This document shows positions 1 to 64,000 of a stretch of 64,000 bases of DNA, piece after piece (the stretch's first letter is position 1; each line of letters starts with the position of its first letter). Origin of the DNA: Pedosphaera sp. (GTDB lineage Bacteria > Verrucomicrobiota > Verrucomicrobiia > Limisphaerales > Pedosphaeraceae); the NCBI GenBank assembly GCA_028293285.1, contig JAQGPC010000145.1, positions 1 through 64,000 of the forward strand, given 5' to 3'. The translations under genes were made by a program, and so were the position numbers. The notes below the pieces were generated by a model. It worked only from the letters and a program-made list of their open reading frames with translations. It had not been told where the DNA came from and ran no database searches.

Positions 1-834
1 CCAGAGGACGACACTCACTCCTGGTTGATCGAGCGCCCAGCGCACCGCAAGGGCGAGCAGACTTTTGCCGTACCGGTTACGCGCGAGCTCTTTGAGCCGG
101 TCGACCGCCGCAAGATACTGCGCGAAACGCGGCGGTTGAAACTTGGGATCTGTCCTGCGCAAATCATCCTCTCCAAACCGGGTGTCCGCATCAATCTGGC
201 CGGTGAGCAGTCCCCGGCACAGCACCTCGTAAACAAGTGTGGCCACACCATGCTCATGGCACCATGCAATAATGCCTTCGGCGGCGCGCTCAAATATATT
301 ATAGGGCGGCTGTGCGGAAGCGAGCGGGGCGACGCGTCGAAAACGTTCCATCTCGCCCTCTGAATAATTGGACACCCCGATGGCGCGGATTTTCCCTTTC
401 CGCTTGAGTTCCAGCATCGCTTCAGCGGTTTCTTCGATGGGGACAAGCGGGTCGGGCCAATGCACCTGATAAAGGTCGATGTAATCCGTCTGCAAGCGTC
501 TGAGCGAAGCCTCAATCTCTTCGAAGATCCGTTCGCGCGTTGCGATCCGAAATATTGTGTCACCGCGCCATTCAAGGCCGACCTTCGTGGCAATGATCAT
601 CTGCTCGCGACCACCCCGTTCAGCCACTGCCCGGCCGACAACTTCTTCCGCGTGGCCGTCGCCATAGACGGGTGCCGTATCGATGAGATTGATCCCACGG
701 TCAAGCGCGGAATGAATGGTGCGAATCGACTCAGCGTCGTCAGTGTGTCCCCAGGAAATTCCTCCCATGGCCCAGGTTCCGAGGCCGACGCGTGATGCCT
801 TGATCGGAATATCAGGAATTGAAACATGTTCCAT
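1..834 (-). CDS. Aldo/keto reductase, C-terminus cut by window edge
   Basis: The reverse strand from the ATG at 834 is open to base 1 (278 codons), so the gene's 3' end lies outside the window. The translation starts MEHVSIPDIPIKASRVGLGTW and carries the aldo/keto reductase tetrad residues in order: Asp and Tyr in DTAPVYG, Lys in ATKVG and His in YQVHW, followed by IGVSNYSEGEM. Family members reduce aldehydes or ketones with NADPH in the cytoplasm; the substrate cannot be read from sequence. No partner gene is visible inside the window. The family call is firm, the physiological role unknown. Confidence 0.9.
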   Translation of the reverse strand, partial: MEHVSIPDIPIKASRVGLGTWAMGGISWGHTDDAESIRTIHSALDRGINLIDTAPVYGDGHAEEVVGRAVAERGGREQMIIATKVGLEWRGDTIFRIATRERIFEEIEASLRRLQTDYIDLYQVHWPDPLVPIEETAEAMLELKRKGKIRAIGVSNYSEGEMERFRRVAPLASAQPPYNIFERAAEGIIAWCHEHGVATLVYEVLCRGLLTGQIDADTRFGEDDLRRTDPKFQPPRFAQYLAAVDRLKELARNRYGKSLLALAVRWALDQPGVSVVLW

Positions 835-1204
835 ATGAAAGCTATCTCCGTTTACTGTTTAAGTTCCTTCCCACTAAAACGTTCCCTCTGAGTCCTCGCC
901 TTTCAAGGGTGATTTCACGGTTGAGGCCATTGAAGCGCCGAAAGGACGGAATTCTCCGTGCATGGGGCGCACCAGCTGCGCGAATGGGACCAGCATGTTC
1001 GTACGTCATTCGAGGTCTGGGTGAGCCATGGCGTGTTGTACTTCTGAATGACAGCATTCGGGTTGAGTTTTCGAGGCCTGAACGTGTGTTATGGTTATGA
1101 TGAAGAGTGGTTGGCAAGGAAGATTTGCTGAGAAGGATTGCTCGTATCTGAGAGGCCGAGGCGAGATGCGCGATGCTGGATGCGGCATAAAGGAGAAATG
1201 AATT
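835..1204. other. Intergenic region, divergent promoters expected
   Basis: This 370-base gap lies between the leftward aldo/keto reductase and the rightward SDR gene. It has no reading frame with recognisable homology. The only clear signal is an AAAGGAG Shine-Dalgarno sequence just before the SDR start at 1205. Promoters for both genes are presumably here, but I could not assign -35/-10 boxes with confidence. Confidence 0.5.
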
Positions 1205-2026
1205 ATGAATGAGAAGAAGACCGTGTTGATAACGGGTGTCTCCTCTGGCATTGGCCTGGAGACGGCACAACTGTTGGCCGAACGGGGTTTTCGTGTTTTT
1301 GGAACGGTGCGAAACCATCGTCCCGCCGGCGTGATTGCCGGGGTTGAGATGGTGCGGATGGATGTGACGGACGAGGCGAGTGTGAAGGAAGCCGTGCAAT
1401 CCGTATTGCAGCAGGCCGGCCAGATTCACGCATTGGTAAACAATGCCGGTTACGCGCTGGCCGGCGCGTTGGAGGAAACGAGCATCGGGGAAGCGCAGCA
1501 GCAGTTTGACACCAATTTCTTCGGAGTGCTGCGGGTGATCCAGGCCGTCCTTCCAACGATGCGACAGCAGGGTTACGGTCGCATTGTGAACATGAGTTCG
1601 CTGGCAGGTCTCGTTCCTCTGCCTTACCGAGGCATTTATGCCGCGAGCAAGCACGCACTGGAGGGCTACACCGAAGCGCTGGACCACGAGATCAGGCAAT
1701 TCGGGGTTCGGGCTTTGCTGGTCGAGCCCTCTTTCACGAAGACCGATATCGAAAGTCGCGGCAGGACCACATCCATTGCTCTGGGTGCTTACGCGAAACA
1801 AAAACAACGAGTGACAGATACCATTATGCACCAAGTCGCTCAAGGAGACGACCCCCGCGCCGTCGCCGAGGTTGTTTACCGTGCTCTCACTGCTGGGTCG
1901 CCCCGTTCGCGTTATCCAGTCGGCGGTGGCATTGCGTTGAGCCGATTGCGGCGCTTCGTCCCGGACCGGATGTTTGACAAGACGTTTTCCAAACGGTTTC
2001 AACTTGATGAACCCGTCCGGAGGTGA
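1205..2026 (+). CDS. Short-chain dehydrogenase/reductase (classical SDR)
   Basis: A 273-aa Rossmann-fold oxidoreductase. The cofactor motif TGVSSGIG is at residues 10-17, NNAG follows near residue 80, and the catalytic pair Tyr145/Lys149 is in YAASK with an upstream Ser in MSSLAG. An AAAGGAG ribosome-binding site sits just ahead of the ATG. The sequence resembles SDRs annotated as 'oxidoreductase' acting on steroids or short ketones, but the substrate is not predictable. It is transcribed alone. A 428-codon opposite-strand frame covering it is a shadow. Confidence 0.92.
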   Translation: MNEKKTVLITGVSSGIGLETAQLLAERGFRVFGTVRNHRPAGVIAGVEMVRMDVTDEASVKEAVQSVLQQAGQIHALVNNAGYALAGALEETSIGEAQQQFDTNFFGVLRVIQAVLPTMRQQGYGRIVNMSSLAGLVPLPYRGIYAASKHALEGYTEALDHEIRQFGVRALLVEPSFTKTDIESRGRTTSIALGAYAKQKQRVTDTIMHQVAQGDDPRAVAEVVYRALTAGSPRSRYPVGGGIALSRLRRFVPDRMFDKTFSKRFQLDEPVRR

Positions 2027-2233
2027 AAACCGCTGCCGACTGCGCCGGGCGCAAAAGCAGGTGTCCACCCCATTGAGATGAATCCGGGTTTCTGAAAGCA
2101 TGGCAGGACGTTTCGGGAGTCGTATCAAGCCATGGCGGAATGTTTCGCGTCCTAATTAGTACGAACCTTGCTGCCAAACCCGACAGGCTGCCCCCCGGCC
2201 GCCTTCCTCACAGTTGTGCAATTGGAGCAACTT

Positions 2234-3658
2234 ATGAACACCGCGACACGCATCAAGCAATTAACCATACTGGCGCTCACGACGGCCTGTGCCGCCTTAT
2301 TGATCGTCAACCCACGCGCAGACGCGCAGCAGCCGCCTCCGCAACAGCCCACGCCCGAGGATCGGAGCCTCTCTTCATACTACTTTCCGCTGGTTGTGGA
2401 GCCTTTCGATGTGGTGCGAGCGCGGGATAAGGAGGCGAAGCCGCGCGTGATGGCCGATCACCAGAAGCTGCTCGACGAGCGTTACGACCTGCGACGTCAC
2501 GTTGACGAGAGAGTAAGCATGACGCGCGGCAAGCCGATCCCGGTGGGGCCGACGGCGAAGCTCAAGAACGGCGTGACCTGGGAACAGCTTGGACGGATGT
2601 CGCCGGATGAGATCCGGGAGAAAGGGGCATTCCCTTATCTGCCCCTGCCGCATGTCAACCACCCGGTGGGCGGCATGGTTTTCACGCAAATCCAGATCAA
2701 GGCAGTGCCCCGGCTGGAACGCTTCGACCTGGACTTTGACCTGCCGGACTGGTTCCTGCCGGAGTTTCCCCCGGCGATGTTTCTGACGACCAGGAAGGAC
2801 CTCGGCGATGTTTCCCGAGGGCAACTGATCACCCTCACGAATTTCTTCGAGCTCTTCAATGGCATTCTCAATCCCAAGCAGCTTGAGGGCCTGCGCCTGC
2901 TGCTCACTCAGTTTCCCCAGCAGCAGTTCAATGTCACCGATGATCGCAAGACGGAAAGGGCCGACGGGATGCAGGGTATCGCCTGCTTTGATTGCCATAT
3001 CAATGGCCACACCTCGGGAGCCTTTCATCTGGTGGGGGACATCCGGCCGGAGGCCAATCGCCGCCGCATTGAGACGACCACTCTGCGCGGCGTCAACATC
3101 CAACGTTTGTTCGGGTCGCAAAGAGCGCTTAAGACGGTCGAAGACTTCACTGAGTTCGAACAACGCGCCGCCTATTTTGATGGCGATCCGGTCATCGCCA
3201 CCAAGAAGGGCGTGAACGTTCTGGAGCGCGGATCGCAGGTACACTTCATGGCGGAGATGCAGGAGATACTCGATTTTCCGCCTGCACCAAAACTCAATAT
3301 TTTGGGACGGCTGGATCGATCGAAGGCAACTGAAAGTGAGGCGCGCGGCGAAGATCTCTTCTTCGGCAAAGCCAACTGCGTGGCCTGCCACGTGCCGCCC
3401 TTTTACACGGACAATCTGATGCATGACCTCGCGGTCGAAAGATTCTTCAAACCACATGTGGAAAACGGCATGATGATGACCGCGCAGGGGCCACTTAAGA
3501 CTTTTCCCCTTCGTGGCATCAAGGAATCACCGCCGTACCTTCATGACGGGCGGCTGTTAACGCTCGAAGATACGGTCGAGTTTTTCAATCTGATCCAGCA
3601 GATTGGCCTGACGCAGCAAGAGAAGACCAATCTCGTCGCTTTCCTGCGTGTCTTGTAA
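2234..3658 (+). CDS. Secreted di-heme cytochrome, MauG/cytochrome c peroxidase-like
   Basis: A 474-aa protein with an N-terminal signal peptide (hydrophobic stretch to about residue 24, ending ADAQQ), so it is periplasmic. Two c-type heme motifs are present, CFDCH at residues 251-255 and CVACH at 382-386, in the layout of the di-heme peroxidase/MauG superfamily; LRGIKESPPYLHDGR near the C-terminus fits the second heme domain. Such proteins reduce peroxides or oxidise protein substrates. The chosen ATG at 2234 follows a GGAG; an upstream in-frame ATG would add a run unlike a signal peptide. Related proteins are sometimes labelled 'cytochrome B6'. No partner gene is adjacent. Confidence 0.85.
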   Translation: MNTATRIKQLTILALTTACAALLIVNPRADAQQPPPQQPTPEDRSLSSYYFPLVVEPFDVVRARDKEAKPRVMADHQKLLDERYDLRRHVDERVSMTRGKPIPVGPTAKLKNGVTWEQLGRMSPDEIREKGAFPYLPLPHVNHPVGGMVFTQIQIKAVPRLERFDLDFDLPDWFLPEFPPAMFLTTRKDLGDVSRGQLITLTNFFELFNGILNPKQLEGLRLLLTQFPQQQFNVTDDRKTERADGMQGIACFDCHINGHTSGAFHLVGDIRPEANRRRIETTTLRGVNIQRLFGSQRALKTVEDFTEFEQRAAYFDGDPVIATKKGVNVLERGSQVHFMAEMQEILDFPPAPKLNILGRLDRSKATESEARGEDLFFGKANCVACHVPPFYTDNLMHDLAVERFFKPHVENGMMMTAQGPLKTFPLRGIKESPPYLHDGRLLTLEDTVEFFNLIQQIGLTQQEKTNLVAFLRVL

Positions 3659-3752
3659 GGAGGAGCACGCCAAGCCATGTGCATGCTCAGTAACCATGGT
3701 CAGCCGCCACCGATCTCAACCAACATCAGGGAACCCATCGTACAAACCTCGT

Positions 3753-4682
3753 TCAGAAAGACCTTGCAGGCTTTGGTTTGGCTCCCGACGCCCCGTCTGA
3801 AATCTCGCGCAAGATTTCGCAAAATTTTTCTCCGGCGGGCGTCACGTCACCCTTGGTGGCGCGGGCGATGCCGATGGACGCTACTTCCGTCGTGCCGGTG
3901 AGCGGGCGGAATAGCAGGCGTTTGCCTGCCACGTGTTTGAAGATCGGGGTCACCAACGCGAGGCCGCGTCCGGCTTCCACTTCGGTTATCAGCGAACTGG
4001 CGCTGTCGCATTCTACCGCGATGCGCGGTTTGGTGGGGAAGGAGGCGAAGAGCCGGTCGAGGAAGCGATAAGACTCGGGGTAGTCTTTTCGGCGGAAAGT
4101 GACCAGCGGTTCGGCAGCCAGCTTTTCCAACGCGATGGATTTCATCCGGGCGAAGGGATGCGCAGCGGTCATCGCCACGCACAACGGGTAGGTGCGCAGA
4201 ACTTCAAACTGGATGCCTGCGGTCTGGTCGCCGGTGGGTGGGACCATGATTGCGAGTTCCAGCGTGGCGTTTCGCAGGCCGGCGAGCAGCTCATCGGTGG
4301 AGAGGTCATGCAGCAACACTTTCACGCGGGGTACCGCTTTTTGAAACGCCGTAAGCGCTGGCGGCAGTATCTCCACTGTCGGAGACGGCGCGTAGCCGAC
4401 GTGCAACTCGCCATATTCGCCGCGAGCCAGCGCACGGACCTTTTCCACTGATTCATCGGCGCGCTTCAACAACTCGCGCACTTCTTCCAGAAAGAGTTTT
4501 CCCTCGCCCGTGAGCGTTACGCCGCGTGGACTGCGGCGCAGGAGGTCCACCCCGATTTCATCCTCCAGGTCCTGCACCTGGCGGCTCAAGGCGGGTTGGG
4601 CGACCCGAAGCTGCGCAGAGGCCTTGGTGAAGTTCAAGGCTTCACCCACGGCTAGAAAATATCGAAGATGCCGGAGTTCCAT
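3753..4682 (-). CDS. LysR-family transcriptional regulator
   Basis: A 309-aa protein with an N-terminal winged HTH (residues 1-60; MELRHLRYFLAVGEALNFTKAS then QPALSRQVQDLE), followed by a LysR substrate-binding domain from about residue 88. It is divergent from the SDR/FMN-reductase/DoxX operon starting at 4827, the classic arrangement in which a LysR protein controls the neighbouring operon and itself. The inducer is unknown; the quinone/flavin-type targets suggest a redox-active or electrophilic compound (inference). Confidence 0.93.
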   Translation of the reverse strand: MELRHLRYFLAVGEALNFTKASAQLRVAQPALSRQVQDLEDEIGVDLLRRSPRGVTLTGEGKLFLEEVRELLKRADESVEKVRALARGEYGELHVGYAPSPTVEILPPALTAFQKAVPRVKVLLHDLSTDELLAGLRNATLELAIMVPPTGDQTAGIQFEVLRTYPLCVAMTAAHPFARMKSIALEKLAAEPLVTFRRKDYPESYRFLDRLFASFPTKPRIAVECDSASSLITEVEAGRGLALVTPIFKHVAGKRLLFRPLTGTTEVASIGIARATKGDVTPAGEKFCEILREISDGASGAKPKPARSF

Positions 4683-4696
4683 CGCTGAGTTCCATT

Positions 4697-4711
4697 ATGC
4701 CGAAAAAGCAT
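4697..4711. promoter_or_regulatory. Candidate LysR box (T-N11-A palindrome)
   Basis: ATGC-N7-GCAT forms a perfect short palindrome with the T-N11-A spacing typical of LysR-family sites. It lies 15 bases upstream of the LysR start codon in the divergent intergenic region 4683-4826. Its position suits autoregulation. The match is short, so this is a suggestion only. Confidence 0.4.
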
Positions 4712-4826
4712 GGCTGCGCAAGGAATACGGTATTGGGCTAATTTAAAGCGGGGAGGTAAATCATAATGCAGATGGACAAGACATCGGGGCAGATAGCAAA
4801 CAGACGCTGAACAGAAACAAACGATT

Positions 4827-5582
4827 ATGCGCGCAAACATCACCAGGAAACTGGCAGGCAAAGTGGCGCTGGTCACCGGCGGTTCACGCGGTATCGGCGC
4901 GGCAATCGCCAAACGACTCGCCGCCGACGGCGCGGCGGTCGCCCTAACTTACAGCGCATCCCCGGCGAAGGCTGATGAAGTCGTTCGCTCGATCAAGGCG
5001 GCGGGCGGAAAAGCGCTGGCGATCAAAGCGGACGCCGCCGACACGGAGGCTGTCCGGCTGGCGGTGGCGAAAACCATCGGCACATTCGGGGGCATTGATA
5101 TTCTCGTGAACAACGCGGGCGCTCTCGCCATCGCGCCGATTGAGCAATTCTCGCTGGAGGATTTTGAGAAGTTGATCGCCGTGAATGTGCGGGGCTTGTT
5201 CGTCGCGACCCAGGAAGCCGCGCGACATCTGCGTGAAGACGGTCGCATCATCCACATCGGCAGCACCAATAGTGAGCGCATGCCCTTTGTCGGCGGTTCG
5301 GTCTATGCACTCACCAAGGGAGCGGTTGCCGGTTTCACGAAGGGACTTGCCCGCGATCTCGGCCCGCGCGGCATCACTGTTAACAACGTCCAGCCTGGGC
5401 CGATTGATACCGACATGAACCCGGCGAATACTGACTTTGCCTGCGACACAGTTCCCTTCACCGCCCTCCTGCGCTATGGCCAGCCAGACGAGATCGCCAG
5501 CTTCGTTGCGTATCTCGCCAGCCCCGAAGCCAGCTTCATCACTGGCGCGAGCCTGCTGGCCGATGGAGGTTACGCAGCCTGA
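4827..5582 (+). CDS. SDR oxidoreductase (FabG-like)
   Basis: A 251-aa short-chain dehydrogenase with TGGSRGIG at about residues 17-24, NNAG near 93, a Ser in IHIGSTNS and the catalytic Tyr/Lys in YALTK, ending with the FabG-like SFITGASLLADGGY. It is the first gene of a probable operon with an FMN reductase (5649) and a DoxX protein (6263), divergent from the LysR gene. Fatty-acid FabG is unlikely in this setting; a ketone or quinone reductase is more probable. Confidence 0.92.
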   Translation: MRANITRKLAGKVALVTGGSRGIGAAIAKRLAADGAAVALTYSASPAKADEVVRSIKAAGGKALAIKADAADTEAVRLAVAKTIGTFGGIDILVNNAGALAIAPIEQFSLEDFEKLIAVNVRGLFVATQEAARHLREDGRIIHIGSTNSERMPFVGGSVYALTKGAVAGFTKGLARDLGPRGITVNNVQPGPIDTDMNPANTDFACDTVPFTALLRYGQPDEIASFVAYLASPEASFITGASLLADGGYAA

Positions 5583-5648
5583 AATTTGAGAATGGAAAAC
5601 AAGAGTCATCAACAACTAAACAGCTATTCACCTGACAACATCAAAATT

Positions 5649-6212
5649 ATGGAAGCACTTAAAATCGCCATCATCATCGGAAGTACCCGGCCCGGCCGCA
5701 ACGGCGAAGCCGTGGCCAAATGGGTTAACGAAATCGCACAAAAGCGTGCCGACGCCGAATTCGAACTCGTGGACATCAAAGACTTCAACCTGCCGCTCCT
5801 GGACGAGCCGGCACCGCCCTCAATGGGGCAATACAGTAAGCCTCACACCAAAGCATGGGCTGCCAAGATCGGCTCTTTCGATGGTTATATCTTCGTCACT
5901 CCGGAGTACAACCACGGCATTTCTGGCGCGCTCAAGAACGCGATTGATTTTCTGTTCGCTGAGTGGAACAACAAGGCGGCTGGTTTTGTCGGCTACGGCG
6001 GCGTCGGCGGGGCGCGCGCGGTCGAGCAGCTACGCCTGGTGCTGGCCGAGGTGCAAATGGCCACCGTGCGGAACCAGGTCTTGCTTTCCTTATTTACCGA
6101 CTTCGAAAACTTCAGCGTCTTCAAGCCGGAGTCCCGGCAAGAGAAGTCGGTCAATGCCATGTTCGACCAGGTCATCGCCTGGGGCGGCGCGTTGAAAACG
6201 TTGCGGAAGTAG
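5649..6212 (+). CDS. NADPH-dependent FMN reductase (NAD(P)H:quinone/azo reductase type)
   Basis: A 187-aa flavodoxin-like protein. GSTRPGRNGE near the N-terminus binds FMN phosphate, and PEYNHGISGALKNAIDFL is the conserved FMN ring-binding motif of the NADPH-dependent FMN reductase family. The ATG at 5649 puts the first beta strand (LKIAIIIGS) right at the start; an upstream ATG at 5586 would add 21 non-conserved residues. It sits 66 bases after the SDR and before DoxX, a common detoxification trio. Confidence 0.9.
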   Translation: MEALKIAIIIGSTRPGRNGEAVAKWVNEIAQKRADAEFELVDIKDFNLPLLDEPAPPSMGQYSKPHTKAWAAKIGSFDGYIFVTPEYNHGISGALKNAIDFLFAEWNNKAAGFVGYGGVGGARAVEQLRLVLAEVQMATVRNQVLLSLFTDFENFSVFKPESRQEKSVNAMFDQVIAWGGALKTLRK

Positions 6213-6262
6213 CAAGCATAAGGCGCTGAAAAGCAACCAATCACTTAACACGAATCGAAATT

Positions 6263-6739
6263 ATGAAAACACTGCTCACATTGTTGAAAACAAACGACGG
6301 CATTACGCCGCTCATCGCGCGACTCACGCTCGGTCTGGTAATGTTTCCGCACGGCGCGCAAAAAGTGTTCGGCTGGTTCGGCGGCTACGGATTTAGCGCC
6401 ACGATGAACTCCTTCACCGGGCAAATGCACATACCGGCGTTGTTTGCTTTTCTTGCCATCGCCGCTGAATTCGCCGGATCACTCGGACTTATTACCGGGT
6501 TCCTCAGCCGCGTTGCGGCGCTTGGCATTGCCGTGAACATGCTCGCGGCCATGCTCATGGTCCACGCCCCGCATGGATTCTTTATGAACTGGGCCGGCAA
6601 TCAAAAAGGTGAAGGATTCGAGTATCACCTCCTCGCCTTCGGCCTTGCGCTCGTAGTGATTATTTCGGGCGGTGGCAAATGGTCCGTTGACCGGCTGCTG
6701 GCCGGACGTCTCGAAGTTCAACCTGTGAAACACGATTGA
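6263..6739 (+). CDS. DoxX family membrane protein
   Basis: A 158-aa protein with about four transmembrane helices and the DoxX-family opening LIARLTLGLVMFPHGAQKVFGWFGG. DoxX proteins are inner-membrane proteins linked to thiol/redox stress in several bacteria, without a firm biochemical role. It is the last gene of the LysR-linked operon, 50 bases after the FMN reductase. Confidence 0.88.
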   Translation: MKTLLTLLKTNDGITPLIARLTLGLVMFPHGAQKVFGWFGGYGFSATMNSFTGQMHIPALFAFLAIAAEFAGSLGLITGFLSRVAALGIAVNMLAAMLMVHAPHGFFMNWAGNQKGEGFEYHLLAFGLALVVIISGGGKWSVDRLLAGRLEVQPVKHD

Positions 6740-6806
6740 AGTTACTGACAAAAACGGCTGCCAACGTTGCGCCTTTGGGTTTCGTCTGGCCGTCAGGCAA
6801 ATCGCT

Positions 6807-7583
6807 TTAATTACACCAGCCAGCCGCAATGCCGTCCCATAACAACAGCCGCTGCTCCAATGCGAAAATGGCTGCTTTACGCGCTTCCTGCCACCGTTGC
6901 TCGTCCTGGCCACAAAGGTCTGCCACCATTTGCTCGCCCAGTTTGGCGTGGTGGTCGCCGTCCAGTTGGATATGGCGGTCAAGATAGTAGCGAAGCAGGC
7001 CAACTCGACCGGGAAATTGTTGCGCGAGATTGGTCACCAGTTGACCGAACATGGACGGGATCAAATCCTCTCGCCCGTAAGTAAAGGCAGCGGCCACTTC
7101 ATGATCCTTGCCGGTGGTCAGGATCTCAAAGGTTGCGGCGACAAATCGTCGCGCACAGTCGGGAGCACTCACGGTCGTCAAAGCTGTCGGCACCGGCACC
7201 CCCTTTCGAAGTTGGTCGATGAAGCGTTCCGCAGGTTTAATGTCCGCCCCGGCTTCCCGCATGGCGGCCAGGTAAAGTTCAAAATGACTGCACACGCTGC
7301 CGTCGCTCGCGCGGTCGCTTTCTTCCCCCAGAACAATTTCGTTAATGAGCCCACGGACAGCCGCATTCCCCCGAGGCACCCATGGGACCTCTACGCAGGT
7401 CAGGCGCCTTTGCAATTCCTTGAGCAGTGACATGAAATCCCATACGGCATAGACATGATGTTCCATGAAGCGAACGAGGTCGGTTGGGGACTGCAACCGC
7501 CCATATAGACCATGGTTCAGGAGCTTTTGCCGCAGCGGCTCAATGGCGCTTGCGATGGTTTGCGATGATGAAACAGATGGCAT
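6807..7583 (-). CDS. DUF3050 family protein (heme-oxygenase-like fold)
   Basis: A 258-aa protein matching the DUF3050 family by its N-terminal signature (LLNHGLYGRLQSPTDLVRFM and HHVYAVWDFMSLLK) and histidines and acidic residues along the helices (HFELY, GREDLIP, DRHIQLDGDHH). The family belongs to the TenA/heme-oxygenase-like superfamily, whose members may bind di-iron; the reaction is unknown. Its start lies just after the broken end of an xdhC-like remnant, so the two were probably brought together by a deletion. Confidence 0.85.
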   Translation of the reverse strand: MPSVSSSQTIASAIEPLRQKLLNHGLYGRLQSPTDLVRFMEHHVYAVWDFMSLLKELQRRLTCVEVPWVPRGNAAVRGLINEIVLGEESDRASDGSVCSHFELYLAAMREAGADIKPAERFIDQLRKGVPVPTALTTVSAPDCARRFVAATFEILTTGKDHEVAAAFTYGREDLIPSMFGQLVTNLAQQFPGRVGLLRYYLDRHIQLDGDHHAKLGEQMVADLCGQDEQRWQEARKAAIFALEQRLLLWDGIAAGWCN

Positions 7584-7635
7584 CAGGCAAGGACTTTAAC
7601 ATGGCTATGCAATCCCGCAACCAGTAGAGCCGAGG

Positions 7636-7809
7636 GAGGCAGCCGCCGCTCAAGTTCCCCGCTGGTTCTCCGTCCTCTCGCATCAACATCCGCGCGCCGG
7701 GACGCCGGTAGGCCGAGCCTTCAACGCACACGACCGTCGCAAGCGCGGTTTGCACCTGGTCGCGTCTGGCGCGCAGGTAGGCTTCCACGATAGCTCGCGC
7801 TTCTTTCAT
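7636..7809 (-). pseudogene. Truncated XdhC/PaoD-type molybdenum cofactor chaperone
   Basis: The reverse strand from 7809 encodes 58 residues clearly like the N-terminus of XdhC/CoxI proteins (ALATVVCVEGSAYRRPGARM, then GNLSGGCL). Directly after the conserved GGCL, homology stops; the frame runs on to 7540 through unrelated sequence into the DUF3050 gene. Full-length family members are about 250-380 aa and have a C-terminal Rossmann domain, absent here. It is the fourth gene of the aldehyde oxidoreductase operon, where paoD sits in E. coli. The enzyme probably relies on another chaperone or is poorly matured (inference). Confidence 0.75.
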
Positions 7810-7866
7810 TTGGTGAGATTCCTGAAGATGGCCGCTCTCATTGAAGTTCGGAATGGTTCCAGGGTT

Positions 7867-10095
7867 CTAGAACAATTTATCGACCGTGATCGGCATGTCC
7901 CGAACACGCTTGCCCGTGGCATGGAAGACGGCATTCGCGATCGCTGCTGCTGTGCCAACGATGCCAATCTCACCCAGACCCTTCACACCCAACGGATTGA
8001 CGATAGTGTCATGTTCTTCAACGAAAATCACATCGATGTCATACACGTCCGCATTCACGGGAACGTGGTAGTCGGCCAGGTTATGCGTCATAATGCGTCC
8101 CAGATTTTGGTCAACGACGCTCTCTTCTTCCAGGGCCATGCCGATGGCCCCGACCGCAGCGCCGAGTACCTGGCTGCGCGCGGTCTTTGGATTGAGAATA
8201 CGTCCACCCGCCACTGCGATTACAATCCGCGTGACCCGAATCGTGCGGAGTTCCTCATCGACTTTCACTTCCACAAAAATTGCCGAATGGGTATAGCGCG
8301 CATAAGGCTCTTGTTTGGCCTCGTCGGGTGAACTTGTCGCTTCTTCCGCCAGCGTGGTAGCTCCGCCATGTCGCATTATCTCGCCAATGGCAACGCCCCG
8401 GTCCGAATCATTTTTCAATCGCATCTGCCCTTCACTGAAAGCCACGTCCTCGAACTTTAAATTTGCGAAGGGCGAAGCCTCCATTTTTTGCGCCATTGCA
8501 AAAAGTTTGGCCCCGACTGCATCGCACACTTTTTTGACAGCTGAGCCATTGGTCGCTGCCGTCCACGAACCGCCCTCAATGGGGGATTGCGGCAGGGTCG
8601 AATCGCCCAGTTTGAACGTCACGTCCTGCAGGGGCAAACCGAGCGTCTCCGCGGCAATCTGGGTCATGATCGTGTAAGTGCCCGTCCCGATATCCGCCGT
8701 TGCGCTGCTGACTTCGAGTTTGCCGTCACTCGTCAGCACCGCCCGGGCACTCGCCGGTTGCTGCATGGCTTCCCAGATGCCGGTCGCCATGCCCCAGCCG
8801 ATTAATTCGCTGCCATCGCGCATCGAACCTGGTTGCGGTTTGCGGTTCGCCCAGCCGAATTTCTCAGCGGCTTGCCGGTAACAGGCGCGCAGTTCCTTGC
8901 TCGAAAAAGGTTTGCCTTCATTCTGATCCTTTTCAGAATAATTTTTCAGGCGTAATTCAAGCGGATCACAACCGACTTTGTAGGCGAGTTCGTCCATGGC
9001 ACATTCAATCGCGTACATCCCCGGCGCCCCGCCCGGCGCGCGCATATCCATCGGCGTGCAGAGGTCCAGTTGCGCAATATTGTAAGAGAACTTCATGTTG
9101 TCGCACTGGTATAGGGAGCCGGCCCAATTGACAACCATCTCCTGGTAATCTTCATACCGTGAAGTGTTGGCGAGCGCGTCATGCATGAAGGCCTCGAGGG
9201 CTCCATCTTTGGCCGCCCCGATGGCGACCCGTTGTAACGTATTGGGGCGATAACCGAGACCGAACATTTGTTGGCGGGTCAGCGAGACCCGGACGGAGCA
9301 TTTGAGTTCACGCGCTGCCAATGCCGCCAAGAATATTTGGTATTGCGGACGCAACCCCGAACCAAATGCCCCGCCAACGAACGGAGAGATGACACGCACG
9401 TCGTCCATGGGAAAACCGAAGATATTGGCGATGTAACGCTGGCAGTTTTGCGCTCCCTGGTTTTTGTCATAAATAGTGATTTTGCCATTGCCTTCCCATA
9501 CTGCCGTCGAGGCGAACAGTTCCATGGGGTTGTGATGTTCGATCGGCAAGTCGTACTCGGCATCGTGCTGGTGGACGGCACGTTGGAAGGCTTTTTCGGC
9601 ATTGCCGCGTGGTTTCACCGGCTCAAAACCCTCCATCCGTTTTATTTTCGGCTCGTAGCCGTTGGCGCGCACTTTACTCAGGTCCGTCTCGTGCGATTCC
9701 ACTTTATATTCAATATGGACCAGCGATGCCGCGTAGCGTGCAATCTCAAATTCCTCGGCCACGACCAGTGCTACGGGTTGACCACTGAATTTGATTTGAT
9801 TGTCGTAAAGCGGACGAAAGGGCGAACCAGGCGAAGCGGCTTCGTCCTCGTAGCTTTGGTCATCCTCCGCAATTTTATGCCGGTTCTCGTGGGTGAATAC
9901 CTGCAGCACGCCTTCCACTGCCAGCGCTTCGCTGGCATCAATCTTCGTGATGCGTCCCCGCGCAATCGCACTGGTGACGATATAACCGTATGCCAGGTTT
10001 GGCACGTTATATTCGGCGGCGTACTTCGCTGCGCCGGTTACTTTTGCCCGCCCATCAACGCGGCTCGTCGCCTTTCCCATGTAGTTCGTGGTCAT
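7867..10095 (-). CDS. Xanthine dehydrogenase-family molybdopterin-binding subunit (PaoC-like)
   Basis: A 742-aa large subunit of the xanthine oxidase family. It starts GKATSRVDGRAKVTGAAKYAAEY, contains the glycine-rich VGGAFGSG loop, and near the C-terminus has GVKGLGEIGIVGTAAAIANA, where the Glu of GLGEIG is the catalytic base of the family. With the FAD and 2Fe-2S genes upstream it forms an alpha-beta-gamma enzyme like E. coli PaoABC (YagTSR), which oxidises aldehydes to acids. Spacing of about 20 bases to the FAD-subunit gene indicates co-transcription. Aldehyde oxidation is favoured over xanthine by similarity; the substrate is unproven. Confidence 0.9.
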   Translation of the reverse strand: MTTNYMGKATSRVDGRAKVTGAAKYAAEYNVPNLAYGYIVTSAIARGRITKIDASEALAVEGVLQVFTHENRHKIAEDDQSYEDEAASPGSPFRPLYDNQIKFSGQPVALVVAEEFEIARYAASLVHIEYKVESHETDLSKVRANGYEPKIKRMEGFEPVKPRGNAEKAFQRAVHQHDAEYDLPIEHHNPMELFASTAVWEGNGKITIYDKNQGAQNCQRYIANIFGFPMDDVRVISPFVGGAFGSGLRPQYQIFLAALAARELKCSVRVSLTRQQMFGLGYRPNTLQRVAIGAAKDGALEAFMHDALANTSRYEDYQEMVVNWAGSLYQCDNMKFSYNIAQLDLCTPMDMRAPGGAPGMYAIECAMDELAYKVGCDPLELRLKNYSEKDQNEGKPFSSKELRACYRQAAEKFGWANRKPQPGSMRDGSELIGWGMATGIWEAMQQPASARAVLTSDGKLEVSSATADIGTGTYTIMTQIAAETLGLPLQDVTFKLGDSTLPQSPIEGGSWTAATNGSAVKKVCDAVGAKLFAMAQKMEASPFANLKFEDVAFSEGQMRLKNDSDRGVAIGEIMRHGGATTLAEEATSSPDEAKQEPYARYTHSAIFVEVKVDEELRTIRVTRIVIAVAGGRILNPKTARSQVLGAAVGAIGMALEEESVVDQNLGRIMTHNLADYHVPVNADVYDIDVIFVEEHDTIVNPLGVKGLGEIGIVGTAAAIANAVFHATGKRVRDMPITVDKLF

Positions 10096-10115
10096 GATTT
10101 ACCCCCCCCCGGTGC

Positions 10116-11132
10116 CTAGAGCACTTTTTTGATTGTCTGCGATTGTGGTGTTCCTGCGGCAGCTTGTTTTAATGCCCGCGGGATGGCGCGCTTCGCCAAT
10201 TCGATTTTGAAATTGTTGTGACCGAACCCCCGAGCTCCGCTTAAGAGGGCTTCAGCAGCTTTTCGAAAGTTGTCCTGGCCGGCGGGCTTGCCCTTCAGCA
10301 ATGCTTCGGCCTCCGCATTGCGCCATGGCTTGTGCGCCACGCCGCCAAGGGCGATGCGTGCCTCTTTAATAACCCCTCCTTCAAGGGTAAGAGCGGCGGC
10401 AACCGACACCAACGCGAAGGCATATGACGCACGGTCCCGCACTTTTAAATAAGAATGATTCCCGGCAAATCCTTCCCCGGGCAGGTCAACCGACGTGATA
10501 ATTTCGTCAGGTTGCAGATTGGTGTCAATCTGGGGTGCGTCGCCAGGCAAACGATGAAACTCGGCAAAGGGAATGGCTCTGGCCCCACGGTTGCTGGTGA
10601 CTTGAACGACCGCATCAAGAACCATCAGCGCGACGCACATGTCGCTGGGATGTGTAGCGATGCATTCTTCGCTCGCGCCCAGAATCGCGTGCATGCGGTT
10701 AAAACCGTTGATGGCGGAACAGCCCGTGCCCGGTTCGCGCTTGTTGCAGGCCGTCGTGATATCATAGAAATAGGAACAACGCGTTCGCTGCAAAAGATTG
10801 CCTCCCGTGGTCGCCATGTTGCGAAGTTGGTGCGATGCGCCCGCCAGGATTGCGCTGGCGAGCAGGGGATAGCGCCGGGTGATTTGCGGATGGTAAGCGA
10901 CATCGCTGTTCGTCACCAACGCGCCAATCCGCAAGCCGCCGTTATCAGTCTCTTCGATTTTATTCAGCGATAGGTGATTGATATCAATCAATCGCGACGG
11001 GCGGGTCACGTTTTCCTTCATCAAATCAATCAGATTGGTGCCTCCCGCGATGAACTTCGCCCTCCGGTCCCTCGCAATCTCGGTCACTGCGTTTTCCAAA
11101 GTGCCGGATCTCGTGTAGGAAAAAGGATTCAT
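10116..11132 (-). CDS. FAD-binding subunit with extra 4Fe-4S site (PaoB-like)
   Basis: A 338-aa FAD subunit of the xanthine dehydrogenase family. FIAGGTNLIDLMK and TTGGNLLQRTRC form the FAD-binding motifs. Four Cys fall in the RTRC, ACNKR, GTGC and EEC contexts, the pattern of PaoB/YagS-type subunits that carry an additional 4Fe-4S cluster. The gene overlaps the 2Fe-2S subunit gene by four bases, so translation is likely coupled. It passes electrons from the 2Fe-2S and Mo subunits to FAD and then to an acceptor. Confidence 0.9.
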   Translation of the reverse strand: MNPFSYTRSGTLENAVTEIARDRRAKFIAGGTNLIDLMKENVTRPSRLIDINHLSLNKIEETDNGGLRIGALVTNSDVAYHPQITRRYPLLASAILAGASHQLRNMATTGGNLLQRTRCSYFYDITTACNKREPGTGCSAINGFNRMHAILGASEECIATHPSDMCVALMVLDAVVQVTSNRGARAIPFAEFHRLPGDAPQIDTNLQPDEIITSVDLPGEGFAGNHSYLKVRDRASYAFALVSVAAALTLEGGVIKEARIALGGVAHKPWRNAEAEALLKGKPAGQDNFRKAAEALLSGARGFGHNNFKIELAKRAIPRALKQAAAGTPQSQTIKKVL

Positions 11133-11662
11133 TGTGCGGCGCTCCCTTCGCTTTGCATGGCTTGTTCAATTGCTGCGACGATGTTCGGGTAGGCCCCGCA
11201 CCGGCAGATATTACCGCTCATCAATTCGCGGATATCATCCGGCGTTCTTAATTTGCCCGCATTCAACAAACCGACGGCTGAACAAATCTGCCCCGGCGTG
11301 CAATATCCGCATTGAAAAGCATCGTGCTCGATAAACGCCTGCTGCACCGGATGAAGTGCATCGCCCTTGGCAATTCCTTCAATGGTGGTCACTTCCGCGC
11401 CATCGTGCATGATGGCCAAAGTCAGGCATGAATTGATCGGTTTACCATCTATTAACACCGTGCAAGCCCCGCATTGACCGTGGTCGCAACCTTTCTTCGT
11501 CCCCGTCAAGTCAAGCAGGTTGCGGAGGGCGTCGAGCAGGATTGTCCACGGTGCAATTTCCAAATGTCGTTCCGCGCCGTTGATTTTTAACGTGATCCAA
11601 CTCTTGGGAGGTAATGAAGTCGAAACGTTACCGGCGGTTTCAACGCCTGATTTATTGTTCAT
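11129..11662 (-). CDS. 2Fe-2S subunit of aldehyde/xanthine oxidoreductase (PaoA-like)
   Basis: A 177-aa iron-sulfur subunit carrying both 2Fe-2S sites of the family: GCDHGQCGACTVLIDG with a later NSC, and CGYCTPGQICSAVG with SGNICRCGAYPNI. The ATG at 11662 has an AGGA at suitable distance; the longer frame to 11695 adds 11 residues without support. Unlike E. coli PaoA there is no twin-arginine leader, so the complex is expected in the cytoplasm. First gene of the three-subunit operon. Confidence 0.92.
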   Translation of the reverse strand: MNNKSGVETAGNVSTSLPPKSWITLKINGAERHLEIAPWTILLDALRNLLDLTGTKKGCDHGQCGACTVLIDGKPINSCLTLAIMHDGAEVTTIEGIAKGDALHPVQQAFIEHDAFQCGYCTPGQICSAVGLLNAGKLRTPDDIRELMSGNICRCGAYPNIVAAIEQAMQSEGSAAQ

Positions 11663-11809
11663 ATAAACTGCTTCCTTTATAGACGAGCCCGGCAAGTTCG
11701 CTTTGGGTGCCTCAACCCGTCAAACGGGGACATTACCCCATAAAAATAATCAGCCGTGGTTCAACAGGCCAGTACGGTCAATGTTTTCTTAATTCAACCG
11801 AATCCATCT

Positions 11810-12304
11810 TCACGGCGTTCGTGAGCGGTCCGTCAACTCTTGATTGTGCCTGCGCAAAAGCATGAGTGAAATTGTCACGGTTAGTATCAGCCCGGTTAAG
11901 ACAGTAAGTTCGATAAGGAAGTTTCTAAACATGGCGTCTGTTTGTAGAGACTTTTGGCCAAACTCTGCGGTGAGGACGAGCACACGCCGAATGGCAGCGA
12001 TGAGGCCGACGAGCAGAAATGGTTCCGGAAGCAGGGCGTGTTCCCGGAAGGAGACCTGCACGGTGTAGAGAAGTTCGACGATGAGAAGAATGAGCAGGAT
12101 GCGGTCGAGCAGTCCAACAGCGTTCTCGGGGAATGATCCGGCGGCGAGGCTTCGACCAAAGCTGATTATGCCGCTGACGAGCAGAACAATGGCGCTGGCA
12201 CCGAGCAGCAAGCCGAGCCCAACATAAACAATGTCCTCCACTGCCGTGAATGCGCGCGCGATCCATGAACGTGTGACTTTTGAATTGCCCTGGTATGTTT
12301 TCAT
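11810..12304 (-). CDS. PsiE-like membrane protein (copy 1)
   Basis: A 164-aa protein with about four transmembrane helices, including ILLILLIVELLYTVQVSFRE and LPEPFLLVGLIAAIRRVLVL, which match the phosphate-starvation-inducible PsiE family. The biochemical function of the family is not known. A second PsiE-like gene lies immediately upstream (12366-12860) in the same direction, so the pair is likely co-transcribed. Confidence 0.75.
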   Translation of the reverse strand: MKTYQGNSKVTRSWIARAFTAVEDIVYVGLGLLLGASAIVLLVSGIISFGRSLAAGSFPENAVGLLDRILLILLIVELLYTVQVSFREHALLPEPFLLVGLIAAIRRVLVLTAEFGQKSLQTDAMFRNFLIELTVLTGLILTVTISLMLLRRHNQELTDRSRTP

Positions 12305-12365
12305 AAAATAATTTCAGCATTATTGGGCGGTGTTCATGTTCTCCAGCCACCGGACCTCAGCGAGT

Positions 12366-12860
12366 TCAAGGCTTGGTATCCGGTGATGCTTCCTCGGTTT
12401 TTCGTTGCGCCCGGAGTGGCAGAAGACGGTCATCGCGTTCACGCATTAACCAATACGTTATCCCCAGCGACAGTGTAACAGCTGCCAACCCTAATAGCTG
12501 GTTGGAAGAAGTTTTGTTTAGATCCAGGACGATTAACTTGCGCGCCAGCGCGAGAATGGAGATGAGCAGGACGATTTTAGTCTGGATTACACTCTGCTCC
12601 CGGGCGGCGAGATAATTAAGAGTGTGATTAAATTCCAGGGCGATGAGTACCGTGAGGATATCGCCGAAAATAGTATGGAAAACTTCAGGCTCGAGTGGAT
12701 TTAAGGCGCCAAATACCAGTCCACTTACCACCGCTGTAATAAGGCGGTAGAGACCCGCCAATATAATCAGGCTGACGGTGAGCCTGAGCACAAGCGCGAT
12801 CAGACTTTCAAATCGCTGGTAGATTGTAAGCTCTCGCCAATTGCTGAAAAAATATTTCAT
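12366..12860 (-). CDS. PsiE-like membrane protein (copy 2)
   Basis: A 164-aa four-helix membrane protein: LIALVLRLTVSLIILAGLYR, DILTVLIALEFNHTLNYLAA, TKIVLLISILALARKLIVLDL, and a final hydrophobic segment before a charged tail. The layout and the second/third helix sequences resemble PsiE and the neighbouring copy at 11810-12304, but the two are only distantly alike, so this is not a recent duplication. Role unknown. Confidence 0.7.
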   Translation of the reverse strand: MKYFFSNWRELTIYQRFESLIALVLRLTVSLIILAGLYRLITAVVSGLVFGALNPLEPEVFHTIFGDILTVLIALEFNHTLNYLAAREQSVIQTKIVLLISILALARKLIVLDLNKTSSNQLLGLAAVTLSLGITYWLMRERDDRLLPLRAQRKTEEASPDTKP

Positions 12861-12950
12861 ACGCCTGGGCGTCGGTCGAGCGGGTCAATCTACAGCGGCG
12901 TTGGATCAGGGCTCCCGGTTATTTCTCCAATTGGAAGCGCCTTTGATTCC

Positions 12951-13310
12951 TCATTTGGTCGGCGCTAATGCGTCAATCATCCCATGCAAGTGGGCTGCGG
13001 CATTTTCGATGTCATAATGTTTGTATTGTCCGGCCCGGCTTTCGGCACTCAGCACTCCACAACGATGGACATCTTTAAAATTGCCGTAAGGAAATTTGTA
13101 CCTTGCCTTGGTTTCTTCCGGTTCCGCATCATCGATTCCCAAGTGCCATTTTCCATATTCGCTGAAACCGTGCTGGTGAATAAACTCATTCTCTTTGTCT
13201 GCGGAAGGTTGATGTTCGCTCCACGCGTCCCGTTCGTCGATTACAACATGTCCTTCCTTGACGAGTTCCTTGGCATGATCGAATCCTCTTTTGTGTAATT
13301 TCAACGCCAT
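12951..13310 (-). CDS. Conserved small protein of unknown function
   Basis: A 119-aa soluble, charged protein. Distinct motifs include RGFDHAKELVKEGHVVIDER, AWSEHQPSADKENEFI, GKWHLGIDD and KFPYGNFKDVHRCGVLSAES. From memory, closely similar proteins occur widely in soil proteobacteria and other phyla with no assigned function. A very good AAGGAGGT ribosome-binding site lies upstream of the ATG on the minus strand. It is convergent with nothing known and sits about 1.2 kb before the hydrogenase block; a link is not shown. Confidence 0.8.
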   Translation of the reverse strand: MALKLHKRGFDHAKELVKEGHVVIDERDAWSEHQPSADKENEFIHQHGFSEYGKWHLGIDDAEPEETKARYKFPYGNFKDVHRCGVLSAESRAGQYKHYDIENAAAHLHGMIDALAPTK

Positions 13311-13470
13311 AATTTACCTCCTTCTTTACTCCCATAGCTTAACTCGACACAGGCGAAATTCAATCCTGGCGCCGTGCTCGGTTTGCCAGCCGCATCGTCC
13401 CACTATAAATTGAATTTGCAGGCTGTGAATCACTGCAGTCGGCTTTGGAGTTTTCCCGAGGAGGAATGGT

Positions 13471-13689
13471 ATGAAGCGTTTAATAATTAGTTTGCTGCTT
13501 ATTTTGGGGTGGCTGATGCCATTATTTGAAAGCGGCTGTGTCGTGGTGCCGCCGATACCTCCGCCACCCGCACCTGTGGTTGAGACAATTGGGCCGCCTC
13601 TATTTCTGGGAGCGATTTGGGTGCCTGGCGTTTGGGTCTGGCACGAACACGGTCGCCGCTGGGAATGGCATCGTGGACACTGGCGATAG
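13471..13689 (+). CDS. Small secreted or lipoprotein-like protein with WxxGHW tail
   Basis: A 72-aa protein with a positively charged, hydrophobic leader followed by ESGC at residues 20-23 (a weak lipobox) and a proline-rich run. The C-terminus (GVWVWHEHGRRWEWHRGHWR) is rich in Trp and His, as in the 'YXWXXGHW' small secreted proteins. A GAGGAGGA ribosome-binding site precedes the ATG. Probably exported; function unknown. Confidence 0.65.
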   Translation: MKRLIISLLLILGWLMPLFESGCVVVPPIPPPPAPVVETIGPPLFLGAIWVPGVWVWHEHGRRWEWHRGHWR

Positions 13690-13748
13690 CTTATGTTGGC
13701 AAGGTGGTTCAAGCCCGTTCGTAACCTGCGTAGCTTTATTCGTGAATT

Positions 13749-14273
13749 ATGAATTATCTAACTTTGCCCGTCGGAGCACACGCCCCAGAAGTGGTTAATG
13801 CCGTGGTTGAGGTTCCTAGTGGTCAAGTTAACAAGTATGAATACGATAAGTCCCTGCATGTTTTTCGTCTGGATCGCCCTTTGTTCGCTTCGGTCCACTA
13901 CCCTTGCGAATATGGCTTTATTCCGAGTACCTTGGGCGGCGATGGCGACGCATTGGACATCCTGATACTGACAGGCCAGCCAAGCTTTCCGGGTTGTCTG
14001 GTGGAAGCCCGGCCTGTGGGCGTGCTCGATATGTTGGACCAGGGAGTTTCCGATAAGAAAATATTGGCGGTCATAGCCAATAATCCAGAGCATAGGGAGA
14101 TCCAAAATTACACGGATGTTTATCCACATCTACTTCACGAGATGGAGCATTTCTTTTCCATTTACAAGGAACTCGAAGGCAAGCGCACTGAAGTGAAGGG
14201 TTGGCGCGACCGGACCCATGCGCAACAAGTAATCAACGAGAGCCACCAGCGTTTTAAAGAAAATCAACGTTGA
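13749..14273 (+). CDS. ppa: Inorganic pyrophosphatase (soluble, family I)
   Basis: A 174-aa family I pyrophosphatase, the usual length. It has VEVPSGQVNKYEYD, the YGFIPSTLGGDGDALDILIL metal-binding signature with the conserved Asp residues, and a later KGWRDR segment. It hydrolyses PPi to two phosphates with Mg2+ in the cytoplasm and pulls biosynthetic reactions forward. It stands at the head of the rightward hydrogenase block but is separated from it by about 275 bases. Confidence 0.95.
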   Translation: MNYLTLPVGAHAPEVVNAVVEVPSGQVNKYEYDKSLHVFRLDRPLFASVHYPCEYGFIPSTLGGDGDALDILILTGQPSFPGCLVEARPVGVLDMLDQGVSDKKILAVIANNPEHREIQNYTDVYPHLLHEMEHFFSIYKELEGKRTEVKGWRDRTHAQQVINESHQRFKENQR

Positions 14274-14549
14274 AACATGGTGATTCCCATCTTTCTGGCA
14301 GCTTGCTGGGTGAATACCCTATTTACGCGAACTCGCACGGAGGTAAGATAATCATAATGGTCGTTTGTTCCTCTTGGATTGCTGATCTTGCATTAGCTGC
14401 GGATTTCAGGGCGAGGAAGAACATGGACGCATTTCAGCCTTAAGGGAGGCACATCAATGGGCAAGTATGGGAGTGAGTTCCCATGTGTGAATGGTTTTTG
14501 GTTCACACCGAAACTTGAAAGCGAATGCCTGGAAAAAGGAGAATATAAA

Positions 14550-14750
14550 ATGCATACCCTGAGAAAACCACCCGAACCCGTTCACGTGCCCGGCACGGTA
14601 CGTGGTGAGGAAGTGTCTGTGAAGTACGGCAAGGAGCCTGGCCGCCGGGAAGGCAGAAAATATTATCGCTCGGCGCGAGATTCCACCGGGATTAATGCTG
14701 ATGACCGAAGGCCTATTGACCGGGCCATGCCAGACATTCCGCCACAGTGA
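14550..14750 (+). CDS. Small hydrophilic protein at the head of the hydrogenase block
   Basis: A 66-aa protein, very polar, with an ordered pattern PPEPVHVPGTVRGEEVSVKYG then REGRKYYRSARDSTGINADD and a proline-containing end. The ATG at 14550 has AAAGGAG nine bases upstream, so I prefer it to an in-frame ATG at 14457 that would give 97 aa. It ends 12 bases before the DUF5947-like gene, so it is likely the first gene of the hydrogenase operon. No family recognised. Confidence 0.65.
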   Translation: MHTLRKPPEPVHVPGTVRGEEVSVKYGKEPGRREGRKYYRSARDSTGINADDRRPIDRAMPDIPPQ

Positions 14751-14762
14751 TCGTTTAATTTC

Positions 14763-15422
14763 ATGAATCAGAATTCCATTGCCGGGCGCAGGGAGAGTCC
14801 GTTCAAAATGCTGCGCCGCCTTACGCAGCCGCGAACCGTTCAGGAACGGTGTGAACTTTGCAGCGTGGCGCTGGGAACTGTGCATCGTCATCTGTTGGAG
14901 ATGTCCACTCGTCAAGTGATCTGCGCTTGCGATCATTGTGGTATGCGTTTTCAACTCGTCGTGGGTGGGCGCTTCAGACTGATTCCCCGGTATCCCCACG
15001 CGCTGCCCGATTTTCGCCTGACGGATGGGCAATGGGAGAGCCTCGCTCTTCCCATCAACCTGGCATTTCTTTTCTACAACACCTCGGGCGGAAAAATGAT
15101 GGCCATGTATCCGAGCCCGGCTGGCGCGACCGAATCACTCCTGCCCCTGACCGCATGGAAAGCCTTGGTGGACGATAACCCCGCCTTGATTCAAATGGAG
15201 CCCGACGTCGAGGCGCTGCTGGTGAATCGGGTGGGAACCACGCGGCAATACTTTCTTGCGCCGATTGATGCCTGTTATGAGTTGGTGGGCTTGATTCGTG
15301 TTCATTGGCGTGGGCTATCAGGCGGAGATGATGTGTGGGAGCAGATCGCGGCATTTTTTGCCAGATTGGAAGAACGGGCTGAACCGCTGTCAGAGATGAG
15401 TCAGGAGGCAAACCATGCCTGA
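14763..15422 (+). CDS. DUF5947 family protein, hydrogenase-linked
   Basis: A 219-aa protein resembling the DUF5947 proteins encoded in actinobacterial uptake-hydrogenase operons. It opens with a CxxC pair (ERCELC) and a second pair (CDHCGMRF) about 30 residues later, suggesting a zinc or iron-sulfur site near the N-terminus; the rest is an alpha/beta domain with no known catalytic motif. Its end overlaps the next gene by eight bases. Likely an accessory or maturation factor for the group 1h hydrogenase, by context. Confidence 0.75.
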   Translation: MNQNSIAGRRESPFKMLRRLTQPRTVQERCELCSVALGTVHRHLLEMSTRQVICACDHCGMRFQLVVGGRFRLIPRYPHALPDFRLTDGQWESLALPINLAFLFYNTSGGKMMAMYPSPAGATESLLPLTAWKALVDDNPALIQMEPDVEALLVNRVGTTRQYFLAPIDACYELVGLIRVHWRGLSGGDDVWEQIAAFFARLEERAEPLSEMSQEANHA

Positions 15423-16065
15423 TCTTGATTTCAAAATTGTCGGTGTGGAGCCGGCGGTTCACGGATTGACGCCGCTGTTGCACTTCAAACTGCAGGTCAC
15501 CAATGTGCCGGCAACGGAAACGGTGGAGGCGGTGACACTGCACGCGCAGATTCAATTTCAATCAGCGCAACGAGCCTACAATGCGCAGGAACAGGAACGG
15601 CTATCGGATCTCTTCGGCACGCCGGATCGTTGGGGACAGACGCTTCGCAACCGCTTTTGGGCCCACTCAAACACGATGGTGCGCACATTTGCCGGGACTA
15701 CCGAGGCCGTGCTGCCGGTGCAATGCACCTATGATTTGAATGTGACTGCCACCAAATATTTTTATGCGCTGGAGGAAGGCGACGTCTCACTTCTCTTTTT
15801 ATTCAGTGGCACCGTTTTCTACGCGGCAGCAGACGGACGGCTGCAAGTGCAGCAGATTTCCTGGAACAAGGAATGCGTTTACCGAATGCCGGCAGGATTG
15901 TGGAGGGAGATGATGGAACAGCATTATCCCAATAGTGCCTGGCTTTACTTGCAGCGCGATAGTTTCGAACGGCTTTATGCCTACAAACGCCGCCATGGAC
16001 TCACGACCTGGGAGCAAACCATCGAACAATTATTGCCGGAGTTGGATAAAGAGGTGCTGGCATGA
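15415..16065 (+). CDS. DUF6084 family protein, hydrogenase-linked
   Basis: A 216-aa protein resembling DUF6084 of actinobacterial hydrogenase loci. It starts PDLDFKIVGVEPAVHGLTPLLHFKL and contains LPVQCTYDLNVTATKYFYAL; predicted mostly beta, with no transmembrane segment and no conserved metal ligands obvious. It overlaps the gene on each side by a few bases, indicating translational coupling. Function unknown; association with the hydrogenase is the only clue. Confidence 0.75.
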   Translation: MPDLDFKIVGVEPAVHGLTPLLHFKLQVTNVPATETVEAVTLHAQIQFQSAQRAYNAQEQERLSDLFGTPDRWGQTLRNRFWAHSNTMVRTFAGTTEAVLPVQCTYDLNVTATKYFYALEEGDVSLLFLFSGTVFYAAADGRLQVQQISWNKECVYRMPAGLWREMMEQHYPNSAWLYLQRDSFERLYAYKRRHGLTTWEQTIEQLLPELDKEVLA

Positions 16066-17414
16066 ATCCATTGTTGCTGGAACAGGTGGTCAACGCCGTG
16101 CTCTACGAAGGTTATATTCTTTATCCCTACCGGCCCTCTTCGAAGAAGAATCAGCAACGTTTTACCTTTGGTCGTGTTTATCCGCAGGCTTACAGTGCCG
16201 CTCAAGACGGGGCGGAGCCATTCCTTATTCAAACGGAGTGCCTCGTGCAAAGTCAGGCGGAATCCCCCGTTCTTGAAGTAAGCGTGCGCTTCCTTCATCC
16301 GATGGCGCGTGAGGTGGGCTCGCTGCCTGATTCGAGTCTGGACTTGACCAATAGCGCTGCCCACTCATTTAAGCCGGTCTCGGAACTTCGGGTGGACGGC
16401 AATCTTTTCCAGAGCTGGCAGGAAGCGGTTGAACGCGAAGTCAAACCTTCCCCGCTATCCTTGCGTGCGCCACTGTCGGGCGGGTTAAACCTTCCCTTTT
16501 GCTTTCCTGCGTCGCAAGTCCCGGAGCCAATCCGGGACCGGCACGGCTGCGTGGCGGGAATGCTCCGGCGTCGGCAGGAGGCGATCGAAGGACTGATCGC
16601 GATTACCGTCGAGCCTGTGGCCCCTGATGTTTTTAAAATTACGGTGCGTGTCTTAAATCATACGCCGTTGGGGGCAACGGAACTGAACGACCAGGATGCA
16701 GTCATCATGCGGACCTTCGCCTCTACTCACACGATTCTCCACATACAGAAAGGGGAATTTATTTCCCAGACAGATACACCGGTTGCTTACCAGCAAGCCG
16801 CCGCCAGTTGCAAGAACAGTGGCACCTGGCCCGTGCTGGTCGGAGACGAAGAAAAGGGTGAACGCGACACCATGCTTTCATCGCCCATTATTCTCTGTGA
16901 CTACCCTAAAATCGCGCTGGAAAGTTCCGGCGATCTTTTTGACGGGACTGAGATCGATGAAATCCTCACGTTGCGCATCATGACAATGACTGATGAGGAG
17001 AAGGGAGAAATGCGCCGGGTGGATGAACACGCCCGCCGCCTCCTGGAGCGAACGGAATCGATGAGCAAGGACCACCTGTTGAAAATGCATGGTGTAATGC
17101 GGGTCGACCGGTCTTTCGATGAAAATATTTTTGGAACTAACACGCGATTGGAAGGTGTTTCCGTGGGGGACATTTATCTCCGGGCGGGTCATCAAGTCCG
17201 GATTCAGCCCAAAGTCCGGGCAGATGCGATTGATATGATGCTCGCCGGAAAAACTGCCGTGATCGAGGCAGTCGAGCAGGATGCTGAAGGACAAATCCAC
17301 CTGGCATTGGTGCTGCAGGATGATCCCGGAAAAGACCTCGGCCTGATGCGCCAGCCGGGCCACCGATTTTTCTACCGGCTGGATGAAATTGAACCCTTAC
17401 GGGAGGACAAATGA
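16062..17414 (+). CDS. Hydrogenase-operon protein of unknown function (450 aa)
   Basis: A 450-aa soluble protein starting MNPLLLEQVVNAVLYEGYIL then YPYRPSSKKNQQRFTFGRVYP. I see no catalytic motif or signal peptide, and no family name comes to mind, though similar proteins accompany DUF5947 and DUF6084 in group 1h hydrogenase loci as I recall them. The C-terminal 100 residues (GDIYLRAGHQVRIQPK, later MLAGKTAVIEAVEQDAEGQI) look like a separate beta-rich domain. Overlaps of four bases at both ends place it firmly in the operon. A scaffold or maturation role is possible. Confidence 0.75.
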   Translation: MNPLLLEQVVNAVLYEGYILYPYRPSSKKNQQRFTFGRVYPQAYSAAQDGAEPFLIQTECLVQSQAESPVLEVSVRFLHPMAREVGSLPDSSLDLTNSAAHSFKPVSELRVDGNLFQSWQEAVEREVKPSPLSLRAPLSGGLNLPFCFPASQVPEPIRDRHGCVAGMLRRRQEAIEGLIAITVEPVAPDVFKITVRVLNHTPLGATELNDQDAVIMRTFASTHTILHIQKGEFISQTDTPVAYQQAAASCKNSGTWPVLVGDEEKGERDTMLSSPIILCDYPKIALESSGDLFDGTEIDEILTLRIMTMTDEEKGEMRRVDEHARRLLERTESMSKDHLLKMHGVMRVDRSFDENIFGTNTRLEGVSVGDIYLRAGHQVRIQPKVRADAIDMMLAGKTAVIEAVEQDAEGQIHLALVLQDDPGKDLGLMRQPGHRFFYRLDEIEPLREDK

Positions 17415-17929
17415 CCAGGCGAATCCTGATAGCCGGCATCGGCAATATTTTTTTGGGTGACGATGCCTTCGGCGTTGAAACCGCGCGCGAGTTGCTGCGG
17501 CAACCGTTGCCCGAGGGGGTTCGCGTCGTTGATTTCGGCATTCGCAGCTATGATTTGGCGTATGCCATGATGGAGGGCAATGATGCGACCATTCTCGTGG
17601 ATGCCACTGCGCGCGGTCAGGAACCAGGCACGGTTTATTTGATCGAACCCGACCTTAATGAAATGGGGCGGCTCGAAGTCGGGGCAGTGAATGCCCACAG
17701 CATAAATCCGGTCGGAGTGCTCCAAATGGTCCGGTCGCTCGGCGGCGGTCTCGGGCGATTGTATCTTGTCGGATGTGAACCGGCGGTGTTGGAAACGGAG
17801 AATGGAGAAATGGGCTTGAGCGCCGTGGTTCAGGCCGCGGTTCCGCGGGCGATTGAAATGATTCGGTCGCTGGTGATTGAACTGGCTCGTGAAAGCAAAG
17901 AACACGGCCTCGTGGAGGCCCAGCTATAG
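17411..17929 (+). CDS. [NiFe] hydrogenase maturation protease
   Basis: A 172-aa endopeptidase of the HyaD/HupD/HybD family: IAGIGNIFLGDDAFG with the nickel-sensing acidic residue in GDDAFG, VDATARGQEPGTVY, and NAHSINPVGVLQM with a conserved His. These proteases cut the C-terminal extension of the large subunit after nickel insertion. Here the predicted target is the 24-residue tail beyond His580 of the large subunit at 19252. It lies directly upstream of the structural genes. Confidence 0.92.
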   Translation: MTRRILIAGIGNIFLGDDAFGVETARELLRQPLPEGVRVVDFGIRSYDLAYAMMEGNDATILVDATARGQEPGTVYLIEPDLNEMGRLEVGAVNAHSINPVGVLQMVRSLGGGLGRLYLVGCEPAVLETENGEMGLSAVVQAAVPRAIEMIRSLVIELARESKEHGLVEAQL

Positions 17930-17941
17930 GAGTTAAATCGT

Positions 17942-18052
17942 ATGCGTAACAAAAAGAAAGTTGCACTCGCATTATCACTGCTGGCGGTGGCTGCTGCTCT
18001 TGCCGCCAATTTTCCAGAGCTTCGGCGTTATATAAAAATTCGGAGCATGTAA
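17942..18052 (+). CDS. 36-aa hydrophobic mini-protein (DUF6893-like)
   Basis: A 36-codon frame beginning MRNKKKVALALSLLAV, continuing AAALAANFPELRRYI and ending KIRSM. It has a TAGGAG ribosome-binding site seven bases ahead of its ATG and begins 12 bases after the protease gene. A basic N-terminus, one short hydrophobic helix and a terminal 'LRRYxKIRxM' motif match, from memory, the DUF6893 small proteins of actinobacteria. It could be a single-pass membrane peptide or an anchor for the hydrogenase. Easily missed by length cut-offs. Confidence 0.65.
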   Translation: MRNKKKVALALSLLAVAAALAANFPELRRYIKIRSM

Positions 18053-18079
18053 ATAAAGGGAAAACGATGTCAGAGGAGA

Positions 18080-18108
18080 GTTGCCAAGCATGGCAACCAA
18101 TGGTTGCC
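18080..18108 (+). promoter_or_regulatory. Alternative hairpin pair in the leader of the small-subunit gene
   Basis: Three segments can pair in two exclusive ways: GTTGCC (18080-18085) with GGCAAC (18092-18097), or GGCAACC (18092-18098) with GGTTGCC (18102-18108). The element is 38 bases upstream of the hydrogenase small-subunit ATG, inside the 93-base gap after the mini-protein. It may set mRNA stability or differential expression of structural against accessory genes. No T-run follows, so it is not a plain terminator. Confidence 0.4.
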
Positions 18109-18145
18109 CGTCACAAGGCGATCAAAAGAAAGGAGAATTAGTTTT

Positions 18146-19219
18146 ATGAAAACACCGGAAGTCCTGGCAAACCGGCCACCGGACGTTAAAGAAGTCCACA
18201 TCATCTGGATGACAAGCGGTCTGAGTTGCGATGGAGATACTATTTCCACCACTGGCGCTAGTCTACCCAGCATCGAAGACGTGGTCATGGGCAATATCCC
18301 CGGCCTGCCAAAGGTGCATCTGCACAATCCAGTTCTGGCCTATGAAGTGGGTGATGACTTCATGAAGTATTGGCACATGGCTGCGGAGGGGAGATTAGAT
18401 CCTTTTGTCCTTGTGCTGGAAGGTTCTGTTCCCAACGAAAATATTAAATCGGAAGGCTACTGGGCCGCCATGGGCACCGACCCGCACACTGGCCAGCCCA
18501 TTACCACCAACGAATGGATTGATCGTCTGGCACCAAAAGCTCTCGCGATCGTCTGTGCCGGCACCTGCGCGACCTATGGCGGCATCCATGCCATGGAAGG
18601 CAATCCCACGGGCGCGATGGGACTGGCGGATTACCTCGGCTGGGAGTGGCGCTCGAAGGCAGGTCTGCCCATCGTGAATGTGCCTGGTTGCCCGGTGCAG
18701 CCTGACAATATGATGGAGACGCTGCTTTACCTTCTTTATCAAGTGGCGGGTCTGGCACCAATGATTCCGCTGGATGAACAGTTACGACCCACCTGGCTTT
18801 TTGGCAAAACCGTTCATGAGGGTTGTGATCGCGGCAGTTATTATGAGCAGGCAGACTTCGCTCATGAATACGGTTCACCCAAATGTCTGGTGAAGATCGG
18901 TTGTTGGGGACCAGTGGTGAATTGCAATGTAACCAAACGAGGTTGGATGGACGGCATCGGTGGCTGCCCCAATGTGGGTGGCATTTGTATCGGCTGCACC
19001 ATGCCCGGCTTTCCGGATAAGTTCATGCCTTTTATGGATGCGCCACCAGGGGCGGCGCTTTCGACTGCAATCGTCGGGATATGGGGCGGGGCTGTCCGAA
19101 AATTGCGCGCCATTACCAACCGCACGGTGAACAAGGAACCGAAATGGCATCATCGGGGAACGCACCTCACAACGGGCTACCAGCCCAAGTATTACGGCAA
19201 TGGCAACGGCAGGGGATAG
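18146..19219 (+). CDS. hhyS: Group 1h [NiFe] hydrogenase small subunit
   Basis: A 357-aa iron-sulfur subunit. The proximal-cluster motif is C28-D-G-D31 instead of the usual CxxC, so Asp31 replaces a Cys, as reported for the group 1h enzyme of Ralstonia. Other cluster motifs follow: CAGTCATYGG, VPGCPVQP, EGCDRGSYYE, KCLVKIGCWGPVVNC and GGCPNVGGICIGCTMPGF. There is no twin-arginine signal and no C-terminal membrane anchor, as usual for this cytoplasm-facing, oxygen-insensitive high-affinity group. The ATG at 18146 follows AAAGGAG. It transfers electrons from the Ni-Fe site toward the respiratory chain during oxidation of trace H2. Confidence 0.93.
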   Translation: MKTPEVLANRPPDVKEVHIIWMTSGLSCDGDTISTTGASLPSIEDVVMGNIPGLPKVHLHNPVLAYEVGDDFMKYWHMAAEGRLDPFVLVLEGSVPNENIKSEGYWAAMGTDPHTGQPITTNEWIDRLAPKALAIVCAGTCATYGGIHAMEGNPTGAMGLADYLGWEWRSKAGLPIVNVPGCPVQPDNMMETLLYLLYQVAGLAPMIPLDEQLRPTWLFGKTVHEGCDRGSYYEQADFAHEYGSPKCLVKIGCWGPVVNCNVTKRGWMDGIGGCPNVGGICIGCTMPGFPDKFMPFMDAPPGAALSTAIVGIWGGAVRKLRAITNRTVNKEPKWHHRGTHLTTGYQPKYYGNGNGRG

Positions 19220-19251
19220 GGCAACATAAAAATTCAAAAAGAGAGGTTTAT

Positions 19252-21066
19252 ATGGCAGAGGCAATTGCAACCAAACCAAGGCAGACAACGCCCGGCAAGA
19301 GCGGCCAAATCGTGGAAATGTCCTGGGATCCAATCACGCGCATTGTAGGAAGTCTGGGCATCTTCACTAAAATCGATTTTGAGAACAAAAAAGTTGTGGA
19401 ATGCCATGCCACTTCCTCCATCTTTCGTGGCTACAGCATTTTCATGCAGAACAAAGATCCGCGCGACACCCATTTTATCACCAGCCGAATTTGCGGCATC
19501 TGCGGTGATAATCACGCCACCTGCTCGGTTTACGCGCAGAACATGGCTTACGGTATTAAACCTCCACCACTCGCTGAATGGATCGTCAATCTCGGCGAGG
19601 CGGCCGAATACATGTTCGACCATTGTATTTACCAGGACAACCTCGTCGGAGTGGACTTCTGCGAAATGATGGTGCGGGAAACCAATCCCGGCGTTTGGGA
19701 AAAGGCCAAGGTAACTCCAGCCCCACATGCCAAAGATCATGGTTACCGTACCATCGGCGAAATCATGACGGCTCTCAATCCGTTCGAGGGCGAGTTCTAT
19801 CGCAAGACTTTGCAGATGAGCCGGGTCACCCGCGAAATGTTCTGTCTCATGGAAGGCCGGCACGTGCACCCTTCAACGCTCTATCCCGGCGGTGTCGGCA
19901 CGGTCCCTTCCATTCAGGTTTTTACGGACTATCTCACGCGGCTCATGAATTACATTGAATTTATGAAAGCGGTCGTTCCGTTGCACGACGACCTCTTTGA
20001 TTTCTTTTATGAAGCGCTACCGGGCTACGAACAGGTCGGGCAACGTCGCATTCTCCTCGGCTGCTGGGGTTCGTTCCAAGACCCCGATGTGTGCGATTAC
20101 AATTACCGCACCATGGATGAGTGGGGCAGGGCGATGTTTGTCACGCCCGGCATCATCGTTGATGGCGAACTCGTCACGACCAACTTGATTGATATCAACC
20201 TCGGTATTCGCATCCTCCTCGGTTCCGCTTACTACGAGGATTGGCAGGATAGCGGAAAAACCTTCGTCAAGCATGACCCGCTCGGCAATCCCGTGGACAA
20301 GCGGCATCCTTGGAACCAGACGACCACTCCGAAACCACAGAAGCGCGATTTCGACGGAAACTATAGCTGGGTTATGTCGCCTCGCTGGTTTGACAAACGC
20401 ACCGGGGATCATCTGGCACTGGACACTGGTGGCGGTCCCATCGCCCGGCTTTGGACGACGGCGCTCGCCAAGTTGGTCGATATCGGCTACGTCCAGGCCA
20501 CAGGCCACAGTGTCAAGATTCGCCTGCCGAAGACATCGCTGAAGCCTGAAGTCGAACTCGAGTGGAAAATTCCAAAGTGGAGCAACGCCATTGAGCGCGA
20601 TCGGGCCCGTTCCTACTTCCAAGCCTATGCAGCTGGCGTCGCTCTCTACTGTGTGGAGCAGGCGATGAAGGAAGTGCTCGCCGGTCGGACGCAAACTTTC
20701 ACGCCTTTCAAGGTGCCGGAAGAGGCCATCAGTTGTGGCTTCCATGAAGCGGTGCGCGGAGTGCTCTCGCACCATATGGTCATCAAAAATCGCAAGGTGG
20801 CCAATTATCATCCTTATCCACCGACCCCGTGGAACGCCAGTCCGCGCGACAGTTACGGCACGCCTGGCCCGTATGAGGATGCAGTCCAAAACACGCCCCT
20901 CTTCGAGGAGAACGGGCCGGATAAATTCAAGGGCATCGATATCATGCGAACGGTCCGCAGTTTCGATCCCTGCCTGCCGTGCGGTGTCCATATGTATCTG
21001 GGCAACGGCAAGCTTCTCAAACAACTCCATAACCCGACGGCTTTCGCTCCGCTCGCCAAAAAATAA
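19252..21066 (+). CDS. hhyL: Group 1h [NiFe] hydrogenase large subunit
   Basis: A 604-aa catalytic subunit. The L1 motif is SRICGICGDNHATC with Cys81 and Cys84, and the L2 motif is SFDPCLPCGVH with Cys574 and Cys577; these four Cys bind the Ni-Fe centre. The 24 residues after His580 are the extension removed by the maturation protease. The ATG at 19252 has GAGAGG upstream and gives MAEAIATKPRQTTPGKSGQI; an upstream start would overlap the small subunit by over 130 bases. The motif set and partner subunit fit group 1h, the type used by actinobacteria, acidobacteria and verrucomicrobia to scavenge atmospheric H2. Confidence 0.94.
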   Translation: MAEAIATKPRQTTPGKSGQIVEMSWDPITRIVGSLGIFTKIDFENKKVVECHATSSIFRGYSIFMQNKDPRDTHFITSRICGICGDNHATCSVYAQNMAYGIKPPPLAEWIVNLGEAAEYMFDHCIYQDNLVGVDFCEMMVRETNPGVWEKAKVTPAPHAKDHGYRTIGEIMTALNPFEGEFYRKTLQMSRVTREMFCLMEGRHVHPSTLYPGGVGTVPSIQVFTDYLTRLMNYIEFMKAVVPLHDDLFDFFYEALPGYEQVGQRRILLGCWGSFQDPDVCDYNYRTMDEWGRAMFVTPGIIVDGELVTTNLIDINLGIRILLGSAYYEDWQDSGKTFVKHDPLGNPVDKRHPWNQTTTPKPQKRDFDGNYSWVMSPRWFDKRTGDHLALDTGGGPIARLWTTALAKLVDIGYVQATGHSVKIRLPKTSLKPEVELEWKIPKWSNAIERDRARSYFQAYAAGVALYCVEQAMKEVLAGRTQTFTPFKVPEEAISCGFHEAVRGVLSHHMVIKNRKVANYHPYPPTPWNASPRDSYGTPGPYEDAVQNTPLFEENGPDKFKGIDIMRTVRSFDPCLPCGVHMYLGNGKLLKQLHNPTAFAPLAKK

Positions 21067-21083
21067 ACCCGCCCCAAACAAAT

Positions 21084-21779
21084 ATGATACCTACAATCGA
21101 AGCTTCACCTGAAGAAACTTACGACATTGAACTCGAACAAAGCCTGCTCCAGGCCAACGCCAAACTGGCAAAGGAAAATCGCGCGCAGTTGGATCATTAT
21201 AACATCACGGCCATCGATTTCATGGGCGCAATAGGCTCCGGTAAAACGACGCTCATTGCCCGCATGGTCGGGAAGATGAAGCACCAGCTCAATCTGGCCG
21301 TATTTAACGGCGATGCCACCACGGTTGACGATGTCAATCTCATTGCCACCCAGGGTGTGCCGACAGTGCAACTGGCCACCGTCAATGGGTGTCATCTGGA
21401 TGCCAATCTCGTGGGCAAGGCTCTGCTTAAGATCGACCTTAAAACGGTGGATCTGATCTTCATCGAAAATATCGGCAATCTTATTTGTCCGGCCGAGTTC
21501 CCGTTGGGATCGCGGAGCCGGGTTGTCGTCGTGAGTGTGACGGAGGGACCCTACATGGTGAAGAAACATCCGCACATGTTCCTTGGTGCGGATATTGTGG
21601 TGATCAATAAAATTGATTTGGCGGAGGTGATGGGTGTCAAAGTGAGTGACCTGACTCGCGACGTGCATACCCTGAAGCCGGACATCAAGGTTATTCCCAC
21701 CAGTTGCAAAACTGGCGCTGGATTGGATGAGGTTGCGGCGGCACTGCTGGCGGCCAAAGGGTCACGCAGCGATGCATGA
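21084..21779 (+). CDS. hypB: Hydrogenase nickel incorporation GTPase HypB
   Basis: A 231-aa SIMIBI GTPase with a P-loop GAIGSGKTT at residues 48-56, metal-switch region FNGDATTVDD, NGCHLD, and NKID near residue 175 for guanine recognition. It has no N-terminal His-rich nickel-storage stretch. HypB with HypA inserts nickel into the large subunit. It lies 17 bases after hhyL and overlaps hypA by eight bases. Confidence 0.95.
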   Translation: MIPTIEASPEETYDIELEQSLLQANAKLAKENRAQLDHYNITAIDFMGAIGSGKTTLIARMVGKMKHQLNLAVFNGDATTVDDVNLIATQGVPTVQLATVNGCHLDANLVGKALLKIDLKTVDLIFIENIGNLICPAEFPLGSRSRVVVVSVTEGPYMVKKHPHMFLGADIVVINKIDLAEVMGVKVSDLTRDVHTLKPDIKVIPTSCKTGAGLDEVAAALLAAKGSRSDA

Positions 21780-22143
21780 ACTCTCAATCGTATCCGGCAT
21801 AGTGGAGAGTATCCTGGATTTTGTTGCTAAGCATCAGATCAGAAAGGTTCTCGATGTGCGGTTGACGGTGGGAGAATTGACGCATCTGGAGGCTGAACAG
21901 TTACGGTTTTGTTATACGGCTATGATCGAGCAGACAGCCATTCAGGGATCAACGCTGGAGGTCGAAGCCGTGCGCGCAGAAGTAAATTGTCCGCATTGCT
22001 CGTACCAGGGACCGCCGAAATATTGGGAAGAAGCTTTGGCCATGGCGCCTGTCCCAACCTTGCAATGCCCGCAATGTGGCAAAGCAACGGAAGCGATCCA
22101 GGGACATGAATGTGCAATTAAATCCATCAAGTATGTCACTTAA
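21772..22143 (+). CDS. hypA: Hydrogenase nickel metallochaperone HypA
   Basis: A 123-aa HypA beginning MHELSIVSGIVE, where His2 is the conserved nickel ligand, and with the zinc site CPHC...CPQC (residues about 73-76 and 99-102). It hands nickel to the hydrogenase with HypB. The start at 21772 overlaps the end of hypB; a longer frame from 21727 lacks the required M-H-E start. Confidence 0.95.
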   Translation: MHELSIVSGIVESILDFVAKHQIRKVLDVRLTVGELTHLEAEQLRFCYTAMIEQTAIQGSTLEVEAVRAEVNCPHCSYQGPPKYWEEALAMAPVPTLQCPQCGKATEAIQGHECAIKSIKYVT

Positions 22144-23047
22144 TCCAGCCACACACACTGCAACGGCACCAGCCATTCACGCGTCTCCAGTCAACAGTGC
22201 GTCCCGGCCCGCTGACGAACTGAAACAACAGGGCAGGCGCGTTCAGGAATTGGTCGAACAAATTGACGCCATGCCTGACCCCGCCACGCGCGCGCTTATG
22301 CAGGATTGTTTGCAGTCGGTGCTGGAGCTTCACGGCCAAGGTTTGGCTCAGATATTGCACGTGGTGCAGGATGCCGGTTCCGATGGACAAAAGGTTTTCG
22401 ACCAGCTCATCCACGACAGTGTTGTGCGCGGACTGCTGCTTATTCACGGATTGCATCCTGTCAGTCTGGAGGCTCGTTTGCATGAGGCGTTGAATAAGGT
22501 TCGCCCATACATGAAAAGTCACGGTGGCAATGTTGAGCTGATCAGCCTCGAAAACGATATGGCCCGCTTGCGACTTCAAGGCACCTGTAAAAGTTGTCCT
22601 TCCTCTGCTGTGACCATGGAGTTGGCGGTTAGACAAGCCATCGAAGAAGCCTGTCCTGACTTGATGGGATTCGCAGTAGAAGGAGCGGGGGACCAAGCTG
22701 CTCCGGGGGAAGTGATTCGCAACGGGAAATTGCCGCCCACGCCCGCCTGGATTGTTCTCGATGGCATCGGCCAGCTTGATAACTGGGATGTTAAGACAAT
22801 CGAGGCCGGGGGCGTCCCACTCATCATTTGCAGGGTGAACGAAATTTTTTACGTCTATCGCAACGTTTGTCCTGCTTGTGGTCTTTCGTTTAAAACGGGT
22901 GGGTTTGAAAAAGGTCTGCTCCGATGTTCATCAGGCCATCGCTACGAAGTGCAACGTGCCGGTCATGGCCTTGATAATCCCGATCTCCATCTCGATCCAT
23001 TTCCACTGCTTGTCGAAAATGGCCAGGTGAAAGTTTCTGTGAGGTGA
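22133..23047 (+). CDS. NifU-domain/Rieske-like iron-sulfur protein (HhyE-like)
   Basis: A 304-aa fusion. Residues about 25-110 are an alpha-helical region (ELVEQIDAMPDPATRALMQ). A NifU C-terminal-type domain follows with C152-x2-C155 (GTCKSCPSS), then a Rieske-like beta domain from about 210. In that domain the ligand set is unusual: C246-P-A-C249 and C265-S-S-G-H269 instead of CxH...CxxH. Proteins of this make-up next to group 1h hydrogenases are proposed to carry electrons from the enzyme to the quinone pool; HhyE of Mycobacterium smegmatis is the named example I recall. The start is uncertain: ATGs at 22106 and 22133 both overlap hypA. Confidence 0.82.
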   Translation: MSLNPATHTATAPAIHASPVNSASRPADELKQQGRRVQELVEQIDAMPDPATRALMQDCLQSVLELHGQGLAQILHVVQDAGSDGQKVFDQLIHDSVVRGLLLIHGLHPVSLEARLHEALNKVRPYMKSHGGNVELISLENDMARLRLQGTCKSCPSSAVTMELAVRQAIEEACPDLMGFAVEGAGDQAAPGEVIRNGKLPPTPAWIVLDGIGQLDNWDVKTIEAGGVPLIICRVNEIFYVYRNVCPACGLSFKTGGFEKGLLRCSSGHRYEVQRAGHGLDNPDLHLDPFPLLVENGQVKVSVR

Positions 23048-23050
23048 ACC

Positions 23051-23842
23051 ATGATGACGCTAATCTCTTTCCTCTTCCTGGGATTCTTTCTCGGTATGCG
23101 GCATGCCACGGATGCAGACCACGTTGTCGCCGTCACCACGATTGTGAGCCGTGAACGCACGATTCGTAACGCGGCGCTTATTGGCGTGGTTTGGGGAATT
23201 GGTCATACGCTTACTTTGGTACTGGTCGGCGGAACGATTGTTCTCTTTGGTGTGGTCGTTCCCAATCGGATTGGTCTCTCATTGGAGTTTTCTGTTGCCT
23301 TGATGCTGATTCTGCTTGGTGTATTGAACTTTAAAAGTTTTACGCGGTCCCTCAGGCAAACCGCCAATCCGGTGGATGAACGCGTAAGTGATGCGTACCA
23401 TGCGCATTCCCATTACCATGACGACTTTGTTCATAGTCACCCGCACAGTCATGAACCAGAATCACATAATCACGGAACAGGGGATCAACCTCCAACCTGG
23501 TTCGATTTGAGATTTGAGCGACTGGGTTTTTACCAAACCCTGCGCCCACTAATTGTCGGAATTGTGCATGGCTTGGCAGGCTCGGCAGCCGTCGCACTGC
23601 TGGTGTTGCCATTGATTCAGAACCCCCTCTGGGCCATCGCCTATCTGCTGATCTTTGGTGTGGGAACGATCGGCGGCATGATGCTTATCACTGCCGCCAT
23701 TGCCTTGCCTTTCAGCTACACTGCGCGGCGTTCGGTTGCCTTTCATCGCCACCTCGGCTTCGCCGCCAGCTTTATGAGTCTGGGTTTAGGCGTTTTTCTC
23801 GTTTACCAGATCGGCTTTGTGGATGGCCTTTTCACCAAATGA
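23051..23842 (+). CDS. Nickel permease (NicO/NiCoT-like) with His-rich loop
   Basis: A 263-aa membrane protein with about six helices. GMRHATDADHV in the first helix is the H-x4-D-H signature of the nickel/cobalt transporter superfamily, and a cytosolic or periplasmic loop near residues 115-142 carries about ten His (HAHSHYHDD, HSHPHSHEP, SHNH). Placement between the Fe-S gene and hypF indicates nickel supply for the hydrogenase. It overlaps hypF by four bases. Efflux-type RcnA relatives look similar, so direction of transport is inferred from context. Confidence 0.85.
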   Translation: MMTLISFLFLGFFLGMRHATDADHVVAVTTIVSRERTIRNAALIGVVWGIGHTLTLVLVGGTIVLFGVVVPNRIGLSLEFSVALMLILLGVLNFKSFTRSLRQTANPVDERVSDAYHAHSHYHDDFVHSHPHSHEPESHNHGTGDQPPTWFDLRFERLGFYQTLRPLIVGIVHGLAGSAAVALLVLPLIQNPLWAIAYLLIFGVGTIGGMMLITAAIALPFSYTARRSVAFHRHLGFAASFMSLGLGVFLVYQIGFVDGLFTK

Positions 23843-26202
23843 ATTGTGAACGTGCAAAAATCATGGTGCGTGGCGCAGTGCAAGGTGTTGGCTTTCGACC
23901 GTTCATTTGCCGGTTGGCGACCGAGCTTCAGCTCAATGGTTGGGTGCTGAATTCCTCACAAGGCGTGCAGATTGAAGTGGAGGGTGAGCGGACAACTCTC
24001 GACCAGTTTTTGCTTCGTCTGGCACGGGAAAAACCTTCCCGCGCGATGATTCACACGCTTGAGCACTCATTCCTAGATGCCGTCGGACACGACGGTTTCA
24101 AAATCTGCCGCAGCGATGAAGGTGGCGCGAAAACCGCATTGATCTTGCCCGACCTTGCCACGTGCGCCGATTGCCTGCGCGAAATATTTGACCCGCACAA
24201 CCGTCGTCATCTCTACCCGTTTACCAATTGCACCCACTGCGGCCCGCGTTTCACCATTGTTAATGCGCTTCCCTACGACCGGCCAAACACGTCAATGAAG
24301 CAATTCACGATGTGTCCTGAGTGCGAAGTTGAATATCATGATCTTCACGACCGCCGCTTTCATGCACAACCCAATGCCTGCCCGAAGTGCGGACCGAATA
24401 TCGAGCTTTGGAATGCTGCCGGTCATCTCCTCGCCAAAAATAATGATGCCTTGTTACAGGCGGTATCAGCGATCCAGGGAGGCAGGATTCTCGCGCTCAA
24501 AGGGCTCGGTGGCTTCCAATTAATTGTGGATGCTTGCGCCGAGGACGCAGTCCGGCGCCTGCGTGAATGCAAGGGGCGTGAAGAAAAACCGTTCGCATTG
24601 ATGTATCCGTCGCTGGAAGCAATCAAGCTCGACTGCCAGGTTTCTGAACTCGAAGCGCGGCTGCTGCTGTCGCCTGAATCGCCCATTGTGTTACTGGAGC
24701 GTCAATCTGAAATTTCCGTGACACCCTTCCGCAACGGGCAGTCTGTTATTGCATCATCGGTCGCTCCACATAATCCCTGTCTGGGTGTGATGCTCCCTTA
24801 TACGCCATTGCATCATCTATTCCTGCGTAAATTTGGTTCCCCGATTGTTGCCACCAGCGGCAATCTGGCCAATGAGCCAATTTGCATCGACGAGCAGGAA
24901 GCATTGGAGCGGCTCCACGGCATTGCGGATCTCTTTCTGGTTCACGACCGCCCCATCGTGCGGCACGTGGATGACTCCATAGTGCGGGTAGTGTTGGGAC
25001 GCGAGTTGGTGATGCGACGTTCCCGTGGTTACGCCCCCTTGCCGATACATCTCAAGGAACAGTTGCCCAACATCCTCGCAGTCGGTGCTCATCTGAAAAA
25101 CACCGTGGCCATGAGTGTCGGCAGCGAGGTGTTCATCAGCCAGCACATCGGTGACCTAGAGACGAAAGAGGCTTACTCGGCATTTGGCAAAGTCACGGCG
25201 GATTTTCAACGCTTGTATGAAGTCACACCGGAGTTCACCGCGTGCGATCTGCATCCAGACTATCTTTCTTCCAAATTCGCGCATCAGGCCGGTGCACCAA
25301 TTGTAACCGTGCAACACCATTACGCGCATGTGCTGGCATGCATGGCCGAAAATGAATTGGATGCCCCCGTCCTCGGTGTTTCGTGGGACGGTACCGGTTT
25401 TGGCACCGACGGCACAATTTGGGGCGGTGAATTTCTTTTTGTGGATGAAGATTCATTCAGCCGCGTGGCGCACTTTCGTCCGTTCAAGCTGCCGGGGGGC
25501 GAAGCGGCGATCAAAGAGCCTCGACGCAGTGCGCTCGGCATATTTTATGAAATCTTTGGCGATGCACTATTTGAACATCGCGATCTGAGGTTGCTCAAAA
25601 ACTTTTCCATGACAGAGCTCCGCATGTTGCGGCAGGCAATGGCAAAGGAAATCAATGCTCCCGTGACTACCAGCGCAGGACGGTTGTTTGATGCGGTTGC
25701 TTCTCTGATTGGATTGCGCCAACGGGCAAGCTTTGAAGGGCAGGCGGCCATGGAGTTGGAGTTCGCCACTCAAAAAGGGGTGGGAGAGTTTTATCCCTTC
25801 GAGGTGCAAAAAAATGGAACCATGTTAGTCGATTGGCGGCCGACGATTTTAAAGATCCTGGAAGAGGTTCGCCATGGACAAACAATCGGAACCATTGCAG
25901 CCAGGTTCCACAATACACTCGCTGAAATGGCCGTAAGTATCAGTCTTGAAGTTGGCATTCCGCGAGTCGCTTTGAGCGGCGGCTGTTTTCAAAATAAATA
26001 TCTCACTGAACGGACGGTGCAACGGCTGCAGGAGGAAGGCTTCCGACCTTATTGGCATCAACGTGTGCCGCCCAACGACGGCGGGATTGCGCTTGGCCAA
26101 GTGATGGCAACCCTGCGCGCTAATCGCTCTAAAAAGAAAACGGAAGAAATGGTTGCACTTGAATCTCCCCATGAGCACAGAGGTTACGGGTCAATCGGTT
26201 AG
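23839..26202 (+). CDS. hypF: Carbamoyltransferase HypF
   Basis: A 787-aa full-length HypF. Domains in order: acylphosphatase (residues 1-90, VRGAVQGVGFRPF), two zinc fingers (about 105-185; CADCLREIF, CTHCGPRF, CPECEVEYHD, CPKCGP), YrdC-like (about 200-380) and Kae1-like carbamoyltransferase (from about 390, with QHHYAHVLACMAE and SWDGTGFGTDGTIWGGE). It makes carbamoyl-adenylate from carbamoyl phosphate and loads it on HypE, the source of the CN ligands at the active-site iron. Confidence 0.96.
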   Translation: MNCERAKIMVRGAVQGVGFRPFICRLATELQLNGWVLNSSQGVQIEVEGERTTLDQFLLRLAREKPSRAMIHTLEHSFLDAVGHDGFKICRSDEGGAKTALILPDLATCADCLREIFDPHNRRHLYPFTNCTHCGPRFTIVNALPYDRPNTSMKQFTMCPECEVEYHDLHDRRFHAQPNACPKCGPNIELWNAAGHLLAKNNDALLQAVSAIQGGRILALKGLGGFQLIVDACAEDAVRRLRECKGREEKPFALMYPSLEAIKLDCQVSELEARLLLSPESPIVLLERQSEISVTPFRNGQSVIASSVAPHNPCLGVMLPYTPLHHLFLRKFGSPIVATSGNLANEPICIDEQEALERLHGIADLFLVHDRPIVRHVDDSIVRVVLGRELVMRRSRGYAPLPIHLKEQLPNILAVGAHLKNTVAMSVGSEVFISQHIGDLETKEAYSAFGKVTADFQRLYEVTPEFTACDLHPDYLSSKFAHQAGAPIVTVQHHYAHVLACMAENELDAPVLGVSWDGTGFGTDGTIWGGEFLFVDEDSFSRVAHFRPFKLPGGEAAIKEPRRSALGIFYEIFGDALFEHRDLRLLKNFSMTELRMLRQAMAKEINAPVTTSAGRLFDAVASLIGLRQRASFEGQAAMELEFATQKGVGEFYPFEVQKNGTMLVDWRPTILKILEEVRHGQTIGTIAARFHNTLAEMAVSISLEVGIPRVALSGGCFQNKYLTERTVQRLQEEGFRPYWHQRVPPNDGGIALGQVMATLRANRSKKKTEEMVALESPHEHRGYGSIG

Positions 26203-26225
26203 CAACAGAAAAGGAAACAATCAAT

Positions 26226-26528
26226 ATGTGTCTGGCAATTCCTGGAAAAGTCATAGAGATCGAAGCAGATCCACACGGCGTGAAGATGGCCAAGGCAAAT
26301 TTTGGAGGCACCGTCAAACAAGTATGTCTGGAATATACCCCTGAAGTTCAACTCGGGGATTATGTCCTGGTGCATGTTGGCTTTGCGCTGGGGAAAATAA
26401 ATGAAGCCGAAGCCCTCCGTACTTATAAGGCGCTCGAAGAAATGCAGCAACTGGGTGAGCTGGAAACCCCGGAGGTCAACCTGCCGCCGCAACCTGATAT
26501 TCATGAAACAACAGGAATCAAATCATGA
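26226..26528 (+). CDS. hypC: Hydrogenase assembly chaperone HypC
   Basis: A 100-aa HypC/HupF chaperone starting [13 protein letters not shown]; Cys2 is the conserved residue that binds the Fe(CN)2CO unit with Hyp[14 protein letters not shown] is the second family signature. It has a 25-residue C-terminal tail beyond the usual length. It overlaps hypD by four bases. Confidence 0.95.
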
Positions 26529-27664
26529 AATACCTTGATGAATACCGGAATGAATCAATGGCGCAAAAGCTGGTGAATGAAATTCGCCGCATCCTCACCA
26601 AACCGTGGGTCTTGATGGAGGTATGTGGCGGGCAGACCCACACCATCGTTAAGTATGGACTCGATAATTTGCTGCCGCCCGAGGTCGAACTCGTTCATGG
26701 GCCGGGCTGCCCCGTTTGCGTCACCTCGCTCGAGATGATCGACAAGGCTCATGCCATTGCCAGCCGGCCCGAGGTCATCTTTTGTTCCTTCGGGGACATG
26801 TTGCGCGTGCCGGGTTCCGAAGCCGACCTGCTCATTTTCAAATCGCGCGGTGCCGACATCCGCGTCGTCTACTCACCCATTGACTGTCTGAAGATCGCGC
26901 GCGCCAATCCCAACAAGAAAGTAGTCTTTTTCGCCATCGGTTTTGAGACCACCGCGCCCGCGAACGCAATGGCAGTCTGGCAGGCCCGGCGTCAGGGCAT
27001 AAACAACTTTTCCATCCTGGTTTCGCACGTGCTCGTGCCGCCCGCCATGGCTTCGATTTTGCAATCACCGCTGAACCGGGTGCAGGGATTTCTCGGCCCG
27101 GGCCACGTTTGCACGGTTGTGGGCTATCACGAATATGAACCAATTGCCGCGCGCTATCATGTGCCGATTGTCATCACCGGTTTTGAGCCGATTGACCTGC
27201 TGGAAGGAGTTCTGATGACGATCCGCCAGCTTGAAGCGGGACAGGCGAGGGTAGAAAATCAGTATGGCCGCGTGGTCAATCGAAACGGCAATCAAGTGGC
27301 GCAAGACCTCATCAATCAAGTTTTCGAGGTGTGCGACCGCAAATGGCGCGGCGTCGGATCGATCCCCAAAAGTGGCTACAAATTGCGTTACGAGTTCCGC
27401 GATCACGATGCGGAACGACTGTTCGAAATACAGGAAATCGATACGCAGGAATCACCTTTGTGCATCAGTGGTCTGGTGCTCAAGGGCGTGAAGAAGCCCC
27501 ACGACTGTCCTGCCTTCGGCAAGGAATGCACTCCCCTGCATCCCTTGGGCGCAACCATGGTTTCCGCCGAAGGCGCGTGCGCCGCCTACCATGCTTATGG
27601 CCGGCATCTTCAAATCGAGAAGGATTCCAAACAGAACCAAGCCATGGCGGAGATTTCGCCATGA
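26525..27664 (+). CDS. hypD: Hydrogenase iron-ligand scaffold HypD
   Basis: A 379-aa HypD. Conserved motifs are [45 protein letters not shown] and, near the C-terminus, the 4Fe-4S Cys set including CGDREC-type positions seen here as [12 protein letters not shown]. HypD carries the iron on which CN and CO ligands are assembled with HypC. Starts within the hypC stop and overlaps the next start by four bases. Confidence 0.95.
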
Positions 27665-28278
27665 GTGCAATCACCGTTGCCAAACCGGCGGAAACCTTTC
27701 GCGAAAAAATTCTCCGCAAATGTGCTGAAAGTGTGGAGATGAAGCAGAAATTCTTTAATGAATACGCCGGGCAGATTGAGGTGATGGCCAAAGACATGGC
27801 CCAACGATTTCAGCAAGGCAACAAACTTCTCGTCATGGGCAACGGTGGCAGCCTGTGTGATGCGCTGCATTTCAGCGTGGAATTTACCCACCCGATTATC
27901 GAGAAGCGACCGGCGTTTCCCGTGATTCCTTTGATGACGGATATCGCCACGATGACCGCCATCAGCAACGACGTTGATTCCAGTCGGGTGTTTGTCAACC
28001 AACTCCGATTACACGGTAAGCCGGACGATATGGCACTGGTCGTCAGCACGAGCGGAAAATCTCCCAACTTAATTTATGCCCTCGAAGAAGCGCGCAAAAG
28101 AGAAATGCTGACCATCGCCTGGGCGGGTAAGGACGGCGGACGTTTCCCGCAGCTTGCCGACTATTGCTTTATTGTTCCCTCCTACAGCATTCATCGGATT
28201 CAGGAGGTTCATGCAACCCTGGTTCATGTAGCATGGGATTTGATTCATATAGCGTTGGGAGCAGAGGATGTCATCTGA
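27661..28278 (+). CDS. SIS-domain protein, sedoheptulose-7-phosphate isomerase (GmhA)-like
   Basis: A 205-aa SIS-fold protein: [20 protein letters not shown] resembles the GNGGSAADAQHF motif of GmhA, and [17 protein letters not shown] is the SIS sugar-phosphate loop. GmhA isomerises sedoheptulose 7-phosphate for heptose synthesis, but here the gene is locked between hypD and hypE by ATGA overlap and a 3-base gap, with no heptose genes nearby. GmhA's canonical Ala-Ala is replaced by Leu-Cys, so a hydrogenase-related task is possible. From memory, similar genes occur in other group 1h loci. Confidence 0.8.
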
Positions 28279-28281
28279 TTT

Positions 28282-29382
28282 ATGATAACCGTGGCAAAGG
28301 AAAGAAACGGCGTTGGAATAACGAAAGGGGTTGAACCCGGCATGACGATTGGTTCCTGCCCGTTGCCGATCTCTGATCACAAGGAAATTGTAATGGCGCA
28401 TGGCAGCGGTGGAAGGCTGACTCAGCAATTGATTCAGAAAATGGTGCTCCCACAGTTCAAAAATGAATTTCTCAATCCCTTGCATGATGGCGCGATGTTT
28501 TCGGTGAATGACACTAAACTCGCCTTTAGCACCGATTCTTTTGTGGTGAATCCAATTTTCTTTCCCGGCGGAGATATCGGTGAACTGGCTGTTAATGGCA
28601 CCGTCAACGATCTTTCGATGTGCGGCGCGCGTCCACTCTATCTCTCAGCCGCGTTCATCCTCGAAGAAGGTTTTTCGATGACCGAATTCTGGCGGGTGAT
28701 CCAATCGATGCAACGAGCAGCCCAGGCCGCCGGCGCCAGCTTGGTGACTGGCGATACAAAAGTAGTGGACCGGGGGAAGGGCGACAAAATATTCATTAAT
28801 ACCTCTGGCGTGGGCATTATTGATCCGCGTGTCAACATCCATCCCGGGCGTGCGCAAGTGGGCGATAAAATCATCATCAACGGCCCGATTGCGGTCCATG
28901 GTATTGCCATCATGTCGGTACGCGAGGGACTTGAATTCGAAACTGAAATAGCCAGTGATACTGCGCCGCTCAATGGGTTGGTGCAAACCATGCTCGCTGC
29001 CGCTCGGGACATTCACGTCCTCCGCGACCCAACACGTGGAGGCATCACCAGTACTCTTAGCGAAATTGCCGAGCAGGCTGGCGTAGGCATCCGCCTCGAA
29101 GAAGCTTCCATTCCCATTAGCGAAGAGGTCAAAGGCGCTTGTGAGATTCTTGGCCTCGACCCGCTCTACGTCGCCAACGAAGGCAAGCTCCTCGCCTTCG
29201 TGCGGCCTGATGAAGCAAATCTTGTCTTGTCAGTCATGCGTAACCATTCACTGGGCAAAGAGGCCGCCATTATTGGCGAGGTCGTTGCTGATCATAGCGG
29301 TTACATCACGATGAAAACTCGTGTCGGCGGCACCCGTGTGGTAGACATGCTTTCCGGAGAACAACTGCCGCGTATCTGCTGA
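28282..29382 (+). CDS. hypE: Hydrogenase maturation factor HypE
   Basis: A 366-aa PurM-like protein, ending PRIC: the C-terminal Cys is carbamoylated by HypF and dehydrated to thiocyanate. VMAHGSGGRLTQQLI and DPTRGGITSTLSEIA are the ATP-binding signatures. The exact start is not certain; the conserved part begins near residue 30 (DHKEIVMAHG). It is the last gene of the hydrogenase operon, followed by a strong hairpin at 29391-29421. Confidence 0.94.
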   Translation: MITVAKERNGVGITKGVEPGMTIGSCPLPISDHKEIVMAHGSGGRLTQQLIQKMVLPQFKNEFLNPLHDGAMFSVNDTKLAFSTDSFVVNPIFFPGGDIGELAVNGTVNDLSMCGARPLYLSAAFILEEGFSMTEFWRVIQSMQRAAQAAGASLVTGDTKVVDRGKGDKIFINTSGVGIIDPRVNIHPGRAQVGDKIIINGPIAVHGIAIMSVREGLEFETEIASDTAPLNGLVQTMLAAARDIHVLRDPTRGGITSTLSEIAEQAGVGIRLEEASIPISEEVKGACEILGLDPLYVANEGKLLAFVRPDEANLVLSVMRNHSLGKEAAIIGEVVADHSGYITMKTRVGGTRVVDMLSGEQLPRIC

Positions 29383-29390
29383 TGTGGTCG

Positions 29391-29421
29391 GACAAGACTC
29401 GAAAATGATTCGAGTCTTGTC
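29391..29421. terminator. Strong hairpin between convergent hypE and response-regulator genes
   Basis: Perfect 12-base arms GACAAGACTCGA and TCGAGTCTTGTC enclose a seven-base loop, and flanking GTGG/CCAC can extend the stem. It lies nine bases after the hypE stop and about 60 bases beyond the 3' end of the leftward response regulator. No long T-run is present, but the position and strength fit a bidirectional terminator or 3'-end stabiliser. Confidence 0.7.
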
Positions 29422-29481
29422 TTGGCCACCAACGTGGAACCGCCGTTGTCTCCAGCCCTGCATATTTTAGCCGGGAAAAGG

Positions 29482-30120
29482 CTATTCCCCACTCGCAGCC
29501 GACGAACTAAGCACCTCCAATGCCCGCAATGTCGCCGCCGTTCGTGTTTCAACACCAAGAGTTTCGAAAATTTCCAGCACGTGCTTTTTAACTGTTGATT
29601 CCGAGTTGCCGAGAATCATCGCAATCTCCCCATTGGTTTTGCCTTGGGCCAGCCACAGCAGCGCTTCCGCGACGCGGGGAGTCAGGCCCAGCACATTTTC
29701 CAACGGTTTCGCGGAATTAAAATTTGGTTTGAATTCCGGCCGCACTTGTTGCGATGCGCGTTCCAGCCGCGACCGGATGGCATTCAGCAAATCGGCCTTG
29801 GCCACCGGTTTGGTGAGATAATCATCCGCGCCGAGGTTCATGCCGGCGCGAATATCCGGCTTTTCACCCTTGGCCGTAAGAAAGATGAATGGCACCGCTG
29901 ACGTTTTAGAATTCTCGCGCAAGGCCTGCAGCACACCATACCCATCCAGCTCGGGCATCATTACGTCGCAGAGAATAAGGTCCGGACTTTCCTTTGCGGC
30001 CAACTCGATTCCGACACGGCCGTTTTCGGCCGCGATCGGATGAAATTTTTCGAGCCGGAGAATCGTCGTAAGATTCCGCCGCATTTCAGGTTCGTCTTCG
30101 ATGACCAGGATTTTTTTCAT
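29482..30120 (-). CDS. Response regulator, REC plus LuxR-type HTH
   Basis: A 212-aa regulator. REC domain residues 1-120: DE at 8-9, phospho-acceptor Asp in LILCDVMMPELDG, and Lys in DDYLTKPVAKADL. A LuxR/NarL HTH follows (LTPRVAEALLWLAQGKTNGEIA then SESTVKKHVLEIFETLGV). It lies 24 bases downstream of the histidine kinase gene and is surely its partner. Targets are unknown; hydrogenase genes end convergently next to it, but that alone does not show control. Confidence 0.93.
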   Translation of the reverse strand: MKKILVIEDEPEMRRNLTTILRLEKFHPIAAENGRVGIELAAKESPDLILCDVMMPELDGYGVLQALRENSKTSAVPFIFLTAKGEKPDIRAGMNLGADDYLTKPVAKADLLNAIRSRLERASQQVRPEFKPNFNSAKPLENVLGLTPRVAEALLWLAQGKTNGEIAMILGNSESTVKKHVLEIFETLGVETRTAATLRALEVLSSSAASGE

Positions 30121-30144
30121 GAATAGAGAATGGTTCAGTAGAGA

Positions 30145-32523
30145 TCAGGAGATAAACAGGGGCAGCCGTACGGTAACTGCCGTGCCTTGGCCGGGCGCGC
30201 TATCCAATTCTATGGTGCCGCCGTGCCGGTCCAGGCAGCGTTTGACAATCACCAGACCCAGTCCGGTGCCGGGACGCTGGCCGACATTGCGCCCGCGTTG
30301 AAAGGGGGTGAAAAGCCACTCGCGATCTTCCGCCGGAATGCCGATGCCCCGATCGCGAATGACGCAGACCGCCTCCGTGCCGTTCTGCCGGACGTCGAAG
30401 GTAACCGGTTGGCCCGCTTCCGAATATTTTACCGCGTTTGTCAGTAAATTGGTGAAGATATGGCGCACGAGTCCTTCGTCGGCCCGCGCTTCGCCCGTGA
30501 TGCCGCCGGTGTGCAATTCAATGGGACATCGCCGGTCCGTGACTGAAAGCAATTCATCCACCAGGCGGGCGCAAAGTCCGGGCAGGTCAAGAGGCTTGGG
30601 CTTGAATTCCATTTTGCCGGCATCAAACAGGCTCAACACCAGCACTTCCTCCATCATGTTGCCCATGCGCCGCGCATTGCGGGAAATGCTGTGCAGATGC
30701 TCCTGCCGCTCATCCTGATCGAGTCGTTCCAAGTAATCGGAAAGAATTTCCGCCGAGGACATGATGATTCCCAGCGGCGTGCGGAACTCATGGGAAACCA
30801 TCGAGACGAAATTGCTGCGGAGCTGCCCCAATTCCTTTTCGCGCGCGATGGCGTTGTGCAATTCCGCTTCGGCGCGTTTTCGTTCGGTGATATTTTCCAC
30901 GATGCCCCACATTTGGTCCTTGCCATCCGCGGCGGTGACCACCATGCCGTTTAACACCACCGGAACGCGATGGCCGTCCTTATGAAAATATTCCTTCTCG
31001 TGCGGGCCGAAGCGACCGGTAGTGCGCAATTGTTCCAGCACGGCGAGTTCCGCCTGCTCGTATTCCCGCGGGGTCACATCCCAATAGGTCAATTTGGTGA
31101 CCTCCTCGCGCGTATAGCCGATGATATTGGCGAAGGCCGGGTTGACCTGCACGAACGAGCCGTCCCAATTCACCTGCGCCATCCCTAACGGGGACATTTC
31201 ATAAAGCTGCTTGAATTTCTCCTCGGATTTGCGCAGTGCTTCCTCCGCCGCCTTGCGCTCGGTAATGTCAAGGGTGATGGCCTGGATGAGCGTACGTCCG
31301 CCGATCTCAATGCGCGTGAGAATGACTTCCAGCGGAACATCGCGCCCGGTGACGTGACGGGAAAGCCACTCGAACCGCGTGCTGCCGCGGGTCATGCATT
31401 CCGTGATGTGTTTTGCGGCCAGCACATCACTGCGCTGCCCGTCGGGCTGGAAGGGAGGCGAGATTTCGCTGGGATGTTTGCCCACAAATTCCGCCTGGCT
31501 CGTATAGCCAAGAATGCGGACAGCGGCCGGGTTCACTTCCAGAAATTGTTTATCATCGTGGAGCATCACACCTTGGCTTGAGGCCTCGAACAGCGCGCGG
31601 AATTTCTGCTCCGAATCCCGCAACGCCTGCTCGGCGCGAATGCGCTCGGTGTTGTCAATGACGCTGGCCCGCAAAAGATTTCTTCCCTCCGCCGGCATCC
31701 GCACGAGGCGCACTTCGGTGTGGATCAGGCGTCCGCTGCTATGCCGATGAATCCATTCAAACACCGGAGTGCCGCCCGCCAGGGCTTCCCGGATTTTCTC
31801 ACGCGAAATACTGGTTGAACGCCGGCCATTGGCCTGTAATTTCGGGCTGACATCCATCGGGGTGAGAGTGGTGAGTTCCTCCGCCGTGCAACCATACAGC
31901 CGGCAGGCGTTCGCATTGCCGATCAGGAAGCGGCCTGTGTCGCCATCGAACACCACGATGGCTTCCGGCGCATTTTCCAACAAGGTCCGCAACTGGGCCT
32001 CGCTCGCGGCCAATTCCGCGGTGCGTTCGCTGATGCGCTTTTCCAGCGTTGTGCGCAGTTGCTGGTTTTCCGCCTCCGTCTTTTTTCGTTCGCTGATGTC
32101 GCGCCCGACGGAAAGCAGCAGGGGCCGGTCGCCGCTGCTGATGGGAGTCAGCACGATTTCCACGGGCAATTCCGTGCCATCGAAGCGGTTGAGCACCCAC
32201 TCGAAACGATAGCTGCCCTGCGCGAAGGCCAGTTGAATGACCGTTTTCAACTTGTCCTCGGAGAGCGAGCCGTCCGGTTGATATATGGGCGAAATGAGCG
32301 CAGGCCCGCCGCGCAACAAGGTGGCTTTGTCTGGCGCACCCGTCATGCGCACGGAGGCGTCGTTTATGTCGAGAAACGTGCCCGTCGATGGATCCAGGAT
32401 CGAAATCCCATCAGCGCTACGCTCGAATAACAGGCGGAACATGGATTCAGTCTCCATGATTTCGGGCGTGGCCGCATTGGGCCTTTCGTTCCATTTACGC
32501 TTCGCACTTTCGTCGTTAATCAT
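30145..32523 (-). CDS. Multi-PAS sensor histidine kinase
   Basis: A 792-aa soluble kinase without transmembrane segments. About four PAS domains (near residues 24-150, 185-305, 306-430, 431-555), each ending in an 'ITERKxAE' type linker, precede a HisKA domain with the phosphorylated His in SMVSHEFRTPLG and a HATPase_c domain with LTNAVKYSE, DRGIGIP and GTGLGL. The start is unclear: 32523 leaves only 13 bases to the divergent gene at 32537, and Met codons at 32457 or nearby fit a normal promoter gap better. It senses a cytoplasmic signal, perhaps redox or a ligand, and phosphorylates the adjacent response regulator. Confidence 0.92.
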   Translation of the reverse strand: MINDESAKRKWNERPNAATPEIMETESMFRLLFERSADGISILDPSTGTFLDINDASVRMTGAPDKATLLRGGPALISPIYQPDGSLSEDKLKTVIQLAFAQGSYRFEWVLNRFDGTELPVEIVLTPISSGDRPLLLSVGRDISERKKTEAENQQLRTTLEKRISERTAELAASEAQLRTLLENAPEAIVVFDGDTGRFLIGNANACRLYGCTAEELTTLTPMDVSPKLQANGRRSTSISREKIREALAGGTPVFEWIHRHSSGRLIHTEVRLVRMPAEGRNLLRASVIDNTERIRAEQALRDSEQKFRALFEASSQGVMLHDDKQFLEVNPAAVRILGYTSQAEFVGKHPSEISPPFQPDGQRSDVLAAKHITECMTRGSTRFEWLSRHVTGRDVPLEVILTRIEIGGRTLIQAITLDITERKAAEEALRKSEEKFKQLYEMSPLGMAQVNWDGSFVQVNPAFANIIGYTREEVTKLTYWDVTPREYEQAELAVLEQLRTTGRFGPHEKEYFHKDGHRVPVVLNGMVVTAADGKDQMWGIVENITERKRAEAELHNAIAREKELGQLRSNFVSMVSHEFRTPLGIIMSSAEILSDYLERLDQDERQEHLHSISRNARRMGNMMEEVLVLSLFDAGKMEFKPKPLDLPGLCARLVDELLSVTDRRCPIELHTGGITGEARADEGLVRHIFTNLLTNAVKYSEAGQPVTFDVRQNGTEAVCVIRDRGIGIPAEDREWLFTPFQRGRNVGQRPGTGLGLVIVKRCLDRHGGTIELDSAPGQGTAVTVRLPLFIS

Positions 32524-32536
32524 TCACACCTCAAAA

Positions 32537-35374
32537 ATGAAAATGAATTTATCACTAACCCGAAACTGGATGCAACGCTGCGCCATCCGCGCCGCGCGAT
32601 TTATGAAACCAAATTTAGATTACCGCCCGGCGCGTGTCAGTCACGTTCCGTTTGCCCGAGGCATGCTTCTGTGCGCGCTCTTGGCCCTCAACGTGAACAC
32701 TTTCGCCGCCGAAAAGCTTTCCACGTGGCAGACGGATGTCAGCGGGATGTGGACGGATTCTTATCGCTGGTCCACCCCCGTCTACCCGGACAACTCCGGC
32801 ACCAATCTTTATTCGGCCACGATTGATATGCCTAGTCGCACCGTGACGTTGGATCGCAACGTCACGCTGGAAAGCTTCAATCTCTCCCGCGGAGCTCTCG
32901 GCGGCTCGAATGCGCCTGCCGTAACGCTTAACCAGCAACTGCATCTTGGCGCAGCGCAACTCATCGGCAACGGATTGCTATCGGCGAATGGCCTGTCGAT
33001 CACGGGGGCCACCAAGGTCGTGCGCGGCTGGACCGTTGAAAATCGCGGCATCGGGAACTGGCTTGAGGGCGACCTCCGGATTGGCGACGGTGCGAAGATT
33101 TTCAACAGTGCGACCGCCGGGCTTAACGCAAACTTCGACGGAACCATCGTCAACGATCTCGGCGGCACGGCGCTTTTTGAGAACGCGGGCATGTTTCGCA
33201 AATCCGCCGGGACGAATCAGACAAAAATCTACGTTCCGTTCCTCAATACCGGCGCACTGGAGGTGGATTCCGGCGCGCTGGCGTTTTACGGCAACAGCAC
33301 CAATATCGGCGGGAAAATAGAGATGCTTCCCGGCGCATCCCTAATGTTTACCGGCCTGCGTCACACGATCGATGCGAGTTCCAAAATTTACGGCCTGGGC
33401 GGCATCGTTTTTGATAACGGCACTGTGGATTTTAATGGCATCGCAGATGTCCAGGGGCCGATAACCTTGAGGATTGGCACAGTGAACCTTAATCCCGCCT
33501 GCACTGTGACGCAGTTCGGCTCGGCGCTGGTTTTTACGGGCAGTGGCACGCTCAACGTGAATAGTGGCGAACCGATCTTTTGGAATTCGCTCACGATATC
33601 CAATGGCCTGATCGCTGGCAGTGATAGCCTGCACACCGGTAATGGTGGTTTTCAATGGAGGGGTGGCACGTTCATGGGTTCGGGACATCTCGATATCGAC
33701 GGCAGCAGTGTTTTTGGCGGTGGAGCAAAAACATTGCGCGGCTGGGTAGTGGAGAACCACGGTGCGCTGCAATGGAATAGCAGCGATATTTTCCAGGGCG
33801 AGGGCGCGCGATTTGTAAATCTCCCCGGTGGCAGTGTGCAAATGAGTTCCGACGGTGGCTGGCTGACCGGTTACAGCGGCGGTGCTTATTTCGATAATTT
33901 TGGCGCAGTCCAAAAATCCGGCGGCACGAATTCCACCATTGGCGTGCAATTTTACAATGAGGGACTGGTGGAAGTCGCCGCCGGCAATCTCCGTTTCGGC
34001 AACACGTTAACGAACAAAGGGGCATTGTCGGTCGCCAGCGGCGCGACGCTGGTCTTTGCGGCTTCAAGTATTCAACTTACCGCGCTTGGATCGTTGGACG
34101 GTGACGGTTCCGTGTCTTTGGAAAACGGCACAGTCGTGAACTCCGGCAGCTTTCGCGCCGCTGCGGGCAGCACGCTCAAGAGCGGCACGCTGCGTTTTAT
34201 CAACGGAAACAGCCGCCCAAATCTCGGAGCGGCCCTCCGCTTCACCGGCACCGCCACGCTGGACGCCAGCAGTGGTTACACGCTCGGGGTTCCCACTCTG
34301 TTACAAACCAACGGAACCATCAGTGGGTCCGACACACTCGTGGTATCGAATCTATGGGTTTGTTCCAACGGCGACCTCGACGGCACCGGCAACCTTGAAC
34401 TGCGCGGGCAATCTCTCGTCAATGGCGGGCCGCGCTGGACCGGTCGTCGCGTGGTGAATCGCGGTCAACTCGATTGGGCGGGCGGGGACATCGACGCGGG
34501 GCTGGGATTTGTATTTCACAATATGCAGGGTGCCTCGGTGTATGTGGACTCCGACCGGAACTTCACGACCAGCTACGGTGGTAACACGATGTTCTTGAAT
34601 GAAGGCACCGTGCTGAAATACAGCAGCGGCACCAATCAATTCAACCTGCCGTTCGTCAATAATGGCCAGCTTTATATGAATGCCGGCCGGATACAATTCA
34701 ACGGCGGTTTTAACCAGACCAATGGATTGCTCGCGCTCAACGGCACCGCCGTCGGTTCACCGAAAACACTCGTCAACTCCGTTGGAGCCATTGCCGGCAG
34801 CGGCGACATCTTCGCTTCGGTCTTCAACGCGGATACGCTGGCCGTCGGTTGGGGAAACCAAATCGGGCATTTGAATATTTCCGGCGTCTGCACCCAGGCG
34901 GTCACCGCCACGTTGCAGATCGAACTGGCCGCGACCAATCAATTCGATTCAGTCGCCATCACTGGCCAGGCGAACCTGAACGGCAAGCTTGAGATCGGTC
35001 TGCTCAACGGCTTCGTGCCTCCGGATGGCTCGTCGTTTCCCATCCTTACCAGTGCCACGTGCATCGGGCAATTTTCACAAGTCACCGGGGCGGATTTGCC
35101 TGCTGGACGAAAACTAATTCCCGTTTATAACGCAACCGGCGTGACCTTGATTGTCACCAATGTCTTTCCGCCGCCGTTGCTTACCATCACGCGTCCCTCG
35201 GATACCAATGCCATTCAGGTGAGTTGGCCCGCCGGTTATGATAACTGGTCGTTGCAAAGTAGGACTGATCTCACAGGCACGAACTGGACAGATCTCCCTC
35301 CCACAGGAACCAATTTCGCCATCATTCCGACCACTACCCCAGTGCAGTTCTTCCGCCTGCGCCAGGGACAGTAA
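32537..35374 (+). CDS. Large secreted repeat protein with verrucomicrobial C-terminal module
   Basis: A 945-aa exported protein: a long basic N-terminus and hydrophobic GMLLCALLALNVNTFAA, then a beta-rich, Gly/Asn/Thr-rich passenger. Three repeats of about 237 residues start near residues 162, 400 and 636, each containing RGWxVENxG-like, FxNxG, 'KSxGTN' and FxNxGxLxVxxG elements, as in beta-helix autotransporter-like proteins. The last 65 residues (VSWPAGYDNWSLQSRTDLT then FFRLRQGQ) are a module found on many secreted verrucomicrobial proteins. The start may instead be 32603. Likely cell-surface or extracellular; no enzyme motif seen. Confidence 0.75.
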   Translation: MKMNLSLTRNWMQRCAIRAARFMKPNLDYRPARVSHVPFARGMLLCALLALNVNTFAAEKLSTWQTDVSGMWTDSYRWSTPVYPDNSGTNLYSATIDMPSRTVTLDRNVTLESFNLSRGALGGSNAPAVTLNQQLHLGAAQLIGNGLLSANGLSITGATKVVRGWTVENRGIGNWLEGDLRIGDGAKIFNSATAGLNANFDGTIVNDLGGTALFENAGMFRKSAGTNQTKIYVPFLNTGALEVDSGALAFYGNSTNIGGKIEMLPGASLMFTGLRHTIDASSKIYGLGGIVFDNGTVDFNGIADVQGPITLRIGTVNLNPACTVTQFGSALVFTGSGTLNVNSGEPIFWNSLTISNGLIAGSDSLHTGNGGFQWRGGTFMGSGHLDIDGSSVFGGGAKTLRGWVVENHGALQWNSSDIFQGEGARFVNLPGGSVQMSSDGGWLTGYSGGAYFDNFGAVQKSGGTNSTIGVQFYNEGLVEVAAGNLRFGNTLTNKGALSVASGATLVFAASSIQLTALGSLDGDGSVSLENGTVVNSGSFRAAAGSTLKSGTLRFINGNSRPNLGAALRFTGTATLDASSGYTLGVPTLLQTNGTISGSDTLVVSNLWVCSNGDLDGTGNLELRGQSLVNGGPRWTGRRVVNRGQLDWAGGDIDAGLGFVFHNMQGASVYVDSDRNFTTSYGGNTMFLNEGTVLKYSSGTNQFNLPFVNNGQLYMNAGRIQFNGGFNQTNGLLALNGTAVGSPKTLVNSVGAIAGSGDIFASVFNADTLAVGWGNQIGHLNISGVCTQAVTATLQIELAATNQFDSVAITGQANLNGKLEIGLLNGFVPPDGSSFPILTSATCIGQFSQVTGADLPAGRKLIPVYNATGVTLIVTNVFPPPLLTITRPSDTNAIQVSWPAGYDNWSLQSRTDLTGTNWTDLPPTGTNFAIIPTTTPVQFFRLRQGQ

Positions 35375-35443
35375 ACTTGAACCACGAAACCTCAGCATAT
35401 CGAAAATCACTCAGCACTTAATAATCAAACCTCCAATCAACTT

Positions 35444-36010
35444 ATGAAAACAGCCAAACTCACGTTGCTCGCCGTCGTCTGTATCGCCCCTGTAATCCTG
35501 GTAGCTGCCGTCGGCAAGAAAGAAAAAAAGACCACACCCGATGCGGTTGCGCGTGGCAAATATCTGGTCAACTTTGGCGGCTGCAATGATTGCCATACGC
35601 CGCTTAAAATGACCGGCAAAGGCCCGGTGCCGGACCTCTCGCGCCTGCTCTGCGGTCATCCTGAAGATACCAAACTTCCGCCGCCCGATCTCAAGCCCGG
35701 CCCGTGGTTCGCCGCCACCGCTGGCATGACCGCGTGGGCCGGGCCTTGGGGAATCAGCTATGCCCCCAATCTCACGCCCGATAAAAATACTGGTCTGGGC
35801 ATTTGGACGGAGGAAATGTTTATCAAGACCATGCGCACCGGTCGCCACATGGGCAGTGGCCGCGAAATCCTTCCGCCCATGCCATGGCAATCCGTTGCCT
35901 CACTCACCGATGGTGACATCAAAGCCATCTTTGCCTACCTGCAGACCGTTCCCGCCATCACCAACCATGTCCCCCGGCCGGTTAATCCCAAGGGCGAAAC
36001 GTTCGAGTAA
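35444..36010 (+). CDS. Periplasmic monoheme cytochrome c
   Basis: A 188-aa protein with a signal peptide (MKTAKLTLLAVVCIAPVILVAAVG) and one heme motif CNDCH near residue 47. A candidate axial Met is in GRHMGSGREILPPMPW. It resembles the small cytochromes annotated as diheme/monoheme c in soil bacteria. It lies 69 bases after the repeat protein; whether they are co-transcribed is unclear. Likely electron carrier in the periplasm. Confidence 0.85.
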   Translation: MKTAKLTLLAVVCIAPVILVAAVGKKEKKTTPDAVARGKYLVNFGGCNDCHTPLKMTGKGPVPDLSRLLCGHPEDTKLPPPDLKPGPWFAATAGMTAWAGPWGISYAPNLTPDKNTGLGIWTEEMFIKTMRTGRHMGSGREILPPMPWQSVASLTDGDIKAIFAYLQTVPAITNHVPRPVNPKGETFE

Positions 36011-36022
36011 CCAGCCGCAGCG

Positions 36023-36074
36023 GCGTCTCCGCAGAGCCCGAAAACATTCAGCCAACGGCACTCTGCGGAGACGC
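36023..36074. repeat. Inverted repeat, possible terminator of cytochrome c gene
   Basis: Perfect 14-base arms GCGTCTCCGCAGAG (36023-36036) and CTCTGCGGAGACGC (36061-36074) are separated by 24 bases. They begin 13 bases after the cytochrome c stop codon. They could form a transcription-ending stem, but no T-run follows, and such palindromes are also spread as interspersed repeats in verrucomicrobial genomes (from memory). Confidence 0.55.
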
Positions 36075-36094
36075 ATGTCTGTCTCACAAACCAA

Positions 36095-36310
36095 TCAATC
36101 TTTCCGGCGGTCAATCGTGTTCCAAAGCATTAGTGCAAGCCGCGGTGCATGGCCAAGCAAAAATGCACAGGCGAAATCCAAAAGCAACAATCCGCCGAAC
36201 ATAGGCAAGCCCCACTCGCCAAGTCAATTTCTGAAAAGTCCAATCAAGGGAAAACCGACAAAACCTGAACCAATGAGGAAATATCGAATCTTGTGCTCAC
36301 CAAATGCCAT
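36095..36310 (-). pseudogene. Possible interrupted small membrane-protein gene
   Basis: The minus strand from the ATG at 36310 reads MAFGEHKIRYFLIGSGFVGF, continues PLIGLFRN, hits TGA, then keeps an open hydrophobic frame (GLPMFGGLLLLDFACAFLLG, ending TIDRRKD) to a second stop at 36095. Two hydrophobic segments and a basic end look like a two-helix membrane protein broken by one stop. No homologue is recognised, so it may be chance. Confidence 0.25.
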
Positions 36311-36550
36311 AAATTGATATAAAGTGTCCGAAATTGGCCTAACAGATAATAGATGCGCTTTGTGCAGCCTGTCCTTTTTCATAAATTAACCTTAAGCTCA
36401 AGCCCATAATCATTGGCTGGAATTAAACTGCTTAGGTGATGCCACCACAATCCCTTTTGCTAAGACCGCATCGAAAACCATATCCACGCCGCTGTGCGGC
36501 CCTGTTATTCCAGGTTTTGTTGCAGTTTTGTCACCCTACCGTTGCATAAA

Positions 36551-36576
36551 TGACAACATCTTCATTCGCCATTCAT
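36551..36576 (+). promoter_or_regulatory. 26-base repeated element, copy 1
   Basis: This stretch matches 46267-46292 at 24 of 26 positions; the common core is TCTTCATTCGCCATT. It ends 79 bases before the PEP-mutase-like start codon. The second copy is at nearly the same distance from its downstream gene, which suggests a shared promoter or operator rather than a random repeat. Confidence 0.5.
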
Positions 36577-36655
36577 TGTCCGTTCATGCAAGATTGTTAA
36601 GTTAGCCAAGCGGGAAGTGATTCCGCATTAAACGAACGAAAGTGAAGTAACCTTT

Positions 36656-37678
36656 ATGCAAACAGCGAAGTTGGACAGTAACAAGCCAGTGACCACGAAC
36701 GGCCATTCAAAGCCTCATCCTGAACCCGACCATGCCACCCGCCTTTTCAACGGTCAGTTCCAAGTGGGCGTTGGATTGTATGATGGCGTCTCGGCTTTGC
36801 TCGCTGCGAAGCATCATTTTGACTTCGTATGGGTCAGCAGTTTCTGCTGCTCCGCCGCTGCTGGCTTGCCCGATGTCGGCATCATTGGACCCGAAGACAT
36901 CCTGAACCTCGTTCATCTCTCCCGTCGATTGGTGGATTTGCCCATCATCGTGGATCTTGATTCCGGCTACGGCGATCCCGTGAAGGTGTTCCATGTCATT
37001 GAGGCCATGGCGCGGGCCGGTGTGTCCGCAGTATGCATTGAAGACAATCCGACCTCCAAGCGTTGTAGTCTTTATGGCGGCTATGATCGCGCTTTAGCTT
37101 CCATTGACGAACACGTCGCCCGTCTGCGTGCCGCGCGCATTGCCATCAAAGAAGCTCGCTCCAACTGCCGTATCATCGCCCGCACCGAGGCATTGGTGGC
37201 TGGTATGGGCATGGCCGAAGCGCTCAAGCGGGCCACGGCCTACGCGGATAACGGAGCGGACGCAGTATTTGCCCAATCGCTGGATGCAACCGGAAACGAA
37301 ATCCTGACATTCGGCCGTAAATGGGGTCGCCGCACTCCCTATATTATTGCTCCCACGAAGCTTCCCAAGATCACCAAGAAGGAATTCGCCGAAGCCGGGG
37401 TTTCGCACACCATTTTTGCAAACCAAGGTCTGCGAGCCGCACACAAAGCCATCGACCTAACCTTCCGCACACTGGCCGAAGCCACATCGGCCCAGTCAGT
37501 GGAGCCGGATATTTCCACCGTTGCCGAGGTTGCCACACTCGTAGGAGCGCAGGAAGTGGTGGAACTCGAAACGTTGCTGGCGAATGCTCCCGTGACGCCG
37601 GTCTCAACCAAATCTCTGGTCAAGTCCTCCCGCAAGCTTGCCGCCAACGGTCAGGCGAGGCGGGCCAGTAAAAGATAA
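36656..37678 (+). CDS. PEP mutase / isocitrate lyase superfamily enzyme
   Basis: A 340-aa alpha/beta-barrel protein of the PEP mutase/2-methylisocitrate lyase superfamily. Mg-binding residues lie in VDLDSGYGD (100-107). The flexible-loop signature at 129-139 is E-D-N-P-T-S-K-R-C-S-L: it aligns without gaps to the PEP mutase pattern EDKxxxxxNS but has Asn for the first Lys and Cys for the key Asn, while KRC recalls methylisocitrate lyase. True PEP mutase makes phosphonopyruvate; lyases cleave C-C bonds. An aminotransferase, ATP-grasp and MFS operon follows 184 bases later, beyond a hairpin. The enzyme class is sure, the reaction is not. Confidence 0.8.
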   Translation: MQTAKLDSNKPVTTNGHSKPHPEPDHATRLFNGQFQVGVGLYDGVSALLAAKHHFDFVWVSSFCCSAAAGLPDVGIIGPEDILNLVHLSRRLVDLPIIVDLDSGYGDPVKVFHVIEAMARAGVSAVCIEDNPTSKRCSLYGGYDRALASIDEHVARLRAARIAIKEARSNCRIIARTEALVAGMGMAEALKRATAYADNGADAVFAQSLDATGNEILTFGRKWGRRTPYIIAPTKLPKITKKEFAEAGVSHTIFANQGLRAAHKAIDLTFRTLAEATSAQSVEPDISTVAEVATLVGAQEVVELETLLANAPVTPVSTKSLVKSSRKLAANGQARRASKR

Positions 37679-37756
37679 TCTACGCTTAGGTGCGAACAGC
37701 TATCGGGCTTGGACTCTTGACATCCGATGCGAAGCATAGCCATTTTTAATCATGCC

Positions 37757-37794
37757 ATCACGCCCTGCGGTTACTTGCCGTCGGGCGTGATTTT
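37757..37794 (+). terminator. Rho-independent-like terminator after the PEP-mutase-like gene
   Basis: ATCACGCCC (37757-37765) pairs with GGGCGTGAT (37783-37791), with further partial pairing inside, followed directly by TTTTG. It lies about 80 bases after the gene's stop and about 70 before the aminotransferase start. It suggests that the mutase-like gene and the next operon are separate or only partly linked transcription units. Confidence 0.7.
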
Positions 37795-37862
37795 GTTAAT
37801 AGAAACCGGGTTTGTCCCAAGCGCGCCTGGAAAGCAAATTTCAGACATTAAAAGAACTAATT

Positions 37863-39053
37863 ATGTTAGCTGAACGGATGAAAAACTTTTCCGGATCGCA
37901 GACTTCGGGCATGCGCAACCGCGCCCGCAAACTGCGTGCCGAAGGAATCCACGTGGTCAACTTCGCCGCCGGCGAACTGGACCAGGACACAAGTTCGAGC
38001 ATTAAAGCGGCAGCCCGGAAAGCAATCGACTCTGGTCGCACGCAATATACGGATACCTTGGGGATTGCTGAATTGCGTGAGCGAGTGGCCCAAAAGGTTT
38101 CGCAAAAGACAGGCATAATTTACGCAGCGGACGAAGTGGGCTTTACCGCCGGAGCCAAACAAGCATTGTTCAACGCGAACTTTGTGCTTTTTCAACCGGG
38201 TGATGAAGTCATCATTCCCTCCCCGTATTGGGTGACGCTGCCGGAACAAGTGCGCCTGGCCGGTGCGACTCCCATCGCTCTGCCCACAGGCCAAAATGGT
38301 TTTCAAATCAACATTGACGAACTCACGCGGATCATTACTCCCAAGACTCGTGGGATTATCCTTAACACCCCGCACAATCCGACCGGCGTGGTTTATCCTG
38401 CGGATACTCTGGAAAAAATTGCCCACCTTGCATTGAAACATGACCTCGTCTGCATCTTCGATGAATGTTACGACGAACTGGTGTATGCCCCGGCGGCGCA
38501 TCACAACATCGTGAAGCTGGTTCCCGAGATGAAAGCCCGGACCATTCTTGTTGGGTCACTGTCGAAATCTTATTGCATGGCTGGATGGCGGGCTGGTTTT
38601 CTGGCTGGGCCGCAGAAAGTCATCAAAGCCATTGCCAATCTTCAAAGTCATATCGCGTCGAATCCCTGCAACATTGTCCAATACGCCGCCTTGGCTGCTT
38701 TTGAATCGGAGAATGATGCCTTTGTCGCGGGAAACCGAAAACAATTAACCATCCAACGCACCACCGCGCTGCAACTGATTGACAAAATTCCTGGTCTTCC
38801 TTGTGTTGTTCCCGACGGAGCATTTTATCTCTTCCCTGATGTCAGCTCGCTGTTCAACAAATCATTTAAAGATCAGCGCGTGGAGAATGTGGATCGTCTG
38901 GCTGAAATGCTGCTGGAACACGCCCATATTGCCATCGTGCCGGGATCTGCTTTTGGTGCGGACAATCACATTCGCATTTCCTACGCCATACCGAATGAAG
39001 AGATTGTTGCAGGTTTGACCCGGCTGGGACAATTTGTTCAGTCGCTGTCATGA
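37863..39053 (+). CDS. Class I PLP aminotransferase (aspartate-type)
   Basis: A 396-aa fold-type I aminotransferase. The PLP Lys is residue 235 in SLSKSYCMAGWRAGF; NTPHNPTGVVY, FDECYDELVY and, near the end, HIRISYA with the substrate-carboxylate Arg complete the set. The family transaminates aspartate, aromatic or similar amino acids. First gene of a packed operon: it overlaps the ATP-grasp gene by four bases. In the phosphonate hypothesis it would aminate phosphonopyruvate to phosphonoalanine. ATG at 37863 preferred over a TTG at 37812. Confidence 0.9.
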   Translation: MLAERMKNFSGSQTSGMRNRARKLRAEGIHVVNFAAGELDQDTSSSIKAAARKAIDSGRTQYTDTLGIAELRERVAQKVSQKTGIIYAADEVGFTAGAKQALFNANFVLFQPGDEVIIPSPYWVTLPEQVRLAGATPIALPTGQNGFQINIDELTRIITPKTRGIILNTPHNPTGVVYPADTLEKIAHLALKHDLVCIFDECYDELVYAPAAHHNIVKLVPEMKARTILVGSLSKSYCMAGWRAGFLAGPQKVIKAIANLQSHIASNPCNIVQYAALAAFESENDAFVAGNRKQLTIQRTTALQLIDKIPGLPCVVPDGAFYLFPDVSSLFNKSFKDQRVENVDRLAEMLLEHAHIAIVPGSAFGADNHIRISYAIPNEEIVAGLTRLGQFVQSLS

Positions 39054-40327
39054 ATTTGGAATCGCAAACTGCAAACCCATCGGTGTCAAAACCGGGCATG
39101 GTTCTATTTCTCGGCATGGTGCGGCGCGGCGAGTTTGAAACTCTGCAAGAGCGCGGCCTGCCACTCGGTGTCCTCGTGGATACGAATAGCAAGGCGCGAC
39201 TGGGCGATGTCTCCAAATTCGTATTTGTAGAGCGATTCGATTTCTCGCGACCACTGCCGGAATTGATTGAAGCCGTGCGCAGCATTCAGAAACGTTTCGG
39301 CATTGCTTGTCTCTTTAACGTTGTGGAGTTTTACGTCGCGCAGACCGCTGACGTAGCCGCTGCGCTTGGGCTTCCAGGGATTTCACCCGCATCGGCACGG
39401 CTCTGCCTCGACAAGAACGTCATGCGCCAGCGTTTTGAAAAGCGGATCGGACCCGGCGCTTCCGCGCGCTTCCATGTAGTGAATTCCGAGGCGGATTTGC
39501 TGCAATTCGCGAACCAGCTCGGCTACCCTTGTTTTCTGCAACCCACCAACGTGTCTGCGAGCATGTGGGCGACACGCAATACTAATGCGGAAATGCTGCT
39601 CAACAACTACCGTACGATGCTGAGTGAGGTTCCTCCGTATTACGAACGCCTTGGCAAAAAAGGTACGAGTCTCACGGTAGTGCTGGCGGAATACATGGAA
39701 GGGAGCAACATTTCCATTGATTGTCTGATGGATAAGGCTGGCCGTGTTTACACTACTCCGGCGGTTGAGGTGTTGACTGGCAAAGATGTTGGCATTGACG
39801 ACTTCCATCATTTTGCGCGGTTGCTGCCGCCGCGTCTCAGTGCCAAGGAAAAAGAGGAGTTGAATCAGTTGGCAATCGCAGGCGTACAAGCATTGGACAT
39901 GACCACGAGCGCAGCGCATGTCGAATTCATCGGTTCGCGGCTGGGCGAGATCGCGGCCCGGCCGGGCGGCAACCGGCCACGCATTCTCGAAATGGCTTAC
40001 GGCATCGATATGCTGTACGCCTATTACCAAATTCTCCGTGGAGAAGTTCCTGACCTGAGCGGAAACCGCAATTTGGCGGCAGCCGTCGTTACACCGTTCG
40101 CCCCTAAAAACGGCACCTTGCGCTCCATCCGCCACGTCGAACGGCTGCCCAAACTTCCCGGTTATCTTTATCATGAAGTCCGGGCTCAGGCCGGACAACA
40201 GGTTGGCCTGGCGAAGGGTGGCTTTCGCGCAGGACTTTACGTCGAGCTTCTGTCCGAAAATGCCGATGAGGTCCGCCGTAGCGTGGATGAAATCGCTTCA
40301 TGGACCGATTTGTACGAGGTGGAATGA
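39050..40327 (+). CDS. ATP-grasp ligase (amino acid/peptide ligase type)
   Basis: A 425-aa ATP-grasp protein. An N-terminal Rossmann-like domain is followed by LCLDKNVMRQRFEKRIGPG, the ATP-binding LGYPCFLQPTNVSASMW loop, EYMEGSNISIDCLMD and the metal-site segment EFIGSRLGEIAARPGGNRPR. The layout is that of L-amino acid ligases (BacD-like) and carnosine synthase-like enzymes, which join a carboxylate to an amine with ATP. Tight linkage to an aminotransferase and an exporter-type MFS points to synthesis of a small peptide or amide. Substrates unknown. Confidence 0.88.
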   Translation: MNLESQTANPSVSKPGMVLFLGMVRRGEFETLQERGLPLGVLVDTNSKARLGDVSKFVFVERFDFSRPLPELIEAVRSIQKRFGIACLFNVVEFYVAQTADVAAALGLPGISPASARLCLDKNVMRQRFEKRIGPGASARFHVVNSEADLLQFANQLGYPCFLQPTNVSASMWATRNTNAEMLLNNYRTMLSEVPPYYERLGKKGTSLTVVLAEYMEGSNISIDCLMDKAGRVYTTPAVEVLTGKDVGIDDFHHFARLLPPRLSAKEKEELNQLAIAGVQALDMTTSAAHVEFIGSRLGEIAARPGGNRPRILEMAYGIDMLYAYYQILRGEVPDLSGNRNLAAAVVTPFAPKNGTLRSIRHVERLPKLPGYLYHEVRAQAGQQVGLAKGGFRAGLYVELLSENADEVRRSVDEIASWTDLYEVE

Positions 40328-40328
40328 A

Positions 40329-41618
40329 ATGCGTTCACGCCCGGAATCAACGATGGCGATCTGGCTGGTCTGCTTTGGAATCGGCATTTTGTTCCTGGCG
40401 CGCGGTGCGTTCCAGCCCTACATCTTTCCCCTGTTTGAACACCTGGGCGGATTGACGTATGCGCAGATTGCCTTGCTGCTCAATGGCTACGTGCTCGCGC
40501 AATCCCTCTGTGCGCCGGTTGCGGGCTGGTTCACCGACCGGACATCGGTCCGGACTGCGCTGGCAACGAGCATCGTGTTTGGATTGTCCAGTTTCGTCCT
40601 CATCTCCACCAGCCCGGGGTTTCTGATATCGGCCATTGCCGTCTTTGTCGCGGGCCTGGCATTTGTTCTTGGGAAAATCTCACTCAATACCATCCTCGTG
40701 CTGCATTCCAGCGCGGACACGCTGCGTCGTTCCGTCGCAAAGCGCGCCACGTTGTTGAATCTCGGTTCATTTTTCGGCAACAGCATTGCCTATCAGATGA
40801 CCACCCGCATCGGTTACGGAGCGCATGCCATCCTGCTCGGCATTTTATATTTGCCTCTGGCAATTGGTCTTGCCGCTCCTCCGGCTCCATCGGTCTCTCC
40901 ATCCAAAAAAACCTGGGGAATGGACAACGTAAAAACTTTGTGCCGTAACAAAGTTTTTTTAGCAGACAGCCTGCGACGCTTTGCGATGGTGTTGCCTTAC
41001 GGTTGCTGGGGAACCATCATCCCCAAATACGTAATCGACCAATATCATTCAAACAAACCGGTATGGATCGTCTCGCTAACGAGCGTGTGTACCACCATTA
41101 TCGGCGCACATTTTTTGGCGGTATATCTTTCCACCAAATTATATCGCCGGGGCTTCAAGTGGGAATGGTGGTCAATGACCTCGGTCATGTTTTATTGCAC
41201 GGGACTGATCCTGCTGATGTTCGCCAATAATCCAGTAATGCTCCCATTGGCCATCGTCGTTTTCATTTGTGGGGAAGTTTTGATGACACCGTGTTTCGAT
41301 GAGACTGCGAAGAAACATAGCAGCGATGCGGGCATGGCCACCTGTCTGGGATTGCTGCACCTCGTGGACGGCTTAGGCCGGATGTTGGGAGCGGCATTCG
41401 CGCTGGCAGTTTATGGCGGGATGCGGCATTCATCATATAACGGATTTTATTGGCCGATCGTGGTTGGCGTCTTTCTATGTGTTACCATCGGGCTGCACAT
41501 GGTGGCGCACGCATTGGCACGCGGCCAAAATGGAGTTGCCGCGAACAAGGGCCGCATGGAAACTGCGCTGGAACAGCAACCGGCGGGCGTCCCGGATGGA
41601 CCCGAGCTTGAGCCTTAA
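40329..41618 (+). CDS. MFS transporter
   Basis: A 429-aa protein with about 12 hydrophobic segments and the MFS loop motif between helices 2 and 3 seen as GWFTDRTSVRTAL. The start at 40329 lies one base after the ATP-grasp stop. Placed in a ligase operon, export of the product or self-protection is likely, but uptake cannot be excluded. The last 30 residues are a polar cytoplasmic tail. Confidence 0.88.
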   Translation: MRSRPESTMAIWLVCFGIGILFLARGAFQPYIFPLFEHLGGLTYAQIALLLNGYVLAQSLCAPVAGWFTDRTSVRTALATSIVFGLSSFVLISTSPGFLISAIAVFVAGLAFVLGKISLNTILVLHSSADTLRRSVAKRATLLNLGSFFGNSIAYQMTTRIGYGAHAILLGILYLPLAIGLAAPPAPSVSPSKKTWGMDNVKTLCRNKVFLADSLRRFAMVLPYGCWGTIIPKYVIDQYHSNKPVWIVSLTSVCTTIIGAHFLAVYLSTKLYRRGFKWEWWSMTSVMFYCTGLILLMFANNPVMLPLAIVVFICGEVLMTPCFDETAKKHSSDAGMATCLGLLHLVDGLGRMLGAAFALAVYGGMRHSSYNGFYWPIVVGVFLCVTIGLHMVAHALARGQNGVAANKGRMETALEQQPAGVPDGPELEP

Positions 41619-41619
41619 C

Positions 41620-43344
41620 ATGAGTATTTGTTCGCGAATCACATCAGTGATGTTGCTCGTGTTGATGATGCTCGGATGCGTACGACCCCAGCCTCAACCT
41701 GAAACAAGTCGAGTCTCGCCGACAAATTCAAACCGTTTTGTCGAGTGCCACAACGGAGTCGTGGTGTCGGTATCCGGTCCAGCCTCGGACGTAGGCGTGT
41801 CGATCCTAAAACAGGGTGGCAATGCCGTGGATGCCGCCGTGGCAACTGCCTTTGCGCTGGCCGTCGTGTATCCGCCAGCGGGCAATTTGGGCGGTGGTGG
41901 TTTCATGCTCGTGCATCCCGCTCCCGGCAAAGGCGAACCAGTGGTTTTTGATTATCGCGAGAGCGCACCGGCGGCGGCGTTTCCCACCATGTATAGCAAA
42001 GAGGAGTCCCAGTTCACACATCGGGCGGTGGCCGTTCCGGGAACAGTGCGCGGTTTCGCCATGGCGCACCGCAGATTCGGATCGTTGCCATGGTCGCAAC
42101 TGCTGCAGCCGGCCATTGCTCTGGCACGTGATGGTTACTTGGTGGATATGAATTTGGCGGATTCGCTCAACGTAACGTTAGCCGCTGCACCCGAGCATGC
42201 GGAGTTTCAGCGGGTGTTCGGCAAGCCCGGCGGCGGCTTGTGGAAATTGGGCGATCGCATGGTCCAACCCGACTTGGCGCGTACGCTGCAATTGCTCGCC
42301 GACCTGGGGCCCGAAGCGTTCTACCAAGGTCCGATCGCCAACGGAATCATTGCCGAGATGGGCAGAGGCAAAGGGTTGATCACAGCGCAAGACCTCGCCA
42401 ACTATCGGGCCATCGAACGCAAGCCGCTCACAACCCGTTACCGCGGAAGATATGACGTCTATGTGCCGCCGCCGCCAAGTTCGGGCGGCATCTGCCTGTT
42501 GGAAGAATTGAACATGTTGGATACCTTCAATGTGAAACCGTGGGGTCGCTGGTCGCCAACGCTCTTTCATGTGATGGCGGAAACCATGCGCCGCGCCAAT
42601 TACGATCGCGCGCGCTATCTGGGCGATCCTGCATTCGTCCAAATCCCCGCAAAGCTGACGACGCCCGAGTACGGCCGGGAGCTCGCCAAAACAATCAATC
42701 TCAATAAGGCAACGCGTAGCGAGGAGTTATCCGCCGAGATTCCATTGACTCGCGAGGGCGACAGCACAACGCAGTTTTCCATCATTGACCGCAAAGGGAT
42801 GGCCGTGGCGAATACCTACACGCTGGAACGCCGTTGGGGTTCGCGGATCGTGGTAAAGAACATGGGATTCCTGCTTAACAATCAGATGCGCGCCTTTAAT
42901 CTTTTTCCAGGCATCACGGATACCAATGGAATGATCGGAACTGCGCCGAACATTATTGCTCCCGGCAAGCGACCGCTCAGTTCGCAAACTCCCACCATCG
43001 TGGCGGAGAATGGCCGGGTGAAGCTCGTCACCGGCAGCCCCGGGAGCCAGGCCATCCCGCACACGGTCCTCGGCATCCTGGTCAGTGTGTTCGATTTTGA
43101 AATGCCGGTGCAAACAGCGGTGGAGTCGCCGCGTTTTTCGCATCAATGGTTTCCGGATCGGATCACTTTTGAAACGCCGGAACGTTATCCCGAACTGGTA
43201 AAATCTTTGAACGACCTGGGTCATACTGTGATTCGCACCGGACCTCCGCCGCAAGGCGACGCCCATACGATTCTCGTCAAAAAGCCCAATCACTATATTG
43301 GTGTCGCAGATTGGCGCATTAATGGCAAAGCGGCAGGTTATTGA
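41620..43344 (+). CDS. ggt: Gamma-glutamyltranspeptidase lipoprotein
   Basis: A 574-aa Ntn-hydrolase. The leader MSICSRITSVMLLVLMMLGC has a lipobox with Cys20, so it is probably membrane-anchored outside the cytoplasm. The autocatalytic site is Thr383 in GDSTTQFSIID, where the precursor splits in two chains, and SGGICLLEELN and GSPGSQAIPHTV are family motifs. It removes or transfers gamma-glutamyl groups. It starts one base after the MFS stop, so it belongs to the same operon and may trim an exported gamma-glutamyl peptide or simply salvage glutathione. Confidence 0.9.
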   Translation: MSICSRITSVMLLVLMMLGCVRPQPQPETSRVSPTNSNRFVECHNGVVVSVSGPASDVGVSILKQGGNAVDAAVATAFALAVVYPPAGNLGGGGFMLVHPAPGKGEPVVFDYRESAPAAAFPTMYSKEESQFTHRAVAVPGTVRGFAMAHRRFGSLPWSQLLQPAIALARDGYLVDMNLADSLNVTLAAAPEHAEFQRVFGKPGGGLWKLGDRMVQPDLARTLQLLADLGPEAFYQGPIANGIIAEMGRGKGLITAQDLANYRAIERKPLTTRYRGRYDVYVPPPPSSGGICLLEELNMLDTFNVKPWGRWSPTLFHVMAETMRRANYDRARYLGDPAFVQIPAKLTTPEYGRELAKTINLNKATRSEELSAEIPLTREGDSTTQFSIIDRKGMAVANTYTLERRWGSRIVVKNMGFLLNNQMRAFNLFPGITDTNGMIGTAPNIIAPGKRPLSSQTPTIVAENGRVKLVTGSPGSQAIPHTVLGILVSVFDFEMPVQTAVESPRFSHQWFPDRITFETPERYPELVKSLNDLGHTVIRTGPPPQGDAHTILVKKPNHYIGVADWRINGKAAGY

Positions 43345-43438
43345 CTCTGCATTCGTACATTGCTTCAGAGAAAAAGCCATATCAATGCAATCGAGAACTA
43401 GCTACACTAGTTCCACCACTTATATCCATCGGAACTAT

Positions 43439-44620
43439 ATGAAAAGGCTTATTGGTCAGATTGAAGGATGGTCAAAACAGTTTCGACGCTTGGGACTTCT
43501 ATTTCTCGCGTCAATATGTCTGAACGTTTTCCTTGGAACAACCATTGACTCCGCTCAACCGGCGGAAAAAAACGAATCTCACAAAGGCATTCAGAAATCC
43601 TCCTTCGGTAAATTGCCAGACGGCAAGGAAGTTGACCTCTACACATTGACCAATACCAATGGCCTCGTCTGCAAGATCATCACGTATGGCGCCATCATCA
43701 CTGAATTGCACGTTCCTGATCGCAATGGCAAACTCACGGACGTTATCCTCGGCTACGATACCTTGCCACAGCTTTTGCAAGGCGGTGTTCGTGGAGCGAT
43801 TGTCGGCCGTGTCGCCAATCGCATCGCCAAAGGTCGTTTCACTCTCGACGGTCATACCTATACTCTCGCGGTGAACAATGGTCCTAACCACTTGCACGGC
43901 GGCAATAAAGGTTTTGATAAAGTGGTGTGGCACGCCGAACCGCGCACGCGGCGAGATGGAGTTTCTCTACGTTTGACTTACGTCAGCCCCGATGGAGAAG
44001 AAGGCTATCCCGGCAGATTAAAAGTTGCCCTTGCGTATACCCTCACAGATAAAAACGAACTCCAAATGGATTATGAAGCGGTTACCGATAAGCCCACACC
44101 CGTCAATCTAAGCAATCACACTTATTGGAATCTCGCCGGTGAAGGTGTTGTCCTCGACCACCTGCTCACGCTCGCCGCTGATCATTATACGCCCACCGAT
44201 AACACGCTGATTCCCACTGGCGAAATCAAGCCGGTCAAGGACACCCCCTTTGATTTTACTTCGCCGGTTCCAGTCGGGTCACGATTCAGCCAGTTGGGCA
44301 AGCCACCCGGTTATGACAATAATTTTGTGCTCAATAGTGGCGGCGGAAAACTGGCTTTCGCCGCCCGCGTTCTTGAACCAAAGAGCGGACGTGTGATGGA
44401 AGTCTGGACCGATCAGCCGGGCGTCCAACTCTATACTGCAAATCATCTCAATGGCTCACCAAAGGGAAAAAACGGCGTCGCCTATCAACCTTATTCGGGG
44501 CTTTGCCTGGAGACGCAGGATTTCCCTGATGCTGTGAATCACACGAACTTTCCTTCAACGATTCTTCGTCCCGGTCAAACCTACCGGAAAAGCACCGTGT
44601 GCCGGTTCTCAGCGCAGTGA
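43439..44620 (+). CDS. Aldose 1-epimerase (galactose mutarotase), secreted
   Basis: A 393-aa protein. An N-terminal hydrophobic segment (LGLLFLASICLNVFLGTTI) indicates export. The mutarotase domain carries NGPNHLHGGNKGFDKV with the catalytic His, NLSNHTYWNL with the second His, and the catalytic Glu in GLCLETQDFPD. It interconverts alpha and beta anomers of aldoses, here probably in the periplasm. The gene lies 94 bases after ggt; a functional link is doubtful. Confidence 0.92.
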   Translation: MKRLIGQIEGWSKQFRRLGLLFLASICLNVFLGTTIDSAQPAEKNESHKGIQKSSFGKLPDGKEVDLYTLTNTNGLVCKIITYGAIITELHVPDRNGKLTDVILGYDTLPQLLQGGVRGAIVGRVANRIAKGRFTLDGHTYTLAVNNGPNHLHGGNKGFDKVVWHAEPRTRRDGVSLRLTYVSPDGEEGYPGRLKVALAYTLTDKNELQMDYEAVTDKPTPVNLSNHTYWNLAGEGVVLDHLLTLAADHYTPTDNTLIPTGEIKPVKDTPFDFTSPVPVGSRFSQLGKPPGYDNNFVLNSGGGKLAFAARVLEPKSGRVMEVWTDQPGVQLYTANHLNGSPKGKNGVAYQPYSGLCLETQDFPDAVNHTNFPSTILRPGQTYRKSTVCRFSAQ

Positions 44621-44630
44621 GTGAAGCAAT

Positions 44631-46123
44631 TTACCCTTTTAACCAACCCTTCGCGCAACCCACCGCTTTGCGCCAGCCATGCTTGAGTTCGGAAACTTTG
44701 GCTGGGTCCATTAATGGGCGAAACTCTTTCTCGATCTGCCATTGCCTTTGTAATTCCTCCGTGTCCTTCCAAAATCCCACGGCGAGACCGGCGAGATACG
44801 CTGCACCCAAAGCAGTTGTCTCCCAAATCTTTGGTCGAACCAACGGCACGTTAAGAATGTCTGCTTGAAATTGCATCAACGTATCATCACCCGTCGCACC
44901 GCCATCCACACGAAGCTCCTTTACCGGAATTCCCGAATCAGCCTCCATCGCTTCCAGTACATCGAGCGTTTGAAACGCAATGCCTTCGAGCGCAGCGCGT
45001 GCGAGATGTCCAGCCGTGGTTCCGCGTGTGATGCCCGTAATGGTTCCCCGCGCATACTGATCCCAATGCGGTGCGCCTAATCCAGCAAATGCCGGCACGA
45101 GATAAACCCCGCCATTATCCGGAACCGTCTGCGCGAGTCGCTCCACCTCAGCAGAAGTCTTGATCAAACCCAATCCATCGCGCAGCCATTGCACCACCGC
45201 ACCCGCAATAAAAATGCTTCCTTCTAATGCGTAAGTGACCTTCCCATCAATCTTCCACGCAATCGTCGTCAGTAGATTGTTTTTCGACGTGATCGGCGTA
45301 TCACCAGTGTTCAACACCATAAATCCGCCTGTCCCGTAAGTATGCTTTAACATCCCCGGACGCAGGCACATTTGCCCGAACAACGCTGCTTGCTGGTCTC
45401 CCGCTATTCCCGCCACCGGCACGCGTGAGCCAAGCAGGGTGGGGACCGTCTCCGCATAAACTTCACTCGATGCTTTTACCTTTGGCAACATCGCTTTAGG
45501 AATATCGAACAACTCCAATAATTCCGTATCCCATTCATTTGTGTGAATGTTGTAGAGCAGGGTGCGGCTCGCATTGCTGACATCCGTGATGTGCGCCGCG
45601 CCACCAGTGAGCTTCCACGCCAGCCAACTATCCACCGTGCCAAACGCCAGCTTGCCCGCTTCCGCCTTTTGCGCGCGCCGTCCACGTTGTCCAAAATCCA
45701 TTTCAACTTCGTGCCTGAGAAATAAGCGTCCAACACCAAACCGGTCTTCTGCTGAATCAATCCTGCTAATCCTTGCCGTTTGAGTTCATCGCAATGTTCC
45801 GCCGTGCGCCGGTCCTGCCAGACAATTGCATGGCAAATTGGCTCACCCGTTTCACGGTCCCAAACAATGGTTGTCTCACGCTGATTCGTGATGCCAATGG
45901 CCGCAATCTCATTGCCACTCAGCCCCGCGCTGGCGAGCGCTTCCGCAACCACGCCTGCCTGCGTGGACCAGATTTCATTCGCGTCATGTTCCACCCAGCC
46001 CGGCTTCGGATAATATTGTGTAAACTCCTTTTGTGCGACCGACCTGATCGCCCCGGCATGATCGAAGATGATTGCGCGCGAACTCGTAGTGCCCTGATCG
46101 ATAGCTAGAATGTGTTGTTGCAT
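44631..46123 (-). pseudogene. glpK: Glycerol kinase with a frameshift
   Basis: Two overlapping frames on the minus strand together make a full glycerol kinase of about 497 aa. The first starts at 46123 ([20 protein letters not shown]) and is homologous through [13 protein letters not shown]; the second resumes at [20 protein letters not shown] and runs to KGWLKG at 44631. The break is near 45663-45678, in a run of A and GC repeats, and needs one extra base to restore frame. Glycerol kinase makes glycerol 3-phosphate from glycerol and ATP. Either a true inactivation or an assembly error; no other defect is seen, which hints at recency or error. Confidence 0.88.
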
Positions 46124-46266
46124 ATCATGCGGGTTCGAAGCGGAACCGAACGCTGTTGGAAAACCAGTTCATAAATGCGAGATTGTAAAGAGATGGGTAA
46201 CGCGCAGTTTTCTGTGTGTCAATGGATTCGTTCTTTAGCGGGTTGATCAATGGCACGCAGAACACA

Positions 46267-46292
46267 TGACAACTTCTTCATTCGCCATTTAT
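46267..46292 (+). promoter_or_regulatory. 26-base repeated element, copy 2
   Basis: Near-identical (24/26) to 36551-36576 and ending 69 bases before the start of the 46362 gene. It is in the divergent intergenic region between the broken glpK and this gene, where a promoter is expected. Confidence 0.5.
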
Positions 46293-46361
46293 CCACCTTT
46301 CATCTCTGCCCCATAAGCTCTGACTGAATTCACGAATATTTTAATCAGAACTAAAAACGAA

Positions 46362-47054
46362 ATGCTTATGCAACGAATCAAATACACACTCATGGTCCTC
46401 GGATTCCTCGGCGTTTCACTTACCGGCGTGATAGCACAAGACGCGGCGTCCGACGTCGCCAAGATGAACCACACCCTGATGCATGCCACCGGGCCATACG
46501 AAGACATGGTTGGTCCCGCCCTCGCCAAGAATAAAAAGGACGTCGCCGCGTTGCTGGCCACCGCCGACAAGGAAGCAGACAGCGTCAAGCAAGCTCTCCC
46601 CGCTGAAGCCGCCAAACAATTCGATACCCTCCTGAAAGCCATCCACCAGGCAGCGGATGCCAAGGACAATCTCGCGCTCGCGAAGAACTCAGTGGCCGTT
46701 TTCCGGTTGCTGGTGGACCATCTTAAAGCCGACGCACTCAAAATTCCTCTGGAAGTAAGCCTCCTCGACTGGGCCGGCTACGAACTCCAAGTGCTTGCCT
46801 CTGCGGATAAGCCAGATTGGAGCGCTATGAACAAGGTCGCCGCTGATTCTGAAACCTGGTGGAAGGCCATGTCCACGACTAAGGTTCCAGACAAGCACTT
46901 GCGTGCCACGATGACCTCGGCCATCCGCGGCATCAAACAAGCTATTCAAGAAAAGAATCTCACGATGGTGAAATTTGCCGCGCAAATGGACCTTGATTTA
47001 GTGGACGTGGTTGAAGATACCTTCAAGACCAAAGCACCGCCGAAACCTAATTAA
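46362..47054 (+). CDS. Secreted helical protein of unknown function
   Basis: A 230-aa protein with a clear signal peptide (MVLGFLGVSLTGVIAQD), rich in Ala, Lys and Asp and predicted all-helical. Features such as KMNHTLMHATGPYEDMV and AMNKVAADSETWWKAM recall periplasmic four-helix-bundle proteins, but no heme CxxCH or metal motif is present. Function unknown. A hairpin terminator follows. Upstream is the repeated 26-base element. Confidence 0.75.
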   Translation: MLMQRIKYTLMVLGFLGVSLTGVIAQDAASDVAKMNHTLMHATGPYEDMVGPALAKNKKDVAALLATADKEADSVKQALPAEAAKQFDTLLKAIHQAADAKDNLALAKNSVAVFRLLVDHLKADALKIPLEVSLLDWAGYELQVLASADKPDWSAMNKVAADSETWWKAMSTTKVPDKHLRATMTSAIRGIKQAIQEKNLTMVKFAAQMDLDLVDVVEDTFKTKAPPKPN

Positions 47055-47070
47055 TTCTTGGGATATCTAT

Positions 47071-47107
47071 ACCCTTTGCCTTTGCGTACCGGGCAAAGGG
47101 TTCTTGC
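47071..47107 (+). terminator. Rho-independent terminator
   Basis: ACCCTTTGCC (47071-47080) and GGCAAAGGGT (47092-47101) form a perfect ten-base stem with an 11-base loop and a short T-rich tail, 16 bases after the stop of the secreted helical protein gene. Confidence 0.75.
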
Positions 47108-47122
47108 GTGACTGGGCTCCAC

Positions 47123-47860
47123 TCAAGGCAGTTCGCGAATTCTGATTTCTTTAAAATCTATCGGCGCACCTTCAGATTCCAGGCAAAGATAACCACTTGG
47201 GGGTTTGATATTATTGCCGCCTGAAACTTCCTCGCCATTCACCCACAAGCGGATTTCCCCGTTGATGCAGCGCACATAATAATGATTCCACTCGCCCACT
47301 CCCTTGCTCAGATTTTTCGATGGAAAACTCCGGCTGCCATCTGGCGAGGTGGGAGCGAACGGCTTCATGACAGTTGAGCCCACTGGAAAGACATCTCCAT
47401 TGGTGGTAAACCAAGTCGCCTTCTTTTTCGTCTGCTGCTCAAATTGTTCCTTGAAACCATGGTCCAGCACCTGCACTTCAATACCTGAAGGGAAGGGGCC
47501 GTCTTTTCCCTCTTCCAAATTCTTGATGGACTCAGGTGTGGCCCAGACGAAAATTCCTGAGTTGCCGCCGGATTGCAAATGCCGCCATTGCGCGACTAAT
47601 TCGAAATTCGTATACACATTTTCTGTTCTCATCACTCCCGTGGGATTGCCCGTGCAATGAATCATCCCATTCGTCCAACTCCATGTTTCCGGTTTGCAGT
47701 TCACATGCCGAAAATCCTTTTCTCCCAAAGCATGCCAACCAGTTCCAGTCCCATCGATGATTGCCCTGGGCAGGGGAGGTGTCGGCTCCGCTCCGTAATC
47801 GGTAACAAATACTAGGCAGAGGCAGGCTAAAAAAATATTTGCGCTGGGTTTTTGGAACAT
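47123..47860 (-). CDS. DUF1080 protein (3-keto-disaccharide hydrolase domain), secreted
   Basis: A 245-aa exported protein: signal peptide (ANIFLACLCLVFVTDYGAE), then the DUF1080 concanavalin-like domain with NGMIHCTGNPTGVMRTENVY, NSGIFVWAT, GIEVQVLDHG, GEWNHYYVRC and GYLCLESEGAPIDFKEIRIREL at the end. This domain is very frequent in verrucomicrobia and planctomycetes; some members hydrolyse 3-keto-glycosides. No sugar gene is next to it apart from the mutarotase 3 kb away. Confidence 0.9.
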   Translation of the reverse strand: MFQKPSANIFLACLCLVFVTDYGAEPTPPLPRAIIDGTGTGWHALGEKDFRHVNCKPETWSWTNGMIHCTGNPTGVMRTENVYTNFELVAQWRHLQSGGNSGIFVWATPESIKNLEEGKDGPFPSGIEVQVLDHGFKEQFEQQTKKKATWFTTNGDVFPVGSTVMKPFAPTSPDGSRSFPSKNLSKGVGEWNHYYVRCINGEIRLWVNGEEVSGGNNIKPPSGYLCLESEGAPIDFKEIRIRELP

Positions 47861-48050
47861 AGTTCGGTAAGTCTATAGCTGGACAGTGGTTGAAGGCAAT
47901 TCATTCATGCTTCACCGGTTCGCAACGTAAAATTCCGAACACTTTGAATGAGGTTAAAATGGATTTTGTAGAATTCCTATCAAGGTGTTATACTTGAAAC
48001 AAGGCGCTTGGCTGTCAGGTTACCTTGGGGCAAAGTGGAACGAAGGAACT

Positions 48051-48548
48051 ATGAATTCCAAATTCAATCCAGTCCGTTGGGCGGTGATCGTGCTGCTGGG
48101 CTTTGTCTTGGGACTGGGTTATGTTTTCCTGTTGAATTCGCTGAATCCTCGTGATGGCTCACTCCGGGTGGTTCGCACGGTTTCTGCGTTGCGACTTAGC
48201 AACGATTCTATCAAAGGAGAATTAATCAAGGTCGTTGAATCTCAACTCATCGCATTCCGCAAAGATGATTATCCAAAAGCTTACACCTTTGCCGGTTCGA
48301 ATCTCCGCGCACAACTGCCTCTCCCGGCCTTCGAGCGCATGGTGAAGACAGGTTATCCGAGAATTGCCCGTTCACAGGCAGCGCAATTTGGCGTGATCCT
48401 GGATAATGGCAAAGAGGCCGTGGTCAATATCGGCATCCTGGACGGCTCAGGCAAAATCTTCCATTATCAATATTTTCTTAAACGGGAACGAACCGGTTGG
48501 AAAATCAATGGAGTTTCCCAAGTCCGGTTTGAAGGAATCATTACCTGA
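48051..48548 (+). CDS. DUF4864-like membrane-anchored protein
   Basis: A 165-aa protein with one N-terminal transmembrane segment (WAVIVLLGFVLGLGYVFLL) and a soluble domain with VVESQLIAFRKDDYPKAYTF and the FERMVKTGYPRIARS motif typical of DUF4864. The ATG at 48051 has GAAGGA seven bases upstream. Function of the family unknown. Confidence 0.75.
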   Translation: MNSKFNPVRWAVIVLLGFVLGLGYVFLLNSLNPRDGSLRVVRTVSALRLSNDSIKGELIKVVESQLIAFRKDDYPKAYTFAGSNLRAQLPLPAFERMVKTGYPRIARSQAAQFGVILDNGKEAVVNIGILDGSGKIFHYQYFLKRERTGWKINGVSQVRFEGIIT

Positions 48549-48562
48549 TAACGAGTTGTGTG

Positions 48563-49120
48563 CTACTCCCCGGGATTCTCCCGTTCCCGACTCTCGCCAG
48601 TTTCTTCCTCTTCATCGGCTCCGCTGGCAGTGACCGACCCCAAGTCTCCCAATCGCGTCCGGCCTACTGCTCCCCGCTGTTCAAGTTGATGCTCTGCCTC
48701 GAGTGAAAAACGTGTCCAAGGTATAGCGTTGAGCCGTTGGGCTTGGATTGGTTTTCCGGTCAGCTCGCAGGTGCCATAATTGCCATTTTCAATCCGCCGA
48801 ATCGCCTGTTCAATTTCGTAAAGTGCGTTCTGGTCGGAGGAAAGCATGCTCAAGGCAAAATCCCGATCATAACTGTCTGTGCCCGCATCGGCCATGTGTT
48901 CGCTATAGCTGGGCTGCTCCTCATTCGCATCCTTGGTCAGGTTTCCCTTCTTATCCAGGAAATGGTCGCGTAGTTCGGTTAGACGCCGATAGTTACGCTC
49001 CCATTTGGGATTAATTTTAAGCTGGGAGTTCATTGGCCGACTCAGGACATCTTGCGTCACCGCCTTGGGACGGTTCTGGGATGGCGTCGCACGTGGAGTA
49101 TTGGATTTCTTCTTTTGCAT
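48563..49120 (-). CDS. TraR/DksA family protein with degenerate zinc finger
   Basis: A 185-aa protein. A basic, disordered first third is followed by a DksA-like coiled coil (SYSEHMADAGTDSYDRDFALS, NALYEIEQAIRRIENGNYGT) and a finger region CELTGKPIQAQRLNAIPWTR. Only one of the four zinc Cys remains, as in several verrucomicrobial and planctomycete relatives. DksA-type proteins bind in the RNA polymerase secondary channel. The C-terminal 35 residues are acidic. Confidence 0.85.
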   Translation of the reverse strand: MQKKKSNTPRATPSQNRPKAVTQDVLSRPMNSQLKINPKWERNYRRLTELRDHFLDKKGNLTKDANEEQPSYSEHMADAGTDSYDRDFALSMLSSDQNALYEIEQAIRRIENGNYGTCELTGKPIQAQRLNAIPWTRFSLEAEHQLEQRGAVGRTRLGDLGSVTASGADEEEETGESRERENPGE

Positions 49121-49291
49121 GTCTCACCTTGGTAATGCCTTGTTCTCTAAATACATTTTTTCAGCCTATATACTTTAAGAGGTTTTGTTTGGGAGTCAAA
49201 GAAGGGGTTTACCCTATTCGAAATATGGTGCAATTGAATACACCTGAGTGCTTGCGGGTCAATTACCTCAATGTACTATCATGCGACAAAA

Positions 49292-50290
49292 ATGAGTAAA
49301 CGGACTTATTGGATTAAACTTTGGGCCTGTGCATTGCTTTATATCGGTTGGACTTATGCCCTGAATGCCTCGGAAACGGTGCACTTCCTGGCCACCGGCG
49401 ATACCGGTAGTGGACTCGAACAGCAGAAACAGGTGGCCGAAGCGATGGCACAATACGCTGATAAGCATCAAGACAGCAATGCGGTAAACTTTGTGATTCT
49501 AGCCGGGGACAATTTTTATAATGACGGGGTTAAGACTGTGGATGATCCGCAGTGGCAGCAAAAGTTTGAAAAGATGTACGATGCCAAACGGCTGCCCATG
49601 CCTTTCATTGCCGTACTAGGCAATCATGATTGGAGGAATGATCAACCGGATGTGGAGATCGATTACGCGAAAGCCCATCCCGGCACGCGCTGGCAAATGG
49701 ATGGCCATTGGTTTAAGCGCCAGTTTCCGGCCCACCTTGCTGATACCAACGCCGCACCACTTGCTGAGTTTTTCTTCATCGATACCGAGGCTTGGAGTGC
49801 CACTGATAGCCATGTCGCTCACTACAAGGACAAGCATCTCGGTGATAAGCAAATGGCCTGGCTGGAAGGTGAATTGAAGAAATCGCAGGCCCGTTGGAAA
49901 ATTGTGGTCGCCCATCATCCACTTTACTCAAATGGCGAGCACGGGCATGACTCTCAAATAACCTTTTTACGCGGCCGCTTGGGCCCATTATTCAAACAAA
50001 GCAAGGTGGATGCATTCATCACTGGCCACGATCATGATTTGCAACGCATTGAAGTTCCCGGCGAACCAACCCTGTTTCTAATCAGTGGCGCGGGGAGCAA
50101 GCTGCGTCCGCAGAAATTTAAAGACTGGAAGCCCTTTCACGCCTCGAAAGCGGGCTTTGCCGCAATCCGCCTGACTGAAACCGAGATGCGTGGGGAATTT
50201 CTGGATGTAAACGGCAAGCCTTTGGATGTCTGGCACCGCAAACCGCTTTCTGGCGCTCCGGAGAGCGTTCGTCTCAAGAGTAGCAACTAA
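49292..50290 (+). CDS. Secreted metallophosphoesterase, purple acid phosphatase-like
   Basis: A 332-aa exported protein with a signal peptide (LWACALLYIGWTYALNASE) and the calcineurin-like metal motifs: ATGDTG, LAGDNFYNDG, LGNHDW, VVAHHPLYSNGEHG and TGHDHDLQR. The order resembles tartrate-resistant (type 5) acid phosphatase. It hydrolyses phosphate monoesters outside the cytoplasm. The ATG at 49292 fits the signal peptide; 49271 is also in frame. Confidence 0.9.
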   Translation: MSKRTYWIKLWACALLYIGWTYALNASETVHFLATGDTGSGLEQQKQVAEAMAQYADKHQDSNAVNFVILAGDNFYNDGVKTVDDPQWQQKFEKMYDAKRLPMPFIAVLGNHDWRNDQPDVEIDYAKAHPGTRWQMDGHWFKRQFPAHLADTNAAPLAEFFFIDTEAWSATDSHVAHYKDKHLGDKQMAWLEGELKKSQARWKIVVAHHPLYSNGEHGHDSQITFLRGRLGPLFKQSKVDAFITGHDHDLQRIEVPGEPTLFLISGAGSKLRPQKFKDWKPFHASKAGFAAIRLTETEMRGEFLDVNGKPLDVWHRKPLSGAPESVRLKSSN

Positions 50291-50373
50291 AACTTTGAAC
50301 TGCACCACACTTAATGCTAAAGCTAACTGCGCTGATCACTCTCAAAGTCTGACCACAACAACCAATTCACCTT

Positions 50374-51405
50374 ATGTTTAAACCACGCCTTCTCCTCTTT
50401 TCCGCTGTGTTCGCATTCGCCTGCTCACAATCTCCCGCCGCATGGGCTGGTTGTAAAATCGTTTCCCATATTAAGGTGGGCGGTGAAGGTGGCTGGGATT
50501 ATCTCACAGCCGATGCCAAAGCCCGTCGTTTGTATGTCTCTCATGGGAATGAAGTAGTAGTTATCAATCTGGATACCGAAGCCGTTGTTGCCCGAATAGA
50601 CGGAATGAAAGGCGTGCATGGCATTGCGTTGGCCCCGGAACTCAATCGCGGGTTCATCAGCAATGGCCAGGAAGGAACCGTTGCGGTATTCGCGCTCGAT
50701 ACCTCCAAGGAAATAGGCAGCCGAATCAAAACGGGCCAGAACCCTGATGCAATTCTTTACGAGCCGTCCACCAAGCGGGTATTTACCTTCAACGGCAAGA
50801 GCATGGACATCAGCGTGATTGATGCAGCTAAAGGCGAAGTTGTCGGCACCATCCCGGTGGGTGGCAAACCTGAGTTTGCCGTGACGGATGGCCATGGCAC
50901 CGTGTGGGTAAACATCGAAGACAAAAGCGAGGTGGTACAATTCGATGCCAAGACCATGCTGGTTAAAAATCATTGGCCAGTCGCTCCCGGTGAAGAACCT
51001 TCTGCCCTCGCAATGGATCAAGCCAATCATCGCCTCTTCATCGGTTGCGGTGGAAATGAGAAAATGGTCATCATGGATGCCCAGACTGGAAAAGTCGTGA
51101 CCTCCGAACCCACAGGCAAGGGAGTTGACGCAGCAGTATATGACGCCGGCACGAAACGGGCTTTTTCATCCCAGGGCGACGGCACCATGACCGTCGTCCA
51201 CCAGGATTCGCCCGATAAATATACCGTGGAAGAAACCGTTAAAACCGGACCCCGCGCTCGCACCATGACCATCGATTCCAAGACCCACAAACTTTACCTT
51301 CCGACGGCTGAATTCGATCCTGCACCCGCTGCGACGCCGGACAATCCGCATCCGCGGCCCAAGATGAAGCCTGGAACATTTCAAATTCTTGTAATCAGCC
51401 AGTAG
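50374..51405 (+). CDS. YncE-like secreted beta-propeller protein
   Basis: A 343-aa exported protein with a signal peptide (LLLFSAVFAFACSQSPAAWAG), then YVTN/YncE-type propeller blades such as RLYVSHGNEVVVINLDTEAV, KRVFTFNGKSMDISVIDAAK and HRLFIGCGGNEKMVIMDAQT. Such proteins often bind ligands or surfaces in the periplasm; no enzyme motif. It lies 83 bases downstream of the phosphatase and could share its transcript. Confidence 0.88.
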   Translation: MFKPRLLLFSAVFAFACSQSPAAWAGCKIVSHIKVGGEGGWDYLTADAKARRLYVSHGNEVVVINLDTEAVVARIDGMKGVHGIALAPELNRGFISNGQEGTVAVFALDTSKEIGSRIKTGQNPDAILYEPSTKRVFTFNGKSMDISVIDAAKGEVVGTIPVGGKPEFAVTDGHGTVWVNIEDKSEVVQFDAKTMLVKNHWPVAPGEEPSALAMDQANHRLFIGCGGNEKMVIMDAQTGKVVTSEPTGKGVDAAVYDAGTKRAFSSQGDGTMTVVHQDSPDKYTVEETVKTGPRARTMTIDSKTHKLYLPTAEFDPAPAATPDNPHPRPKMKPGTFQILVISQ

Positions 51406-51409
51406 CCTA

Positions 51410-52321
51410 TTATTTGTTTTGATCGGTCTTCGAACCTTGTGTGCGGCGGGTGACCCGGTCGAACCAGCCAATAAGGCTTTGCGTAATGCCCTCTGATTTT
51501 ACACCGGCTCGAACTACCAGCACGGCGCAATTCGTTCGGTTGACAATTTCGCGGGTGACGTTCCCGAGCATGTAAGTTCGCAAGCTGCCCCGGTTGAGCG
51601 AAGAGCCGGTAACTATAAGATCATAATTACCAGTTTGGATTTCTCTGAAAATTTCTTCCAGCACCGGCCCCTGCCGCAGGTGAACTTCGGTTGGAACACC
51701 CAAGGACTCCAACAGTTCCCTTTGACTGCGCAGATTGCGGCCGAGTTCAGACTTTGAATCGAGGATGGCCGATACATTGACTTCCATCCGGTGCAGGCGG
51801 GCATACATGGCAGGTGGTTCAGGCATCACATGTAAGAGTGTCACTGAGGCTCCCATCCCTTTCGCGATTTGTCCCGTCAATGCCACGGCATTCTCGATGT
51901 ATTTTTTGCCACCCGAACAGATAAGAATGCGTTTGATGGTGCTGGTTTTTTCCATGACCACCAATACCGGCGGGGGAACGCTCTTGATAATCTTGTAAGT
52001 TTTTGAAGAGACCCAGAAAAGACCTTGCGTGTCTTTTCGCGTCGCGCCAATCACGACCAGATCGTAATGAGCTTCTTCCGTCCGTTTGACGATTTCATCA
52101 ACCGGTTGACCTGTCTTGATAATCAGTTCGGCGTGGATTTTTTTGTCTTCGAGTAATTGTTGGCCGCGCCGGAGCGCATCCATGATGGCCTCCGGTTTTC
52201 CGGCCGATTCCACGATGCCCAGCAGTGTGACTTCCGCCTGGCAGGCGGCGGCAACGTTCGCACCGAGGCGAATGGCTTTGTCCGCCTGTTCTGAACCATC
52301 GCTGCAAATGAGGATTTTCAA
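51410..52321 (-). CDS. Tandem universal stress protein
   Basis: A 303-aa protein made of two UspA domains (about 1-135 and 136-290). The second has the ATP-binding loop G-x2-G-x9-G(S/T), seen as TGSSLNRGSLRTYMLGNVTR. It follows the TauE gene by 18 bases. Universal stress proteins bind ATP or signal nucleotides; the exact role here is unknown. Confidence 0.92.
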   Translation of the reverse strand: MKILICSDGSEQADKAIRLGANVAAACQAEVTLLGIVESAGKPEAIMDALRRGQQLLEDKKIHAELIIKTGQPVDEIVKRTEEAHYDLVVIGATRKDTQGLFWVSSKTYKIIKSVPPPVLVVMEKTSTIKRILICSGGKKYIENAVALTGQIAKGMGASVTLLHVMPEPPAMYARLHRMEVNVSAILDSKSELGRNLRSQRELLESLGVPTEVHLRQGPVLEEIFREIQTGNYDLIVTGSSLNRGSLRTYMLGNVTREIVNRTNCAVLVVRAGVKSEGITQSLIGWFDRVTRRTQGSKTDQNK

Positions 52322-52339
52322 TGGAATATCCTTTCTTTG

Positions 52340-53275
52340 TCACTTGTGATGCTGCCCGGTTAACAATCCATAAACCACGATCGCTGCCCCGATCAACGGC
52401 AGCGGAATGAATGCCAGCCGGATGCGCGGCCCCGCAAAATACTGCGTCAAGGTCGCGCCAATCTGCGCGCCGATTGCTGCACCGGTATGCATCACCAAGG
52501 CAATAAAAATATCCACATTTCCCTTCAACGCATGGGTGAAGGTGCCGTAACCGGCGGATATGATAATCTCGAACAAATCCGTCCCCACCGCAATGTGGGT
52601 CGGAATGCCCAGCAAGTAGATCATGGACGGCATACGAATATAACCCGCGCCGCCGCCGAGAAACCCGCTGAAAAATCCGCCGATAAAGGAAACAATAATA
52701 ATTGACCAGAAGGAAATGCGTTCTATACCAGACGCGGGCAGGCTGATATGCGGCGGCAACCCGAAGCTTTGGATTTTTTTAGCAATGTGCGCAAACGCAG
52801 AGGGATCTTGTTTCTTGGACTCAGCAATTAGCGGTTCTCCCAAACGTGCGACTTTGTTGCGATGCATTTTTAATGTGCGCCAGCTTTCCCAAGCCATAAA
52901 AGCGGAGATGGAAAGGAGGATAACAATGAAAGTAATTCCTACGACGATATCTATGTACGCATTTTTCTTTAATTGCTGAATGAGCTGGGCGCCCATCTCC
53001 ACTCCGCCAATGGTTCCAAACATCATGATGCCGCCGAGCCGCAAATCGATATTACCCAAAGCGCGGTGTTTGCGCGCGGCCACAATAGATTTACCGACAA
53101 TATGTGCAAGGTCAGTGCCGACTACAAAGTTCATCGGCACGCCAAAGCCAAACAGCGCAGGCCCGGCAAGAAAACTCCCGCCCACGCCAAAAAATCCGCC
53201 CAGCAAACCCACGACAAAACCAACGCCGATCAGCGCAAATGGATTGATGTGCGTGCCTGAGATTAGAAAATCCAT
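52340..53275 (-). CDS. TauE/SafE family sulfite/anion exporter
   Basis: A 311-aa membrane protein with about eight helices and the two family repeats: VGLLGGFFGVGGSFLAGPAL with NFVVGTDLAH, and GGFFSGFLGGGAGYIRMPSM with HIAVGTDLFE. The family moves sulfite, sulfoacetate or similar anions. It is the middle gene of an operon with a small membrane protein upstream (four-base gap) and a universal stress protein downstream. Confidence 0.92.
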   Translation of the reverse strand: MDFLISGTHINPFALIGVGFVVGLLGGFFGVGGSFLAGPALFGFGVPMNFVVGTDLAHIVGKSIVAARKHRALGNIDLRLGGIMMFGTIGGVEMGAQLIQQLKKNAYIDIVVGITFIVILLSISAFMAWESWRTLKMHRNKVARLGEPLIAESKKQDPSAFAHIAKKIQSFGLPPHISLPASGIERISFWSIIIVSFIGGFFSGFLGGGAGYIRMPSMIYLLGIPTHIAVGTDLFEIIISAGYGTFTHALKGNVDIFIALVMHTGAAIGAQIGATLTQYFAGPRIRLAFIPLPLIGAAIVVYGLLTGQHHK

Positions 53276-53279
53276 TTCA

Positions 53280-53525
53280 TCAATCCTCCCTTCCGCGTCG
53301 GATCAGGCGAAGCAGGGTGCGGGTGAGAGATTCCAGCACAATTCCCTGGCCGATGATCAGGGCCAAGGCAACGATGGCATAGGTTTTTCTCTCATTGTGA
53401 TATAAGTGGTAGAGCCAATCGCCAAGGAAATGCAGGACAAGAAAAAAGTAACCGACGACCAGAACGGCATAAACAACCAGTTCAATGGAGAAGGATTTAA
53501 ATACCGCCTTGATTTCCGGTTTCAT
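53280..53525 (-). CDS. Small two-helix membrane protein
   Basis: An 81-aa protein with two hydrophobic segments (LVVYAVLVVGYFFLVLHFLG and YAIVALALIIGQGIVL) and a basic C-terminus (RTLLRLIRRGRED). No known family recognised. It is the first gene of the TauE/Usp operon; the same trio might work together. Confidence 0.7.
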   Translation of the reverse strand: MKPEIKAVFKSFSIELVVYAVLVVGYFFLVLHFLGDWLYHLYHNERKTYAIVALALIIGQGIVLESLTRTLLRLIRRGRED

Positions 53526-53642
53526 TCAACGCGCGATGTTTTTTGTTTTAATGCCCGGACAACCCAGATGTGTTGATGGATTGTAGCACAGAACATCAAC
53601 AGGAACATGGGGTGCTTTCCGCACCTGCTATTGTACCTTTTA

Positions 53643-54908
53643 TCAGGATGATTGGGCGGAAACCTTCAGCAAAGCTTGTTCGCGCTCCAACAGAGTGGGG
53701 TGGGAATAGTAGAAGCTGCTGTAGAAGGGATGTGGCGTGAGATTGCTCAGATTTTTTTCGTTAAGCTTGCGCAATGCACCAATAAGCGAGCCCGGTTCTT
53801 TCATGGTTTGCGCCGCATAAGCGTCCGCCTGGTATTCATAACGGCGCGACCACCAATGCGCCAGCGGCGAAAACCAAAACGTCACCACTCCCGCGACCAG
53901 AGCGAAAAGCAAAAAAGCCGGCACGATGCTACTCGGCTCAAATCCAAAGCTGCGATAAAACCATTCCTGTTTCGCCAGTACGGAAATAACATAGAACGTC
54001 ACCAGCGAACTAACCGCCGACCAAAGCAACATTTTGGGAATATGCTTTTTCTTGTAATGCCCGATCTCATGTGCGAGTACGGCTTCCAATTCCAGTTCGG
54101 TTAATTGTTGAACCAGTGTATCGAATAATACGATTTTCCGGAAACGACCAAACCCGGTGAAAAACGCATTCGAATGACGTGAACGTTTGCTGCCGTCCAT
54201 CACCTGAATGCTATGGGCTTGAAAGCCGGTTCGTTTGCCCAGGGCCAGCAGACGCTCGCGTAGGCCGCCTTCGGGCAGGGCGGTAAATTTATTGAACAAC
54301 GGCATGATAACAACCGGCGCCAGCACCAGCAGCACGGATTGGAACAACATCATGACTCCCCAAGCCCAAAGCCACCAGTATGTGCCCATCCATTCTACTA
54401 TTTTTAAAATGAGTACCAGCAGAGGCCAGCCCAGGGCGAACCCAAGTGCCAATGCCTTGAACCGGTCCGTCCACCACAATTTGGGCGTGGTGGTGTTGAA
54501 ACCAAAACGTTCTTCCAGGCGGAATTGCCCATACCAATCGAAGGGTAAACCCGGCAGGGAAAGTGCCACCACGATAACAAAGAGAATCGCCCCCATTGCC
54601 CAGGCCGAAGTTCCCAGCCAACCTGTAAGCAACTTGAAAGACCAAGGGAGAAGTCCGCTAAAGAGTACGGCTAATAATATCGCCGTGTCATAGGTCATTT
54701 CGATTTGGCCAACCCGGCTCTTGGCAAGAGTGTATTGGACTGACTTCGAATAGGTCGCCGTATCCACGGAGTTTTTAAACGCGTCCGGCACGGCATCCGC
54801 GTGGGCCAGTACATTGCGTTGGTTCAATCGATCCAGCCAGAGTTGGGTGGCCCATCTGGCCACAACCAGCACAAGCACAGTTAGTATAACAACGGATACA
54901 ACAGTCAT
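53643..54908 (-). CDS. M48 family metalloprotease (Ste24/CAAX protease-like)
   Basis: A 421-aa membrane protein with about six or seven hydrophobic segments. The zinc motif is HEIGHYKKKHIPKML near residue 280, with the third ligand Glu in YEYQADAYAAQTM. The order of membrane segments and SNAFFTGFGRFRKIVLFDTL match the Ste24-type M48 peptidases. It presumably takes part in membrane protein quality control; prenyl processing is not expected in bacteria. Confidence 0.93.
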   Translation of the reverse strand: MTVVSVVILTVLVLVVARWATQLWLDRLNQRNVLAHADAVPDAFKNSVDTATYSKSVQYTLAKSRVGQIEMTYDTAILLAVLFSGLLPWSFKLLTGWLGTSAWAMGAILFVIVVALSLPGLPFDWYGQFRLEERFGFNTTTPKLWWTDRFKALALGFALGWPLLVLILKIVEWMGTYWWLWAWGVMMLFQSVLLVLAPVVIMPLFNKFTALPEGGLRERLLALGKRTGFQAHSIQVMDGSKRSRHSNAFFTGFGRFRKIVLFDTLVQQLTELELEAVLAHEIGHYKKKHIPKMLLWSAVSSLVTFYVISVLAKQEWFYRSFGFEPSSIVPAFLLFALVAGVVTFWFSPLAHWWSRRYEYQADAYAAQTMKEPGSLIGALRKLNEKNLSNLTPHPFYSSFYYSHPTLLEREQALLKVSAQSS

Positions 54909-54915
54909 TCAGCTT

Positions 54916-55461
54916 TCAAAATTTAGCTCCCGATGCTTTTTTTCGCAACAGCTCGTAACGCACCATTCCGAATTCACTGCCATTCCCCGCGTAAGCAAAA
55001 CCGCTTTTTTCCAGAACACATACCGACTCTATCAAATCAGGATAGGTCTCCGCCATTACCCGCCTTACTCGCGGATCTGAAAACGCCCGCTGGCAAAGCC
55101 CTGTCACTGCTTCCGTGGCATAGCCTTTTCGTTGCTCATCTTCTACTATCGAATAGCCAACTTCCACGATTCCCTCTTTGGTGGGTGACCCCTTAAATCC
55201 GCCCAATCCAATCAGCAAACGTGGCTCTCTGAGAACAAAATAACGGGAGCCCCAAACCAAATGGTCGGCATCTTTTTCCAGTTTTTTAATCACCCATTTT
55301 ATAACTTCGGAGTCCACCAGCGAAGGTGGCCAGGATTCAGGAATTCGTGTTCCAAGCAGACGACCCAATTCAGAACAATCATCCAACTGCGCACGAGCCA
55401 TCTCAATCGAGACGGGAACCAATTCTAAACGAGGAGTGAAGATGAGGGCCGACGAATGCAT
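54916..55461 (-). CDS. GNAT N-acetyltransferase (RimJ/RimL-like)
   Basis: A 181-aa GNAT protein of the RimJ/RimL-type: FTPRLELVPVS at the start, VEVGYSIVEDEQRKGYATEA with the acetyl-CoA loop, and ESVCVLEKSGFAYAG. The ATG at 55461 gives the usual start; a longer frame adds residues overlapping the next gene. It ends seven bases before the M48 protease start, so they are co-transcribed. Confidence 0.88.
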   Translation of the reverse strand: MHSSALIFTPRLELVPVSIEMARAQLDDCSELGRLLGTRIPESWPPSLVDSEVIKWVIKKLEKDADHLVWGSRYFVLREPRLLIGLGGFKGSPTKEGIVEVGYSIVEDEQRKGYATEAVTGLCQRAFSDPRVRRVMAETYPDLIESVCVLEKSGFAYAGNGSEFGMVRYELLRKKASGAKF

Positions 55462-55481
55462 TGTTATGCAAGATGAACTAC

Positions 55482-55991
55482 TTACTTGCCTGAGGCTATA
55501 TCGGCCTTTTGTAATTCCGCCCTGGTCCGTCGGTTCTCTTGGAGAACATAAACAAGGTAAGCTACGATGAGGAGGTTGCCCAACAGCACGGCAAGCCTGA
55601 TTAAAGTAAAATGATTCAGCAGATGATAAATCTCCACCGGAACATAAAGCCCGGATGAAATTGCCGCCAGCCACTCCGCCCAGTGGCGCTCATACCAGAG
55701 ACCATAAGCTTCCACGATGCGGAATGTGGCATAGGCCAGGGCAAAAAGCGCGAGCAACCAGAGACGTTTGTCTGTCATGGTGGAAGCAGTCTCGATAAAC
55801 TTCCGTGAATAATGCCACGCAGGATCCAGATGAAGTGTGCGCAGGATTGATTCAGCGGCAATTTCCACGTCGCGATGAATGAGTGATACCAACCCCAATC
55901 CAATCAGCAGCACGATCGCGCCCTTGGCAAACTCAAATACGGCCACGGTACGCAAACCAAAATAATGATGTAAACTGCTCTTCTGCTTCAC
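55482..55991 (-). CDS. DUF2127 family membrane protein
   Basis: A 169-aa protein with four transmembrane helices. GLRTVAVFEFAKGAIVLLIG at the N-terminus and the LYVPVEIYHLLNH segment are DUF2127 signatures. Function unknown. First gene of the operon with the GNAT and M48 genes. Confidence 0.88.
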   Translation of the reverse strand: MKQKSSLHHYFGLRTVAVFEFAKGAIVLLIGLGLVSLIHRDVEIAAESILRTLHLDPAWHYSRKFIETASTMTDKRLWLLALFALAYATFRIVEAYGLWYERHWAEWLAAISSGLYVPVEIYHLLNHFTLIRLAVLLGNLLIVAYLVYVLQENRRTRAELQKADIASGK

Positions 55992-56094
55992 GAATTATTA
56001 AATTATCACAATGCTGACTCAATCCAAATTCCCGCTTCGGTGGAATGGAAAATTCCTTATTGACTCTGAAGAACGCCGGAGCCCGGCAACCTGC

Positions 56095-56514
56095 TTAATT
56101 TTCTGAAGGCTGCACCAGCACAGATGACAACGCCTTTAATAAATTATCAATTGCAACCGGCTTGTAAAGCACTGGGCAGGACACATTCTTGAGGAATGGC
56201 TCATATTTCGGATTTCCAACATTGCCAGTCACGAAAACGAAACGTTTGCTAAGATGCGGCCGCACCCGCTCCACCGTGATAAAGAACATGTCTCCCTCCA
56301 ATTGCGGCATGCTTAAATCGCACAAAATCGCATCCACTTCTGAGTGCATGACGAGTTTTAAGGCCTGCACTCCATTGGTCGCAATAGTGGCTTTGTAACC
56401 ATGAACCTGAAATAGTTCCTGATAGGTTTGCGCCAGTTCCACGTTATCGTCCACCACCAAAATATGCTTTTGATTGGCTGTCTCGGTTTTATTTTCCATG
56501 GCGGTAATTTTCAT
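56095..56514 (-). CDS. Single-domain response regulator
   Basis: A 139-aa REC-only protein: ILVVDDNVELAQTY with the acidic pair, the phospho-acceptor Asp in AILCDLSMPQLEG, FVTGN and Lys in VLYKPVAIDNLL. With no output domain it may act through a protein partner or phosphorelay. The start is uncertain between 56514 and 56499; the first choice lies inside a perfect palindrome (56512-56531). It is 38 bases downstream of dapL. Confidence 0.9.
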   Translation of the reverse strand: MKITAMENKTETANQKHILVVDDNVELAQTYQELFQVHGYKATIATNGVQALKLVMHSEVDAILCDLSMPQLEGDMFFITVERVRPHLSKRFVFVTGNVGNPKYEPFLKNVSCPVLYKPVAIDNLLKALSSVLVQPSEN

Positions 56515-56531
56515 GGTTCCCGGGAACCATG
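56512..56531. promoter_or_regulatory. 20-base perfect palindrome at the response-regulator start
   Basis: Halves CATGGTTCCC and GGGAACCATG form a perfect 20-base palindrome. It covers the candidate start codon (56514-56512) and the ribosome-binding region of the response-regulator gene, in the short gap behind dapL. It may be an operator for a dimeric regulator or a hairpin that hides the start codon. Confidence 0.55.
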
Positions 56532-56552
56532 TTTGTAAGCCGCATCCGCTTT

Positions 56553-57800
56553 TTAAAACTCGAACCGCACATCACTAAGGCGCCGGGCAATTTCCGCCAA
56601 TACGCGCTTTTCATCTGTGTGGTCTTTGGCAGAGAAGGTTACGCTGAATCGCAGGTAAGAGCAAGCATCATCCCATGGAACCGTGGAAATCAGCTTCTTG
56701 GTGATCAGCCATTGGGAAATCTCTTCGGCATTCTTGAACTCAATCCTTGAACCATCCGGTTTCACGGCGGCTTTGGGCGCCTTGACGTAAAGGAAAAACG
56801 AACCTTGCGGCTTGCGTGCTCCGAAGCCAGCCTCGCGCAATGCCTGCACCAGCGCATCCATGCGGCGCGAGTATTTGGCGGCAATTTTCTCCGTAATTTC
56901 CGGATGGTCGAAGCAATAGCCCGCGGCATGTTGAATGGCGAGGAACTGCCCGGAATCGGTATTGTCCTTCACGTCGCCATACGCTTTGACCAAAAGCTCG
57001 TTGCCTACCACAAAACCGCATCGCCATCCCGTCATGTTGAAGGTCTTGCTCGTCGAATGGAGTTCGATGCCCACTTCCTTCGCGCCCGGTGTAGCAAGAA
57101 AACTCAACGGCTTCCCTTCAAAAACCAATGCGGCGTAAGCCGCGTCATGGATAACCACAATGTTGTTCTTACGCGCAAAATCAACAACTCTGGCAAAAAA
57201 CGCCGGCGTGGCCCTTGCACCCGTTGGATTGTTTGGATAATTCAGCACCAGAACTTTTGATTTGCTCAGAACTTCCTTGGGAATGCTATCGAGGTCGGGC
57301 AGGAACTGATTGGCTTCGGTCAACGGCAGATTGTGCACAAGACCGCCATAGTATTTGGAGTGTGTTCCAAAAACTGGATAGCCCGGCGTGGTCATCAGCA
57401 CATAGTCGCCGGGATTGATAAGCGCCGCCGGCAGAATGGACAGGGCCGCCTTGCTGCCGATGGAATGGAGCACTTCGGTTTCCGGATTAATTCCTTTCAC
57501 GCCGCAGACCCGCTCCATATAGCGAGCGGCTGCCTGTTTCAATACCGCATCGCCATTGTCCGCGTAACCACGATTCTCCGGCTTGCGTGCCTCCTCATGC
57601 AACTTTTCGACTACTTCGGCAAATGCCATTTCATCCGGTTCGCCGACTCCCATGTCTATGATCTCTGCGCTCGGGTTGGCCAGCAATGCGGCACGTTTTG
57701 CCCGCTTGATCTTTTCAAATTTATAAATGGCGGTTGATTTTCCGTATTGGCGACCGCCGATGCGTTCCGCGAACAAATTCTGAATGTATGAGTCGGACAT
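56553..57800 (-). CDS. dapL: LL-diaminopimelate aminotransferase
   Basis: A 415-aa class I aminotransferase very like DapL: GVGEPDEMAFAEVVEKLHEE, RGYADNGDAVLKQAAARYME, SIGSKAALSILPAALINPGD, TTPGYPVFGTHSKYYGG and the PLP Lys in STSKTFNMTGWRCGF. It converts tetrahydrodipicolinate straight to LL-diaminopimelate for lysine and peptidoglycan, the route used by verrucomicrobia and chlamydiae. No other lysine gene is adjacent. Confidence 0.93.
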   Translation of the reverse strand: MSDSYIQNLFAERIGGRQYGKSTAIYKFEKIKRAKRAALLANPSAEIIDMGVGEPDEMAFAEVVEKLHEEARKPENRGYADNGDAVLKQAAARYMERVCGVKGINPETEVLHSIGSKAALSILPAALINPGDYVLMTTPGYPVFGTHSKYYGGLVHNLPLTEANQFLPDLDSIPKEVLSKSKVLVLNYPNNPTGARATPAFFARVVDFARKNNIVVIHDAAYAALVFEGKPLSFLATPGAKEVGIELHSTSKTFNMTGWRCGFVVGNELLVKAYGDVKDNTDSGQFLAIQHAAGYCFDHPEITEKIAAKYSRRMDALVQALREAGFGARKPQGSFFLYVKAPKAAVKPDGSRIEFKNAEEISQWLITKKLISTVPWDDACSYLRFSVTFSAKDHTDEKRVLAEIARRLSDVRFEF

Positions 57801-57934
57801 AGTTGCAAAAAAATGATTTTTAACTTCATGGTTCGTGTGAAACCACGAGTGGAAAAACTAATGGAAGCTCTCTCTGCGCGCAAGCAGCGCGTAACGGTTC
57901 TCAACCCGCAAAGTCTATCGGAGGATAAAGGAGG

Positions 57935-58243
57935 TTAATACGCCTGGACTCGATAAAAAGTCGCCGTGGTGCCTGGGTATTGGGTTGCAATAATTTTGTT
58001 GCCGTCCCCGGAAACAGGCGGGCCTAGATCAATCCAGTTGGTTAAAGTGATGGAAAATTGCAATTGGTAAGTCGTTCCCACCACGGTGTCCCAACTAACT
58101 TCCAACGTGCCGGGGTCTTTACCGGGAACAATCTTAAGCACGGGAACAGTTACCGCCGCCGAAGCGGATTGAGAACTAACGTCGCGGATGGTGTTAACCA
58201 GGAAGCAAACGGCGAATGCCAGAAGGAGATGCTTCAGTTTCAT
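57935..58243 (-). CDS. Small secreted protein with TNW-type C-terminal module
   Basis: A 102-aa exported protein: signal peptide (LKHLLLAFAVCFLVNTIRDV) followed by a single module VSWDTVVGTTYQLQFSITLT, NWIDLGPP, then TATFYRVQAY. The module is the same kind as the C-terminal end of the large repeat protein at 32537-35374. The ATG at 58243 starts the leader; a longer frame upstream is unlikely. Function unknown. Confidence 0.7.
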   Translation of the reverse strand: MKLKHLLLAFAVCFLVNTIRDVSSQSASAAVTVPVLKIVPGKDPGTLEVSWDTVVGTTYQLQFSITLTNWIDLGPPVSGDGNKIIATQYPGTTATFYRVQAY

Positions 58244-58396
58244 TTTTGCAACGTGCCGCACAGGATGCTGCTGACAGTATTCTATACTGTTGATAAACGA
58301 GTTCAACATTGGGGTGAAGACCCTATAGTTTCGTGCATTACAAAGGTTTAGAAAATCTCCATTATTATTCCCGGCTGAATTCATTATAGGAAGTTC

Positions 58397-58609
58397 ATGG
58401 AAGAGCATATCGAATTGGAAGGAAGAATACTTGCCGTAATGGCAGGAACGATGTTCCGCGTCCAGATCAATCACACACGACAGGTTCTCGCGCGTGTTTC
58501 GGGCAGGTTGCGGCGAAGTTTTGTCCGATTGGGTATTGGCGATCGCGTGAAGATGCAAATGTCTCCCTACGATTTGAACAAGGCACGTATTGTATTCCGG
58601 CTCGGATAA
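58397..58609 (+). CDS. infA: Translation initiation factor IF-1
   Basis: A 70-aa S1/OB-fold protein of normal IF-1 length: IELEGRILAVMAGTMFRVQI, VLARVSGRLRRSFVRLGIGD and the ending SPYDLNKARIVFRL. It blocks the ribosomal A site during initiation. It is more divergent than typical IF-1, and it stands outside a ribosomal protein operon, so it may be a second copy. Confidence 0.9.
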   Translation: MEEHIELEGRILAVMAGTMFRVQINHTRQVLARVSGRLRRSFVRLGIGDRVKMQMSPYDLNKARIVFRLG

Positions 58610-58674
58610 ATTTTTAAAGAGGGCTAGGCTGGGAAACTATTGAACTTCCAACGTCTGATACGCATCCACTATTT

Positions 58675-59256
58675 ATGAGATATCGCAGCATCCTGTTATT
58701 TGGTGCTCCCGGAGCAGGAAAGGGAACGCAGGGAAAAATCCTCGGCAGCATTCCTGGTTTATTTCACTGCGCGTGCGGCGATGTGTTTCGGAATTTAACG
58801 GCTGAAAGTTCCACCGGTCGGACGTTCATTGAATATTCAAGCCGGGGCGAGTTGGTGCCGGATGAGCCTACGGTGGATCTCTGGCAGGAGTTCATCAGCC
58901 GCAGCACGCAGGCGGGCCGGTTCCATCCAGACACTGATACCTTGGTTTTGGACGGCATCCCGCGCAACGTGCATCAGGCAGAGATGTTGAAGGAAACTTT
59001 GGATGTCCGCGCAATTTTCTATCTCAGTTGTCCCACCTTGAAAAAACTGGTGCATCGCATTCAACGACGCGCCTTGCGGGAAAACCGGCTGGATGACGCC
59101 AATCTGGAAGTTATCCAACACCGGTTGAAGACCTACGAGCGGGAAACCAAGCCGCTGCTCAGTTTTTACGGAAAAGAAATACTGCATCGCATTGACGGCA
59201 CCCAAAGCCCGGCCAAGGTGCTCCACGACATTTTACGTCACGTGACTAAAGTTTGA
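58675..59256 (+). CDS. adk: Adenylate kinase (nucleoside monophosphate kinase)
   Basis: A 193-aa short-LID adenylate kinase: P-loop GAPGAGKGTQGK at about residues 9-20, GELVPDEPTVDL, LDGIPRNVHQAEML and the LID-region Arg residues (RRALRENRLDD). The usual STGD near the nucleotide site is ACGD here. It equilibrates AMP, ADP and ATP. It follows infA by 65 bases, an echo of the adk-infA neighbourhood in ribosomal operons. A strong terminator follows. Confidence 0.88.
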   Translation: MRYRSILLFGAPGAGKGTQGKILGSIPGLFHCACGDVFRNLTAESSTGRTFIEYSSRGELVPDEPTVDLWQEFISRSTQAGRFHPDTDTLVLDGIPRNVHQAEMLKETLDVRAIFYLSCPTLKKLVHRIQRRALRENRLDDANLEVIQHRLKTYERETKPLLSFYGKEILHRIDGTQSPAKVLHDILRHVTKV

Positions 59257-59262
59257 TCCACG

Positions 59263-59309
59263 CGCTCTGGTGCCAAACTCCCCCCTCCCACGGCGCCAGA
59301 GCGTTTTTT
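59263..59309 (+). terminator. Rho-independent terminator after adk
   Basis: CGCTCTGGTGCC (59263-59274) pairs with GGCGCCAGAGCG (59292-59303) with one G-T, followed by six T and a further T-rich run. It starts six bases after the adk stop codon. Confidence 0.9.
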
Positions 59310-59402
59310 ATTTTGGCTGGTTAATTTGATGTTTTGGAGGCGATCAAATTTCCTTTTGCTTAAGCGGGAGGATATTTTATTCTCATTGCCTTGCAAACTA
59401 CC

Positions 59403-60605
59403 ATGGCCAAACCGGCATCGCCGAAAGTCACCGCGCCCGGCAGCGGACGCTTGATGTCGCTGGATGTCTTTCGCGGTGCGACCATTGCCTCCATGATGCT
59501 GGTAAACAATCCCGGTTCGTGGGATTCGCTCTACGCGCAATTGGATCATGCCGAATGGAACGGTTGGACTTTTACCGACCTCATCTTTCCCTTCTTTGTA
59601 TGGATTGTCGGTATGGCAATTCCGCTTTCGACAATAAAGCGTCTTGAGCAGGGTGAAAGCCGGGCAAAGCTCTTTCTGCATGTAGTGCGACGTGCAGCGA
59701 TCATTTTTGGGCTGGGATTTTTTCTGGCATTTTTCATGTTCCTCGTGAACGGCTCGTATGCGAAAGCAGGTGGTTTCAGTCCGTGGTTTCATGAAGTAGT
59801 AACCACCATTCGCATCCCCGGCGTCCTGCAACGCATTGCCGTGGCTTATCTTCTGACGAGTGCAATTTATCTAACCACGAGCCTGCGTGGACACATTGCC
59901 TGGGTCATTGGCTTGCTGGCGGGATATTGGATTCTAATGAAATGCGTGCCGGTCCCGGGTCACGGAATGGGCGTGCTGACTCCCGAAGGGAATTTTTCAG
60001 CGTATGTGGATAACATCGTTTTAGGAAAACATAACTTGAAATCATGGGACCCGGAAGGAGTAATCAGCACCATACCTGCCATTGCCACCTGCCTGTTCGG
60101 AATTTTAGCCGGTCACCTGCTGATGCTGAAGCGCAGCGCGGAACAAAAGACCGCCTGGTTGTTCGTGATTGGGAACCTGTTAATCTTTGCCGGGGCCATC
60201 ATGAACATCTGGTTGCCCATCAATAAAAATCTCTGGACCAGTTCGTATTCGGTTTTCATGGCTGGCATGGCGATGAACATCTTTGCGGTGTTCTACTGGC
60301 TTGTGGATGTCAAAGGATATCAGCGAGGGGCAAGGCCATTCGCAATTTATGGGATGAATGCGATTACGGTATTCGTGCTGGCCGGATTGCTGGGTAGAAT
60401 TTCCATCGGCGTGAAAGTGCCGGATGCAACCGGCAAGCTGATTGCATTAAAAAGCTATCTCTTCCAAAACTATTTTAACTCGCCTCTTTCCAGTATGGGA
60501 TTCAGTCCCAAGATTTGTTCATTGAGCTGGGCGCTTGCGTATATGCTTGGACTCTACCTCGTTGCCTATGCAATGTATCGGCGCAAGTGGTTCGTAAAGT
60601 TTTGA
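59403..60605 (+). CDS. HGSNAT/DUF5009-like membrane acyltransferase
   Basis: A 400-aa protein with about ten hydrophobic segments. The opening LMSLDVFRGATIASMMLVNN and WTFTDLIFPFFVWIVGMAIP are the signature of the heparan-alpha-glucosaminide N-acetyltransferase-like family in bacteria. The role is probably transfer of an acyl group across the membrane to a sugar. The ATG at 59403 is preferred; a TTG start at 59391 is in frame. Confidence 0.88.
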   Translation: MAKPASPKVTAPGSGRLMSLDVFRGATIASMMLVNNPGSWDSLYAQLDHAEWNGWTFTDLIFPFFVWIVGMAIPLSTIKRLEQGESRAKLFLHVVRRAAIIFGLGFFLAFFMFLVNGSYAKAGGFSPWFHEVVTTIRIPGVLQRIAVAYLLTSAIYLTTSLRGHIAWVIGLLAGYWILMKCVPVPGHGMGVLTPEGNFSAYVDNIVLGKHNLKSWDPEGVISTIPAIATCLFGILAGHLLMLKRSAEQKTAWLFVIGNLLIFAGAIMNIWLPINKNLWTSSYSVFMAGMAMNIFAVFYWLVDVKGYQRGARPFAIYGMNAITVFVLAGLLGRISIGVKVPDATGKLIALKSYLFQNYFNSPLSSMGFSPKICSLSWALAYMLGLYLVAYAMYRRKWFVKF

Positions 60606-60655
60606 AAAGGGCTTTGCACTTCAATTAACCAGGGAAGGTCAAGTCCCATTCCCTT

Positions 60656-60724
60656 CATAATCTTAATCCTAACCTTACTCTCCTAAGCCGAACATGCGGA
60701 AAACGGATTAGGATTAAGATTATG
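60656..60724. repeat. Inverted repeat with 17-base arms
   Basis: Perfect arms at 60656-60672 and 60708-60724 (CATAATCTTAATCCTAA and its complement) are separated by 35 bases. The repeat lies between the membrane acyltransferase and the DUF192 lipoprotein genes. It may be a dispersed palindromic element or a terminator; there is no T-run. Confidence 0.6.
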
Positions 60725-60781
60725 ATTGGGAAAGAAATGAAGGGTATTGAAAAGACGCCTTTGTTCCCGCAGTGTTGAGGC

Positions 60782-61312
60782 ATGAGACAGAGTTTTTTAT
60801 CTGTGTTTCTGCTGGCAGGATTGCTGTGGCTGAACGGATGTGGTCAGTCGCAATCCAATGCTCCAAGTGGCAGCGCCTCGGTTGACCCGCGCATTCCCAC
60901 GGCGGCCCAACCGCGTTTGAAGACCATCAAGCTCTGGATCGGTTCTGAAGAAATGACCGCGGAAATGGCTCTGACTGAAGTTGAAGAGCGCACCGGAATG
61001 ATGTTCCGCACGAATGTTGCGGAAGGCGAAGGCATGCTTTTTGTTTTTCCGGAGCCGCACCGCGCTTCATTTTGGATGATGAATACTTTAGCGCCTCTTT
61101 CCGCAGCTTACATCAGTTCCGATGGCGTGATCCAGGAACTGCATGAATTGGAGCCTCAGAATACCAACTCCGTGGTGGCCGCGACTGATAATATTCAATT
61201 CGTGCTGGAAACGAAACAAGGCTGGTTTAAACGGCATAATATCGAGCCAGGCGCGGCTGTCAGCACTGAGTATGGCCCGTTAAACAAAGTTTTTAGTTTC
61301 AAACCTCAATAA
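60782..61312 (+). CDS. DUF192 lipoprotein
   Basis: A 176-aa lipoprotein: signal peptide with lipobox LLWLNGC (Cys20), then a DUF192 domain with EVEERTGMMFR, GEGMLFVFPEPHRASFWMMN and PLSAAYISSDGVIQELHEL. The family's role is unknown. It ends 11 bases before nadE and is probably co-transcribed. Confidence 0.9.
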   Translation: MRQSFLSVFLLAGLLWLNGCGQSQSNAPSGSASVDPRIPTAAQPRLKTIKLWIGSEEMTAEMALTEVEERTGMMFRTNVAEGEGMLFVFPEPHRASFWMMNTLAPLSAAYISSDGVIQELHELEPQNTNSVVAATDNIQFVLETKQGWFKRHNIEPGAAVSTEYGPLNKVFSFKPQ

Positions 61313-61323
61313 GCAGAATTTTG

Positions 61324-62961
61324 ATGAAAGTCGCGCTCGCACAAATCAATACCACAGTAGGAGACCTTGCTGGCAACGAGGCAAAAATCCTTGCTGCCTA
61401 CCGTCGCGGTGTGGCGGAAGGAGTTGACATGGTCATGTTCCCTGAACTGACCATTACAGGATATCCCCCGCGCGATTTGCTGCTAAAGAAAAGTTTCATC
61501 ACCCAAAACCTTGCAGTATTGGATCGGCTCGCCGCAGCCACAGGCCAGGTGAGCATGCTGGTTGGTTATGTGAATCAGAATAAGACCCAGCCAGGGCGTG
61601 AACTCAGCAATTGTGTGGCCTTGTTGCAAAACGGAAAACTGGTGACAACGCGCACCAAAATGCTCCTGCCCACGTACGATGTTTTTGATGAGGACAGGTA
61701 TTTTGAGCCGGGAATTAATAACCAGCCGGTGCAGTTTGGCGGAGACAAATTGGGGCTGACCATCTGTGAAGATATTTGGAATGACGAAGATTTCTGGCCC
61801 GAACGCCGCTACCGGCACAATCCGCCAGTAGAATTGGCAGCGGCAGGCGCGGGAATTCTTTTCAATGTTTCGGCATCGCCCTGGTCTTTGGGCAAGGACG
61901 AGACACGTTTCAACATGCTGCGCAGCATGGCCATTAAAGCCAAGCGGCCAATTGTCTTTTGCAATCAGGTCGGCGGAAACGATGAATTGGTATTCGACGG
62001 CGGCAGCCTGGTCTTCAACGCTCAGGGAACTTTAATCGGGCGATGTGACATGTTCGCGGAAGATTTTGTTGTGGTTGATACGAATTCCACTGCACCCGTG
62101 CCGCGCCGCGAATGGTCGGTTGAGGAATATATCTACAAGGCGCTGGTGCTGGGCTTGCGTGATTATCTGCACAAATGCGGATTCAAGTCGGCGGTGCTGG
62201 GCTTGAGTGGAGGAATTGATTCGGCCCTGACGGCAGTTTTGGCAGTGGACGCACTAGGCAAAGAGAATGTGCGCGGGGTTTCGTTGCCATCGCAATTTTC
62301 ATCGCAAGGCAGCCTGGATGACGCGCGAATCCTCGCGGAGCGATTGGGCATTCAATACGATGTGATTCCAATCCAACCGGAATTTGAAGCCGTTAAAAAA
62401 CAACTGGCGACAGTGTTCTCGGGAACGAAGGAAGATACTACCGAGGAAAATATCCAGGCGCGACTGCGTGGAGTGACCTTGATGGCAATGTCGAACAAGT
62501 TCGGCTCGTTGTTGCTGACGACCGGCAACAAGAGCGAACTCGCGGTTGGCTATTGTACGCTCTATGGCGACATGTGCGGCGGCCTGGCCGTCATCAGTGA
62601 CGTGCCTAAAACTATGGTGTATCGGCTATCCAGATGGATCAATCGTGACCGGGAGATTATTCCCGAAGCCTCCATCACCAAGCCGCCGTCTGCGGAACTG
62701 CGTCCAAACCAGACCGACCAGGATTCCTTGCCGCCATACGATGTGCTCGACGCCATACTCGATGCCTACGTTGTGCAGGGCAAAACGTTGTCAGAGATTA
62801 TTGTCTTGGGCTATGACGAACTTGCGGTCAAACGAATCATTCGGCTAATCGATTTCAATGAGTATAAGCGTCGTCAATCTGCTCCAGGATTAAAGGTTAC
62901 GAGCAAGGCATTTGGCGTAGGCCGAAGGATACCTATCGCGCAGAAGTATCAGATCACTTAG
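61324..62961 (+). CDS. nadE: Glutamine-dependent NAD+ synthetase
   Basis: A 545-aa two-domain enzyme. The N-terminal nitrilase-like glutaminase (residues 1-250) has Glu in FPELTITGYPPRDLL, Lys in TRTKMLLPTYDVFDEDRYF and Cys in GLTICEDIW. The C-terminal synthetase has the PP-loop SGGIDSALTAVLA, the TTGNKSELAVGYCTLYGDMCGG segment and SAELRPNQTDQDSLPPYDVL. It amidates deamido-NAD to NAD using glutamine. ATG at 61324 preferred to TTG at 61321. Confidence 0.95.
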   Translation: MKVALAQINTTVGDLAGNEAKILAAYRRGVAEGVDMVMFPELTITGYPPRDLLLKKSFITQNLAVLDRLAAATGQVSMLVGYVNQNKTQPGRELSNCVALLQNGKLVTTRTKMLLPTYDVFDEDRYFEPGINNQPVQFGGDKLGLTICEDIWNDEDFWPERRYRHNPPVELAAAGAGILFNVSASPWSLGKDETRFNMLRSMAIKAKRPIVFCNQVGGNDELVFDGGSLVFNAQGTLIGRCDMFAEDFVVVDTNSTAPVPRREWSVEEYIYKALVLGLRDYLHKCGFKSAVLGLSGGIDSALTAVLAVDALGKENVRGVSLPSQFSSQGSLDDARILAERLGIQYDVIPIQPEFEAVKKQLATVFSGTKEDTTEENIQARLRGVTLMAMSNKFGSLLLTTGNKSELAVGYCTLYGDMCGGLAVISDVPKTMVYRLSRWINRDREIIPEASITKPPSAELRPNQTDQDSLPPYDVLDAILDAYVVQGKTLSEIIVLGYDELAVKRIIRLIDFNEYKRRQSAPGLKVTSKAFGVGRRIPIAQKYQIT

Positions 62962-63039
62962 ACCGTTAGGCGTTTCGCCCAAGTTTTCCATTTTTAAAAA
63001 CTTCGTGTGCTTCGGCGTGCTTGAGGTTAATTTCTTTCC

Positions 63040-64000
63040 ATGATTTCGTGGGCTAAATCCGAACAATTATTTGCTGAAGCATTGAAATACATTCCCGGTG
63101 GAGTGAATTCTCCGGTACGGGCCTTTCGCGGTGTGGGCGGACAGCCCTTTTTCGTTAATCGGGCGCAAGGTTCGCATGTGTCCGACGTGGATGGAAATGA
63201 ATATGTGGATTATGTCGGCACATGGGGCCCGGCGATTCTGGGTCACGCACATCCCAAAATCATTCAAGCCGTGCAACAAGCGGCGGTGAGTGGAACCAGC
63301 TTCGGCATTCCCAATCCGCTGGAAGTGACGATGGCCAAGCTGATTTGCGATAACGTGCCCAGCGTGAAGAAAGTGCGCATGTGCAATTCAGGCACGGAAG
63401 CAACGATGTCGGCCATCCGTCTGGCTCGCGGCTTTACGAAGCGAGACAAGATCATCAAGTTCGATGGTTGTTATCACGGACATGCGGATTCGTTGCTGGT
63501 CAAGGCGGGATCGGGCGCGTTGACGTTCGGGAACCCAGACAGTGCTGGCGTGCCGGCAGCATTCACGCAGCATACCGTGGTTTTGCCGTTCAATGATGAA
63601 GAAGCCGTTCGCGCGGCATTTGCTGCAAATAAAGATCAGATGGCAGGCATCATCATCGAACCAGTACCGGGCAACGCGGGTCTCTATTTGCCGAAGCCGG
63701 GGTATCTGGAATTTTTAAGCAAGATCACCGCCGAGCATGGCGCACTACTTATCTTTGATGAAGTCATGACCGGCTTTCGTCTGGCGAAAGGTGGTGCGCA
63801 GGAACGCTATGGCATTACACCAGACCTGACCTGCTTCGGAAAAATTATCGGCGGCGGTTTGCCCGTCGGTGCGTTTGGCGGTCGTGCGGAAATCATGGAT
63901 TGTCTCGCACCGTTGGGGCCTGTGTACCAGGCGGGGACGCTAAGTGGCAATCCGCTGGCAATGGCAGCCGGTATCACCGCATTACAGGAATTGTTTTCCA
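63040..64000 (+). CDS. hemL: Glutamate-1-semialdehyde 2,1-aminomutase, 3' end cut by window
   Basis: The frame from the ATG at 63040 stays open to the window end (320 codons). It reads [20 protein letters not shown] then [71 protein letters not shown] and the PLP Lys in [17 protein letters not shown]. It makes 5-aminolevulinate for heme. The remaining roughly 110 residues lie outside. Confidence 0.95.

Follow-up and report, generated by a model that had tools for sequence, protein, structure and literature searches.

A set of five intact genes in the stretch of DNA analysed here (the window, positions 1 to 64,000 of contig JAQGPC010000145.1 of Pedosphaera sp., assembly GCA_028293285.1) probably makes, judging from sequence, an exported peptide with a carbon-phosphorus bond. 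The set lies at 36656-43344, and we put the probability that it encodes a minimal phosphonopeptide pathway whose first enzyme is a non-canonical PEP mutase at roughly 0.55. On a wider scale, we lean slightly towards the view that enzymes with the motif EDNX5[CS]S are PEP mutases of a separate lineage, unseen by filters based on EDKX5NS, that supplies phosphonopyruvate both to methylphosphonate-type pathways in actinobacteria and to one-ligase phosphonoalanine dipeptide pathways in relatives of Pedosphaera. Since the enzyme is without the signature used to recognise PEP mutases, a branch of carbon-phosphorus chemistry has probably been overlooked.

The gene set and its recurrence in the order

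Open reading frames and Pfam/NCBIfam matches agree with the five genes and the coordinates given in the first-pass annotation (Table 1), and the spacings of -4, +1 and +1 reported there for the last four genes are exact. The start of the aminotransferase gene was fixed by comparison with orthologs. The four genes tested for selection (mutase, aminotransferase, ligase and MFS transporter) are under purifying selection, with dN of 0.09-0.23 and dS >1.3.

Table 1. Features of the gene set and of its upstream and intergenic regions (positions in the window)
Feature	Position	Strand	Basis or remark
PEP-mutase-superfamily enzyme, divergent, proposed phosphonopyruvate synthase	36656..37678	+	ORFs; PF13714 159 bits
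Aspartate-aminotransferase-type PLP enzyme	37863..39053	+	PF00155 252 bits; proposed phosphonopyruvate to phosphonoalanine
ATP-grasp amino-acid ligase (BacD/LAL type)	39050..40327	+	PF13535; LAL_C2 weak
MFS transporter, proposed exporter	40329..41618	+	ORFs, Pfam/NCBIfam
Gamma-glutamyltranspeptidase (GGT)	41620..43344	+	PF01019 520 bits
Terminator- or attenuator-like hairpin, then TTTT	37757..37791	+	z -4.1
11-bp direct-repeat element TTCATN6TTCATN6TTCAT	36561..36587	+	68 nt before mutase start

When 245 genomes of the order were searched for the ligase, close orthologs with 67-84% identity were identified in five, not counting its own genome, and in all five the variant mutase gene adjoins the ligase gene. 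The five-gene set is present, in full or cut by contig ends, at loci L060, L065/L035 and L062+L063 (split over two contigs), and in part at two others. L034 has mutase, aminotransferase and ligase genes with frame breaks, without the MFS and GGT genes; L061 has mutase and ligase genes with a different MFS gene and without an aminotransferase gene, the best aminotransferases of its genome being merely 38% and 35% identical to the operon enzyme. The neighbourhood search that had been proposed as a check shows that the set recurs, complete or partial, in other genomes of the order. The first-pass annotation had held that a wide occurrence of the four-gene operon without the mutase gene would count against its reading; such a set was not found in the 245 genomes. 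As a separate observation on L034, frame changes at 6963-9413 break the aminotransferase and ligase genes, and the same MAG (RYN_623) has a second variant locus, L033.

A variant lineage beside the PEP mutases

The first enzyme had been described as PEP mutase-like, and PEP mutase is indeed its best family match: the top NCBIfam match is TIGR02320 (206.8 bits, under the cut-off of 319.55, which no verrucomicrobial or actinobacterial control exceeds either), and the closest sequence in the PDB is also a PEP mutase. However, the enzyme is more unusual than was assumed, in points that had been missed: it is without EDKX5NS, having EDNPTSKRCS in that place, and it falls outside the PEP mutase clade. 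The pattern EDNP..KR.SL is invariant across ten relatives, as EDNPxSKRCSLY in all seven verrucomicrobial sequences and as EDNPLxKRSSLY in all three actinobacterial ones. In the numbering of the mussel enzyme, Asn122 is replaced by Cys (Ser in actinobacteria), Lys116 by Asn and His190 by Gln. The phosphonyl oxygens are held by Arg159, His190 and, hypothetically, Asn122 and Ser123, and PPH has Thr at position 122 (PMC7916636). Alignment with 1m1b and the invariant columns indicate that the Mg-site acids and the equivalent of Arg159 are present; the kept residues Asp73, Asp100, Asp102, Glu129, Lys135, Ser138 and Arg176 correspond to mussel D58, D85, D87, E114, K120, S123 and R159. The enzyme matches neither the lyase motif K[KR]CGH, having KRCSL instead, nor the PPH motif EDKX5TS.

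The tree consists of three groups, namely the variant clade (100/100), PepM together with PPH (95/89) and the lyases (100/100), in which the variant clade is a lineage of its own, sister to PepM and PPH and not within the clade of characterised PEP mutases. A grouping with methylisocitrate or other C-C lyases, named in the first-pass annotation as a result that would contradict it, was not observed: the lyases lie across a 100/100 branch, and the AU test rejects a grouping with PrpB (p-AU 0.0015). A grouping with PPH is rejected weakly (p-AU 0.038). When the AlphaFold model (pLDDT 76.5) is compared with known structures, 5unc ranks first (Z 32.2), followed by 1pym (31.3), PPH (30.9) and methylisocitrate lyases (up to 29.0), a ranking that is confined to one superfamily and proves no function by itself. 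On the basis of the tree, the AU test and the model, the enzyme is therefore placed next to, not in, the PEP mutases. It resembles PepM (TIGR02320; 1pym, 5unc) in predicted fold, Mg-site residues, the Arg159 equivalent and overall best match, but differs in having EDNX5[CS]S rather than EDKX5NS and Gln rather than His190, in its score under the family cut-off and in its position outside the clade.

In a scan of one genome per species (84,980 species), the sole close relatives outside Verrucomicrobiota were found in Amycolatopsis acididurans, a Pseudonocardiaceae MAG and Frankia. The lineage is rare, since no other close member turned up in wider searches (396 Actinomycetota genomes, 297 of the Amycolatopsis family, plasmids and viral contigs). 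In all three actinobacteria, the variant gene is followed immediately by genes for the N- and C-subunits of a TPP enzyme (a split phosphonopyruvate decarboxylase), an MPnS-like protein and an Fe-ADH. At L036, the TPP subunits score 107 and 126 bits with TIGR03297, sulfopyruvate decarboxylase models also being near; the MPnS-like protein matches methylphosphonate synthase 6b9s with 257 bits over its length, and the Fe-ADH matches TIGR03405 with 185 bits. The route from PEP through phosphonopyruvate, phosphonoacetaldehyde and hydroxyethylphosphonate to methylphosphonate needs exactly these genes, the variant taking the place of the mutase. When the three genomes were searched with TIGR02320, a canonical PEP mutase was not found in two of them (the best other matches, 146 and 31 bits, have motifs of the lyase type); that of Frankia has a canonical enzyme (EDKHYPKMNS, L039 1501-2307) as well as the variant, on different contigs. 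Given this phosphonate gene context, and since no canonical mutase was found in two genomes, the lineage, by analogy, most likely makes phosphonopyruvate, although the transfer of function between verrucomicrobial and actinobacterial enzymes is uncertain because they are only 46-48% identical.

The actinobacterial clusters (L036 1-16400, L037 and L038) have some features of their own. L036 and L037 combine C-P lyase genes (PhnI, PhnJ and others) with the methylphosphonate-type synthesis set, and L036 also encodes a MetE-like protein, a 2OG oxygenase, methyltransferases and a MetK-like stretch, so that its product is possibly an undescribed phosphonate.

Surveys use EDKX5NS as the criterion for PepM (PMC6697681, PMC8931226, PMC12723261), and in one of them this filter removed 26,231 of 27,716 PF13714 proteins (PMC6697681); the variant lineage would thus be discarded. 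We found no paper on it in the open-access literature. The first-pass annotation had regarded such a pathway as new in a verrucomicrobium. In fact, canonical EDKX5NS mutases occur in Verrucomicrobiota, and therefore carbon-phosphorus synthesis in the phylum is not new at the sequence level; what is novel is the lineage to which the enzyme belongs, together with the compact set of genes. A single motif and a single HMM cut-off are the main basis both for estimates of how many phosphonate producers live in soils and seawater and for genome mining aimed at phosphonate antibiotics, and both criteria would miss real producers if the lineage makes phosphonopyruvate. In that case, a natural enzyme with Cys or Ser in place of Asn122 and Gln in place of His190 would allow tests of what these two residues contribute to mutase as opposed to hydrolase chemistry, and Verrucomicrobiota would have a very short phosphonopeptide route.

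Proposed pathway and alternative explanations

In the pathway that we favour, the mutase-like enzyme would rearrange PEP to phosphonopyruvate, and the dedicated aminotransferase would convert this into phosphonoalanine, a step that likely exerts the pull on the unfavourable mutase equilibrium. The single ATP-grasp ligase would then couple phosphonoalanine with an amino acid to give a dipeptide, and the MFS transporter would export it. Finally, the exported GGT would take off or transfer a gamma-glutamyl group, a role that is a guess.

The first-pass annotation had noted that no phosphonopyruvate decarboxylase is present, and this holds throughout the genome (93% complete), where the best match reaches 34 bits (cut-off 312.5); amination is thus the likely exit for phosphonopyruvate. 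The operon aminotransferase (best PDB match 1j32, 312 bits) looks like an extra, dedicated enzyme because the genome has a separate Asp aminotransferase, 38% identical to it. The presence of one ATP-grasp ligase suggests that the product is a dipeptide. The closest ligase of known structure is BacD (3vmm), a related amino-acid ligase of the ATP-grasp type that is very distant (34 bits) and differs in context, the neighbours of the window ligase not being bacilysin-type genes; the AlphaFold model of the ligase is too poor to use (pLDDT 47). The MFS protein, which matches efflux models weakly, suggests export. The GGT has a hydrophobic N-terminal stretch and a cysteine, read by eye as an apparent export signal and possibly that of a lipoprotein.

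In the biosynthesis of phosphonoalamides in Streptomyces (PnaA-D), transamination by the AspAT-family enzyme PnaA drives carbon-phosphorus bond formation (PMC11867202). The window set resembles that pathway in combining a PEP mutase-type enzyme, an AspAT-family aminotransferase proposed to act on phosphonopyruvate, ATP-grasp ligation and a transporter without a decarboxylase, but differs in its non-canonical mutase lineage, its exported GGT, its phylum and its one ligase instead of two. It therefore falls outside the phosphonoalamide criterion of PepM, an AspAT-family aminotransferase and two ATP-grasp ligases. The phosphonopeptide reading of the first-pass annotation is partly supported and appears largely right: neither the lyase grouping nor the mutase-free operon was found, and the actinobacterial context fits phosphonopyruvate, whereas the single ligase departs from the phosphonoalamide model invoked there. 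Speaking against our preferred explanation are the lack of conservation of EDKX5NS and His190, the presence of only one ligase, the hairpin downstream of the mutase gene and the incomplete sets at L061 and L034.

The main rival, which we consider unlikely, is the use of phosphonoalanine: the aminotransferase would deaminate it, the mutase-like enzyme would hydrolyse phosphonopyruvate as PPH does or run downhill to PEP, the MFS transporter would act as an importer, and the GGT would free the amino acid from peptides. The equilibrium favours PEP (PMC11867202), and in PalA-type operons (L085, L086) an aminotransferase is likewise found together with a PEP-mutase homolog, the window aminotransferase being 37% identical to the PalB type; however, these PalBA operons show no adjoining ligase, whereas the most constant partner of the variant enzyme is an ATP-consuming ligase and not a hydrolase. 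PalA (PPH) also has a substitution at the Asn122 position, but it is Thr rather than Cys or Ser (EDKTFPKVTSL), and PPH, unlike the variant, retains EDK and branches together with PepM. In addition, the sister lineage in actinobacteria sits in biosynthetic clusters, and the weak rejection of a PPH grouping and the weak efflux matches of the MFS protein also argue against a role in phosphonoalanine use.

We also think it improbable that the enzyme belongs to the C-C lyases of the isocitrate lyase superfamily and provides the 2-oxo acid from which a non-phosphonate dipeptide is made, comparable to clusters with bacilysin-type ligases, a reading with which the match of the ligase to BacD would agree. 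The enzyme has KRC where lyases have KRCGH or KKCGH with the catalytic cysteine, but it does not have the glycine-histidine of this motif, and its actinobacterial relatives have serine instead of the cysteine. The tree, the AU test and the structure ranking all favour the PEP mutase side, the relatives adjoin phosphonate genes, and the genome already has PrpB next to a citrate-synthase-like gene. That the four-gene operon and the mutase gene are neighbours by position only, each a unit serving its own pathway, is highly doubtful, for although hairpins separate mutase and aminotransferase genes in four loci, the mutase gene stands beside every close ligase ortholog found and the gap in L063 is only ~14 nt.

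Intergenic hairpin, upstream repeat and neighbouring genes

The mutase gene had been described as directly upstream of the operon. It does adjoin the aminotransferase gene, but the gap of 184 nt between them holds the strong hairpin listed in Table 1. Hairpins of unrelated sequence occur at the equivalent place in L060 (z -5.3), L033 (z -5.9) and L035 (z -3.0), so that it is plausible that some transcripts end there or that the mutase gene is transcribed on its own. Note that a generic terminator scan gave no excess, and that the window hairpin is absent from its list.

The 11-bp repeat upstream of the mutase gene is, from its pattern, likely an operator of an OmpR/PhoB-type regulator. Allowing up to one mismatch, the 5.87-Mb genome contains two sites, both within the window, and none of the reversed control pattern. 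A related element precedes the mutase gene in L060, L035 and L063 (shuffle p <=0.001), and none was found upstream of it in L033, L034 and L061. An OmpR-type response-regulator/kinase pair adjoins the set in L063, with similar-looking pairs in L061 and L062, so that dedicated two-component control of the set is plausible. The repeat was also considered as a Pho box; the pstS-like genes of this genome are without a comparable element and three other inspected sites are not beside recognisable pho genes, and for this reason we claim no Pho regulon.

The second copy of the repeat (46277-46303) has nearly the same lead sequence, ATGACAAC, and lies 58 nt before a gene at 46362-47054, which encodes a secreted-looking protein of no Pfam family and is likely co-regulated. 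Elsewhere near the operon, the glycerol kinase gene at 44631-46123 (- strand) is split over two overlapping frames, owing to a frameshift or an assembly error, and 49271-51405 contains a metallophosphatase gene and a gene for a YVTN-like beta-propeller protein. A similar propeller gene is present near the set in L061 (6865-7938), with a weak repeat element upstream.
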